This document shows, piece by piece, positions 1-29,576 of a DNA stretch of 29,576 nucleotides (position 1 is its first letter; every line of letters begins with the position of its first letter). The stretch covers positions 1 through 29,576 of IMG/VR virus record IMGVR_UViG_3300047362_000678; one strand, given 5' to 3'. The stretch is from a virus. Both the position numbers and the translations under genes were made by a program. The notes under the pieces are model-generated. The model saw only the letters and a list, made by a program, of their open reading frames with translations. It ran no database searches and was not told the origin of the DNA.

Positions 1-580
1 AACTGGTGCAGTAACTGGTAACGTAACTGGTAATCTAACTGGAGACGTAACTGGTGATGTAACTGGTGACGTAACTGGTAATCTAACTGGTGATGTTACA
101 GGTGATGTAACTGGTGACGTAACTGGTAATCTAACTGGTGATGTTACAGGTAACGTAACAGGTAATATTACTTCAACTGGTACAAGTACATTTACAACTA
201 TTGATGTAAATGGCGGTGCTGTTGATGCTACACCAATTGGTGCACAAACACCAAGTACAGGTGCGTTTACAACAATTAGTGCATCCGGTACTATTACTGG
301 TGACCTAAACGGTTCGCTTGAAGATGTAAGTGACTTTGTACACTTCCATGCAACAGTACAAGTTGTAAGTTCAAGTGAGGCAACTAATAACGCTTCTAGC
401 TCAACAAACTATACGTTTAGTGATCTAAGTACAGCGTTAACGTATCAAGTATACTTGAACAGACTATTACTTCGTCCTACAGAATTCTCAGTGAGCGGTA
501 GTACATTAACTATTAACTCAGGTCTATTAGACGAGAACGATGAAATCGAAGTTGTTGGCATGAAGCACGCCAACGCATAA
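1..580 (+). CDS. Tail-fibre-like protein, C-terminal part (5' end outside window)
   Basis: The reading frame is open from base 2 to the TAA at 578-580; the start lies upstream of the window. The first ~56 visible residues are a tetrapeptide repeat of the form T-G-(D/N)-(V/L). A 'TPSTGAFTTIS' segment follows, which recurs in the next gene. The last ~85 residues (ending in LLDENDEIEVVGMKHANA) resemble the C-terminus of the fibre-like gene at 2838-4136: both have a Y-x-(V/I)-(Y/F)-x-N-R-L-x-L-R-(P/S) stretch and end with a 'LDD/ENDEI' motif. This suggests a shared trimerisation or attachment module. Repetitive beta-rich sequence and neighbouring fibre genes point to a distal tail or host-recognition role. 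The function is inferred from composition and context; no catalytic motif is visible. Confidence 0.75.
   Translation, partial: TGAVTGNVTGNLTGDVTGDVTGDVTGNLTGDVTGDVTGDVTGNLTGDVTGNVTGNITSTGTSTFTTIDVNGGAVDATPIGAQTPSTGAFTTISASGTITGDLNGSLEDVSDFVHFHATVQVVSSSEATNNASSSTNYTFSDLSTALTYQVYLNRLLLRPTEFSVSGSTLTINSGLLDENDEIEVVGMKHANA
2..169 (+). repeat. Tandem 12-nt coding repeat, 14 units
   Basis: Fourteen consecutive 12-base units of the type ACTGGTGATGTA encode T-G-(D/N)-(V/L). A higher-order 48-base period is visible: units 6-9 (62-109) recur almost unchanged as units 10-13 (110-157), which indicates a recent tandem duplication by slippage or recombination. A shorter run of the same unit lies at about 1238-1300 in the next gene. 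Confidence 0.9.
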
Positions 581-593
581 TATAACTAACCAA

Positions 594-619
594 GTCTAGG
601 AGGAGCCATCCTCCTAGAC
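594..619 (+). other. Perfect 11-bp hairpin between fibre genes, no U-tract
   Basis: Bases 594-604 pair perfectly with 609-619 around a GCCA loop. No T-run follows, so it does not look like a standard intrinsic terminator. It sits 14 bases past the stop of the first fibre gene. It may act as an RNA 3'-end stabiliser or processing site, a factor-dependent terminator, or an attenuator between the two fibre genes. No late promoter box was found between it and the next ATG at 689. Confidence 0.6.
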
Positions 620-688
620 GTCCGTAACAGGACATTAATATAACAGAAGTTATTTTTTCGTGTTAGTTAAACCAAAAGGGGAAAGAAA

Positions 689-2746
689 ATGGCAAGAAAA
701 CTACGTGGTGGAGGTTCTACTAGTAAAAAGAATCTTGACAGAACAAAAAATTATAAACTAGACTCCGACGGTGATATCGTCGAAGTTTCTGGTACTCCGG
801 GTGATGAAGACATTATCTTTAGTGGTAGTAAATCTAACCTAAGACGTATGGCTGATCTAGAGCGTAACGTTTCTATTATTGCTGCTAAGTTGTTTACAAA
901 CGACGGTGGATCAAGCGATGCGGACGATAGTTCATTCGACCGAGTTGAAAAGAACGCAGTACGTTTTAAAGATAACATTCGTGTTGATGGAACAACACAA
1001 CTGAATGATAACGTTGACATTTTAGGTCAAATCACAATTAGTGGTCAGACTACAATAGGTGGCGGCTATGGTTCAACAGGTGTTACACTGTCTTCAGACG
1101 GTGACCTTAGCATGGATGGTGCTTTGGTTGTTGATGAAGGTGCTACTTTTGGTGGCGCTTATGGTTCATCTGGTATCACAATTACATCTGCTGGTGCACT
1201 TTCTGCAGACGGCAGAATTACATCTGATACTGGTTTTACAGGTGACGTAACTGGTGATGTAACAGGTAACGTAACAGGTAACGTAACAGGTAATGTTAAC
1301 GGATCAATTGGTGCAACAACACCAAGTACAGGTGCGTTTACAACAATCAGTTCTTCTAGTAACGTAACAATCGGTGGTACTCTAGGTATTACAAGTAACC
1401 TTACTGTTGGTGGTAACTTAACAGTTAGTGGAACAACAACTACAGTTAATACTGAAACTATTAACCTAGCAGACAACGTTATCCTTGTTAACTCAAACGA
1501 GACTGGCGCTCCTTCACAGGACGGTGGTATTGAAGTTGAGCGCGGTACAAGTGCAAACGTAAGTTTTGTATGGGACGAGACAGATGATCATTGGACAACA
1601 AAAGCACAAACATTAGAAACAGGACATCTAATTCCTGCAGCAACTAATACATATGATATTGGTGCAAGCGGAATGATTTGGCGTGACCTATATCTAAGTG
1701 GTAGCACAATTAAACTAGGTGGTGCAACTCTTAGTGCTTCAGGTTCAAACCTAAGTCTAGGTTCTGGTGCGTTTGATCTAAGTAACAGTACAACGGCAGA
1801 TCTAGCAGAACACACTGACTACAAATACTACACAGATGCAAGAGTTCGTTCACATATTACAGGAGCAACACTTGATATGGGTAGTAACGATGTTACTACA
1901 ACAGGTAAAATGCTTTATAGCAACGTTTATAGCTCAACAGGTGATTTACCAAGTGCTTCAACATATCACGGTATGTTTGCACACGTTCACGGTACAGGCC
2001 AAGCGTATTTCTCACATTCAGGAAACTGGGTTCAATTAGCAAAACAAAATCAAAGCCCGGTAATTACACTTGGTGGAGATTTAAGTGGTTCTGTAACAAT
2101 GACTAACTTAGGTAGCGGTACACTAAATGCAACTATCAATTCTAACTCGGTTGCATTAGGTACAGATACAACAGGTAACTATGTTGCGGGTGTCGCAGCA
2201 GGTACAGGTATTGATGTATCTGGATCAGGTTCAGAAGGCGCAAGTGTAACAGTCAGTATCGAATCTGACCTACGTGATCTGACCTACGTTGGTAATACTG
2301 GTGGTGAGTTTATCCACTTTGATAACGGCAACGGTCTAATGCGTTTCTACGTTAATAGCGGCGAAGATATGCGTTTGGATGCAAGTGGTAACTTATACTG
2401 TGATGGTGATGTTACAGCATATTCAACAACTATTTCATCAGATATGAAATTGAAAGATAACATTGAACCAATTAAAAATGGTTGGGAAGTAATTTCTCAG
2501 ATCGATGGTGTAACTTGGAACTGGAAAAAAGACGGTACTAAGTCTGCTGGTGTTATTGCTCAGACAATCGAAAAACACGCTCCAGAACTTGTTAAAGAAG
2601 TTCCTGGAATGGATGGCGAAGAAGGTCATAAAGCAGTTAACTATGATGGTTTACATGGCTATATGATTGAAGCAATGCGTCATATGATGGATCGTATCAA
2701 AGAGCTTGAAAGCAAAGTTGAGAAACTTGAAGGTCATAGTCACTAA
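689..2746 (+). CDS. Tail fibre protein with C-terminal S74 peptidase/chaperone domain
   Basis: A 685-residue modular fibre. Residues ~1-70 are charged and lack repeats, so they are the likely virion-attachment end. A T-G-D/N-V run lies near residues 183-205. A 'GGNLTVSGTTTTVN ... GGIEVERGTS' module follows near 245-290, one 'YYTDARVR' unit near 385, and a 'STYHGMFAHVHGTG ... GNWVQL' module near 425-450. From about residue 583 there is an S74 intramolecular chaperone domain: S584-D585, KLKDNI, then GVIAQ and a terminal coiled coil (MDRIKELESKVEKLEG). In this family the domain assists trimerisation of the beta-fibre and then cleaves itself off at the conserved Ser. GGGG-type ribosome site at 677-681. 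It shares the YHGMF and GNLTVSG modules with the fibre gene at 4158. Confidence 0.87.
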   Translation: MARKLRGGGSTSKKNLDRTKNYKLDSDGDIVEVSGTPGDEDIIFSGSKSNLRRMADLERNVSIIAAKLFTNDGGSSDADDSSFDRVEKNAVRFKDNIRVDGTTQLNDNVDILGQITISGQTTIGGGYGSTGVTLSSDGDLSMDGALVVDEGATFGGAYGSSGITITSAGALSADGRITSDTGFTGDVTGDVTGNVTGNVTGNVNGSIGATTPSTGAFTTISSSSNVTIGGTLGITSNLTVGGNLTVSGTTTTVNTETINLADNVILVNSNETGAPSQDGGIEVERGTSANVSFVWDETDDHWTTKAQTLETGHLIPAATNTYDIGASGMIWRDLYLSGSTIKLGGATLSASGSNLSLGSGAFDLSNSTTADLAEHTDYKYYTDARVRSHITGATLDMGSNDVTTTGKMLYSNVYSSTGDLPSASTYHGMFAHVHGTGQAYFSHSGNWVQLAKQNQSPVITLGGDLSGSVTMTNLGSGTLNATINSNSVALGTDTTGNYVAGVAAGTGIDVSGSGSEGASVTVSIESDLRDLTYVGNTGGEFIHFDNGNGLMRFYVNSGEDMRLDASGNLYCDGDVTAYSTTISSDMKLKDNIEPIKNGWEVISQIDGVTWNWKKDGTKSAGVIAQTIEKHAPELVKEVPGMDGEEGHKAVNYDGLHGYMIEAMRHMMDRIKELESKVEKLEGHSH

Positions 2747-2774
2747 TTTTAATTAGTTACTAATAATACTATAG

Positions 2775-2803
2775 AAGAGGAGCAGAAATGCTCCTCTTTT
2801 TTT
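2775..2803 (+). terminator. Intrinsic terminator after the S74 fibre gene
   Basis: Bases 2776-2784 pair with 2789-2797 around a GAAA tetraloop, followed by a T-run at 2797-2803. It is directly abutted by a late promoter box whose first T is the last T of the run, so termination and re-initiation are packed together. Confidence 0.88.
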
Positions 2804-2810
2804 ATAAATA
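2803..2810 (+). promoter_or_regulatory. T4-type late promoter box (TATAAATA)
   Basis: This is an exact match to the T4 late promoter -10 element TATAAATA. It is followed by CATTATAGCA, a downstream context repeated at other boxes in this window. It lies 27 bases before the ATG of the fibre-like gene at 2838. Confidence 0.85.
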
Positions 2811-2837
2811 CATTATAGCATAGGGAATTCGGATAAA

Positions 2838-4136
2838 ATGGCTTTCAGAAAGATAGACCTTCAACAACTTGAAACAGATATTGCAGATATTCAAGATCCA
2901 TTAGTATTACTTAATCACGGACAGTCAGGAAATAATACCAGGGATTTAGGTTTTATCATGGAGAGAGGCTCATATGATAATGTAGGTATTATTTGGGACG
3001 AAAGCTCTGATGAGTTTGCACTAGTTACAACAACTGATTCCGGTGCAACTGTTGGTAATGTAACAATTTCTTCATATTCAAATTTACAAGCAGGAACAGT
3101 CACAGCCTCAAGTTTTGTTGGCCCATTAACAGGAAATGCAGATACTGCTACTGCCCTTGCAACGGTACGCACAATTGCTGGTCAAAGTTTTGATGGGTCT
3201 GCAAACATTGCTATTGCTAGTACAGATCTAAGCAATACTTCTAATATTACTCTAAATAATGCAACGCAAACACTCACTAATAAAACATTGACTACACCTG
3301 TTATCAGTACAATTAGTAACACAGGTACACTAACACTTCCAACTAGTACTGGTACTGTTGCATTAACAAGTGATATTACTTTATCAACATTAAGTATTAC
3401 TGCCACAGCCTCAGAGATAAACGAGTTAAGCGGTGTTACAAGTAATATTCAAACCCAATTAGATGATAAACTATCAAGTAGTGGCGGCACTATATCAAAT
3501 AATCTTACGGTCACAGGTAACTTAACAGTTAATGGTGTAACAACCACAGTTAATAGTACGGTAGTTGAAATTGCAGATCCTATTATGACACTTGGATCAG
3601 ATGCAAGCGATGATAATAAAGATAGAGGTATTGCTTTTAAATGGAATTCTGGAGGAAACACTAAAGTAGGTTTCTTTGGTTACGATGATAGTGATGGAAA
3701 GTTTTCATTTATCACTGATGGAAATGTATCAAATGAAATTACTAGTGGCACGTTGGGAACAATTAAAGTCGGTGGGATAGATTTAGACGGAACAACTATT
3801 ACAGCGACAGGAACAGAACTTAATTATGTTGATGGAGTTACTAGTAACATTCAGACACAGATAGATGGAAAACAATCTCCTCTAACACATAATGAAAACA
3901 GCAGTCCGTATGTAATTACAACATCTGATGCGGCAAATAATTCAAGTAGCACATTGGCCATAAGTGCAAGTACACTGGGTTTTAATTTAACTGGTGCAAT
4001 TAGTTACACTATTTTTATTAACAGATTATATTTAAGATCAAGTGAAGTAAGTGTTAATACTAATAACGGTACTTTAACATTTTCAACTGGAATTTTAGAC
4101 GATAGTGACGAAATCGATGCTGTGTGGATTACATAA
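2838..4136 (+). CDS. Tail-fibre-like structural protein without S74 domain
   Basis: A 432-residue beta-rich fibre protein. Residues ~1-60 are unique (MAFRKIDLQQLETDIADIQD) and then contain a 'GFIMERGS ... GIIWDE' segment similar to the 'GGIEVERGTS' module of the other fibres. Residues ~95-200 carry common phage fibre phrases (GNADTATAL, TLTNKTLTTPVIS, TGTLTLPTSTGT), then a GNLTVNGVTTTVN module. Two 'NELSGVTSNIQTQ'/'NYVDGVTSNIQTQ' repeats near 200 and 335 are short helical linkers typical of trimeric fibres. The last ~85 residues are paralogous to the end of the gene at 1-580. No S74 domain is present. It is expressed from the late box at 2803. A second late-type box overlaps its stop codon. 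Role inferred: a fibre or whisker component. Confidence 0.78.
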   Translation: MAFRKIDLQQLETDIADIQDPLVLLNHGQSGNNTRDLGFIMERGSYDNVGIIWDESSDEFALVTTTDSGATVGNVTISSYSNLQAGTVTASSFVGPLTGNADTATALATVRTIAGQSFDGSANIAIASTDLSNTSNITLNNATQTLTNKTLTTPVISTISNTGTLTLPTSTGTVALTSDITLSTLSITATASEINELSGVTSNIQTQLDDKLSSSGGTISNNLTVTGNLTVNGVTTTVNSTVVEIADPIMTLGSDASDDNKDRGIAFKWNSGGNTKVGFFGYDDSDGKFSFITDGNVSNEITSGTLGTIKVGGIDLDGTTITATGTELNYVDGVTSNIQTQIDGKQSPLTHNENSSPYVITTSDAANNSSSTLAISASTLGFNLTGAISYTIFINRLYLRSSEVSVNTNNGTLTFSTGILDDSDEIDAVWIT

Positions 4137-4139
4137 ATA
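4132..4139 (+). promoter_or_regulatory. Late promoter-like box (CATAAATA) overlapping a stop codon
   Basis: CATAAATA spans the TAA stop (4134-4136) of the preceding fibre gene and ends 18 bases before the ATG at 4158. The first base differs from T4's consensus, but the same C-first variant recurs at 16902, 23864 and on the minus strand at 11550. An AAGGGG ribosome site follows at 4145-4150, so the leader would be about 12 bases. Confidence 0.6.
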
Positions 4140-4157
4140 GTATAAAGGGGAATAGTT

Positions 4158-6152
4158 ATGGCATTTAAAGTTGGTAGTCAAACAGTTATAGACATAGACT
4201 CCACCGGTGCGACACAGATACAAAGCCAAGGTGGACACGATATTGCTTTATATCCTGATAGTAATGTCTGGATTAAAGAAGGCACCAAATTAATTTTTGA
4301 AGGCACTGTTCCTGATAACTTTGAAGCAAAACTTCAAGCCACATCAGTTACAGCAGATAGAGATATTATTTTGCCTGACGAAGATGGCACTCTCGCTACA
4401 CAAACATACGTCACAAACGCAGTGACTGGCGGGACATTATCGAATACTGATGCACTTGCAGAAGGTTCAACAAATCTTTACTATACAGACGCAAGAGTAG
4501 ATGCTAGAATAGGAAGTGCTGGTGCTAATCTTGATCTAAGTGGAAAAACAACTACAGATCTAGCAGAAGGCACAAACTTATATTATACAGATGCAAGAGT
4601 AGACGCTAGAATTGCAGGCAATACTGGTAGTAGTCTAGATTTAAGTAATAAAACAACTACGGATTTAGCAGAAGGTAGTAATCTATATTACACAACCACA
4701 AGAGCAAACACAGATTTTGATACTAGACTTGCAACAAAAACAACAGCAAATTTAACCGAAGGATCAAATCTTTATTTTACAGATGAACGTGTTGATGACC
4801 GTGTTGCCAATTTATTGGTTGCCGGTACAAATATTACATTATCATATGATGATGCGGCAGGGACATTAACAGTTAATGCTTCATCTACTGGTGGTTATGA
4901 TTTAAGTTCAAACACAACTACAGATTTGGCAGAAGGCAGTAACTTATATTATACAGATGCTAGAGCAGATGCTCGCATTACAAACGCATTGGGTGGCAAT
5001 GTTATTATTGGCGGAAACCTAACAGTTAGTGGAACAACTACAACTGTAGATTCAAATACGGTTAACATCGGCGATGCAATGATTACACTAAATGCTGATG
5101 AAACAGGAACACCAAGCCAGAATGGCGGAATTGAAATTGAACGTGGTACGAGTACAAATGTACAAATACGTTTTAATGAAACATCTGATGCATGGGAATT
5201 TACAAATGATGGTTCTACTTATATAGAATTAGGAACATCAGGAACATTTACTGGTAATACAGATGGTGTAAACGAAGGCACAAATAACTTATATTATACA
5301 GATGCGAGAGTAAGAGCCGCTGTAAGTGCTACAACTGGCTCGGCAGGATATAATGGTTCTACAGGAGCATTTAGTATTCCAGCAAATACATCTCATATTT
5401 CTGAAAGTGGAAACCTATACTATACAGATGCAAGAGTAAGAACACATATTGAAGGTGCAGATCTAGATTTAGGTTCAAATAAAATTAAATATTCAAATGT
5501 TTATAGCCAAACAAGTGATTTACCATCCGCTTCAACATATCACGGTATGTTTGCACATGTACATGGTACAGGTAAAGGTTACTTTGCACATGCAGGAAAT
5601 TGGGTAGAGTTAGCAAATCAAAGCAACATACCTACCAACAATAATCAGTTAACGAACGGAGCAGGGTATGTTACAAGCTCTGGTGTTACAAGTGTAGCAA
5701 CAAGTAATGGTATAACTGGTGGTACAATTACTAGTACAGGAACATTGAGTATGAGTGGTTCGTACACTGGTACGTTCAGTGTTACTGGTGAAATTCGTGC
5801 TACATCAGACGTTACAGCGTATTACAGTTCTGACGAAAAATTAAAAGAAAACGTAGTTGAAATTGATGATGCGATAAATAAAGTTAAGCAAGTTCGCGGC
5901 GTTGAATTTGATTGGACTCAAGAGTATATAGATGCAAAAGGTGGCGAAGATAATTACTTTGTCCGTAAGCACGATGTAGGCGTTATTGCCCAAGAAATTG
6001 AAAAGGTTTTGCCCGAAGTGGTAGCAACCAGAGAAGATGGTACTAAAGCAGTGAAATACGATAGAGTGGTAGCATTGCTAATTAGTGCAGTCAAGGAACA
6101 ACAAAAACAAATAGAAGATCTCAAAGAAGAGATCAATAATATCAGGAGTTAA
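4158..6152 (+). CDS. Tail fibre with YYTDARV repeats and C-terminal S74 domain
   Basis: A 664-residue fibre. The N-terminal ~90 residues (MAFKVGSQTVIDIDSTGATQ) form the likely attachment end. Seven 'AEG-NLYYTDARV' units occupy about residues 98-430; this is a repeat I associate with marine phage fibres. A GGNLTVSGTTTTVD/GGIEIERGTS module near 285-335 and a STYHGMFAHVHGTG/GNWVEL module near 455-485 are shared with the gene at 689. The end is an S74 chaperone domain: S558-D559, KLKENV, GVIAQEIEKVLPEVV, KYDRVVALLISAV, then a coiled coil. The family is known to chaperone trimer folding and self-cleave. The TAA at 6150-6152 is followed after two bases by the next gene, so the two are probably co-translated. 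Confidence 0.87.
   Translation: MAFKVGSQTVIDIDSTGATQIQSQGGHDIALYPDSNVWIKEGTKLIFEGTVPDNFEAKLQATSVTADRDIILPDEDGTLATQTYVTNAVTGGTLSNTDALAEGSTNLYYTDARVDARIGSAGANLDLSGKTTTDLAEGTNLYYTDARVDARIAGNTGSSLDLSNKTTTDLAEGSNLYYTTTRANTDFDTRLATKTTANLTEGSNLYFTDERVDDRVANLLVAGTNITLSYDDAAGTLTVNASSTGGYDLSSNTTTDLAEGSNLYYTDARADARITNALGGNVIIGGNLTVSGTTTTVDSNTVNIGDAMITLNADETGTPSQNGGIEIERGTSTNVQIRFNETSDAWEFTNDGSTYIELGTSGTFTGNTDGVNEGTNNLYYTDARVRAAVSATTGSAGYNGSTGAFSIPANTSHISESGNLYYTDARVRTHIEGADLDLGSNKIKYSNVYSQTSDLPSASTYHGMFAHVHGTGKGYFAHAGNWVELANQSNIPTNNNQLTNGAGYVTSSGVTSVATSNGITGGTITSTGTLSMSGSYTGTFSVTGEIRATSDVTAYYSSDEKLKENVVEIDDAINKVKQVRGVEFDWTQEYIDAKGGEDNYFVRKHDVGVIAQEIEKVLPEVVATREDGTKAVKYDRVVALLISAVKEQQKQIEDLKEEINNIRS
4440..5450 (+). 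repeat. Seven degenerate AEG-NLYYTDARV protein repeats
   Basis: Seven units with the core N-L-Y-(Y/F)-T-(D/T)-x-R are spread across the fibre, spaced roughly 22-30 residues apart at first and then interrupted by two larger modules. The DNA of neighbouring units is similar but not identical, so the array is older than the 12-nt array at the start of the window. Confidence 0.85.
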
Positions 6153-6154
6153 AC

Positions 6155-6337
6155 ATGGCATTACCAGCAACGGGTAACCAAATTAGTATTGGACAGGTTA
6201 GAAACTACTTTGGAATGAGTGGTGAGAAAAGTTTATATAGTTTAGGTACATATATTTCACCTAACGTAACATCAAACATTCAACTATCAGCAACCTTCGG
6301 TGGCTGGCAGAATCCTAACTCAACAGGCGCTAGTTAA
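6155..6337 (+). CDS. Small phage structural protein (60 aa)
   Basis: A 60-residue protein starting MALPATGNQISIGQVRNYFG. Many phage tail genes encode short proteins or N-termini of the type 'MALP.sG.ISl.dv...FG', and this one fits that pattern; its role there is not well defined. It starts two bases after the fibre stop with an AGGAG ribosome site at 6144-6148 lying inside the fibre's last codons, so it is likely translationally coupled to it. A fibre-associated or tail-tip accessory role is inferred from position only. It is the last gene before a strong terminator. Confidence 0.7.
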   Translation: MALPATGNQISIGQVRNYFGMSGEKSLYSLGTYISPNVTSNIQLSATFGGWQNPNSTGAS

Positions 6338-6345
6338 TAGTTTAT

Positions 6346-6387
6346 GTCAGCAATGTTAAATTAAGTACTTGACATTGCTGACTTTTT
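6346..6387 (+). terminator. Intrinsic terminator of the fibre operon, overlapping the next promoter
   Basis: Bases 6346-6356 (GTCAGCAATGT) pair perfectly over 11 bp with 6372-6382 (ACATTGCTGAC), followed by TTTTT at 6383-6387. The loop is about 15 bases. The 3' arm contains most of the -35 box of the downstream promoter. Confidence 0.85.
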
Positions 6388-6397
6388 ATACTATAGT
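6369..6397 (+). promoter_or_regulatory. Sigma70-type promoter TTGACA-N17-TATAGT
   Basis: A perfect -35 hexamer (6369-6374), an exact 17-base spacer, and TATAGT at 6392-6397 followed by AAATAT. The same hexamer/spacer/TATAGTAAATAT arrangement occurs at 11554, so both look like phage early promoters read by the host RNA polymerase. It drives the gene at 6444 and probably the two glycosyltransferase-like genes behind it. Confidence 0.85.
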
Positions 6398-6443
6398 AAA
6401 TATTGTATAGTAGAATTTACTTAAATCACAGGAGATAAAAAAC

Positions 6444-6863
6444 ATGAGTATTCGTACACGTTTCGAAATCGAAACATTTATGCTTGGATCTCATCCTACA
6501 CTTGAGCGTAAAGCACAAGCAATTAAAACAGAATTAGACCAAGCAAAAGAACAAAATCATCCAGACCTTCCTATTATTCAGGCAATCTATGATGATTTTG
6601 CAAAAGAAAATGATGTTGATGCTTTAATTGCAAACATCGAAGCAACAGAAGAAGAATATTGGGTACAGAAATTAGGTCGTTTAGCGGCTATTGATGTTCT
6701 TACTATCGGTAAAGTACAGCCAGAGCACATGGCTTATATTAGTGCATTGAATGATGAAGCATTTGCTGCTACTGTTAAAACAGCGGTTGCATTGGCAAAA
6801 ACTCTTAACGAAAGTGTTCGTGATATTGAAGCAGAACTAAGCACTGACTTAATTCAGGAATAA
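6444..6863 (+). CDS. Unknown 139-aa protein, first gene of an early-type operon
   Basis: I do not recognise this family. The protein is acidic and appears mostly helical (for example residues ~20-40 and ~100-135), with no Cys, signal peptide or clear membrane segment. An AGGAG ribosome site (6431-6435) precedes the ATG. It sits behind a consensus sigma70-type promoter and 7 bases before a glycosyltransferase-like gene, so it is probably co-expressed with the sugar-transfer genes. No function can be assigned. Confidence 0.75.
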   Translation: MSIRTRFEIETFMLGSHPTLERKAQAIKTELDQAKEQNHPDLPIIQAIYDDFAKENDVDALIANIEATEEEYWVQKLGRLAAIDVLTIGKVQPEHMAYISALNDEAFAATVKTAVALAKTLNESVRDIEAELSTDLIQE

Positions 6864-6870
6864 TTTTATA

Positions 6871-7512
6871 ATGGTAAGCATACCAAAGTTCCACTATAGT
6901 GTGGATAAAAATGCTAAGGTTGCAATTTGCGTTCCTGTGCGTGACCTTGTAACTGCTAAATTCACTTATAGTCTTGCCATGCTAACAAAAAAGTGTGGCG
7001 AGACTAATAAAAAGATATCCATACATATGAATATGGGAAGTGAAGTTGCAATGCAACGCCAGCAGTTAGCAATGGAAGCATTAGAAACAGATTGCACACA
7101 CATATTATGGCTTGATAGTGATATGACATTTCCAACACATACTATACAGGCTTTACTATCACATGATACAGATATTGTAGCATGTAATTACAGTACTAGA
7201 GTTCCTCCTTATAATCCTGTTGCATTTATGGACGTAAATAACTTAGAGTATAGGGCATATGATGGCACAGGCTTACACGAAATTGCCGCAGTTGGTATGG
7301 GGTGTATGTTAGTAAAACGTAATGTTTTTGAAACAATGGAAGCGCCATATTTTAGTGTCATATGGAACGACGATTATACCAATCTAATTGGTGAAGATTT
7401 TTACTTTTGTACAAAAGCGAAGGACGCAGGGTTTAGTGTTATGTTAGATAAAGATTTAAGCAAACATATAACTCATATTGGTACAAAAGAATTTACTATT
7501 AAAGGCGAATAA
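6871..7512 (+). CDS. Glycosyltransferase (GT-A type)
   Basis: A 213-residue protein with GT-A hallmarks. An N-terminal strand (VAICVPVRD) precedes the substrate site; a D-x-D metal/nucleotide-sugar motif follows in 'HILWLDSDM' (D82, D84); then 'VGMGCMLVKR' near 141-150 and 'GEDFYFCTKAKDAGF' near 174-188, corresponding to the acceptor/catalytic acidic segment of this fold; a terminal 'HITHIG' supplies a possible metal-ligand His. Known relatives transfer sugars from nucleotide donors. In a phage the target could be DNA, a virion protein or host surface glycan, and the sequence does not say which. It is three bases upstream of a second sugar-transferase-like gene. The family call is strong, the substrate unknown. 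Confidence 0.8.
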   Translation: MVSIPKFHYSVDKNAKVAICVPVRDLVTAKFTYSLAMLTKKCGETNKKISIHMNMGSEVAMQRQQLAMEALETDCTHILWLDSDMTFPTHTIQALLSHDTDIVACNYSTRVPPYNPVAFMDVNNLEYRAYDGTGLHEIAAVGMGCMLVKRNVFETMEAPYFSVIWNDDYTNLIGEDFYFCTKAKDAGFSVMLDKDLSKHITHIGTKEFTIKGE

Positions 7513-7514
7513 TA

Positions 7515-8630
7515 ATGTTAAATTTTGGAAGTGCAAAAGGCAGTATGCTAGAGTTTAAAGGTCAAAGTGTTGTTACGCCTTGGGATAGATTAAAGAAACA
7601 TATTTTTGAAAGTTATCCAGTTTACAGTGGTCCACGTATTGATGGTTTTGATAATCTTTTACTTAAAGGTTTAGAATATCAAAAAGAATCTGAAATGGTT
7701 TGGATTATTGATGAAAATGCAATCGAAATAGAAAAAGCAACTTTAAGAGAAGAATTCCCTTGGCACTATAGACCTAATGGAGACGGACTTAACTTTATAC
7801 ACGAGTTTCCTAGATCAGGTAAACGAACAGGCCGCTCATACTCGTGGGGCGATATTAAACTAGTACCAACTGGTGGATATGCACATGGGTATTTAAAAAA
7901 TAAAATTATAGGAACAAATCATGATGCTGACTTTGACATCTTTATGATTAGTTTCCACGAAGCAGAAGCAGATAGAAATTTTGCAAAATTAAAAGAACGT
8001 TTTTCTGATGCACAACATGTTAAAAATGTTGAGGGTATTGGTGAAGCACACAAAGAATGTGCCAAACGTAGTAAAACCGATATGGTATACATTGTAGACG
8101 CCGATGCAGATGTGCTAGGTTCTTTTAAGTTTGATTATATTCCTCCACTTGCTAAACGTAGCAATACAACATATGTATGGAGTGCTCGTAATCCAATTAA
8201 CGGATTAGAGTATGGATACGGGGGAATTAAACTGTTTCCAAAACAACAGTTATTAGAAATGGGACATAACCTTCCTGATTTTAGTACAGGAGTTGCTTTT
8301 TATCAACCAGTAAGTGATGTTAGCAATGTAACAAACTTTAATAAAGATCCTTATAGAACTTGGCGTAGTGCATTTCGTGAGTGTGTTAAACTTGCGAGTA
8401 AGGTTAATCCAAACCAAGTAGATAAAGAGACTATAGAAAGGCTTGAAGCGTGGACTACAATTGATAATGGTGCTCGTTTCGGTCGTTATTGTATTAAAGG
8501 TGCTTTAGAAGGTAAAACATATGGTGAAGAAAATAAAGATAATGTAGAAGCGTTAAATAAAATTAATGACTTTGAATGGTTACGTGAACAATTTGTTGAA
8601 AGTATGAAAAAACGTATTAGTGCAGACTAA
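7515..8630 (+). CDS. Glycosyltransferase-like protein with two related halves
   Basis: A 371-residue protein. From about residue 138 there is a GT-A-like run: FDIFMISFHEAE, a helix, then 'GEAHKECAKRSKTDMVYIVDADADV' containing a DADAD metal-binding-type motif (195-199). An odd feature is an internal echo: 'EMVWIIDENAIE' (60-71) ... 'WGDIKLVP' (111-118) in the N-terminal half matches 'DMVYIVDADADV' ... 'GGIKLFP' in the second half, but the first half lacks the DxD. This suggests an ancient duplication with one degenerate copy. It starts two bases after the previous gene and its stop overlaps the convergent Nudix gene by 4 bases. Substrate unknown. Confidence 0.65.
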   Translation: MLNFGSAKGSMLEFKGQSVVTPWDRLKKHIFESYPVYSGPRIDGFDNLLLKGLEYQKESEMVWIIDENAIEIEKATLREEFPWHYRPNGDGLNFIHEFPRSGKRTGRSYSWGDIKLVPTGGYAHGYLKNKIIGTNHDADFDIFMISFHEAEADRNFAKLKERFSDAQHVKNVEGIGEAHKECAKRSKTDMVYIVDADADVLGSFKFDYIPPLAKRSNTTYVWSARNPINGLEYGYGGIKLFPKQQLLEMGHNLPDFSTGVAFYQPVSDVSNVTNFNKDPYRTWRSAFRECVKLASKVNPNQVDKETIERLEAWTTIDNGARFGRYCIKGALEGKTYGEENKDNVEALNKINDFEWLREQFVESMKKRISAD

Positions 8631-9097
8631 AGCGTATCTAACCAATTTAAACCATCCTCTGAGGCATTCTCGAGGGTGGTTTTTATTTTTGTAACTATCT
8701 CTTTATTATATAATTGTGCTTTGACCCCAGGATGTAACGGTCTAGGCCAATTTCCTATTTTTACCCAACAGTACCCATCACTCTCATTATTAAGTATAGG
8801 CAAAAATTCCTCAAAAACGGCAATGATGAATGTGTTATATTCAAAACGTTTATCAGGACTTACAAATTGATTTAGTGGATATATTTTATTAACACTAGGC
8901 ACAACGCCTAATTCTTCTTCACACTCTCTTAGTAGTGTTTGTACAGGTCTTTCTTTTGGTTTTGCTTTACCACCAAAAAACGCCCATGTACGAGGATGAC
9001 TAGCATCACCGCTTCTTTGTTGTAATAGCACTCTTCCGGTGTCTATTGCTAGAAATAAACAACCTGATGCTCTTATTAGGTTATTTCTTTGAGTCAT
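8627..9097 (-). CDS. Nudix hydrolase
   Basis: A 156-residue protein with a complete Nudix box at residues 43-65: G43-x5-E49-x7-R57-E58-C-E-E61-E62-L-G64-V. This binds Mg2+ and cleaves nucleoside diphosphate linkages. An N-terminal 'GCLFLAIDTGRVLLQQRSG' strand pair and 'TWAFFGGKAKPKE' entry to the box fit the fold. The substrate (dNTP, ADP-ribose, NADH, RNA cap) cannot be told from sequence. It is the last gene of the minus-strand gp14-gp15 unit: its ATG lies one base after the gp15 stop, so translation is coupled. Its 3' end overlaps the stop codon of the convergent glycosyltransferase-like gene and also contains that operon's terminator. Confidence 0.9.
   Translation of the reverse strand: MTQRNNLIRASGCLFLAIDTGRVLLQQRSGDASHPRTWAFFGGKAKPKERPVQTLLRECEEELGVVPSVNKIYPLNQFVSPDKRFEYNTFIIAVFEEFLPILNNESDGYCWVKIGNWPRPLHPGVKAQLYNKEIVTKIKTTLENASEDGLNWLDTL
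8649..8690 (+). terminator. Plus-strand terminator located inside the Nudix coding region
   Basis: Bases 8649-8659 pair with 8672-8682 (11 bp, one G-U), with a 12-base loop that can itself form three pairs, followed on the plus strand by TTTTATTTTT. On the minus strand the hairpin is not followed by a U-run, so it should stop only the glycosyltransferase operon. It is encoded by the C-terminal ~15 codons of the convergent gene. Confidence 0.75.
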
Positions 9098-9098
9098 T

Positions 9099-10460
9099 TT
9101 AGAGATATAATCTCCAGTATCCTTTATTATATATTCCTTCGTAACTGTTTATCCATTGGGTTCCAGTCCATTCTAGTTGATTACCAGTAGCAATATTATT
9201 AACATATTGCTGGTTAGTTATAGTGTCAGCATCAAATGCTTTAATCCAACCTCCACCAGTATATTCAAGTATATCATTATTATCTGCTTGTATACCACTC
9301 CAGTAACCACTCAGTGGAGTTGACTGTGTTATTAGATATCTTTGACCAATAACTGCACCGGGTACAGAACCATCTCCAGGGTAATTGCTTTGAGGATTTA
9401 AAATAGCATCAATAGGATTCATTGTAGTAGTTGGCAACGTACCAGTATCAATTGTGACATCAAGTTTATTAGGATCAGTAGGATGAAAATCTAAACGTCC
9501 TATAATATCATTTGCTTTGTCACTTGGATCATTAGATTTTCGTAAACGTATTTGACTAATTCCTGGGCGTAATTCTCCAAAAGGTCTTAATTCATCAGCC
9601 CAATTTAGTGATAGTCCGGTATTAGGATTTAATGTTGTTCCTTGCTCTGTTAATAGAGAGGCTTCACTATCTTCAAATTTTAATTTTCTATCCTCTAATG
9701 TAATAATTGTATATTGCAATGTTGTAGGATCAAAAGGTTCTTGCTCTTTAAACGCATCTAAATTTTCATCATCTAAACTATATAGTTCATTAATGATATT
9801 GTATATAAGTTTTTGATGTTTAACCTTAGCAGGAGGATTAATGAATATAGGCATTGTAAATCCTAGTGTGGCAACATCAATGATATCATCAATACTACTA
9901 CCTACACTTCTACTGCTCCATTGTGTTGTGGTCATTTCTACAAATGCTAATGCTGACCAATCGAATGGATTATTAGACGTTCTAATATTTAATGAAGGAT
10001 TAAACAGTACCATAATTTGTTCCAATAATTGTAATTTTTGATCTGTATTACTTGTCCAAATATCACAATTCATTTCTAAATTATAAGGAACAGGTTGGTG
10101 TCTTTCTATAGTGTATCTATTACCTATTTCATTATTGTATTCACCAGTAACATCGTTATATTTCTTTTCAAATACTTGTACTTTGTCTACATGTTGTTGA
10201 TCGGTTCTTCTTTCAGGAGCCATATTCAGATTAGTAACATAACAACTAATAAAAGGCACAGTATTCATAATATTTTCACTGTTTTCTCTAGTAATATGTG
10301 CAGCCATCCTATTAATATCACCATAACGTACAGGCACTGTTTGATATATAGGAAGTTTTTCTTCATCTAAACCCATCTGTACATTGAATCCGCCAAACAA
10401 TCTAATAAATTGTTGAATATATCTGCGTATTTGTCTATCATAAAAATATTGTTGTGCCAT
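9099..10460 (-). CDS. gp15: Tail sheath stabiliser/completion protein gp15
   Basis: A 453-residue protein. The N-terminus (QYFYDRQIRRYIQQFIRLFGGFNVQ ... VPVRYGDINRMAAHI) follows the pattern of T4 gp15 (YFYN-RRY-, -L-, -I-V-P-I-Y), as do 'VPYNLEMNCDIWTSNTDQKLQLLEQIM-LFNPSL' and 'GFTMPIFINPP' near 205. T4 gp15 caps the contracted-tail top and joins tail to neck. T4's protein is ~270 residues; the excess here is a C-terminal extension. Its last ~90 residues (GQRYLITQST ... DILEYTGGGWIKAF ... LEWTGTQWINSYEG) resemble surface modules found in phage tail proteins and recur in gp14 and gp18 of this window. ATG overlaps the gp14 stop (TAATG). Function by homology is firm; the extension's role is unknown. 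Confidence 0.85.
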   Translation of the reverse strand: MAQQYFYDRQIRRYIQQFIRLFGGFNVQMGLDEEKLPIYQTVPVRYGDINRMAAHITRENSENIMNTVPFISCYVTNLNMAPERRTDQQHVDKVQVFEKKYNDVTGEYNNEIGNRYTIERHQPVPYNLEMNCDIWTSNTDQKLQLLEQIMVLFNPSLNIRTSNNPFDWSALAFVEMTTTQWSSRSVGSSIDDIIDVATLGFTMPIFINPPAKVKHQKLIYNIINELYSLDDENLDAFKEQEPFDPTTLQYTIITLEDRKLKFEDSEASLLTEQGTTLNPNTGLSLNWADELRPFGELRPGISQIRLRKSNDPSDKANDIIGRLDFHPTDPNKLDVTIDTGTLPTTTMNPIDAILNPQSNYPGDGSVPGAVIGQRYLITQSTPLSGYWSGIQADNNDILEYTGGGWIKAFDADTITNQQYVNNIATGNQLEWTGTQWINSYEGIYNKGYWRLYL

Positions 10461-11524
10461 TAGAAGTCCTCTTTAGGTTTGATAACTTTACTAATTGGTT
10501 GACGTTCTGGGAACTCTTGGTTATCAACAATTGTTGTACTTTCATTGTTAACAAACTGTCCAGCATTGTATGTTTTATCACTCCAGGTTTTGTCCATAAT
10601 ATTATCATATAATCTATGCCATCTACTACCACGAAATACAAATAAGCGATTTGGTTTAAAGTCTGTTCTCACAAAATACTCGCCATCATTTGGTTGTGTT
10701 GGGAATTGATCTCCACTTTGTAGTGTTTCACCATGTTCATAAACTTCTGCAGGTTCATCAACTCCAAATAAGTGGTCCTTTAATGGTAAGTTATTTGGAT
10801 TTGCTTCTTCAGCCGATTTAATAATTGCCTCACTAATATTGATCTCTGTTTTATACATAGATATATCATTCTTTAGACTATCTGGATCATCAGCAGTCCC
10901 AAGTATATCACTGTATTCTTGTGTGTCTGTTAGTGGTGCAACTTTAACACGCCAAATATGTGGCATCCAAGTTTGACTAAACCCTTCACTACCACGAGCG
11001 GCATCCTGCACAACATAAAATTTATTAACAGCGTCTTTATCATAACTTAGTAATAGATCATCTCTTAAATGCGGAAGCTCTAAAACATCTCCTGGCATTA
11101 ATCTTCTACCCATTTTTTCAACCATATCATTCATATGGAAAGTAATGAATAGTGTATCGTTTGTTAGGAACAGACCAAACTGAGTTAAATCAAAATCGTT
11201 ATCGCTAACGTTATATACTCCTCGAAGTTCATATACATCAGGATCGTATTTACGATCTCTGTTTTCCATAAACAGTAAGTCTTGAACTTTGGTTTCGTTA
11301 ATCCAACCTTCTGGATTAATTTCTTCTCCACTGAACAAATCTTTTTCTAAACCACTGCCATAGTTTGGCTCTGTAGCATCTTGTTGGCTTGCCTGTTCTT
11401 TAGGACCTAAGTACTTGTGTACGTGGATTGCAGTACCACCGATATCAAACTGTTCACGGATATTCCAATCCATAAATTTGTAATCGTTGCTTTTGTATGG
11501 TTTATATAAACTAAGTCTTGGCAT
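10460..11524 (-). CDS. gp14: Neck protein gp14
   Basis: A 354-residue protein resembling the neck protein gp14 of marine T4-like phages: 'VYELRGVYNVSDNDFDLTQFGLFLTNDTLFITFHMNDMVEKMGRRLMPGDVLELPHLRDD' region (residues ~97-155), 'NKFYVVQDAARGSEGFSQTWMPHIWRVKVAPL' near 167-198. gp14 with gp13 completes the packaged head and receives the tail. T4 gp14 is ~256 residues; here a ~85-residue C-terminal tail adds one 'DGEYFVRTD ... LFVFRGSRWHRLYD' module shared with gp15 and gp18. First gene of a minus-strand late unit with its own CATAAATA box. The identification rests on recalled family patterns and on being paired with gp15. Confidence 0.8.
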   Translation of the reverse strand: MPRLSLYKPYKSNDYKFMDWNIREQFDIGGTAIHVHKYLGPKEQASQQDATEPNYGSGLEKDLFSGEEINPEGWINETKVQDLLFMENRDRKYDPDVYELRGVYNVSDNDFDLTQFGLFLTNDTLFITFHMNDMVEKMGRRLMPGDVLELPHLRDDLLLSYDKDAVNKFYVVQDAARGSEGFSQTWMPHIWRVKVAPLTDTQEYSDILGTADDPDSLKNDISMYKTEINISEAIIKSAEEANPNNLPLKDHLFGVDEPAEVYEHGETLQSGDQFPTQPNDGEYFVRTDFKPNRLFVFRGSRWHRLYDNIMDKTWSDKTYNAGQFVNNESTTIVDNQEFPERQPISKVIKPKEDF

Positions 11525-11542
11525 AGATTTTTCCTTATATTG

Positions 11543-11550
11543 TATTTATG
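11543..11550 (-). promoter_or_regulatory. Minus-strand late promoter box (CATAAATA)
   Basis: Read on the minus strand the box is CATAAATACAATATAAGG, with the same trailing C and downstream TATA(A/G) context as plus-strand boxes at 2803 and 23864. It lies 18 bases before the gp14 ATG at 11524, and drives gp14-gp15-Nudix. Confidence 0.75.
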
Positions 11551-11553
11551 CGG

Positions 11554-11582
11554 TTGACAAGACTAAATTATGGCTATATAGT
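11554..11582 (+). promoter_or_regulatory. Sigma70-type promoter TTGACA-N17-TATAGT
   Basis: A perfect -35 (11554-11559), 17-base spacer and TATAGT at 11577-11582, followed by AAATATATAG. Almost the same as the promoter at 6369. It is divergent from, and only 4 bases away from, the minus-strand late box, so early and late RNA polymerase forms would compete for this short region. Confidence 0.85.
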
Positions 11583-11617
11583 AAATATATAGCGTAAAAT
11601 AACACAGGAGTTGATAT

Positions 11618-12889
11618 ATGGCTATTTCAGTACCACGCAAGTCTCGTAAACAGAAGCAAAGAGCGGCTATTCGTAAGAAGGGCCAATTGTATAGTGTAGA
11701 TTGGGAACAATCTGAACAATGGGACGGCAAAAAATTTCATCATGAACGCGGTAAAGCATCCAGTGACCTATACAATAATGTAAAAGGCGCCGAACTTGTT
11801 TTGTTTACATATACATGGATGAAGAAAAATGGTTACACTGCTAATGAAATTAAGGCTGCCAAAGCAGGTACAATCACTCCTACAGTAGGTATATATGCTA
11901 AACTACTTCTGGATGGAATGCCAGACTTGCACAAAGCACATGCAGAATATTGGGATTCTCTTCCTGGAACAAGTGGCGAAATGAAGCCTACCACAGTTTT
12001 TGTTAAGGCATCTATTGATAAAGCAATTGCACAGGGTGCTCCGTTGGTAGAACAACGTGAGGCAGAGGCAAAGGCACAAGCAAAAGCAGAAGCAAACGTC
12101 TATAAGCCAACAATTCAAGAAGTTATGCGAGAAACTGCATATAGGATGACTGATCCTCTTGAGGAAATAATTGATGAGTTCATTACAACTCAAGATCCTA
12201 ATGTAGTTAAAAAGTTTGATGCATATAAGGTTCTTGTTAAAGTATCAGCAAAAGCAAATCATGCTAGAATTATTAGAAACTATTACGAAGGTTGCTATGA
12301 TGAAATGCATGAATTACTAAACATGCCAACTTCCACACAACGCAAAAAAATGACTGAGCATGAACAGGATATGCTAAGTCAACTTGAGGAAGGCTATGCT
12401 CATTATAGTACTGCTCAAAAGAAAGCGGCATACGAACTCTACAAGAAAATTATTGATGCTTGTGATATGATTATTACAACTCAGAAAGCCACTAAAAAAC
12501 CGCGTAGGGTTAAAGAAAAAAGTGCAGACCAATTAGTTGCTAAACTTAAACTAAGAGCAACAGATACTGATAACGGTATTGCTAGTGTTAATCCAAGTGG
12601 ACTAATCGGAGCGGTTTGTGCCGTAGTTTTCAACTGTAAGAATCGTAAACTTGGAATTTATGTAGCACAAGACGCTGATGGGTTCCAAGTAAGAGGAACT
12701 ACATTGCAACGTTTTGATGAAACACAAAGTCTACAAAAAACATTGAGAAAACCAAAAGAAACGTTAAATGTTGTCAGAAAAACAACTAAAGCAAAGACTC
12801 TTAAGGAGTTTGGTGCATTAAAGACAACAGAAACAAAACTTAACGGTCGTTTCAATGAGGAGACAGTTCTTCTGGCAGTTTTTAAATAA
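11618..12889 (+). CDS. Unknown basic 423-aa protein under an early-type promoter
   Basis: I do not recognise this family. The first 30 residues are strongly basic (PRKSRKQKQRAAIRKKGQ), suggesting nucleic-acid contact. A short A-E-A-K-A-Q heptad-like helix lies near 148-160, and another Lys/Arg-rich patch (ATKKPRRVKEK) near 290-300. Residues ~300-360 (SADQLVAKLKLRATDTDNGIASVNPSGLIGAVCAVVFNCKNRKLGIYVA) look like a folded alpha/beta domain. An AGGAG site (11607-11611) precedes the ATG. It lies between neck genes gp14 and gp13 but is served by a sigma70-type promoter, so it is likely made early as well as late. Alternatives are a virion DNA-binding protein or a host-takeover factor; neither can be shown. 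Confidence 0.8.
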   Translation: MAISVPRKSRKQKQRAAIRKKGQLYSVDWEQSEQWDGKKFHHERGKASSDLYNNVKGAELVLFTYTWMKKNGYTANEIKAAKAGTITPTVGIYAKLLLDGMPDLHKAHAEYWDSLPGTSGEMKPTTVFVKASIDKAIAQGAPLVEQREAEAKAQAKAEANVYKPTIQEVMRETAYRMTDPLEEIIDEFITTQDPNVVKKFDAYKVLVKVSAKANHARIIRNYYEGCYDEMHELLNMPTSTQRKKMTEHEQDMLSQLEEGYAHYSTAQKKAAYELYKKIIDACDMIITTQKATKKPRRVKEKSADQLVAKLKLRATDTDNGIASVNPSGLIGAVCAVVFNCKNRKLGIYVAQDADGFQVRGTTLQRFDETQSLQKTLRKPKETLNVVRKTTKAKTLKEFGALKTTETKLNGRFNEETVLLAVFK

Positions 12890-12892
12890 ATA
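12885..12892 (+). promoter_or_regulatory. Possible late promoter box (AATAAATA) before gp13
   Basis: AATAAATACTAGCACAGGAG overlaps the end of the preceding gene and ends 19 bases before the gp13 ATG. The first base differs from the T4 consensus, but the trailing C and TAGCA match the contexts at 16902 and 16952. Confidence 0.5.
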
Positions 12893-12911
12893 CTAGCACA
12901 GGAGAATAAGT

Positions 12912-13649
12912 ATGTCCAAAAAAGATGATGCAATAAAAGAAATGGAGATCAGACTCGGCGGAGGAATGGTCGATGTCGAGTTAGATCCAGACCATTATGA
13001 AATTGCTCTTAAAAAGAGTTTCGAAAAATACCGTCAAAGAGCTGAAAATTCAGTTGAGGAAAGTTTTATATACCTGCAACTACAAGTTGACCATGCAGAA
13101 TATACACTTCCCTCTGAGATAATCGAAGTGAAAGATATATACCGTAGGACAACCGGCGTTAGTAGCGGAACCGGTAATGACATTGAACCATTTCAAGCGG
13201 CATACTTAAACACTTATATGTTAGGCGCACACCGTCCTGGCGGACTAACAATGTTTGATTTCATGCACCAGTATAGAGAAACAATGGGTAGGCTTTTTGG
13301 GGCAGAACTATTGTTTACGTGGCGTGTTCAGGATCATAAACTTGTTATACATAGAAAGATTAAAGCAAATGATGATGTTATCTTGCATGTGTATAATCAT
13401 AGACCTGATGAAAACTTATTAGAGGATCCATATTGTGGTCCTTGGATTAAAGATTATGCGTTTGCACATGCTAGGCTTATGTTAGCAGAAGCACGTGGTA
13501 AGTTTACACAAATTGCTGGGCCTCAAGGCGGCACAACAATGAATGCAGATCAACTTCGAACAGACGCACAAGCAGAAATTGATAAACTTGAGCAGGAACT
13601 TACACTATATAGTGAAGGGTCAACTGGTCTATCTTTTGTAATAGGATAA
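12912..13649 (+). CDS. gp13: Neck/head-completion protein gp13
   Basis: A 245-residue protein. The N-terminus 'RLGGGMVDVELDPDHYEIALKKSFEKYRQRAENSVEESFIYLQL' fits the gp13 pattern of T4-like phages (a short charged helix, then LG-x-VxVEL-x3-x-x-A(I/L)-x3-F-x-Y). It continues 'YTLPSEIIEVKDIYRR' and 'GPWIKDYAFAHARLMLAEARGKF' near 178-200. gp13 works with gp14 to close the filled head for tail attachment. It is 22 bases after the preceding gene with an AGGAG site, and 3 bases before the dNMP kinase gene. Here gp13 is on the plus strand while its partner gp14 is on the minus strand. Confidence 0.82.
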   Translation: MSKKDDAIKEMEIRLGGGMVDVELDPDHYEIALKKSFEKYRQRAENSVEESFIYLQLQVDHAEYTLPSEIIEVKDIYRRTTGVSSGTGNDIEPFQAAYLNTYMLGAHRPGGLTMFDFMHQYRETMGRLFGAELLFTWRVQDHKLVIHRKIKANDDVILHVYNHRPDENLLEDPYCGPWIKDYAFAHARLMLAEARGKFTQIAGPQGGTTMNADQLRTDAQAEIDKLEQELTLYSEGSTGLSFVIG

Positions 13650-13652
13650 TAT

Positions 13653-14282
13653 ATGAAAAAAATTGTTGGTATTTGTGGCCTTATTGGACACGGTAAGGAC
13701 ACCGCCGCTGGTTTCTTAATTGAACAAGGATACCAACGTATTAGTTTTGCGGGTGTTTTAAAAGATGCAACTGCGGCATTATTTGGATGGGATAGAATAT
13801 TATTAGAAGGTAACACACCAGAGAGTAGAGTATTCAGAGAACAGGTAGATGAATGGTGGGCTAATCGTTTAGATATTCCAAATTTCACGCCTCGACTTGC
13901 ATTACAACAAATAGGAACTGATGCACTAAGAAAACACTTTCATCCAGATATATGGGTAGCGGCATGTGAGCGCCAAATAGAAATGACTGATAAAAATGTA
14001 GTTATTTCAGATTGTAGATTCTTCAATGAACTAGATGTTATTAAACGTTTGGGCGGAACAACCGTTGTTGTTTGGAGGCATGAAAAACCACTGTGGTGGG
14101 CAACTGCATCCAACATTAACGAGAGTAAAACTAATAATGAACCAAACAATGCAATGCAAACAGTTTTTCCAGAAGTGCATCCAAGTGAGTGGTCATGGGC
14201 TGGCTGGAATTTTGATATTCAAATAAATAACGACTCTGACTTAGATAGTTTAAGAGACCAAGTCATACAAAACATCAATTAA
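13653..14282 (+). CDS. 1: Deoxynucleoside monophosphate kinase (T4 gene 1 type)
   Basis: A 209-residue P-loop kinase. Walker A is 'GLIGHGKDT' (residues 9-17), the GKDT ending typical of T4 dNMP kinase. 'RISFAGVLKDATAALFGWDRILLEG' (29-53) is the lid/substrate region. 'LQQIGTDALRKHFHPDIWV' near 85-103 and 'VISDCRFFNELDVIKRLGG' near 117-135 match the family's acceptor-binding segments. It phosphorylates dNMPs to dNDPs for phage DNA synthesis. It is unusual to find this metabolic gene between gp13 and gp18. There is only a 3-base gap from gp13 and a weak ribosome site (AGGATAATAT), suggesting coupled translation. Confidence 0.88.
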   Translation: MKKIVGICGLIGHGKDTAAGFLIEQGYQRISFAGVLKDATAALFGWDRILLEGNTPESRVFREQVDEWWANRLDIPNFTPRLALQQIGTDALRKHFHPDIWVAACERQIEMTDKNVVISDCRFFNELDVIKRLGGTTVVVWRHEKPLWWATASNINESKTNNEPNNAMQTVFPEVHPSEWSWAGWNFDIQINNDSDLDSLRDQVIQNIN

Positions 14283-14325
14283 CTACATACTTAACTGCTT
14301 ATCTACACTGTTTTACTGACATCCT

Positions 14326-14333
14326 TATAAATA
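14326..14333 (+). promoter_or_regulatory. T4-type late promoter box (TATAAATA) for tail sheath
   Basis: An exact TATAAATA, followed by CATATAG. Using T4 spacing, transcription would begin near 14339, at the base of a perfect 6-bp hairpin (14338-14343 with 14347-14352). The gp18 ATG is at 14382 with AAGGAG at 14367-14372. Confidence 0.88.
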
Positions 14334-14337
14334 CATA

Positions 14338-14352
14338 TAGAACGTAGTTCTA
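14338..14352 (+). other. Hairpin at the predicted 5' end of the tail sheath mRNA
   Basis: TAGAAC GTA GTTCTA forms a 6-bp stem that begins at the predicted late transcription start. A 5'-terminal stem of this kind commonly protects mRNA from 5'-end-dependent decay; that role is inferred. It does not overlap the ribosome binding site. Confidence 0.5.
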
Positions 14353-14381
14353 GCGGATTTTTTTAATAAGGAGACTCCAAC

Positions 14382-16841
14382 ATGGCAAATCTTGTTTCAC
14401 CTGGCGTACAGGTTTCAGTAACAGACGAGTCAGTTTATGGCCCAGCGGGTGCTGGTACTGTTCCTATGTTGTTTATTGCAACAGGAGAGAACAAGACAGA
14501 CCCAACTGGTACAGAAACTGATGGTATTGCAAAATATACCAAATCAGCCAATTCTGGACAACCAGTGCTAGTTACATCACAGAGAGAACTTACCCAATAC
14601 TTTGGTAATGTTGATTTCCGTCAAGTAAGTGGTACAGTCCAACAAGGCGATGAGACAAACGAATATGGTCTATTAGCAGCCTACTCATTTTTAGGTCAAG
14701 CAGCGGCGGCATATATTGTTCGTGCAGATATTAACCTAACAGGCCTAAGACCAGCGACAGCAGAACCAACAGGTCCTGCATCAAATAATACATATTGGTT
14801 AAACCCAACAGGTAGTACTTTTGGTATTCACGAGTATACTGCTTCAGGTGCTTGGGAATTACAAACACCAACAGTAGAAGTAGTATCAACAGCGGGTTCA
14901 GCAACAGCGTCAGCATCGAATGCTGGTGATTACTTAGTTGAAATCATTAGTGATGCAAATGCTACACAAATAAAATATTATCAAGCATCTGGCGGTAACT
15001 GGGTTGCATTAGATAGTGGTTTTGGAACAGACGTAGATTTTGATCCTCACTATACTCAACCAGGAAGCCCAACAACTGGTGATGTTTGGATTAAAACAAC
15101 AACACCTGGTAACGGTGTTAATTTAGACATTAGTCTATACACAACTGCTAGTGGATCTTTTATTTCACAAGCAGGTAGATGGGCAAACGAAGCCGCAAAT
15201 ATCCCAACGGGTATTGCAGGCGACTATAACCAAGACGGTTCAGCAGGTGCTGCTGCTCCACTAAGTGAAGGTCAAATTTGGTACAGTATTGATGATGCAA
15301 ATGGTTTAATTGAAATCAAGCGTTATGATAGTGCAAATACACAATTTGATGATATTTCAACTAGTGCAAGTGTAGCAACAGGTGGTTATGTAATGAATGC
15401 AAGTTTAACACAACCAACCGGTGCACCTACAAATGGAACATATTGGTATGATCCAGATGTAAACGATCTAGATATTTTTGAATGTGCTATTGATAGCGGT
15501 GTTCAAAAATGGTTAAAAGTATCAGACGTACAATACACAACTACTGCTCCAACAACAGACAGTGGTGGTAACCCACTATCAGCAGGTGACTATTGGGTAG
15601 ACACTGACGATGCTGGTTATCCGGCAATTTATAGACATAACGGTAGTACATGGGTCAAAAAGGACAACAGTGACCAAACAACCCCTAATGGCGTCGTATT
15701 TGGCGACATTATTGATACGGTAACTGCTCCAGCAGCGTATGTTGCTTCTGGTAATGTTCTACTAGGTGGTCCTAATCCACTAATTTACCCAACAGGTACA
15801 ACAGCCGTTAATATGTGTCGTAGTGCTGGTGGTGTTCGTAAATATGACAGTTCACTAGCAACTGCATGGAAATGGCGTAATGCAGCAGGCAACCAAGCAG
15901 ATGGCAGTGGTTCTTTTGGTAGAAAAGCACAAAGAAAGGCTGTTGTTGAAGGCATGCAGGCAAGTGCTTCAAGCTCAAAACTTCGTGAAGAAACAATTAA
16001 CTTCCGTTTAATTGCATCTCCAGGTTATCCTGAGATGATGGATGAAATGGTTACACTAAACAGTGACAGAAATGAAACTGCATTTGTAATTGTTGATACA
16101 CCATTCCGTATTAATGCTACAGAAGCAGTAAGTTGGGTTCAGGGCACAAATGCTACTGAAAACGGCGAATCAGGTCTTGTAACACAAAATACATATGCAG
16201 CAGCATATTATCCAAGTTGTTTAACTACAGATCCTGTAAGCGGTAAGAGCGTTGTTGCTCCTGCTTCACATACAGTACTGTATACATATGCTTATAGTGA
16301 TAATGTAAGTTATCAGTGGTTTGCTCCAGCAGGTCTAACACGTGGTGTTGTACAAAACGCTACTAATGTTGGTTACCTAAATAGTGAAAACGAGTTTGTT
16401 GCTCTATCACTAACACAGGGCGACAGAGATGCAATGTATGAAAACAAACTAAATCCAATTGCACGTTTCCCAAGTGAAGGTATTATTGTGTTTGGTCAGA
16501 AGACACTGGCGGCAGGCGCAAGTGCTCTAGATCGTGTAAATGTTGCACGTCTAACAGCATACTTGAGAGAGCGTTTTGCAGTTATTGGCAGACCTTACTT
16601 GTTTGAGCCAAATGACTTAACTACAAGAGGTAATGCTAAGGCAACGTTTGATGGATTCTTGGCTAATATTTTAGCACAACGTGGTGTATATGATTTTGCT
16701 GTTGTTTGTGATTCAACAAACAACACACCAGCAAGAATTGATGCAAATGAATTATACATTGATGTTGCTATTGAGCCGACTAAGGCTGCAGAATTTATTT
16801 ACATTCCAATTCGTATTGTTAACACAGGCGAATTAAGTTAA
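14382..16841 (+). CDS. gp18: Tail sheath protein gp18 with inserted repeat domain
   Basis: An 819-residue sheath protein. The N-terminal 'LVSPGVQVSVTDESVY' and 'AYSFLGQAAAAYIVRADI' (residues ~105-122) are typical of myophage sheaths. The C-terminal half (VFGQKTLAAGASALDRVNVARLTAYLRERFAVIGRPYLFEPND ... FIYIPIRIVNTGELS) is the conserved contractile core. T4 gp18 is 659 residues. The extra length lies at residues ~125-430 and comprises six degenerate units of the form 'G-x-Y-W-x-D ... I-x-x-Y-x-x-x-x-W'. This outward domain is probably displayed on the tail surface. The gene has its own late promoter, 5' leader hairpin, strong ribosome site and terminator, as expected for an abundant virion protein. 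Confidence 0.93.
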   Translation: MANLVSPGVQVSVTDESVYGPAGAGTVPMLFIATGENKTDPTGTETDGIAKYTKSANSGQPVLVTSQRELTQYFGNVDFRQVSGTVQQGDETNEYGLLAAYSFLGQAAAAYIVRADINLTGLRPATAEPTGPASNNTYWLNPTGSTFGIHEYTASGAWELQTPTVEVVSTAGSATASASNAGDYLVEIISDANATQIKYYQASGGNWVALDSGFGTDVDFDPHYTQPGSPTTGDVWIKTTTPGNGVNLDISLYTTASGSFISQAGRWANEAANIPTGIAGDYNQDGSAGAAAPLSEGQIWYSIDDANGLIEIKRYDSANTQFDDISTSASVATGGYVMNASLTQPTGAPTNGTYWYDPDVNDLDIFECAIDSGVQKWLKVSDVQYTTTAPTTDSGGNPLSAGDYWVDTDDAGYPAIYRHNGSTWVKKDNSDQTTPNGVVFGDIIDTVTAPAAYVASGNVLLGGPNPLIYPTGTTAVNMCRSAGGVRKYDSSLATAWKWRNAAGNQADGSGSFGRKAQRKAVVEGMQASASSSKLREETINFRLIASPGYPEMMDEMVTLNSDRNETAFVIVDTPFRINATEAVSWVQGTNATENGESGLVTQNTYAAAYYPSCLTTDPVSGKSVVAPASHTVLYTYAYSDNVSYQWFAPAGLTRGVVQNATNVGYLNSENEFVALSLTQGDRDAMYENKLNPIARFPSEGIIVFGQKTLAAGASALDRVNVARLTAYLRERFAVIGRPYLFEPNDLTTRGNAKATFDGFLANILAQRGVYDFAVVCDSTNNTPARIDANELYIDVAIEPTKAAEFIYIPIRIVNTGELS
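14755..15665 (+). repeat. Six degenerate 'G-x-Y-W ... Y ... W' repeats within gp18
   Basis: Units with cores NTYWLNPTG, GDYLVEIIS, GDVWIKTTT, GQIWYSIDD, GTYWYDPDV and GDYWVDTDD are each followed after ~10-18 residues by an I/L-x-x-Y-type strand and a final G-x-W-type aromatic. They are spaced about 40-60 residues apart. Related single or double copies close gp14 and gp15. Confidence 0.75.
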
Positions 16842-16858
16842 TAGATAACACAAACAAT

Positions 16859-16891
16859 AAAAGCGGGTGTTTTTAGACACCCGCTTTTTTT
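16859..16891 (+). terminator. Strong intrinsic terminator after gp18
   Basis: Bases 16859-16870 pair with 16877-16888 (12 bp, GC-rich centre GCGGGTGT/ACACCCGC), 6-base loop, and T-run 16885-16891. The A-rich 5' flank also pairs with the T-run. Confidence 0.93.
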
Positions 16892-16901
16892 ATGAGTTTT
16901 G

Positions 16902-16909
16902 CATAAATA
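16902..16909 (+). promoter_or_regulatory. Late promoter-like box 1 before tail tube (CATAAATA)
   Basis: CATAAATACTACTAGCAAAG lies just after the gp18 terminator and exactly 50 bases upstream of a second similar box. Confidence 0.65.
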
Positions 16910-16951
16910 CTACTAGCAAAGATAAAGAATCATTTTTTGCTGACGTATTTT

Positions 16952-16959
16952 AATAAATA
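16952..16959 (+). promoter_or_regulatory. Late promoter-like box 2 before tail tube (AATAAATA)
   Basis: AATAAATACAAGTAGCAG resembles box 1 in its trailing C and TAGCA. It lies 34 bases before the gp19 ATG. A 'TTTAATAAGGAGA' ribosome-site block (from 16973) is shared with the gp18 leader. Confidence 0.55.
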
Positions 16960-16993
16960 CAAGTAGCAGAAATTTTAATAAGGAGATAACAAA

Positions 16994-17638
16994 ATGGCTG
17001 TAATTACAAATTTCGGTGTCCCTACAACTAGCGGCAATGGTGACGGCGCTACATTAATGCCGAAACTACAATATCGTTTCCGTGTTACATTTGAAGGCTT
17101 AGGTGGTATTAACGAAGGACCACTAGTAACTCGTAACGTTATTAGCGTTTCACGTCCAACTATTGACCACGAAGATGTAACTATTGACACCTATAACTCA
17201 AAGATTCGTCTAGCAGGTAAACATACTTGGCAGGACATCACATTAACATTAAGAGATGACATTGATAGTAATGTTATTAAAGCTCTTGATACACAATTAA
17301 GTAATCAGGTAAACCACTTAACACAAACATCTGCAAAGTCTGGTGCAGAGTACAAGTTTAAAATGTACATTGAAACATTAGACGGCAGTAGTGCTATTGA
17401 CGGCGAAGGCGTACTAGATAGATGGGAACTAGTAGGTTGTTTCTTACCAAACGTAGCATATGGAGATGTTAACTACGGTTCATCTGAGATGATTAATATC
17501 ACAGCAACAATTCGCTTTGATAATGCATCGCATGAAATTAAGAGTGGCACCAATCAAACAACCGATACACTTTCAGCAGGAACAGTGAACGTCGGAGGAC
17601 AACAATCAATTAGTACTACTGACGGCACAACTGGCTAA
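16994..17638 (+). CDS. gp19: Tail tube protein gp19
   Basis: A 214-residue protein. Tail tube signs are 'PKLQYRFRVTFEGLGG' (residues 23-38), 'RNVISVSRPTIDHEDVTIDTYNSKIRLAGKHTWQDITLTLRDD' (47-89), and 'WELVGCFLPNVAYGDVNYGSSEMINITATIRFDNA' (142-176). These are the T4 gp19 beta-barrel strands that polymerise to form the inner tube. Residues ~178-214 are a Ser/Thr/Gly-rich tail of low complexity, not expected in the compact T4 protein (163 residues); it could be lumenal or flexible. It is located directly after gp18, the usual T4-like order, with two late-type boxes upstream. Confidence 0.92.
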   Translation: MAVITNFGVPTTSGNGDGATLMPKLQYRFRVTFEGLGGINEGPLVTRNVISVSRPTIDHEDVTIDTYNSKIRLAGKHTWQDITLTLRDDIDSNVIKALDTQLSNQVNHLTQTSAKSGAEYKFKMYIETLDGSSAIDGEGVLDRWELVGCFLPNVAYGDVNYGSSEMINITATIRFDNASHEIKSGTNQTTDTLSAGTVNVGGQQSISTTDGTTG

Positions 17639-17650
17639 TAGGTAGTTAAA

Positions 17651-18340
17651 ATGGGTAGTTACTTAGGCGATTTAGCAACAGATGTTTATGGTATAACCAG
17701 TGCTAATTCTACAATACAGCCATTGACGCCTAGGATGCGATTCAATTTTACGGCAATATTAAACTTCACCGACGCTAATGGCGTTGGTGGAGGTTTAGTT
17801 ATGAAACGTATACAGTCAGTTTCGATGCCGGGTACACAAAAACGCCAACAGGTAGTAAATCAATATAATAAAAAACGTATAATACATACTGGTGTAGATT
17901 ATTCTCCAGTATCATTAGTTGCCTATGATGATAGATCAGGGCAGATAGAATCATTAATTAAGTCATATAACAAATACTATTTTCATAATGTATCTAACTT
18001 GGATGTACCTTCAGATGTAGATATATATGCTGATGATATTATTTCAGATACATTTTCAGGAACAAGAGGCTCTTCAGAAGCAGGTTTTAAACTAAGAAGT
18101 AATAGAAACTTTTTAAAGTCACTGGTTATTATGCGTAAAAATAGTGCAGAAGACGCCAACCTAATAATATTAAAGAACCCTTTTATATCCTCAATTGAGG
18201 GCGATACCTTAAATTATGGCGATAGTAATCCAGTACAGTACACATTTAACTTTGCATATGAAGGTTTTGAAATTCTAACAGGATCTCCCGCAGAGGACCA
18301 ATTCCAACAAGCCATTTCAGTACTTGATGAGCAGGTATAA
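17651..18340 (+). CDS. Second tail-tube-like protein
   Basis: A 229-residue protein whose layout follows gp19: 'LTPRMRFNFTAILNFTD' replaces PKLQYRFRVTF, 'KRIQSVSMPGTQKRQQVVNQYNKKRIIHTGVDYSPVSLVAYDD' replaces the RNVISVSRP ... LRDD segment, and 'ISSIEGDTLNYGDSNPVQYTFNFAYEGF' replaces the C-terminal GDVNYGSSEMINITATIRF. Divergence is high. In T4, gp48 and gp54 are tube-fold baseplate proteins that start tube polymerisation, and other myophages have tube-initiator paralogues. A tube initiator, tube cap or baseplate hub junction role is therefore plausible but inferred. It begins 12 bases after gp19, so it probably shares its transcript, at a lower translation level (poor ribosome site, GTAGTTAAA). 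Confidence 0.75.
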   Translation: MGSYLGDLATDVYGITSANSTIQPLTPRMRFNFTAILNFTDANGVGGGLVMKRIQSVSMPGTQKRQQVVNQYNKKRIIHTGVDYSPVSLVAYDDRSGQIESLIKSYNKYYFHNVSNLDVPSDVDIYADDIISDTFSGTRGSSEAGFKLRSNRNFLKSLVIMRKNSAEDANLIILKNPFISSIEGDTLNYGDSNPVQYTFNFAYEGFEILTGSPAEDQFQQAISVLDEQV

Positions 18341-18358
18341 TTTTAACTAAATATTATT

Positions 18359-18808
18359 ATGGCAAAGTTTAATCAAGGATTATACACATTAAGCAATCCT
18401 TCTAAGTATATTGGTAAAAGAACACCTAAATATCGTAGTGGTTGGGAATTAGCAGTATTTAGGATGTGTGATCATCATAACAGTGTGATTGCTTGGGGTA
18501 GCGAAACACATCGTATCCCATATCGTAATCCACTAACTGGAAAAAACACAACGTATGTTCCCGATTTATTAATGGTTTATCAGGATAACTCTGGCAAACA
18601 ACATGCAGAAATAGTTGAGATTAAACCTAGTGGACAAACATTAGGAGAAGCACGTGGAGCTCAAAATAAAGCGGCCGCCGTTGTTAATCAAGCAAAGTGG
18701 GAAGCGGCTAGAGCATGGTGTAAAGCACAAGGACTTGGATTTAGAGTCATTACAGAAAATGAAATTTTTAACAAACCACAGAACTCTAAGAGGAAGAAGC
18801 GAAAATGA
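18359..18808 (+). CDS. gp4: Head completion nuclease-like protein gp4
   Basis: A 149-residue protein aligning well with T4 gp4 (head completion): 'NPSKYIGKRTPKYRSGWELAVF' (13-34), 'VIAWGSETHRIPY' (43-55), 'YVPDLLMVY' (66-74), 'EIVEIKPSG' (84-92), 'AQNKAAAVVNQAKWEAARAWCKAQGLGFRVITENEI'. E30, D69, E87 and K89 form the PD-(D/E)xK-type catalytic set seen in TnsA/MvaI-like nucleases, so nuclease activity at the portal end is plausible. The C-terminus is a Lys/Arg tail (KRKKRK). The ribosome site is very weak (ATTATTATG). Its last 4 bases overlap the gp16 start (ATGA). Confidence 0.9.
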   Translation: MAKFNQGLYTLSNPSKYIGKRTPKYRSGWELAVFRMCDHHNSVIAWGSETHRIPYRNPLTGKNTTYVPDLLMVYQDNSGKQHAEIVEIKPSGQTLGEARGAQNKAAAVVNQAKWEAARAWCKAQGLGFRVITENEIFNKPQNSKRKKRK

Positions 18809-19335
18809 CAAGAAAACTTGAAGAAGAATTTGGATTACCGCCCATAGAAGATGTACAACTTCCAGGTGAAGATTTACCGCTACACAATCCAGTAGATACA
18901 CAGAACGAAATAACAGTTACTAGACAAACCATGGAGGTAACAGAACGTGTTGATAGTGCGTTACCTATTGTGCAAGGTTTAGAACAATTGGATAGAGAAA
19001 TGGACCAATATGCTGACAAAGCAATGGCTACTTTTGATGAGTTGTGTGATTTAGGAAAAAATGTAGAAGATAGACATGCGGCCCCGATATTCGATAGTGC
19101 TAGTAAAATGTTAACAGCCGCTCTTCAAGCAAAGCAAGCGAAGTTAGATAAAAAATTAAAAATGATAGAACTACAAATGCGTAAAGCAAAATTAGATTTA
19201 GATACTAGAAAAACAGATGCAGCATTAGAAGATAAAGAAGAAGGCAGACCAGAAGAGATTGATGGAAGATTTGTTGGAGATAGAAGCTCAATGTTGGAAG
19301 AAATCATGAAAAATTTGCAACCAAACGATAAATAA
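18805..19335 (+). CDS. gp16: Terminase small subunit gp16
   Basis: A 176-residue helical protein. The N-terminal ~45 residues are acidic and Pro-containing, followed by a long helical region (residues ~60-145) with 'YADKAMATFDELCDLGKNVEDRHAAPIFDSASKMLTAALQAKQAKLDKKLKMIELQMRKAKL', the T4 gp16-type central coiled-coil oligomerisation domain, and a C-terminal 'SSMLEEIMKNL' segment. gp16 forms rings that regulate gp17 packaging. Unlike T4, where genes 16 and 17 adjoin, here four genes and about 3 kb separate it from gp17. It is translationally coupled to gp4 by an ATGA overlap and has an AAGAGG site in the gp4 tail codons. Confidence 0.85.
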   Translation: MTRKLEEEFGLPPIEDVQLPGEDLPLHNPVDTQNEITVTRQTMEVTERVDSALPIVQGLEQLDREMDQYADKAMATFDELCDLGKNVEDRHAAPIFDSASKMLTAALQAKQAKLDKKLKMIELQMRKAKLDLDTRKTDAALEDKEEGRPEEIDGRFVGDRSSMLEEIMKNLQPNDK

Positions 19336-19355
19336 TAATAGCGGAGAATATTAAA

Positions 19356-19862
19356 ATGAAATCGTTTAAAAATTATTTACAAGAGTCAAAACAATCCTAC
19401 AAGTATAGGATTAAGTTTGCTAATCCCGTATCTGATGAAGATATGGACAGAATTGAAAAACATCTATTAAAATATGATGTTAAAACAGTGAGTGCACCAA
19501 AGAAATTAATGTTGCAAAGTACTCCATATGACTTTCCTACTTTAAAAGGGTACGAAGTACATGTTGTTGAGTTTACAACAGAGCGTCCTGCAAGTGCATA
19601 CCAAATACAAGAAGAAATTAAAAATCTAACTGGTATTAGTGATGGATATATGAAAGTCCGTGCAGAACATGAACCACTAGAACATGAACAACAAGACGAA
19701 TTCGCTGCAAAAGCAAACGAAACGATTACATTACTCGCTGATGAAGATTATAGTGAGGCAGATAAAATAAACTCAGAAGATTATTATGGTGACAAGTACA
19801 ACACCAAGTTTGTACAGGAACTGCTCGCTCTGCGTAAAAATAAGGAAAAAGATAATGGCTGA
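19356..19862 (+). CDS. Unknown protein with MKSFKNYLQES N-terminus (possible head/core protein)
   Basis: A 168-residue protein. The first 12 residues (MKSFKNYLQESK) match a short N-terminal peptide that I recall in several T4-like head-associated and marine phage proteins, reminiscent of a capsid-targeting sequence. The body (YKYRIKFANPVSDEDMDRIEKHLLKYDVKTV ... GYEVHVVEFTTERPASAYQIQEEI) has a beta-alpha-beta pattern suggesting a ferredoxin-like fold. The C-terminal half is acidic. The ribosome site is CGGAG. Its last 8 bases overlap the next gene. Location amid gp4, gp16 and the next acidic gene supports head or packaging, but the function is unassigned. Confidence 0.7.
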   Translation: MKSFKNYLQESKQSYKYRIKFANPVSDEDMDRIEKHLLKYDVKTVSAPKKLMLQSTPYDFPTLKGYEVHVVEFTTERPASAYQIQEEIKNLTGISDGYMKVRAEHEPLEHEQQDEFAAKANETITLLADEDYSEADKINSEDYYGDKYNTKFVQELLALRKNKEKDNG

Positions 19863-21123
19863 TAGAGAATTAAAAACTATGTTTCACCAAGCATCTAATA
19901 AATCCACGCCAGTAAGCGAAGGCACAGAAATGGGCGAGATTGGCAACGTACAGATTGACCAATATGCGGGCAGAGATGGTGTTATGGTACAACTTACACC
20001 TGTTAATGGTGAAAGACATGTTCAAATGACTAAAGAAGAAGCATTAAAGATAGCCGAAAGGTTAAAGAAATGGGCAAGCAGTGATGAAATTGCACGTCCA
20101 GGAGACTACGCTGATGAATCAATAGAAGAAGATCATTACGATTATGGTCCTATTGTAGACGCGATTATGAATCTAGCAGACCGTGAAGATGAGCAATGGG
20201 CTGACGATCCAGATATGGACGGCGGCGACCGTGACTACTTCATGATGGTTGCAAAAGGTATTGATAGTGGTGATTGGGAAGAAGCAAGAATGAATATTTT
20301 GGACGGAGATACTTCTCCAAAAGAAGAAGTTTTAGAACTTATTGCTAGTATGTCCCCAGAATTGCTAAAGCATATTTTCCCAAGAGATGCAGAAAAAGAA
20401 ATGTATTTTGCAACAATGAGAGAGAAAAAACAGAAGGAGACTCAAATGGAAACTGAACTAGAAAGAATTCTCAATCTAGCAGGGGTGGTTAAGGAGGCTC
20501 CTGAAGAGGTTGAAGAAACGAAAGAAGAAAAACTAGAAGAAGCAAAGTGTGGTTGCTGTAATAATGAACCATGTGACTGCGCCGATGATTGTAGTTGTAA
20601 AGAATCAGTCAACGAAGCAAAAGTTGACGAAGACGATGTAGAAGAAGGTAGCATCAAGTATATGCATAGCATGAAAAAAGATGGTAAGTCTGATGAAGAA
20701 ATTGGCAAAGAACTAAGTATGTCTGCTGATGAAGTTAAAAAAGCAATGAAAAAGACTGAATCTGAAGAATCAACAGAAACACCACTTGAGGAAGAAGAAG
20801 AGTTAGAAGAAATAGATGTAGTAGAAGAAAGTCCAACAATGGATACTACACAACTTATTCACTTACTTAAACTTTCTGGTGTTAGTGAAGAAAAGATTAC
20901 AGACAAGTTACAGGCACTTGAAGAAGCATGGGCTAATACTCCTGAGGGCGTAGGTGAAACAGAACCAACTGCACACGCAGGTGAAGATAATATGGATTTC
21001 GCACAAATGGTTAACCTAAGTCTAAAGCGTTACTTAGACGCACAGGATATGAAAGTAAGTGTTACTGAAAGTCACACTGTAGAGGGCATGAAACAAAAGT
21101 ATGCCGATAAAAAAGCAAAATAA
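19855..21123 (+). CDS. Acidic two-part protein with a 7-Cys cluster (possible scaffold/core component)
   Basis: I prefer the ATG at 19855 (422 residues, AAGGA site at 842-846 of that kilobase) over an upstream in-frame ATG at 19786, which has no ribosome site and lies deep in the previous gene. Part 1 (1-197) contains 'EIGNVQIDQYAGRDGVMVQLTP ... ALKIAERLKKW' and acidic stretches. Part 2 begins METELERILNLAGVV at M198 and has its own strong internal ribosome site. It holds 'CGCCNNEPCDCADDCSC' (C232-C248, seven Cys in 17 residues), a helix-turn-helix-like 'KSDEEIGKELSMSADEVKKAM' and a Glu-rich segment. The many acidic residues resemble phage prohead core proteins. The Cys cluster could bind Zn or Fe-S or form disulfides. 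Function is not assigned; a strong terminator follows. Confidence 0.75.
   Translation: MADRELKTMFHQASNKSTPVSEGTEMGEIGNVQIDQYAGRDGVMVQLTPVNGERHVQMTKEEALKIAERLKKWASSDEIARPGDYADESIEEDHYDYGPIVDAIMNLADREDEQWADDPDMDGGDRDYFMMVAKGIDSGDWEEARMNILDGDTSPKEEVLELIASMSPELLKHIFPRDAEKEMYFATMREKKQKETQMETELERILNLAGVVKEAPEEVEETKEEKLEEAKCGCCNNEPCDCADDCSCKESVNEAKVDEDDVEEGSIKYMHSMKKDGKSDEEIGKELSMSADEVKKAMKKTESEESTETPLEEEEELEEIDVVEESPTMDTTQLIHLLKLSGVSEEKITDKLQALEEAWANTPEGVGETEPTAHAGEDNMDFAQMVNLSLKRYLDAQDMKVSVTESHTVEGMKQKYADKKAK
20434..20448 (+). promoter_or_regulatory. Internal ribosome binding site and in-frame start inside the Cys-cluster gene
   Basis: AAGGAG at 20434-20439 is followed after 6 bases by ATG at 20446-20448, in frame. 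The block AAGGAGACTCAAATG is nearly the same as the tail sheath start block (AAGGAGACTCCAACATG). It would give a separate ~225-residue product, METELERILNLAGVV onward, containing the whole Cys cluster. Confidence 0.6.
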
Positions 21124-21131
21124 TTAATATT

Positions 21132-21160
21132 AACCCGTTACTATAATGGTAACGGGTTTT
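21132..21160 (+). terminator. Terminator after the Cys-cluster gene
   Basis: Bases 21132-21141 pair with 21149-21158 (10 bp: AACCCGTTAC / GTAACGGGTT), 7-base loop, with a short T-run 21157-21160. It separates the gp18-gp16 morphogenesis transcripts from the gp17 unit. Confidence 0.8.
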
Positions 21161-21167
21161 CTACCTA

Positions 21168-21175
21168 TATAAATA
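21168..21175 (+). promoter_or_regulatory. Late promoter box (TATAAATA) 5 bases from the next ATG
   Basis: An exact TATAAATA ends at 21175 and the ATG is at 21181. With T4 late promoter geometry (box ending near -6) the transcript would start at or next to the ATG, giving a leaderless or near-leaderless mRNA. It is the only good promoter between the upstream terminator and gp17. Confidence 0.8.
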
Positions 21176-21180
21176 GAAGT

Positions 21181-21870
21181 ATGAGACCTACACAAGTTTA
21201 CACTGATCCTAACGGACAGTCTATTGAATTTTATATTCCAGAACCACATACAAAAATATGTATTAACGTATCAGGCGGCGCTGATAGTGCTATTATGTTG
21301 TATATGTTAATAAATTATTGTACTAAAAATATACCAGATGCAGAAATACATGTTATTACATGTGCTAACGTAGTAAAAGGTTGGTACAATGCAAAATGGA
21401 GTGTCAGTGTAATTGACAAAGTACAAGAACTGACAGGCACAACATTAATTAAAAGTCATTATACATATTATAGTGATGACCAACGTAGAGAAGAATTAAA
21501 TGAAGCAGAAAAGTTATGTCATAAGAATCATGGGATAACATTTACTATTCACGGAACAACACAAAATCCTGATAAATCTATTGAGTATTTACAAAAAGGT
21601 AGACATGCACCGCGTGATGCTGGCCATGGAAGGCCAGCATATAGTCAATTAAATGACAGAGTTGTGCGGTGGATGCCAGTCATGAATGTTGATAAACGTT
21701 TAGTAGCATACTTATACAAACATTTTGATATGTTAGATGATTTATTACCGTTTACAAGAAGTTGTGAACAACATAGTGAGGATAATACAGATAAACCAAG
21801 TTGGATGGTAACACATTGTGGTAAATGCTGGTGGTGTAAGGAAAGAGAATGGGCATTCGGAAAATTGTAA
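21181..21870 (+). CDS. PP-loop ATPase, QueC-like (7-deazaguanine synthase-type)
   Basis: A 229-residue protein. The PP-loop 'NVSGGADSAIML' (SGGADS, 31-36) binds ATP and activates a carboxyl or similar group as an adenylate. The C-terminal 'RSCEQ ... THCGKCWWCKEREWAF' (C195, C213, C216, C219) follows the QueC zinc signature S-C-x(n)-C-G-x-C-x2-C-x2-R/E-x-A-F. QueC makes preQ0 for queuosine and for 7-deazaguanine DNA modification. The middle region (residues 55-165) differs from standard QueC: the YGQRH motif after the PP-loop is not visible, so a different substrate, as in PAPS-reductase-like PP-loop enzymes, is possible. No other Que/dpd gene is visible in the window. It overlaps the next gene by 22 bases. 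The start lacks a good ribosome site. Confidence 0.75.
   Translation: MRPTQVYTDPNGQSIEFYIPEPHTKICINVSGGADSAIMLYMLINYCTKNIPDAEIHVITCANVVKGWYNAKWSVSVIDKVQELTGTTLIKSHYTYYSDDQRREELNEAEKLCHKNHGITFTIHGTTQNPDKSIEYLQKGRHAPRDAGHGRPAYSQLNDRVVRWMPVMNVDKRLVAYLYKHFDMLDDLLPFTRSCEQHSEDNTDKPSWMVTHCGKCWWCKEREWAFGKL
21617..21640 (+). other. Strong GC-rich hairpin inside the PP-loop gene
   Basis: ATGCTGGCC (21617-21625) pairs perfectly with GGCCAGCAT (21632-21640) around a 6-base loop. This is a stable 9-bp stem in an otherwise AT-rich coding region. It encodes the 'DAGHGRPA' segment and has no T-run behind it. Confidence 0.75.
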
Positions 21871-22313
21871 TACAAGCAGATGAAAAAAATGAAAATAACT
21901 GCCTTATTTTTGGTAAGAATTGCATGGAAATGCCATATATTCGTGGCGACCATCTTAAAGACTTATACTTTAAAGAACAATACGAATGTGACCAATTAGA
22001 AATAAAATTTCCTTGTGATAAGTTGGTTTTAGATGAATGGGATAAAATGTTACAACATCTACCAAAGAAACTAGACCAACTACAAATATGGAATCATCAT
22101 CATGCGTTTACTATTTGGAATAGTCCATACTATGATAGTCTAACGTATATTATAGATTCGATAAATACTACACATATAGAATTTTGTGATTGTGTATATC
22201 CAGATTATGTATATAACGAAAATGATAAAGATAGAATTTTTTATATTTTAGAAAAATATAAACATACACATGAACACTTATATTATCTTAGATTGAATTA
22301 CTTATGGCAGTAG
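21849..22313 (+). CDS. Unknown 154-aa protein between PP-loop gene and gp17
   Basis: I do not recognise this family. The protein is rich in aromatic residues (W, Y, F), His and Cys: 'NNCLIFGKNCMEMPYIRGDHLKDLYF' near 16-41, 'QIWNHHHAFTIWNSPYY' near 79-95, 'IEFCDCVYPDYVY' near 110-122, and 'HTHEHLYYLRLNYLW' at the end. The spaced 'LKDLYF', 'LEIKFP', 'LDQLQIW', 'HIEFCDC', 'LYYLRLNY' strands suggest a small leucine-rich-repeat-like or solenoid arrangement. The His/Cys content could allow metal binding. It overlaps the upstream gene by 22 bases and gp17 by 10 bases, so all three are translationally chained. GGAAAG serves as its ribosome site. Confidence 0.7.
   Translation: MGIRKIVIQADEKNENNCLIFGKNCMEMPYIRGDHLKDLYFKEQYECDQLEIKFPCDKLVLDEWDKMLQHLPKKLDQLQIWNHHHAFTIWNSPYYDSLTYIIDSINTTHIEFCDCVYPDYVYNENDKDRIFYILEKYKHTHEHLYYLRLNYLWQ
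22160..22167 (+). promoter_or_regulatory. Possible internal late promoter box (GATAAATA) upstream of gp17
   Basis: GATAAATACTACACATATAG lies inside the preceding coding region 136 bases before the gp17 start. The trailing C and downstream TATAG resemble the real late boxes, but the first base is G and the coding sequence may explain it. It would give gp17 an independent supply. Confidence 0.3.
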
Positions 22314-23854
22314 ATACCAAACTTACCAAGACCCCGTATCAAAGGGAAAAATATACTGAACAAGATTTAATAGAGTTGGCTAAGTGCGCCCAAGACCCAA
22401 AATATTTTATGACTGAATATTGCTTTATTCAGCATCCAACAAAGGGACGTATGAAATTTGAGCTCTACAATTATCAGAGAGATCTAGTAGACATATATCA
22501 TAACCATAGATACAGTATTGCTATGCTTGCTAGACAGATGGGAAAATCAACTGCTGCTGCAGGTTACCTATTATGGTACGCTATGTTTAACCCTGACCAG
22601 ACAATTCTTATTGCGGCACACAAATACAGTGGTGCTCAAGAAATTATGCAACGTATACGTTTTGCTTATGAGACATTGCCTAACTTTATTCGTGCTGGTG
22701 TAACAGCATACAATAAAGGCAGTTTAGAGTTTGACAATGGTTCACGTATCATTGCACAAGCAACAACAGAAAATACAGGACGTGGTTTGTCCATTTCATT
22801 AGCATACTTAGACGAGTTTGCATTTGTTCGTAATACGATTGCTCGTGAATTCTGGACATCACTTTCTCCTACACTAGCAACAGGTGGTAAGTGTATTATT
22901 ACAAGCACACCAAACCAAGACGATGACCAATTTGCACAAATTTGGAGAGATAGTTTAAAGAATATTGATGCATACGGTAACGAGCAAGACACAGGGTTAA
23001 ATGGCTTTGCAAGTTTTCTTGCAACATGGGACGCACATCCAGATAGAGATCAAGAATGGGCAGATGTAGAACAAGGTAAGATTGGTGAAGAACGTTTTAG
23101 ACGTGAACATAATTGTGAATTTATCGCATATGACGAAACCTTAATTGATAGTATTAGATTAAGTAATATGGTTGCTAGAGACCCGTATGCTAAACAAGCA
23201 CAAGTACGTTGGTATAAACCAGTTAATAAAGAAGCACTATATGTTATGGGTTTAGATCCTTGTTTAGGCACAGGCGGAGATAACGCCGCTATACAATTAT
23301 ATGAACTACCTACTATGAAACAAGTAGCAGAATGGCAACATAATAGAACACCAATACAACAACAAGTTAGGATTATACAGAGTATTTCTAAGTACCTAGT
23401 TGAGGAAGGTGTTGAACCTGATAATATATATTATAGTATTGAAAATAATACATTGGGAGAAGCCGCTATTGTTATGTTAGAGGAAATAGGGGAAGAAAAT
23501 ATACATGGATCGATGTTAACTGAAAGTAAACGTGTTGGCCATGCCACTCGTATTAGAAAAGGATTTACCACAACACATAAGACTAAATTAAGTTCTTGTG
23601 CTAAATTAAAGCAGTGGGTAGAAAGCGATAAGATAGAAATCGCAAGTAAGAATCTACTTCGTGAACTTAAAACTTTTGTGGCACGTGGTCAAAGTTATTC
23701 AGCAAAAGAGGGCGAATCAGATGATCTAGTAATGTCATTAATATTAGTAGTTCGTATGATACAAGAAATTACTAAGTATGAAGATGTAGCAAATAATATG
23801 TTTGATTTAGAAGAAGAAGAGTATGATGAGCCCATGCCAATGAGCTTCTTATAG
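22304..23854 (+). CDS. gp17: Terminase large subunit gp17
   Basis: A 516-residue packaging motor with both domains. ATPase: Walker A 'ARQMGKST' (76-83), Walker B 'LAYLDE' (166-171, D170/E171), coupling motif 'ITSTPN' (199-204). Nuclease (RNase H fold): D318 in 'VMGLDPCLGTGGDNA', E380 in 'YYSIENN', and D473/D474 in 'GESDDLVMSL'. It cuts concatemers and pumps DNA into the prohead through the portal. T4 gp17 is 610 residues; this one is shorter at the N-terminus, as in marine relatives. The start is weakly ribosome-bound (TTACTTATG) and overlaps the previous gene by 10 bases, so coupling is likely. It is separated from gp16 and located after gp19, unlike T4. Confidence 0.96.
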   Translation: MAVDTKLTKTPYQREKYTEQDLIELAKCAQDPKYFMTEYCFIQHPTKGRMKFELYNYQRDLVDIYHNHRYSIAMLARQMGKSTAAAGYLLWYAMFNPDQTILIAAHKYSGAQEIMQRIRFAYETLPNFIRAGVTAYNKGSLEFDNGSRIIAQATTENTGRGLSISLAYLDEFAFVRNTIAREFWTSLSPTLATGGKCIITSTPNQDDDQFAQIWRDSLKNIDAYGNEQDTGLNGFASFLATWDAHPDRDQEWADVEQGKIGEERFRREHNCEFIAYDETLIDSIRLSNMVARDPYAKQAQVRWYKPVNKEALYVMGLDPCLGTGGDNAAIQLYELPTMKQVAEWQHNRTPIQQQVRIIQSISKYLVEEGVEPDNIYYSIENNTLGEAAIVMLEEIGEENIHGSMLTESKRVGHATRIRKGFTTTHKTKLSSCAKLKQWVESDKIEIASKNLLRELKTFVARGQSYSAKEGESDDLVMSLILVVRMIQEITKYEDVANNMFDLEEEEYDEPMPMSFL

Positions 23855-23863
23855 GTAAAAAAG

Positions 23864-23871
23864 CATAAATA
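23864..23871 (+). promoter_or_regulatory. Late promoter-like box (CATAAATA)
   Basis: CATAAATACATTATAAGCAAGG closely matches the sequence around the exact box at 2803 (TATAAATACATTATAGCATAGG). It lies 21 bases before the ATG at 23893. Confidence 0.75.
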
Positions 23872-23892
23872 CATTATAAGCAAGGATAAACA

Positions 23893-25146
23893 ATGGAAAC
23901 TTTAGCAAATGAAGTGTTTAATATTTTAAAAGGTGCAAATTATCAATTGCGCCTGTTTACCGCTGAAGGAAGAAAAACTACTGATCCTGAACAAGCCACA
24001 CGGTTCTTCGCATATGACGAAGATTTAATGGTTACTTTAAGATTAGAAGATGCAAAACAAGAAATTGTTGTCCAGGCAGGTCAAGGCTACGATGTGCCTT
24101 CCAATCAAAGAATACTAAGTGCTATTAAAAAGTCAGCACATAAAAATTTAGGTGAGTTTACAGTGAGAAAGTTCGATAAAAAAATTGCGCCAAAGGACTT
24201 CGCACACCAGAGTGTGGTTGAGGGCTTCAGTAAGCCTTTTGGTAGCATAAAAACAAGTTACATTAAAATGTCTGAAGCAAGACTAATTATTAAGCATTCA
24301 AAGGGTGTGAATGAAGAAGTACGTGGCGCTCGTAGCAGAAACATTCACTCACTTTTTATTGAGAATTCCCAAGGGGAAAAGTTTAAGTTTCCACATAGAT
24401 ATATGGCGGGAGCAAAAGCGATGGCGATGCACGTCAACGAAGGCGGTACTCCGTATGATGCTAAAGGGGAGGCAATCCTAAGCATTTGTGAAGATATCGC
24501 ACAATTAAACAAGTTTGTTAGGCATGTACGTTCTAATAATCTTGTTAATGAAAACAATAGTGAAATTGTTGAGACCGTGACGAATAAACTCAAGGCTCAG
24601 AAAAACGCTATTAATAGTCTCTCAACACTAAGAGGTTATAACAATTTTCAGGTTCAAGAGAATGTTGAAGATACTGAAAAAAGTGTTGACATATCTGAAA
24701 AGTTTTTATACAATACATTTACTACTGAGGAATTATCAAGTTTACTCAATAAAGTAGGTAAGATTGTGGCTGAAAAGAGTGAGAGAGACAGCATGGTAAG
24801 AGAGACGATTAAAAGTCTTTATAGCATAATTGAATCTGATTCTGATTTAGGCTTAGTACTAAACGAAAATGATCCAGAACATCCGATGAATCTAATTAAT
24901 ACAGATACATCGACCATGTTGTCTTTCTTGGCTACTCAAACAACCAATGAAGATATTAAAGTTCATTTAGAATCTTTAAGTGGTATTGTAAAAGAAGGAG
25001 TAGATGACAAGACACTTGCTCTTATTGAGCAAATGGTCAACTACTTGAACTTAAAAGGCGGCGAGGTAAGCGAAAAAACTAGTGAAAACCGAACTTCCCT
25101 TGAAGAAGATGTTATTGCAGAAGTTAGACGTAAAATTTCTCAATAA
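23893..25146 (+). CDS. Unknown late 417-aa protein (probable virion protein)
   Basis: I do not recognise a named family. Residues ~1-100 (METLANEVFNILKGANYQLRLFTAEGRKT ... TRFFAYDEDLMVTLRLED) look alpha/beta. Residues ~110-215 (EARLIIKHSKGVNEEVRGARSRNIHSLFIENSQGEKFKFPHRYMAGAKAMAMHVNEGGTPYD, in pieces) appear to form a compact domain. The remainder is helical and acidic, ending in 'SLEEDVIAEVRRKIS'. No Cys cluster or membrane segment; one Cys only. Its own late-type promoter, and lack of an early one, imply synthesis with virion parts; similar proteins occur beside gp17 in marine T4-like phages as far as I recall. A head or injected protein is plausible but unproven. Confidence 0.72.
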   Translation: METLANEVFNILKGANYQLRLFTAEGRKTTDPEQATRFFAYDEDLMVTLRLEDAKQEIVVQAGQGYDVPSNQRILSAIKKSAHKNLGEFTVRKFDKKIAPKDFAHQSVVEGFSKPFGSIKTSYIKMSEARLIIKHSKGVNEEVRGARSRNIHSLFIENSQGEKFKFPHRYMAGAKAMAMHVNEGGTPYDAKGEAILSICEDIAQLNKFVRHVRSNNLVNENNSEIVETVTNKLKAQKNAINSLSTLRGYNNFQVQENVEDTEKSVDISEKFLYNTFTTEELSSLLNKVGKIVAEKSERDSMVRETIKSLYSIIESDSDLGLVLNENDPEHPMNLINTDTSTMLSFLATQTTNEDIKVHLESLSGIVKEGVDDKTLALIEQMVNYLNLKGGEVSEKTSENRTSLEEDVIAEVRRKISQ

Positions 25147-25160
25147 AATCAATAATTTAC

Positions 25161-25189
25161 TTGACAGTGGGTAAAAAGTATAATACACT
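25161..25189 (+). promoter_or_regulatory. Sigma70-type promoter of gp32
   Basis: A perfect TTGACA at 25161-25166. A 17-base spacer gives TACACT (25184-25189). A perfect TATAAT is at 25179-25184 but only 12 bases from the -35, so which -10 is used is unclear. It stands directly after the stop of the previous gene and before a structured leader. Confidence 0.65.
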
Positions 25190-25196
25190 GTATAGG

Positions 25197-25244
25197 CTAA
25201 CAAAGGCAAAGTGTACTTGAGTACACAACAAAACTAACAAAGGC
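25197..25244 (+). promoter_or_regulatory. Direct repeats flanking a palindrome in the gp32 leader (possible operator)
   Basis: CTAACAAAGGC occurs twice (25197-25207 and 25234-25244), flanking a perfect inverted repeat GTGTACTTGAGTACAC (25211-25226). T4 gp32 represses its own translation by binding a structured leader, so these symmetric elements between promoter and AGGAG site (25251-25255) are candidate autoregulatory RNA or a DNA operator. Confidence 0.6.
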
Positions 25245-25261
25245 TAATATAGGAGATAATT

Positions 25262-26251
25262 ATGGCATCTTTGGCAGAAATCAGAGCAAAACTGCTCGAA
25301 CAAGAAACCCGCACAAGCGGTAACCGCTCATCAGGTGGCGGTGATAATGCAATTTTCGCACACTGGAATATTCCAGAAGGCGCATCTGCAACTTTACGTT
25401 TCCTCCCAGATTTAGATGAATCTAACACGTTCTTTTGGAAAGAGCGTCAAATGGTACGTCTTGAATTTCCTGGCATTAAGGGCGGAGACGAACACAAATC
25501 CGTAACAGTACAGGTTCCATGCGTTGAAATGTGGGGAGATACATGCCCAATTCATGCAGAGATTCGTCCTTGGTTTAAGGACCCTGGAATGGAAGACATG
25601 GGTCGTAAGTATTGGAAAAAACGTTCATACATATTCCAAGGCTTTGTTACAGACAACGGAGGTATTGAGGAAGAAACACCTGAAAACCCAATCCGTAGGT
25701 TTGTAATTAGCCCACAGATCTTTAAGATCATTAGTCAGGCACTTATGGATCCTGATTTTCCAGAAATCCCAACAGACTATGAAGCAGGCACAGACTTCCG
25801 TGTACAGAAGTCTACTAAAGGCCAATATGCTGATTACTCAACATCTAATTGGGCAAGACGTGAGCGTTCACTAAATCAAGAAGAACGTGATACTATTGAA
25901 AAATACGGGTTGTTTAATCTAAATGACTTCTTACCAAAGAAGCCTAACTCAGAGGAACTTGGAGTTATCTTTGATATGTTTGAAGCATCAGTAGATGGAC
26001 AACTATATGATGTTGAGCGTTTTGGTGATTATTACCGCCCTTATGGTGTTGATGCACCAGGCGGAAATAGAGCAACTGCTCCAGCGGCGGCTCCTGCTCC
26101 AGCACCTGCACCAACACCCGTAGCGGCTCCTGCTCCAGTAGTAGAGCAAGCACCTACACCGGTAGCAGAAACTGTGGCGGCCCCTTCAGGAGAAGAAAAA
26201 CCAAGTGCGGCGGATATTCTAGCAATGATCCGTCAACGTAAAGATGACTAA
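25262..26251 (+). CDS. gp32: Single-stranded DNA-binding protein gp32
   Basis: A 329-residue protein. The N-terminal basic 'LAEIRAKLLEQETR' is the cooperativity (LAST-type) region. The OB-fold core follows from 'WNIPEGASATLRFLPDLDESNTFFWKERQ' (35-63). A zinc-site candidate is H78-x8-C87-x7-C95-x2-H98; T4 uses H-C-C-C, so the last ligand here is His rather than Cys. 'KKRSYIFQGFVTDNG' and 'FVISPQIFKIISQALMDPDF' belong to the core. Residues ~270-310 are an Ala/Pro linker, ending 'KPSAADILAMIRQRKDD' for partner contacts. It covers ssDNA during replication and recombination, working with UvsX/UvsY encoded just downstream. It is expressed from its own sigma70-type promoter. Confidence 0.94.
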   Translation: MASLAEIRAKLLEQETRTSGNRSSGGGDNAIFAHWNIPEGASATLRFLPDLDESNTFFWKERQMVRLEFPGIKGGDEHKSVTVQVPCVEMWGDTCPIHAEIRPWFKDPGMEDMGRKYWKKRSYIFQGFVTDNGGIEEETPENPIRRFVISPQIFKIISQALMDPDFPEIPTDYEAGTDFRVQKSTKGQYADYSTSNWARRERSLNQEERDTIEKYGLFNLNDFLPKKPNSEELGVIFDMFEASVDGQLYDVERFGDYYRPYGVDAPGGNRATAPAAAPAPAPAPTPVAAPAPVVEQAPTPVAETVAAPSGEEKPSAADILAMIRQRKDD

Positions 26252-26261
26252 GGAGTATTAA

Positions 26262-26453
26262 ATGTCTAAACTTTCTAAACTTAAAAAGATCAGTGATAGT
26301 TACACGATCTATAATTATGATAACGGTTTTCGTTTTGAAGCGAGCGGTCGTGATAATGATGATAATTACAAAAATGTAAATATTATCATTAATGATGAAA
26401 AAGAATTGCTTGAAGTAGTACAAGAAGCAATTGCAATGGAAAAGGACGATTAA
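26262..26453 (+). CDS. Small unknown protein between gp32 and uvsX
   Basis: A 63-residue protein with a basic start (MSKLSKLKKISDS), a two-strand beta hairpin (YTIYNYDNGFRFEASG) and an acidic helical end (EKELLEVVQEAIAMEKDD). Ribosome site AAGGAG at 26250-26255. It starts 10 bases after gp32 and ends two bases before uvsX, so it is certainly part of that operon. I do not recognise it. The bipolar charge and location suggest a small partner of gp32 or UvsX, which is inference only. Confidence 0.75.
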   Translation: MSKLSKLKKISDSYTIYNYDNGFRFEASGRDNDDNYKNVNIIINDEKELLEVVQEAIAMEKDD

Positions 26454-26455
26454 AC

Positions 26456-27571
26456 ATGGCTAGACCTTTTGATGTAAGCAAGTTCCGCAAAAGCATCACA
26501 AAGGCAGTACCAGGTTTAAGTGTAGGCTTTAATGATCCAGATACTTGGATTAGTACAGGTAACTACACACTAAACAAACTTATCAGCGGGGACTTCAACA
26601 AAGGAGTCCCCCTCGGTAAGGTAACGGTACTTGCTGGTGAAAGTGGTGCAGGTAAATCCTACATTGCGGCAGGAAACATTGTTAAACAAGCACAAGAACA
26701 AGGAATTTTTGTTGTTCTTATTGACTCAGAAAATGCACTAGATGAGAAATGGCTACATGCACTGGATGTAGACACTAGTGACGATAAACTACTAAAACTC
26801 AATCTAGCAATGATTGATGATGTTGCTAAAGTAGTAAGCGATTTTATGAAAGATTACAAATCAGAATATGCTGATAAGGATCATGAAGAACGTCCTAAAG
26901 TATTATTCGTAATTGATTCATTGGGCATGTTGCTTACTCCAACAGATGTTGACCAATTTAACAAGGGTGATATGAAAGGTGATATGGGTCGTAAGCCTAA
27001 AGCACTAACTGCCTTAGTTAGAAATACTGTTAATATGTTTGGTGAATATAATGTAGGCATGGTATGTACTAATCATACATATGCTTCGCAGGATATGTTT
27101 GATCCAGATGATAAGATTTCAGGTGGTCAAGGTTTTATTTACGCAAGTTCAATTGTTATTGCAATGCGTAAACTAAAATTAAAAGTCGATGCTGATGGCA
27201 ACAAAACTTCACAAGTACACGGTATTCGTGCCGCATGTAAGGTAATGAAAACACGTTATGCAAAACCTTTTGAAAGTGTGCAAGTTGAAATTCCTTATGA
27301 AACTGGTATGAGCCCATACAGTGGACTTGTTGAGTTCTTTGAAGCAAAAGAAATTCTAAAGAAAAGCGGAAATAGTTTAGAATACATTAGCCCAGTTACT
27401 GGCGAAGTAATTAAACAATTCCGTAAACCTTGGAATGCCAACAACAACGGTTGTTTGGATTTGATAATGTCAGAGTTTGACTCTCTTCCTGAAGAAGTAC
27501 AAGATGCAAACCCTGATGAGGTAATAGAACTTATACCTGAAGAGGAAACTAATGACGATAGCAACGGATAG
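26456..27571 (+). CDS. uvsX: UvsX RecA-like recombinase
   Basis: A 371-residue strand-exchange ATPase. Walker A 'GESGAGKS' (61-68), Walker B 'VLFVIDS' (149-155, D154), catalytic-type 'DSENALDEKW' (90-99), and DNA-loop regions near 'DMGRKPKALTALVRNTVNMF' (176-195) and 'TNHTYASQDMFDPDDKISGGQG' region (205-226). It binds ssDNA filaments and drives recombination-dependent replication and repair with UvsY and gp32. The length is close to T4's 391 residues. The C-terminus is acidic (EEVQDANPDEVIELIPEEE), as in other UvsX/RecA. Its last 20 bases overlap the next gene, suggesting coupled translation. Confidence 0.96.
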   Translation: MARPFDVSKFRKSITKAVPGLSVGFNDPDTWISTGNYTLNKLISGDFNKGVPLGKVTVLAGESGAGKSYIAAGNIVKQAQEQGIFVVLIDSENALDEKWLHALDVDTSDDKLLKLNLAMIDDVAKVVSDFMKDYKSEYADKDHEERPKVLFVIDSLGMLLTPTDVDQFNKGDMKGDMGRKPKALTALVRNTVNMFGEYNVGMVCTNHTYASQDMFDPDDKISGGQGFIYASSIVIAMRKLKLKVDADGNKTSQVHGIRAACKVMKTRYAKPFESVQVEIPYETGMSPYSGLVEFFEAKEILKKSGNSLEYISPVTGEVIKQFRKPWNANNNGCLDLIMSEFDSLPEEVQDANPDEVIELIPEEETNDDSNG

Positions 27572-27821
27572 TGATGTAGAATTCATTCTACAATTATATG
27601 ATACTACCTTTAGATTCTTGACTGATAAACAAAAGTTGGACTTTGCAGAATCATTTTTGTATAAGTTAGTAGACTATGGTTTTGATGTGAAAGCAAACGC
27701 TCAAGAAATTGGTGAACATGATGAATATTTAGATAAGGCAGTTGAAAAAGTCTTAGAAGAAGATGATTGGGATCCAGAAGAGCAATGGCTAGATGAAGAA
27801 TATGAAGAATGGGAAGATTAA
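27552..27821 (+). CDS. Small very acidic protein between uvsX and uvsY
   Basis: An 89-residue protein starting within the 3' end of uvsX (20-base overlap) with its stop directly abutting the uvsY start. Residues 1-60 are helical (FILQLYDTTFRFLTDKQKLDFAESFLYKLVDYGF); residues 68-89 are almost entirely acidic plus Trp (EEDDWDPEEQWLDEEYEEWED). I do not recognise a family. Such an acidic-aromatic tail could mimic DNA or bind a basic partner such as gp32 or UvsY; position supports a recombination accessory role, but this is inference. Confidence 0.78.
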   Translation: MTIATDSDVEFILQLYDTTFRFLTDKQKLDFAESFLYKLVDYGFDVKANAQEIGEHDEYLDKAVEKVLEEDDWDPEEQWLDEEYEEWED

Positions 27822-28280
27822 GTGAGTAAATGGTATCGTAAAGTAACTTCAGATATGAGTGATATAGTACCGGCTATATCCCATTTTGAAGTTGAAATAG
27901 ACCAAGCAAGACTGGAGTGTGGTATGAAAGGCAATCTCGAAAAACAGAGCCGTGACATGCCTGGTATCGTCGAGCATCGTTTCAACCAACTCCAGGAAGT
28001 CGAGGCTATTCTCGAATACCTGAACACTGAAATGCGAAAAATTCGCAGTAAGACATTTCGTAAATATTTAGAATCTTATAATAGAGCTCTAAGTAGTAGA
28101 GATGCAGAAAAATTCGTTGATGGGGAAGAAGATGTTGTGTCGTTGCAATACCTCATCAACGATTTTTCACTTGTTAGAAACAGATTCATAGGTGTTATTA
28201 AAGCACTTGAAGCAAAACAATTTCAAATTAATAATATTGTAAAACTAAGAGCGGCAGGTTTAGAAGATATTTCTTTATAA
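27822..28280 (+). CDS. uvsY: UvsY recombination mediator (GTG start)
   Basis: A 152-residue helical protein. 'HRFNQLQEVEAILEYLNTEMRKIRSKTFRKYLE' (52-84) and 'LQYLINDFSLVRNRFIGVIKALEAKQFQINNIVKLRAAGLED' (109-150) are the UvsY pattern: a Lys/Arg-rich ssDNA-binding segment and a C-terminal helix for hexamer formation. UvsY loads UvsX on gp32-coated DNA. The start is GTG, placed directly after the preceding TAA (TAAGTG), with GGAAG upstream; no in-frame ATG precedes the conserved region. Codons from about 27930 to 28030 are visibly GC-richer (CTC, GTC, ATC, CTG) than the rest of the gene. Confidence 0.87.
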   Translation: MSKWYRKVTSDMSDIVPAISHFEVEIDQARLECGMKGNLEKQSRDMPGIVEHRFNQLQEVEAILEYLNTEMRKIRSKTFRKYLESYNRALSSRDAEKFVDGEEDVVSLQYLINDFSLVRNRFIGVIKALEAKQFQINNIVKLRAAGLEDISL

Positions 28281-28285
28281 AAGTG

Positions 28286-28316
28286 TTGACATCATTTCTA
28301 ATGGTGTTATTATAGT
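28286..28316 (+). promoter_or_regulatory. Sigma70-type promoter after uvsY
   Basis: A perfect TTGACA at 28286-28291. Possible -10 boxes are TATTAT (28308-28313, 16-base spacer) or TATAGT (28311-28316, 19-base spacer, the same -10 as at 6392 and 11577). The next ATG is at 28346. Confidence 0.65.
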
Positions 28317-28345
28317 GGTATAAAGAAACATATGAGGACTTAGCA

Positions 28346-29059
28346 ATGGCTAAAAAGACAATTAAGAATATTGAAAACTACAAAGCAGTTGATGTTCTAG
28401 CATTGGCTATTGAAGTTTACGATTTTCAAGGTTTTATTCGTTCTGGCGAGGGTTATACTCAAGTAAATCAAGAAACAGGCGAAGTTACAGGTAAAAAAGA
28501 AGATAATAAAACACTTGTACTTGGGCGTATTAATGATAACATTATGCCTCAAGCAGAATCCTTACAAAAAGCACAAACCATTATGGATAAATTTAATGGT
28601 AGGTTCATGCTTAAAAAATTACAAGGTGGTATCTCAAATTTTGAGAAGAGTGTTAGTGATGCATTTAGTGGTACTAACATTACAAACTTCCATGTATCTG
28701 TTATTGCCAGTATTCCACATATGAATGAAGTAGATAAAAAGCGACAAACTGTGCGAGATAAAATTGAAGCAGTACGTTTTGATAGCGATTTCTTCGGTAC
28801 ACAAAGACAACGTTATGATCTACATGTTGAAGTAATAGATGTTAAATTTGTACAAACAACCGGTGTGTACATGATTACATCTATACATAACAACAAAGAT
28901 ATTATTAAGTTTTGGTGGAGAGACCAACCTGATCTAAGTGATTTGCTTGATGGAAAAACAGTACACATTCGAGGAACTGTCAACAAACATGAGGATTCTA
29001 AGTATAGTAATGCAAAAGAAACTATGCTTAACCGAGTAAAAGTATTATCTGCAACATAA
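28346..29059 (+). CDS. Unknown 237-aa protein with possible OB-fold end
   Basis: I do not recognise a named family. The C-terminal ~60 residues, 'IIKFWWRDQPDLSDLLDGKTVHIRGTVNKHEDSKYSNAKETMLNRVKV', have the strand pattern of an OB-fold ('v-i-r-G-t-V-k-x-H ... T-x-L-N-R-V-k') that I associate with nucleic-acid-binding phage proteins. Residues ~110-180 are beta-rich (FHVSVIASIPHM ... YDLHVEVIDVKFVQTTGVYMITSI). The N-terminus is basic. It has its own sigma70-type promoter and lies between uvsY and an AAA+ ATPase gene, so a replication/recombination accessory role is plausible. Ribosome site GAGGA upstream. Confidence 0.72.
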   Translation: MAKKTIKNIENYKAVDVLALAIEVYDFQGFIRSGEGYTQVNQETGEVTGKKEDNKTLVLGRINDNIMPQAESLQKAQTIMDKFNGRFMLKKLQGGISNFEKSVSDAFSGTNITNFHVSVIASIPHMNEVDKKRQTVRDKIEAVRFDSDFFGTQRQRYDLHVEVIDVKFVQTTGVYMITSIHNNKDIIKFWWRDQPDLSDLLDGKTVHIRGTVNKHEDSKYSNAKETMLNRVKVLSAT

Positions 29060-29065
29060 AAAAGG

Positions 29066-29094
29066 TTGACAGTAAGGTATACCGGTAGTACTAT
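29066..29094 (+). promoter_or_regulatory. Sigma70-type promoter before the AAA+ gene
   Basis: A perfect TTGACA at 29066-29071, 17-base spacer, TACTAT at 29089-29094. It lies 36 bases before the ATG at 29130, with AGGAG at 29119-29123. Confidence 0.7.
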
Positions 29095-29129
29095 ATAAGA
29101 GTAATGGGAAATAGCAATAGGAGTTGCAC

Positions 29130-29576
29130 ATGTCACAAATGGCGTTTAAGACTAACCGCAAAGGTCGTAAAACAAAAGCGGAATCTATTATTTCAGTTGT
29201 TGCAGAATCTGAAGTAGAGTCAACAGAAACTGATGCAGAAATTGTAGAACGTTTGCGAGAGCGTTTTCAAATACTTGATGATATGACACAAATGTCTATT
29301 GATGGTGTTGTACGTGGTATGGTTGTTACAGGACCTCCTGGCGTTGGTAAAAGTTTTGGTGTTGAACAAGTACTAGAAAAGAATAACTTGTTTGACAAGA
29401 TTGCAGGTAAAAAACTACGTTTTGGTATTGAAAAAGGTGCCGCTAGTGCAATTGGTTTGTACAAACTGCTTTACACATATGCAGATTCTGGCAACGTTTT
29501 GGTACTAGATGATTGTGATACAGTGCTTTATGATGAAACAAGTCTTAACTTGCTTAAGGCGGCACTGGATAGTAGT
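29130..29576 (+). CDS. AAA+ ATPase, N-terminal part (runs off window)
   Basis: 149 codons are visible. After a basic start (KTNRKGRKTKAE) and an acidic segment, Walker A is 'GPPGVGKS' (68-75) and Walker B is 'VLVLDDCD' (123-130), giving a complete nucleotide-binding core. The sequence continues past the last base. No domain beyond the core can be seen, so it could be a replication-associated ATPase or another AAA+ remodeller. It begins with its own sigma70-type promoter and an AGGAG ribosome site, directly downstream of the recombination cluster. Confidence 0.82.
   Translation, partial: MSQMAFKTNRKGRKTKAESIISVVAESEVESTETDAEIVERLRERFQILDDMTQMSIDGVVRGMVVTGPPGVGKSFGVEQVLEKNNLFDKIAGKKLRFGIEKGAASAIGLYKLLYTYADSGNVLVLDDCDTVLYDETSLNLLKAALDSS

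Follow-up and report, generated by a model that had tools for sequence, protein, structure and literature searches.

A tandem β-meander repeat in the tail sheath of a marine Rak2-like jumbo phage and its copy in the gp14-like neck protein

Multi-domain "type 3" tail sheath proteins, which are largest in jumbo phages, have been described as having a core formed by the N- and C-terminal parts of the chain, with accessory β-domains inserted between these parts and lying away from the tube (PMC9230969). The sheath protein of RaK2 (888 aa, given with 4 domains) is among them; accessory domains on the outside of jumbo-phage sheaths have been published before (PMC9230969). In T4 gp18, the region between the core halves comprises domain I (residues 98-188), a six-stranded β-barrel with a helix, and domain II (residues 88-97 and 189-345), a two-layer β-sandwich (PMC3004832). 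Hair or whisker fibres on CBB and phAPEC6 also decorate the tail surface in the Rak2-like group (PMC5259590, PMC7247149).

We analyzed a DNA stretch of 29,576 nucleotides (IMG/VR record IMGVR_UViG_3300047362_000678, positions 1 to 29,576; hereafter the window), which is part of the genome of a marine jumbo myophage of the Rak2-like group. Its tail sheath protein gp18 (819 aa; positions 14382 to 16841, plus strand) exceeded the PF17482 cut-off (2.1e-11) and matched phrog_10581, tail sheath (1.6e-204). When the gp18 model was compared with solved sheaths, it aligned with Z 34.3 over 355 residues (9f4a) and Z 29.1 over 326 residues (T4 3j2m), and it has the conserved core fold, built from N- and C-terminal parts, of a contractile tail sheath of the T4 gp18 type. 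Residues 117-435 (positions 14730 to 15686, plus strand) form an insert of six tandem units. Window residue 115 aligned with T4 residue 83 and window residue 571 with T4 residue 415, so that the insert occupies the slot between the core halves held in T4 by domains I and II, although it is built of repeat units instead of a barrel and a sandwich (PMC3004832). From this T4 slot we infer that the insert probably faces outward. The arrangement of core and inserted β-region is that of the type 3 sheaths; unlike those sheaths as described, the accessory region here consists of six copies of one ~45-aa unit (PMC9230969). While the CBB and phAPEC6 fibres are long and stand at certain places (PMC5259590, PMC7247149), the module is present in every sheath subunit. 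No title or abstract was found that names this sheath repeat, in a literature whose full texts were covered in part.

Unit borders were set by eye from the window sequence, and each unit was scored by an HMM built from the remaining units, against 861-1281 shuffled or reversed decoys per unit. All six window units outscored every decoy, which bears out the six gp18 units read in the initial annotation. Unit S1 (residues 122-167, positions 14745 to 14882; all units are on the plus strand) scored 29.6 bits against a decoy maximum of 12.9. S2 (residues 166-214, positions 14877 to 15023) was the weakest unit, with 15.0 bits against 12.2, and lay above all decoys in only 20 of 59 relatives. S3 (residues 216-270, positions 15027 to 15191) scored 15.1 bits against 11.6 and passed all decoys in 48/60 relatives, and S4 (residues 272-330, positions 15195 to 15371) scored 17.3 bits against 9.7 (29/41 relatives). 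The corresponding values were 29.6 against 12.4 for S5 (residues 336-383, positions 15387 to 15530; 53/61 relatives) and 33.8 against 17.9 for S6 (residues 380-432, positions 15519 to 15677; 60/61 relatives). Here and below, the relatives counted are not mutually independent.

In the AlphaFold2 model the insert was predicted confidently (pLDDT 83-96), and each ~45-aa unit formed a three-stranded β-meander, with strands at residues 137-140, 149-152 and 158-160 in S1; 184-190, 195-203 and 206-209 in S2; 235-238, 250-254 and 259-263 in S3; 299-304, 309-316 and 321-324 in S4; 354-356, 365-371 and 374-379 in S5; and 404-407, 415-419 and 424-426 in S6. The initial annotation had suggested that the module might be sugar-binding or Ig-like; a Pfam search of the gp18 insert at E<=10 yielded neither a carbohydrate-binding nor an Ig family, which leaves both suggestions without support. 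The profile of the natural units gave 11 matches among PDB sequences, the best of which had E 0.39 and lacked a phage context, and matches of the sheath and gp15 cores filled the structure searches. Among PHROGs, the natural units matched tail fibre, virion structural, minor head and head-tail adaptor proteins. Across 52 relatives, identity to the window was 52% in the insert against 78% in the core, while 9 of the 10 insert tryptophans were conserved in at least 94% of 53 sequences. The divergence of the insert together with the retention of its tryptophans agrees with a fold that is fixed and a surface that is free to vary.

We then considered the probable gp14 (neck or head closure; 354 aa, positions 10460 to 11524, minus strand), which adjoins gp15. 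All 54 members matched phrog_11591, virion structural protein, and one of them also matched phrog_460, head closure Hc2 (1.1e-5). Single-sequence alignment with T4 gp14 (hhalign) was not significant (probability 0.2%), and no solved structure matched the protein at E<=1. Residues 258-312 (positions 10589 to 10753, minus strand) scored 7.9 bits with the sheath HMM against a decoy maximum of 7.1, in keeping with the single gp14 unit noted earlier. Among the gp14 relatives, 46/54 lay above the 99th decoy percentile and 31/54 above every decoy, and a 611-aa relative held the unit with E 6.9e-9 by the sheath-only HMM. Profile-profile and leave-one-out scores were judged against decoys and 70 control windows. 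The gp14 unit matched S1, S5 and S6 with probabilities of 83, 74 and 73% (scores 25-27; controls at most 14.6), while control probabilities were at most 2.7% for S1 and S6 and 4.6% for S5. Rak2-type gp14 homologues show two or three units. Judged at the level of sequence profiles, the gp18 and gp14 units are homologous.

The third protein, the tail sheath stabiliser or tail terminator gp15 (453 aa; positions 9099 to 10460, minus strand), is a terminator of the T4 gp15 type: PF16724 was found in 72/72 members (2.2e-26 in the window), and model residues 2-213 superimposed on T4 gp15 (4huh) with Z 15.6, 169 aligned residues and an rmsd of 2.9. A middle region (residues 240-345, positions 9426 to 9743, minus strand) holds no module motif and is also missing from T4 gp15; it contains strands 259-263, 266-270, 303-306, 319-325 and 332-337, and its identity is 56% against 77% for the core. 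The C-terminal domain (residues 346-453, positions 9102 to 9425, minus strand) holds both gp15 motifs that the initial annotation had quoted; these, like its motifs in gp18 and gp14, all occur where it had placed them. The initial annotation had further held that each protein is longer than its T4 counterpart by the amount of the module, which is wrong. gp18 is 160 aa longer, with an insert of ~319 aa replacing the T4 domain I-II region (88-345); gp15 is 181 aa longer, of which the C-terminal domain makes up only ~108 aa; and gp14 is 98 aa longer, with a unit of ~50 aa.

The claim that one module is shared by all three proteins was supported for gp18 and gp14 but not for gp15, whose two motifs exist as letters but were not recovered by the sheath units. 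With the sheath-unit HMM, 6/72 gp15 C-termini lay above the 99th percentile and 0/72 above the decoy maximum; in a second set-up, the counts were 41/149 and 1/149. On the other hand, DUF2793, which the initial annotation had named as a candidate, matched the gp15 C-terminus at the profile level: 11 DUF2793 sequences gave co-linear scores of 26.7-27.3, while 35 controls gave at most 13.1, and 36/149 gp15 C-termini lay above all decoys. gp15 residues ~367-440 are co-linear with the second half of DUF2793 (G-x-Y-hydrophobic, W, hydrophobic run, W, G-x-x-W). Membership of DUF2793 (PF10983) by Pfam cut-off was rejected, with 0/72 gp15 members at E<=1, and the window gave no DUF2793 Pfam match at E<=10. 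In RcGTA-type tail fibres, R7M ORF41 for instance, DUF2793 lies at the N terminus; the N-terminal third of the aligned DUF2793 fibres is missing from gp15. In those fibres this conserved N terminus is thought to attach to the megatron protein and is not the receptor-binding end (PMC8265664). By these profile comparisons, the gp15 C-terminus appears to fit DUF2793 better than the sheath module.

A tentative alternative, somewhat less probable than not, is that the gp15 domain belongs to the module family as a distant member of two units, beyond the reach of sequence tools, in which case the initial annotation was right on all three proteins. The AlphaFold2 model shows two successive three-strand meanders (strands 374-377, 397-400 and 405-409; 418-422, 428-431 and 436-438) with the motif order of the sheath units, and when the gp14 units were added to the training set, 40/72 C-termini lay above the 99th decoy percentile and 6/72 above all decoys. 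The gp15a profile also scored 24 (67%) against S1, a value barely above its best control of 20.3. Against this alternative, the sheath units alone carried none of the 72 C-termini past all decoys, the aligned stretches are short, DUF2793 scored at most 22 against sheath units over 9 columns, and the DUF2793 HMM passed all decoys in 0/147 sheaths.

The extensions of gp18, gp14 and gp15 were found together in 10/10 Rak2-like phages compared. They are old features of the Rak2-like group and not a recent shared addition, so that it is misleading to describe them as a module added along the neck-sheath axis. A recent lateral gain by the window phage was likewise rejected, the extensions being present in all ten references. 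T4 and XacN1 are without the gp18 and gp15 extensions, and none of the repeat units matched T4 gp18; the module is indeed not typical of T4, but outer accessory sheath domains have been published for large phages (PMC9230969). XacN1 gp14 alone matched the module (12.5 bits against a decoy maximum of 5.6), and therefore the three extensions were not necessarily gained together. A tblastn search with the insert by itself found 15 records, all of them sheaths of PA5oct-type, Atu_ph07, Phosso and SCTP-2 phages, and the gp14 unit gave E 0.09 or worse beyond the Rak2-like group among the matches listed.

We favor, at a probability of roughly 55%, a mainly structural role, in which a generic phage module braces the exterior or serves docking and any glycan contact is secondary. 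A tandem array of six ~45-aa modules takes the place of T4 gp18 domains I-II, each having a proline-led linker followed by a three-strand antiparallel meander (G-x-Y/W-W-x-D, I/L-x-x-Y-x-G, W-V) that two tryptophans per unit would hold together. A single copy is present in the gp14-like neck protein, and the DUF2793-like domain of gp15 looks similar. The module would belong to a class that tailed phages use again in fibres and in further proteins of the virion; in the Rak2-like group it would be inherited vertically, its surface evolving fast and its core fixed. The modules may brace the neck and adjacent sheath subunits, and decoration proteins or fibres may dock on them. In the relative phAPEC6, three rings on the sheath bear hair fibres, and both the collar and the distal tail bear decoration proteins (PMC7247149), so that docking partners exist in the group. 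As the phAPEC6 hairs stand at three rings only, their placement needs more than a sheath domain that every ring contains.

It is doubtful that the units instead form a multivalent, low-affinity glycan-binding coat on the tail and neck that keeps the phage on the host surface. Each unit has two conserved tryptophans and often one tyrosine, the units match tail-fibre PHROGs, PF02839 (CBM5/12) appeared in 2/72 gp15 relatives (best E 0.053, below cut-off), and Evseev et al. propose adhesion among the roles of accessory sheath domains (PMC9230969). However, the insert matched no carbohydrate-binding family, the gp15 domain resembles the attachment end of fibres and not their receptor-binding end (PMC8265664), and the tryptophans are near-invariant at the same strand positions in every unit, as expected of a core and not of a binding face. 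Against the structural reading, the reuse of the motif in tail fibres fits adhesion too, and fast surface evolution is also compatible with host-contact selection. CBM5/12 (PF02839) membership was rejected, the family being absent from the gp18 insert and from the gp15 and gp14 C-termini.

Less likely still is an adhesive coat along the whole tail, in which weak single contacts would sum and hold the tail on host surface glycans before contraction. Such a coat would number ~900 copies (6 modules x 6 subunits x ~25 rings, if like phAPEC6), and the gp14 copies would mark the neck. That the three extensions are unrelated, with G-x-W and Y-x-G-x-x-W turns recurring by chance in β-rich phage proteins, is improbable: the gp15 extension does fail the sheath-unit HMM test and several unit pairs align over just 9-15 columns, but the gp18 units recover each other and gp14 above all decoys, and the gp14-to-sheath probabilities and the 611-aa relative also argue against it.

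With the module, the unexplained outer domains of jumbo-phage sheaths gain a building block that can be recognized. Sheath, neck and fibre proteins are linked through it, which makes its role testable in Rak2-like phages in culture, such as Escherichia phage Sharanji, for which E. coli K-12 MG1655 is recorded as host. Should the role be structural only, the module would be a clean case of phages reusing a small β-unit; should it be adhesive, host contact could no longer be seen as the business of fibres and baseplate alone.

The window is a virus record of 29,576 bases. The best tblastn relatives of the tail sheath protein gp18 (14382..16841, +), the tail sheath stabiliser/tail terminator gp15 (9099..10460, -) and the gp14-like neck protein (10460..11524, -) were Rak2-like jumbo phages, with named matches in PA5oct, Phosso, Atu_ph07, SCTP-2, Vibrio 2.275, 121Q/PBECO4, GAP32, RaK2, Munch and CBB. 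Many marine relatives were present in IMG/VR, and we used the best 80 of 125 sheath relatives, the best 80 of 141 gp15 relatives and 80 from each of two further scans with wider profiles.

The window gp18 has 819 residues, versus 659 in T4, 879-1091 in nine Rak2-like references and 714 in XacN1. A 61-sheath profile aligned residues 60-115 with T4 40-83 and residues 571-816 with T4 415-648. With the borders given in the available text of PMC3004832 (domain I, 98-188; domain II, 88-97 and 189-345), the gap between the two blocks takes in T4 domains I and II. The AlphaFold2 model (mean pLDDT, 89.4; insert, 83-96) matched solved sheaths of a Klebsiella phage (Z 34.3 over 355 residues) and T4 (Z 29.1 over 326), a match that spans about 350 of the 819 residues and represents the core, not the insert.

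The initial annotation described six degenerate aromatic units in gp18. They make up this insert (S1 to S6, about 45 residues each), and three short strands were modelled in every one. Profile-profile comparison gave 98% for S1-S5, 96% for S1-S6 and about 90% for S3-S4, S3-S6, S4-S6 and S5-S6. For S1 to S6, none of 70 controls cut from these proteins exceeded 12.7%; S2 was weak, reaching about 50% at best (with S4). Using leave-one-out HMMs, we found that all six window units beat all their decoys (861-1281 each), as did 61/61 relatives for S1, 20/59 for S2, 48/60 for S3, 29/41 for S4, 53/61 for S5 and 60/61 for S6. S4 was testable in just 41 of 61 sheaths because the remaining ones differ too far in length there. 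The gp18 repeat is thus real.

The module likely extends to the gp14-like protein, as had been proposed. Its C-terminal unit matched S1, S5 and S6 at 83, 74 and 73%, and a sheath-only HMM placed 46 of 54 gp14 units over the 99th decoy percentile and 31 over all decoys. Sheath HMMs also found two units each in RaK2 and 121Q gp14 (up to three by gp14 HMM and motif) and two in a 611-aa relative (L221:3878-5710; best E, 6.9e-9). Synteny and a PHROG match in 1/54 members make this protein probably T4 gp14; direct alignment with T4 gp14 gave no support for the identity. Single units were also detected by sheath HMM in other proteins of related contigs, small ones of 149-235 aa among them (L132:15701-16405, L165:8070-8516).

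The claim that gp15 carries the same module is unproven. Residues 2-213 match T4 gp15 by structure, and both motifs originally quoted sit in the C-terminal 108 residues, modelled as two small meanders (pLDDT mostly about 90; whole-model pTM, 0.43). The sheath-unit HMM placed 0/72 gp15 C-termini over all decoys. Instead, a DUF2793 profile (11 sequences, seeded from R7M ORF41; Pfam match, 4.6e-20) aligned co-linearly across both motifs with scores of 26.7-27.3, versus at most 13.1 in 35 controls. The DUF2793 HMM placed 110/149 C-termini over the 99th decoy percentile and 36/149 over all decoys, versus 0/149 N-terminal parts; neither the window gp15 nor its relatives reached the Pfam cut-off. The domain is therefore best called DUF2793-like. 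Between it and the T4-like core lies a further β-rich region of about 105 residues (9426-9743, -), from which the module motif is absent.

A MutT/NUDIX hydrolase gene (8627-9097, -) adjoins gp15 and is likewise annotated in PA5oct, 121Q, GAP32, RaK2, Munch and Vibrio 2.275. After the sheath, consecutive genes at 16994-17638 and 17651-18340 resemble two different tail-tube proteins; three tail-tube genes are listed at the corresponding place in RaK2 and GAP32. The predicted protein at 21181-21870 starts with SGGADSA, a motif typical of ATP-pyrophosphatase (QueC/NAD-synthase-like) enzymes. Both S74-chaperone fibre proteins (689-2746 and 4158-6152), which match phrog_9729, phrog_677 (baseplate wedge tail fibre connector) and phrog_32934, contain a look-alike motif (PSASTYHGMFAHVHGTG..YFAHAGNWV) at 1889-2059 and 5424-5624 that the sheath-unit HMM did not pick up.

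The extension HMMs of gp18, gp14 and gp15 each matched 10/10 Rak2-like references, the gp15 extension in four enterobacterial phages being matched in the second half of the domain only. XacN1 matched the gp14 extension HMM only, and T4 matched none of the three. Among close relatives, identity to the window was 52% in the sheath insert versus 78% in the core, 53 versus 77% in gp15 and 72 versus 81% in gp14, and 9/10 insert tryptophans were each retained by 94% or more of the 53 sequences compared. We interpret the insert as having a fixed fold and a free surface, a pattern that does not separate bracing from adhesion; sugar binding by the module is a guess.

In the available text of Evseev et al. 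(PMC9230969), multi-domain sheaths are described for large phages, Ig-like additions being frequent, RaK2 is listed with four domains, and adhesion, appendage binding or stability are proposed as roles. Other reports describe tail hairs on CBB and phAPEC6 (PMC5259590, PMC7247149) and a RaK2 sheath protein that self-assembles and tolerates C-terminal truncation (PMC8618960). The literature searched, chiefly titles and abstracts, gave no description of this repeat. The repeat is an old trait of a known phage group, within the already known class of sheath accessory domains.

Follow-up and report, generated by a model that had tools for sequence, protein, structure and literature searches.

PP-loop proteins of a QueC/Cap9-like family and their association with radical-SAM gene arrays in phages

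The locus upstream of the terminase gene

The stretch of DNA analysed here, referred to as the window, is a 29,576-base fragment of a T4-like phage, taken from a virus record. Among isolates, its terminase is closest to those of the PA5oct-group jumbo phages (53.9% identity), followed by Phosso and Atu_ph07. The features discussed below are:

7515–8630, plus strand: gene for a 371-aa protein, 30–52% identical to genes inside or beside phage radical-SAM arrays (L089, L096, L102)
21132–21158, plus strand: hairpin AACCCGTTAC-TATAATG-GTAACGGGTT followed by TTCT, a likely terminator of the upstream gene
21168–21175, plus strand: T4-type late promoter box TATAAATA, ending 5 nt before the ATG of the PP-loop gene
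21181–21870, plus strand: PP-loop ATP-pyrophosphatase ORF, 229 aa (Pfam QueC, AlphaFold2 model, hhalign, relatives)
21271–21288, plus strand: SGGADS pyrophosphate-binding loop, residues 31–36
21565–21573, plus strand: NPD/NPP motif, residues 129–131, at the position of YPDC in QueC
21763–21852, plus strand: zinc-type signature C195-E...C213-x2-C216-WW-C219-KER-x-W224, with an equivalent in QueC and Cap9
21849–22313, plus strand: ORF2, 154 aa, an orphan rich in aromatic residues, His and Cys
22304–23854, plus strand: terL, gp17-like terminase large subunit, 516 aa (Terminase_6N 1.7e-20; PHROG terminase 2.4e-142)

The initial annotation described a PP-loop gene and an unrecognised gene chained to gp17 behind one late promoter, and this layout is confirmed. 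The ORFs are real, the overlaps are exactly 22 nt (PP-loop ORF/ORF2) and 10 nt (ORF2/terL), and TATAAATA stands ahead of the unit. The SGGADS loop and the C-x17-C-x2-C-x2-C signature lie at residues 31–36 and at C195, C213, C216 and C219. Compared with ten clade relatives, the PP-loop protein is under purifying selection (pN 0.20–0.28 versus pS 0.57–0.68).

The late box is found directly 3' of the hairpin. Read on the plus strand, this hairpin with its T-run is a likely terminator, while an automated scan calls the same hairpin on the minus strand; equivalent GC hairpins with T-runs are present 5' of the PP-loop gene in most relatives. In T4, the late box occupies positions -13 to -6 (PMC2988020), so the 5-nt gap places the predicted +1 at the A of the PP-loop ATG. 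The arrangement TATAAATA-N5-ATG is kept at the PP-loop gene in 20 of the 27 contigs of the clade that lies beside terL (the terL clade). This spacing suggests that the gene is probably transcribed late as a leaderless mRNA, which would then be translated without a leader. In L020–L023, however, the box is instead 18 nt 5' of terL and the PP-loop start is preceded by GGAG; the late timing read from the window thus holds for most, but not all, of the terL clade.

Over all loci analysed, the distance from TATAAATA to an ORF start has a sharp maximum at 5 nt, with 18 of 64 distinct sites, and no other spacing from 0 to 30 nt is seen at more than 4 sites. The genes 3' of the boxes are mostly PP-loop or radical-SAM genes, with a few structural or other genes, in a sample that is enriched for PP-loop and radical-SAM loci. 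It is possible that marine T4-like phages make leaderless late mRNAs from TATAAATA-N5-ATG. The same arrangement occurs at L164:2816, L195:3818, L205, L230, L283, L290, L294 and L303. Besides the box at 21168, the whole window contains only two more, at 2803 and 14326, both on the plus strand, 27 and 48 nt ahead of a gene start. A scan for sigma-70 promoters finds fewer than in shuffled sequences.

ORF2 was described as an unrecognised protein rich in His, Cys and aromatic residues, which agrees with our analysis: H, C, F, W and Y make up 25.3% of it, against 10.3% in the other proteins of the window (binomial p 9e-8), and there is no Pfam, PHROG or PADLOC match and no NCBIfam match above chance. 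Codon usage weakly indicates that the frame is coding (score 0.002; each of the other five frames is at -0.28 or below), and it stays open in none of 20,000 mononucleotide shuffles. An AlphaFold2 model from the single sequence has a pLDDT of 44. No relatives were found in any collection searched, except for one identical contig. ORF2 is absent beside the PP-loop homologues in all other terL-clade contigs, which the initial annotation had itself named as telling against a pair. Its idea of a new PP-loop chemistry with ORF2 as the partner is supported, as a possibility, for the chemistry but not for the partner.

Elsewhere in the clade, more than 20 contigs have the PP-loop gene joined directly to terL, with a spacing of -22 to +45 nt. 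The exception is L019, where an unrelated 226-aa ORF occupies the slot of ORF2, while in PA5oct and Phosso the upstream gene abuts terL and the slot is empty. On the far side of terL, other contigs contain peroxiredoxin-like, amidinotransferase-like and 2OG-oxygenase-like genes (labels read from the sequence). As the genes around terL differ, its surroundings are a variable cargo site. Unrelated metabolic-type genes flank terL in L019, L020, L006 and L024, a cargo hotspot beside the terminase. ORF2 is most likely a lineage-specific passenger, and the position of the PP-loop gene beside the packaging motor probably reflects placement in a cargo slot and not a packaging function.

Relationship to QueC, Cap9 and other PP-loop enzymes

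A scan of IMG/VR gave 84 relatives of the PP-loop protein, and later searches many more. Conserved in the family are SGGxDS, NPP (129–131), R145, P166, K172 and TxSC(E) (192–196), as well as C213 and C216-WW-C219-KER-x-W224. In a 36-sequence alignment (A1), S31, G32, G33, D35 and S36 are invariant, i.e., the SGGxDS pattern by which, within a Rossmann-like alpha/beta fold, the PP-loop superfamily is recognised. The cysteine cluster C195/C213/C216/C219 is predicted to hold a structural zinc. Several phages carry two to four diverged PP-loop copies. Using tblastn, the PP-loop protein and three family members find no match in 50,697 phage records, while E. coli QueC, the positive control, finds 303 records; thus, no isolate is available as a reference.

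Structurally, AlphaFold2 with the 36 sequences gives a confident model (pLDDT 89.3, pTM 0.90). Its Foldseek matches in the PDB include many PP-loop enzymes (NcsA, TtuA, MnmA, NadE, TilS, GMPS, LarE), with query TM scores of about 0.35–0.5, and QueC is not among the best 50 PDB matches listed. The structure search that had been proposed as a check places the protein firmly in no family, Que or other (best TM 0.4–0.6). Among proteins of known structure, sequence profiles place QueC (3BL5, 1.4e-5), ThiI (2.2e-5) and Cap9 (1.6e-4) nearest. The Pfam QueC model (PF06508) matches at 4.4e-5, above the gathering cut-off, and when nine QueC proteins, one from E. coli and eight from phages, are compared with the family as a profile by hhalign, the probability is 98.4% across 190 columns. 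From the profile and hhalign matches, the PP-loop protein is a remote relative of QueC and Cap9, in agreement with the QueC-like fold and zinc signature noted at the outset. As part of the overall explanation preferred below, we consider it fairly likely that it belongs to a previously unsorted viral branch of QueC/Cap9-like PP-loop proteins. The window protein carries the signature of this family, TxSC...CxxCWWCxERxW, and nests among array members in the phylogeny.

The similarity to QueC (PF06508 cluster 1, 7-cyano-7-deazaguanine synthase) covers the PP-loop fold, SGGxDS, a Pro and a Lys before the cysteines, the C-xn-CxxCxxC pattern, a trailing Arg and a full-length profile alignment. However, QueC has C-x8-CxxCxxC with CY, while the window protein has the same layout with C-x17-CxxCxxC and CE; it also has CWWCKERxW in place of CxxC-R. 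The nine QueC proteins share Y35, G36, Q37, E42, V96-P97-x-R99-N100, D127, Y131, D133, P159, K165, Y189 and R206. Y35, Q37, VPxRN, Y131, D133 and Y189 are not conserved in the viral family alignment, from which the YxQxHxxE (YGQxHxxE) and VPxRN motifs are absent; YPDC of QueC aligns to NPP in the family, or to YPP in the clade found between nrdA and nrdB (the nrd clade). E. coli QueC loses its activity when Y35, R99, Y131 or Y189 is changed to alanine (PMC13329287), and it is through the Tyr and Asp of YPDC that the deazaguanine, CDG, is recognised (PMC13279940). The initial annotation had noted that no YGQRH segment is visible and suspected a different substrate. No canonical segment is indeed present, and the loss of YPDC, YxQxHxxE and VPxRN makes a substrate other than that of QueC likely.

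There is also no Que pathway around the gene. Among 30 contigs with relatives, QueD is found in two, FolE in one and TGT/DpdA (PF01702) in none, the control for the last being positive in 14 of 14; these contigs are 13–165 kb long and mostly fragments, so that the absences weigh little. PF06508 has no match in PA5oct and Phosso, complete jumbo phages that lack the PP-loop gene. The proposed Que/Dpd (preQ0) pathway is thus not borne out. A canonical QueC identity was rejected, as YxQxHxxE, VPxRN and YPDC are missing and QueD, FolE and TGT are nearly always absent from the related contigs.

Cap9, from type IV CBASS, is a small QueC-like protein that has SCE around the first zinc cysteine, where QueC has TCY (PMC13329287), as in the window protein. 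However, Cap9 still has the YxDC and Y/FxQ motifs that bind CDG, which the window family lacks, and no CD-NTase neighbour was found; in the terL clade the PP-loop gene is flanked by a structural gene and by terL. QatC of the Qat system is different too, with about 400 aa, long N- and C-terminal extensions, its own motifs and qatA, qatB and qatD as neighbours, against 229 aa and the flanking genes just named for the window protein. Cap9 and QatC each come with a partner protein, which is missing here. The motif CxxC-x6-CxC described for WbpG-type N-acetyl-sugar amidotransferases (PMC13329287), a class of 300–400 aa, is absent from both the sequence and the alignment.

Radical-SAM arrays and the history of the family

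Outside the terL clade, the PP-loop gene occurs mainly in two settings: between nrdA and nrdB, and within radical-SAM gene arrays. Radical-SAM domains are present in 25 of 32 contigs with a PP-loop gene, with up to 17 in one 41-kb contig. Of 44 PP-loop copies, 23 lie within 1.5 kb of a radical-SAM gene, where the radical-SAM footprint would predict 10.5; with the terL and nrd contexts left out, it is 23 of 25. Of the array radical-SAM proteins that were scanned, nine hit twitch-domain models, NF033640 or related ones. The proteins scanned score as NF033640, and the QueE model appears only once, far below its cut-off. The NF033640 cut-off was reached in none of 14 control genomes, nor in PA5oct or Phosso.

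As the first contigs were picked by their PP-loop gene, the search was also run in reverse. Two radical-SAM protein queries gave 135 loci (L171–L305), partly redundant and many of them truncated, of which 80 (59%) contain PP-loop genes, in 131 copies. For 89 distinct array PP-loop genes, the same-strand upstream neighbour is a radical-SAM gene in 72 and the downstream neighbour in 59; the median overlap is 8 nt. Six ORFs of 827–840 aa (L292:12607–15129, L194:12565–15063, and those in L273, L274, L280 and L281) are radical-SAM::PP-loop fusions, in which one polypeptide contains a radical-SAM domain at about 1–430 and a PP-loop domain at about 583–838, with CX3CX2C and SGGADS intact. They are 46–99% identical, the one in L292 being only 46% identical to the others.

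Other array genes, labelled by profiles built in this analysis, are SDR-like, nitroreductase, PLP-like, carbamoyltransferase, Asp/Asn hydroxylase and AMP ligase genes. These companions look like a biosynthetic island, without fixing the class of its product. Two further families are frequent in the 135 loci, one class-I-methyltransferase-like (component 0, 122 loci) and one glycosyltransferase-like (component 1, 106 loci); these labels are readings of the sequence, and the related proteins scanned have no Pfam or PHROG name. The few relatives from MAGs (L164–L168) also have radical-SAM genes nearby. In the Bdellovibrionia MAGs, at L165:4489–5909 and L168:3925–5344, the relative lies beside genes that read as CysD-like (SGGKDS) and APS-kinase-like.

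The PP-bearing loci are the same kind of arrays as the radical-SAM cassettes of marine T4-like phages. In the accessible text of two reports, one T4-like genome has 12 radical-SAM genes and cassettes lie in the host-recognition cluster (PMC5332604, PMC7029224), with no mention there of a PP-loop partner, fusions or late leaderless-type promoters. Our literature search, which covered sources outside subscription journals, found nothing linking PP-loop proteins to phage radical-SAM arrays. The real partner of the family appears to be the radical-SAM enzymes and not ORF2.

In the terL clade itself, no radical-SAM gene was found near the PP-loop gene. Two contigs of the clade (G006, G008) carry NF033640 proteins far from it; these belong to different families and are not orthologous, which speaks against a conserved radical-SAM partner within the clade. 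In the window, the gene at 7515–8630 adjoins an Anp1/glycosyltransferase-like gene (6871–7512), and also nearby are two genes for tail fibres that have endosialidase chaperone domains.

A tree of 77 clusters, obtained from 189 sequences at 75% and rooted at the midpoint, shows how the contexts are related. Members of the phage radical-SAM arrays make up 58 of the 77 clusters. All members of the terL clade form one lineage (100/99), which a branch with support 99/88 unites with a set made up mostly of array members. The nrd clade likewise forms a single lineage (100/100); in it (L041–L081), nrdA and nrdB flank the PP-loop gene, and thyX and a dCMP deaminase gene are close by, thyX often lying upstream together with an SGNH-like gene. 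With most clusters in arrays and the terL and nrd contexts each a single lineage, the simplest history is that the PP-loop gene left a radical-SAM island once for the terL site, the direction of this move being read from the midpoint root.

Possible function of the PP-loop family

PP-loop enzymes of known function activate an oxygen by adenylation and put nitrogen or sulphur in its place. In two pathways, QueE-QueC and Dph1/2-Dph6 of diphthamide synthesis, the PP-loop enzyme amidates a product whose carboxylate comes from an earlier radical-SAM step. The phage systems differ from these in their NF033640 twitch-domain radical-SAM proteins, in arrays of up to 17 and in the fusions. The same order of steps is nevertheless the most economical explanation because of the neighbourhood and fusion data. 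We suggest, with somewhat better than even confidence, that the PP-loop protein is an ATP-dependent enzyme that completes the products of phage radical-SAM enzymes by adenylating and probably amidating them, and that its gene was relocated once in the terL clade. Two points weigh against this: the terL clade shows no radical-SAM gene near its PP-loop gene, and PP-loop genes are present in no more than 59% of the radical-SAM loci, many of which are truncated.

By analogy with the known enzymes, (i) a twitch-domain radical-SAM enzyme would build or rearrange a product with a carboxylate or carbonyl oxygen, and (ii) the PP-loop enzyme, its cysteine cluster serving as a structural zinc holder, would adenylate this oxygen and swap in nitrogen, giving an amide- or amidine-type product. 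In the jumbo-phage clade, one PP-loop gene could then have left the radical-SAM islands once and settled directly 5' of terL, where a T4-type late promoter would drive it, probably as a leaderless mRNA.

An enzyme that amidates sugars or surface glycans, similar to WbpG and acting on host-surface or virion glycans, is an unlikely alternative. The arrays hold SDR/epimerase-like, carbamoyltransferase, nitroreductase, desaturase and glycosyltransferase-like genes, and two glycosyltransferase-like genes are found beside the tail fibres in the window. In pelagimyophages, the radical-SAM cassettes belong to the host-recognition cluster (PMC7029224). However, the WbpG motif is lacking and the nrd context does not fit. 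To our knowledge, no glycan has been described for these phages.

We would give a similarly low chance to a role in nucleotide metabolism, in which ThyX, NrdA/NrdB and radical-SAM steps would provide a hypermodified (d)NMP for viral DNA. The nrdA-PP-nrdB clade near thyX and dCMP deaminase fits such a function at least as well as it fits the radical-SAM explanation that we prefer, and thyX adjoins the PP-loop gene in several arrays. The window gene and several radical-SAM genes are, however, behind late promoters, which is late for DNA precursors, and thyX is in none of the terL-clade contigs, which are fragments.

A protein ligase of the Cap9/QatC type, placing a deazaguanine-like group on the N-terminus of a virion protein or an anti-immunity decoy, is improbable. 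The Cap9 profile match and the shared SCE speak for it, as does ORF2 beginning with Met-Gly, given that QatB needs an N-terminal glycine (PMC13279940). On the other hand, Y115 and D117, which hold CDG in Cap9 (PMC13279940), correspond to the lost YPDC positions, ORF2 is not conserved and no other small partner protein is conserved in the terL clade, and there is no Cap10/TGT-like gene. Still less probable is a diverged QueC whose preQ0/ADG would go into tRNA or into 7-deazaguanine modification of DNA, the host contributing the remaining steps: the remote homology and the deazaguanine systems of some jumbo phages (PMC7824862) would allow it, but residues needed by E. coli QueC are lost, the pathway genes are nearly always missing, and two to four diverged copies in one phage would be odd for QueC. 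A sulfurtransferase is conceivable from the closest Foldseek matches (NcsA, TtuA, MnmA), but by sequence profile the family aligns best to QueC.

"QueC-like" annotations in phages (phrog_1550, PF06508) can thus mask a different enzyme. T4-type late promoters can be positioned with the start codon as the predicted first transcribed base. Radical-SAM arrays are abundant yet unexplained in marine phages, and a dedicated ATP-dependent partner, which most of the array loci (80 of 135) carry and which is sometimes fused, is a handle on their chemistry; a single protein of 830 residues makes the question testable. The array-linked PP-loop enzymes point to a hidden chemical-modification pathway in marine phages. 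Tentatively, at not quite even chances, this would be a late radical-SAM and PP-loop pathway with partly fused enzymes that newly modifies virion proteins, surface glycans or nucleotides. It would be the third independent use of radical-SAM chemistry followed by adenylation, after queuosine and diphthamide, and a jumbo-phage clade would have moved its ATP-dependent step into the terminase unit.
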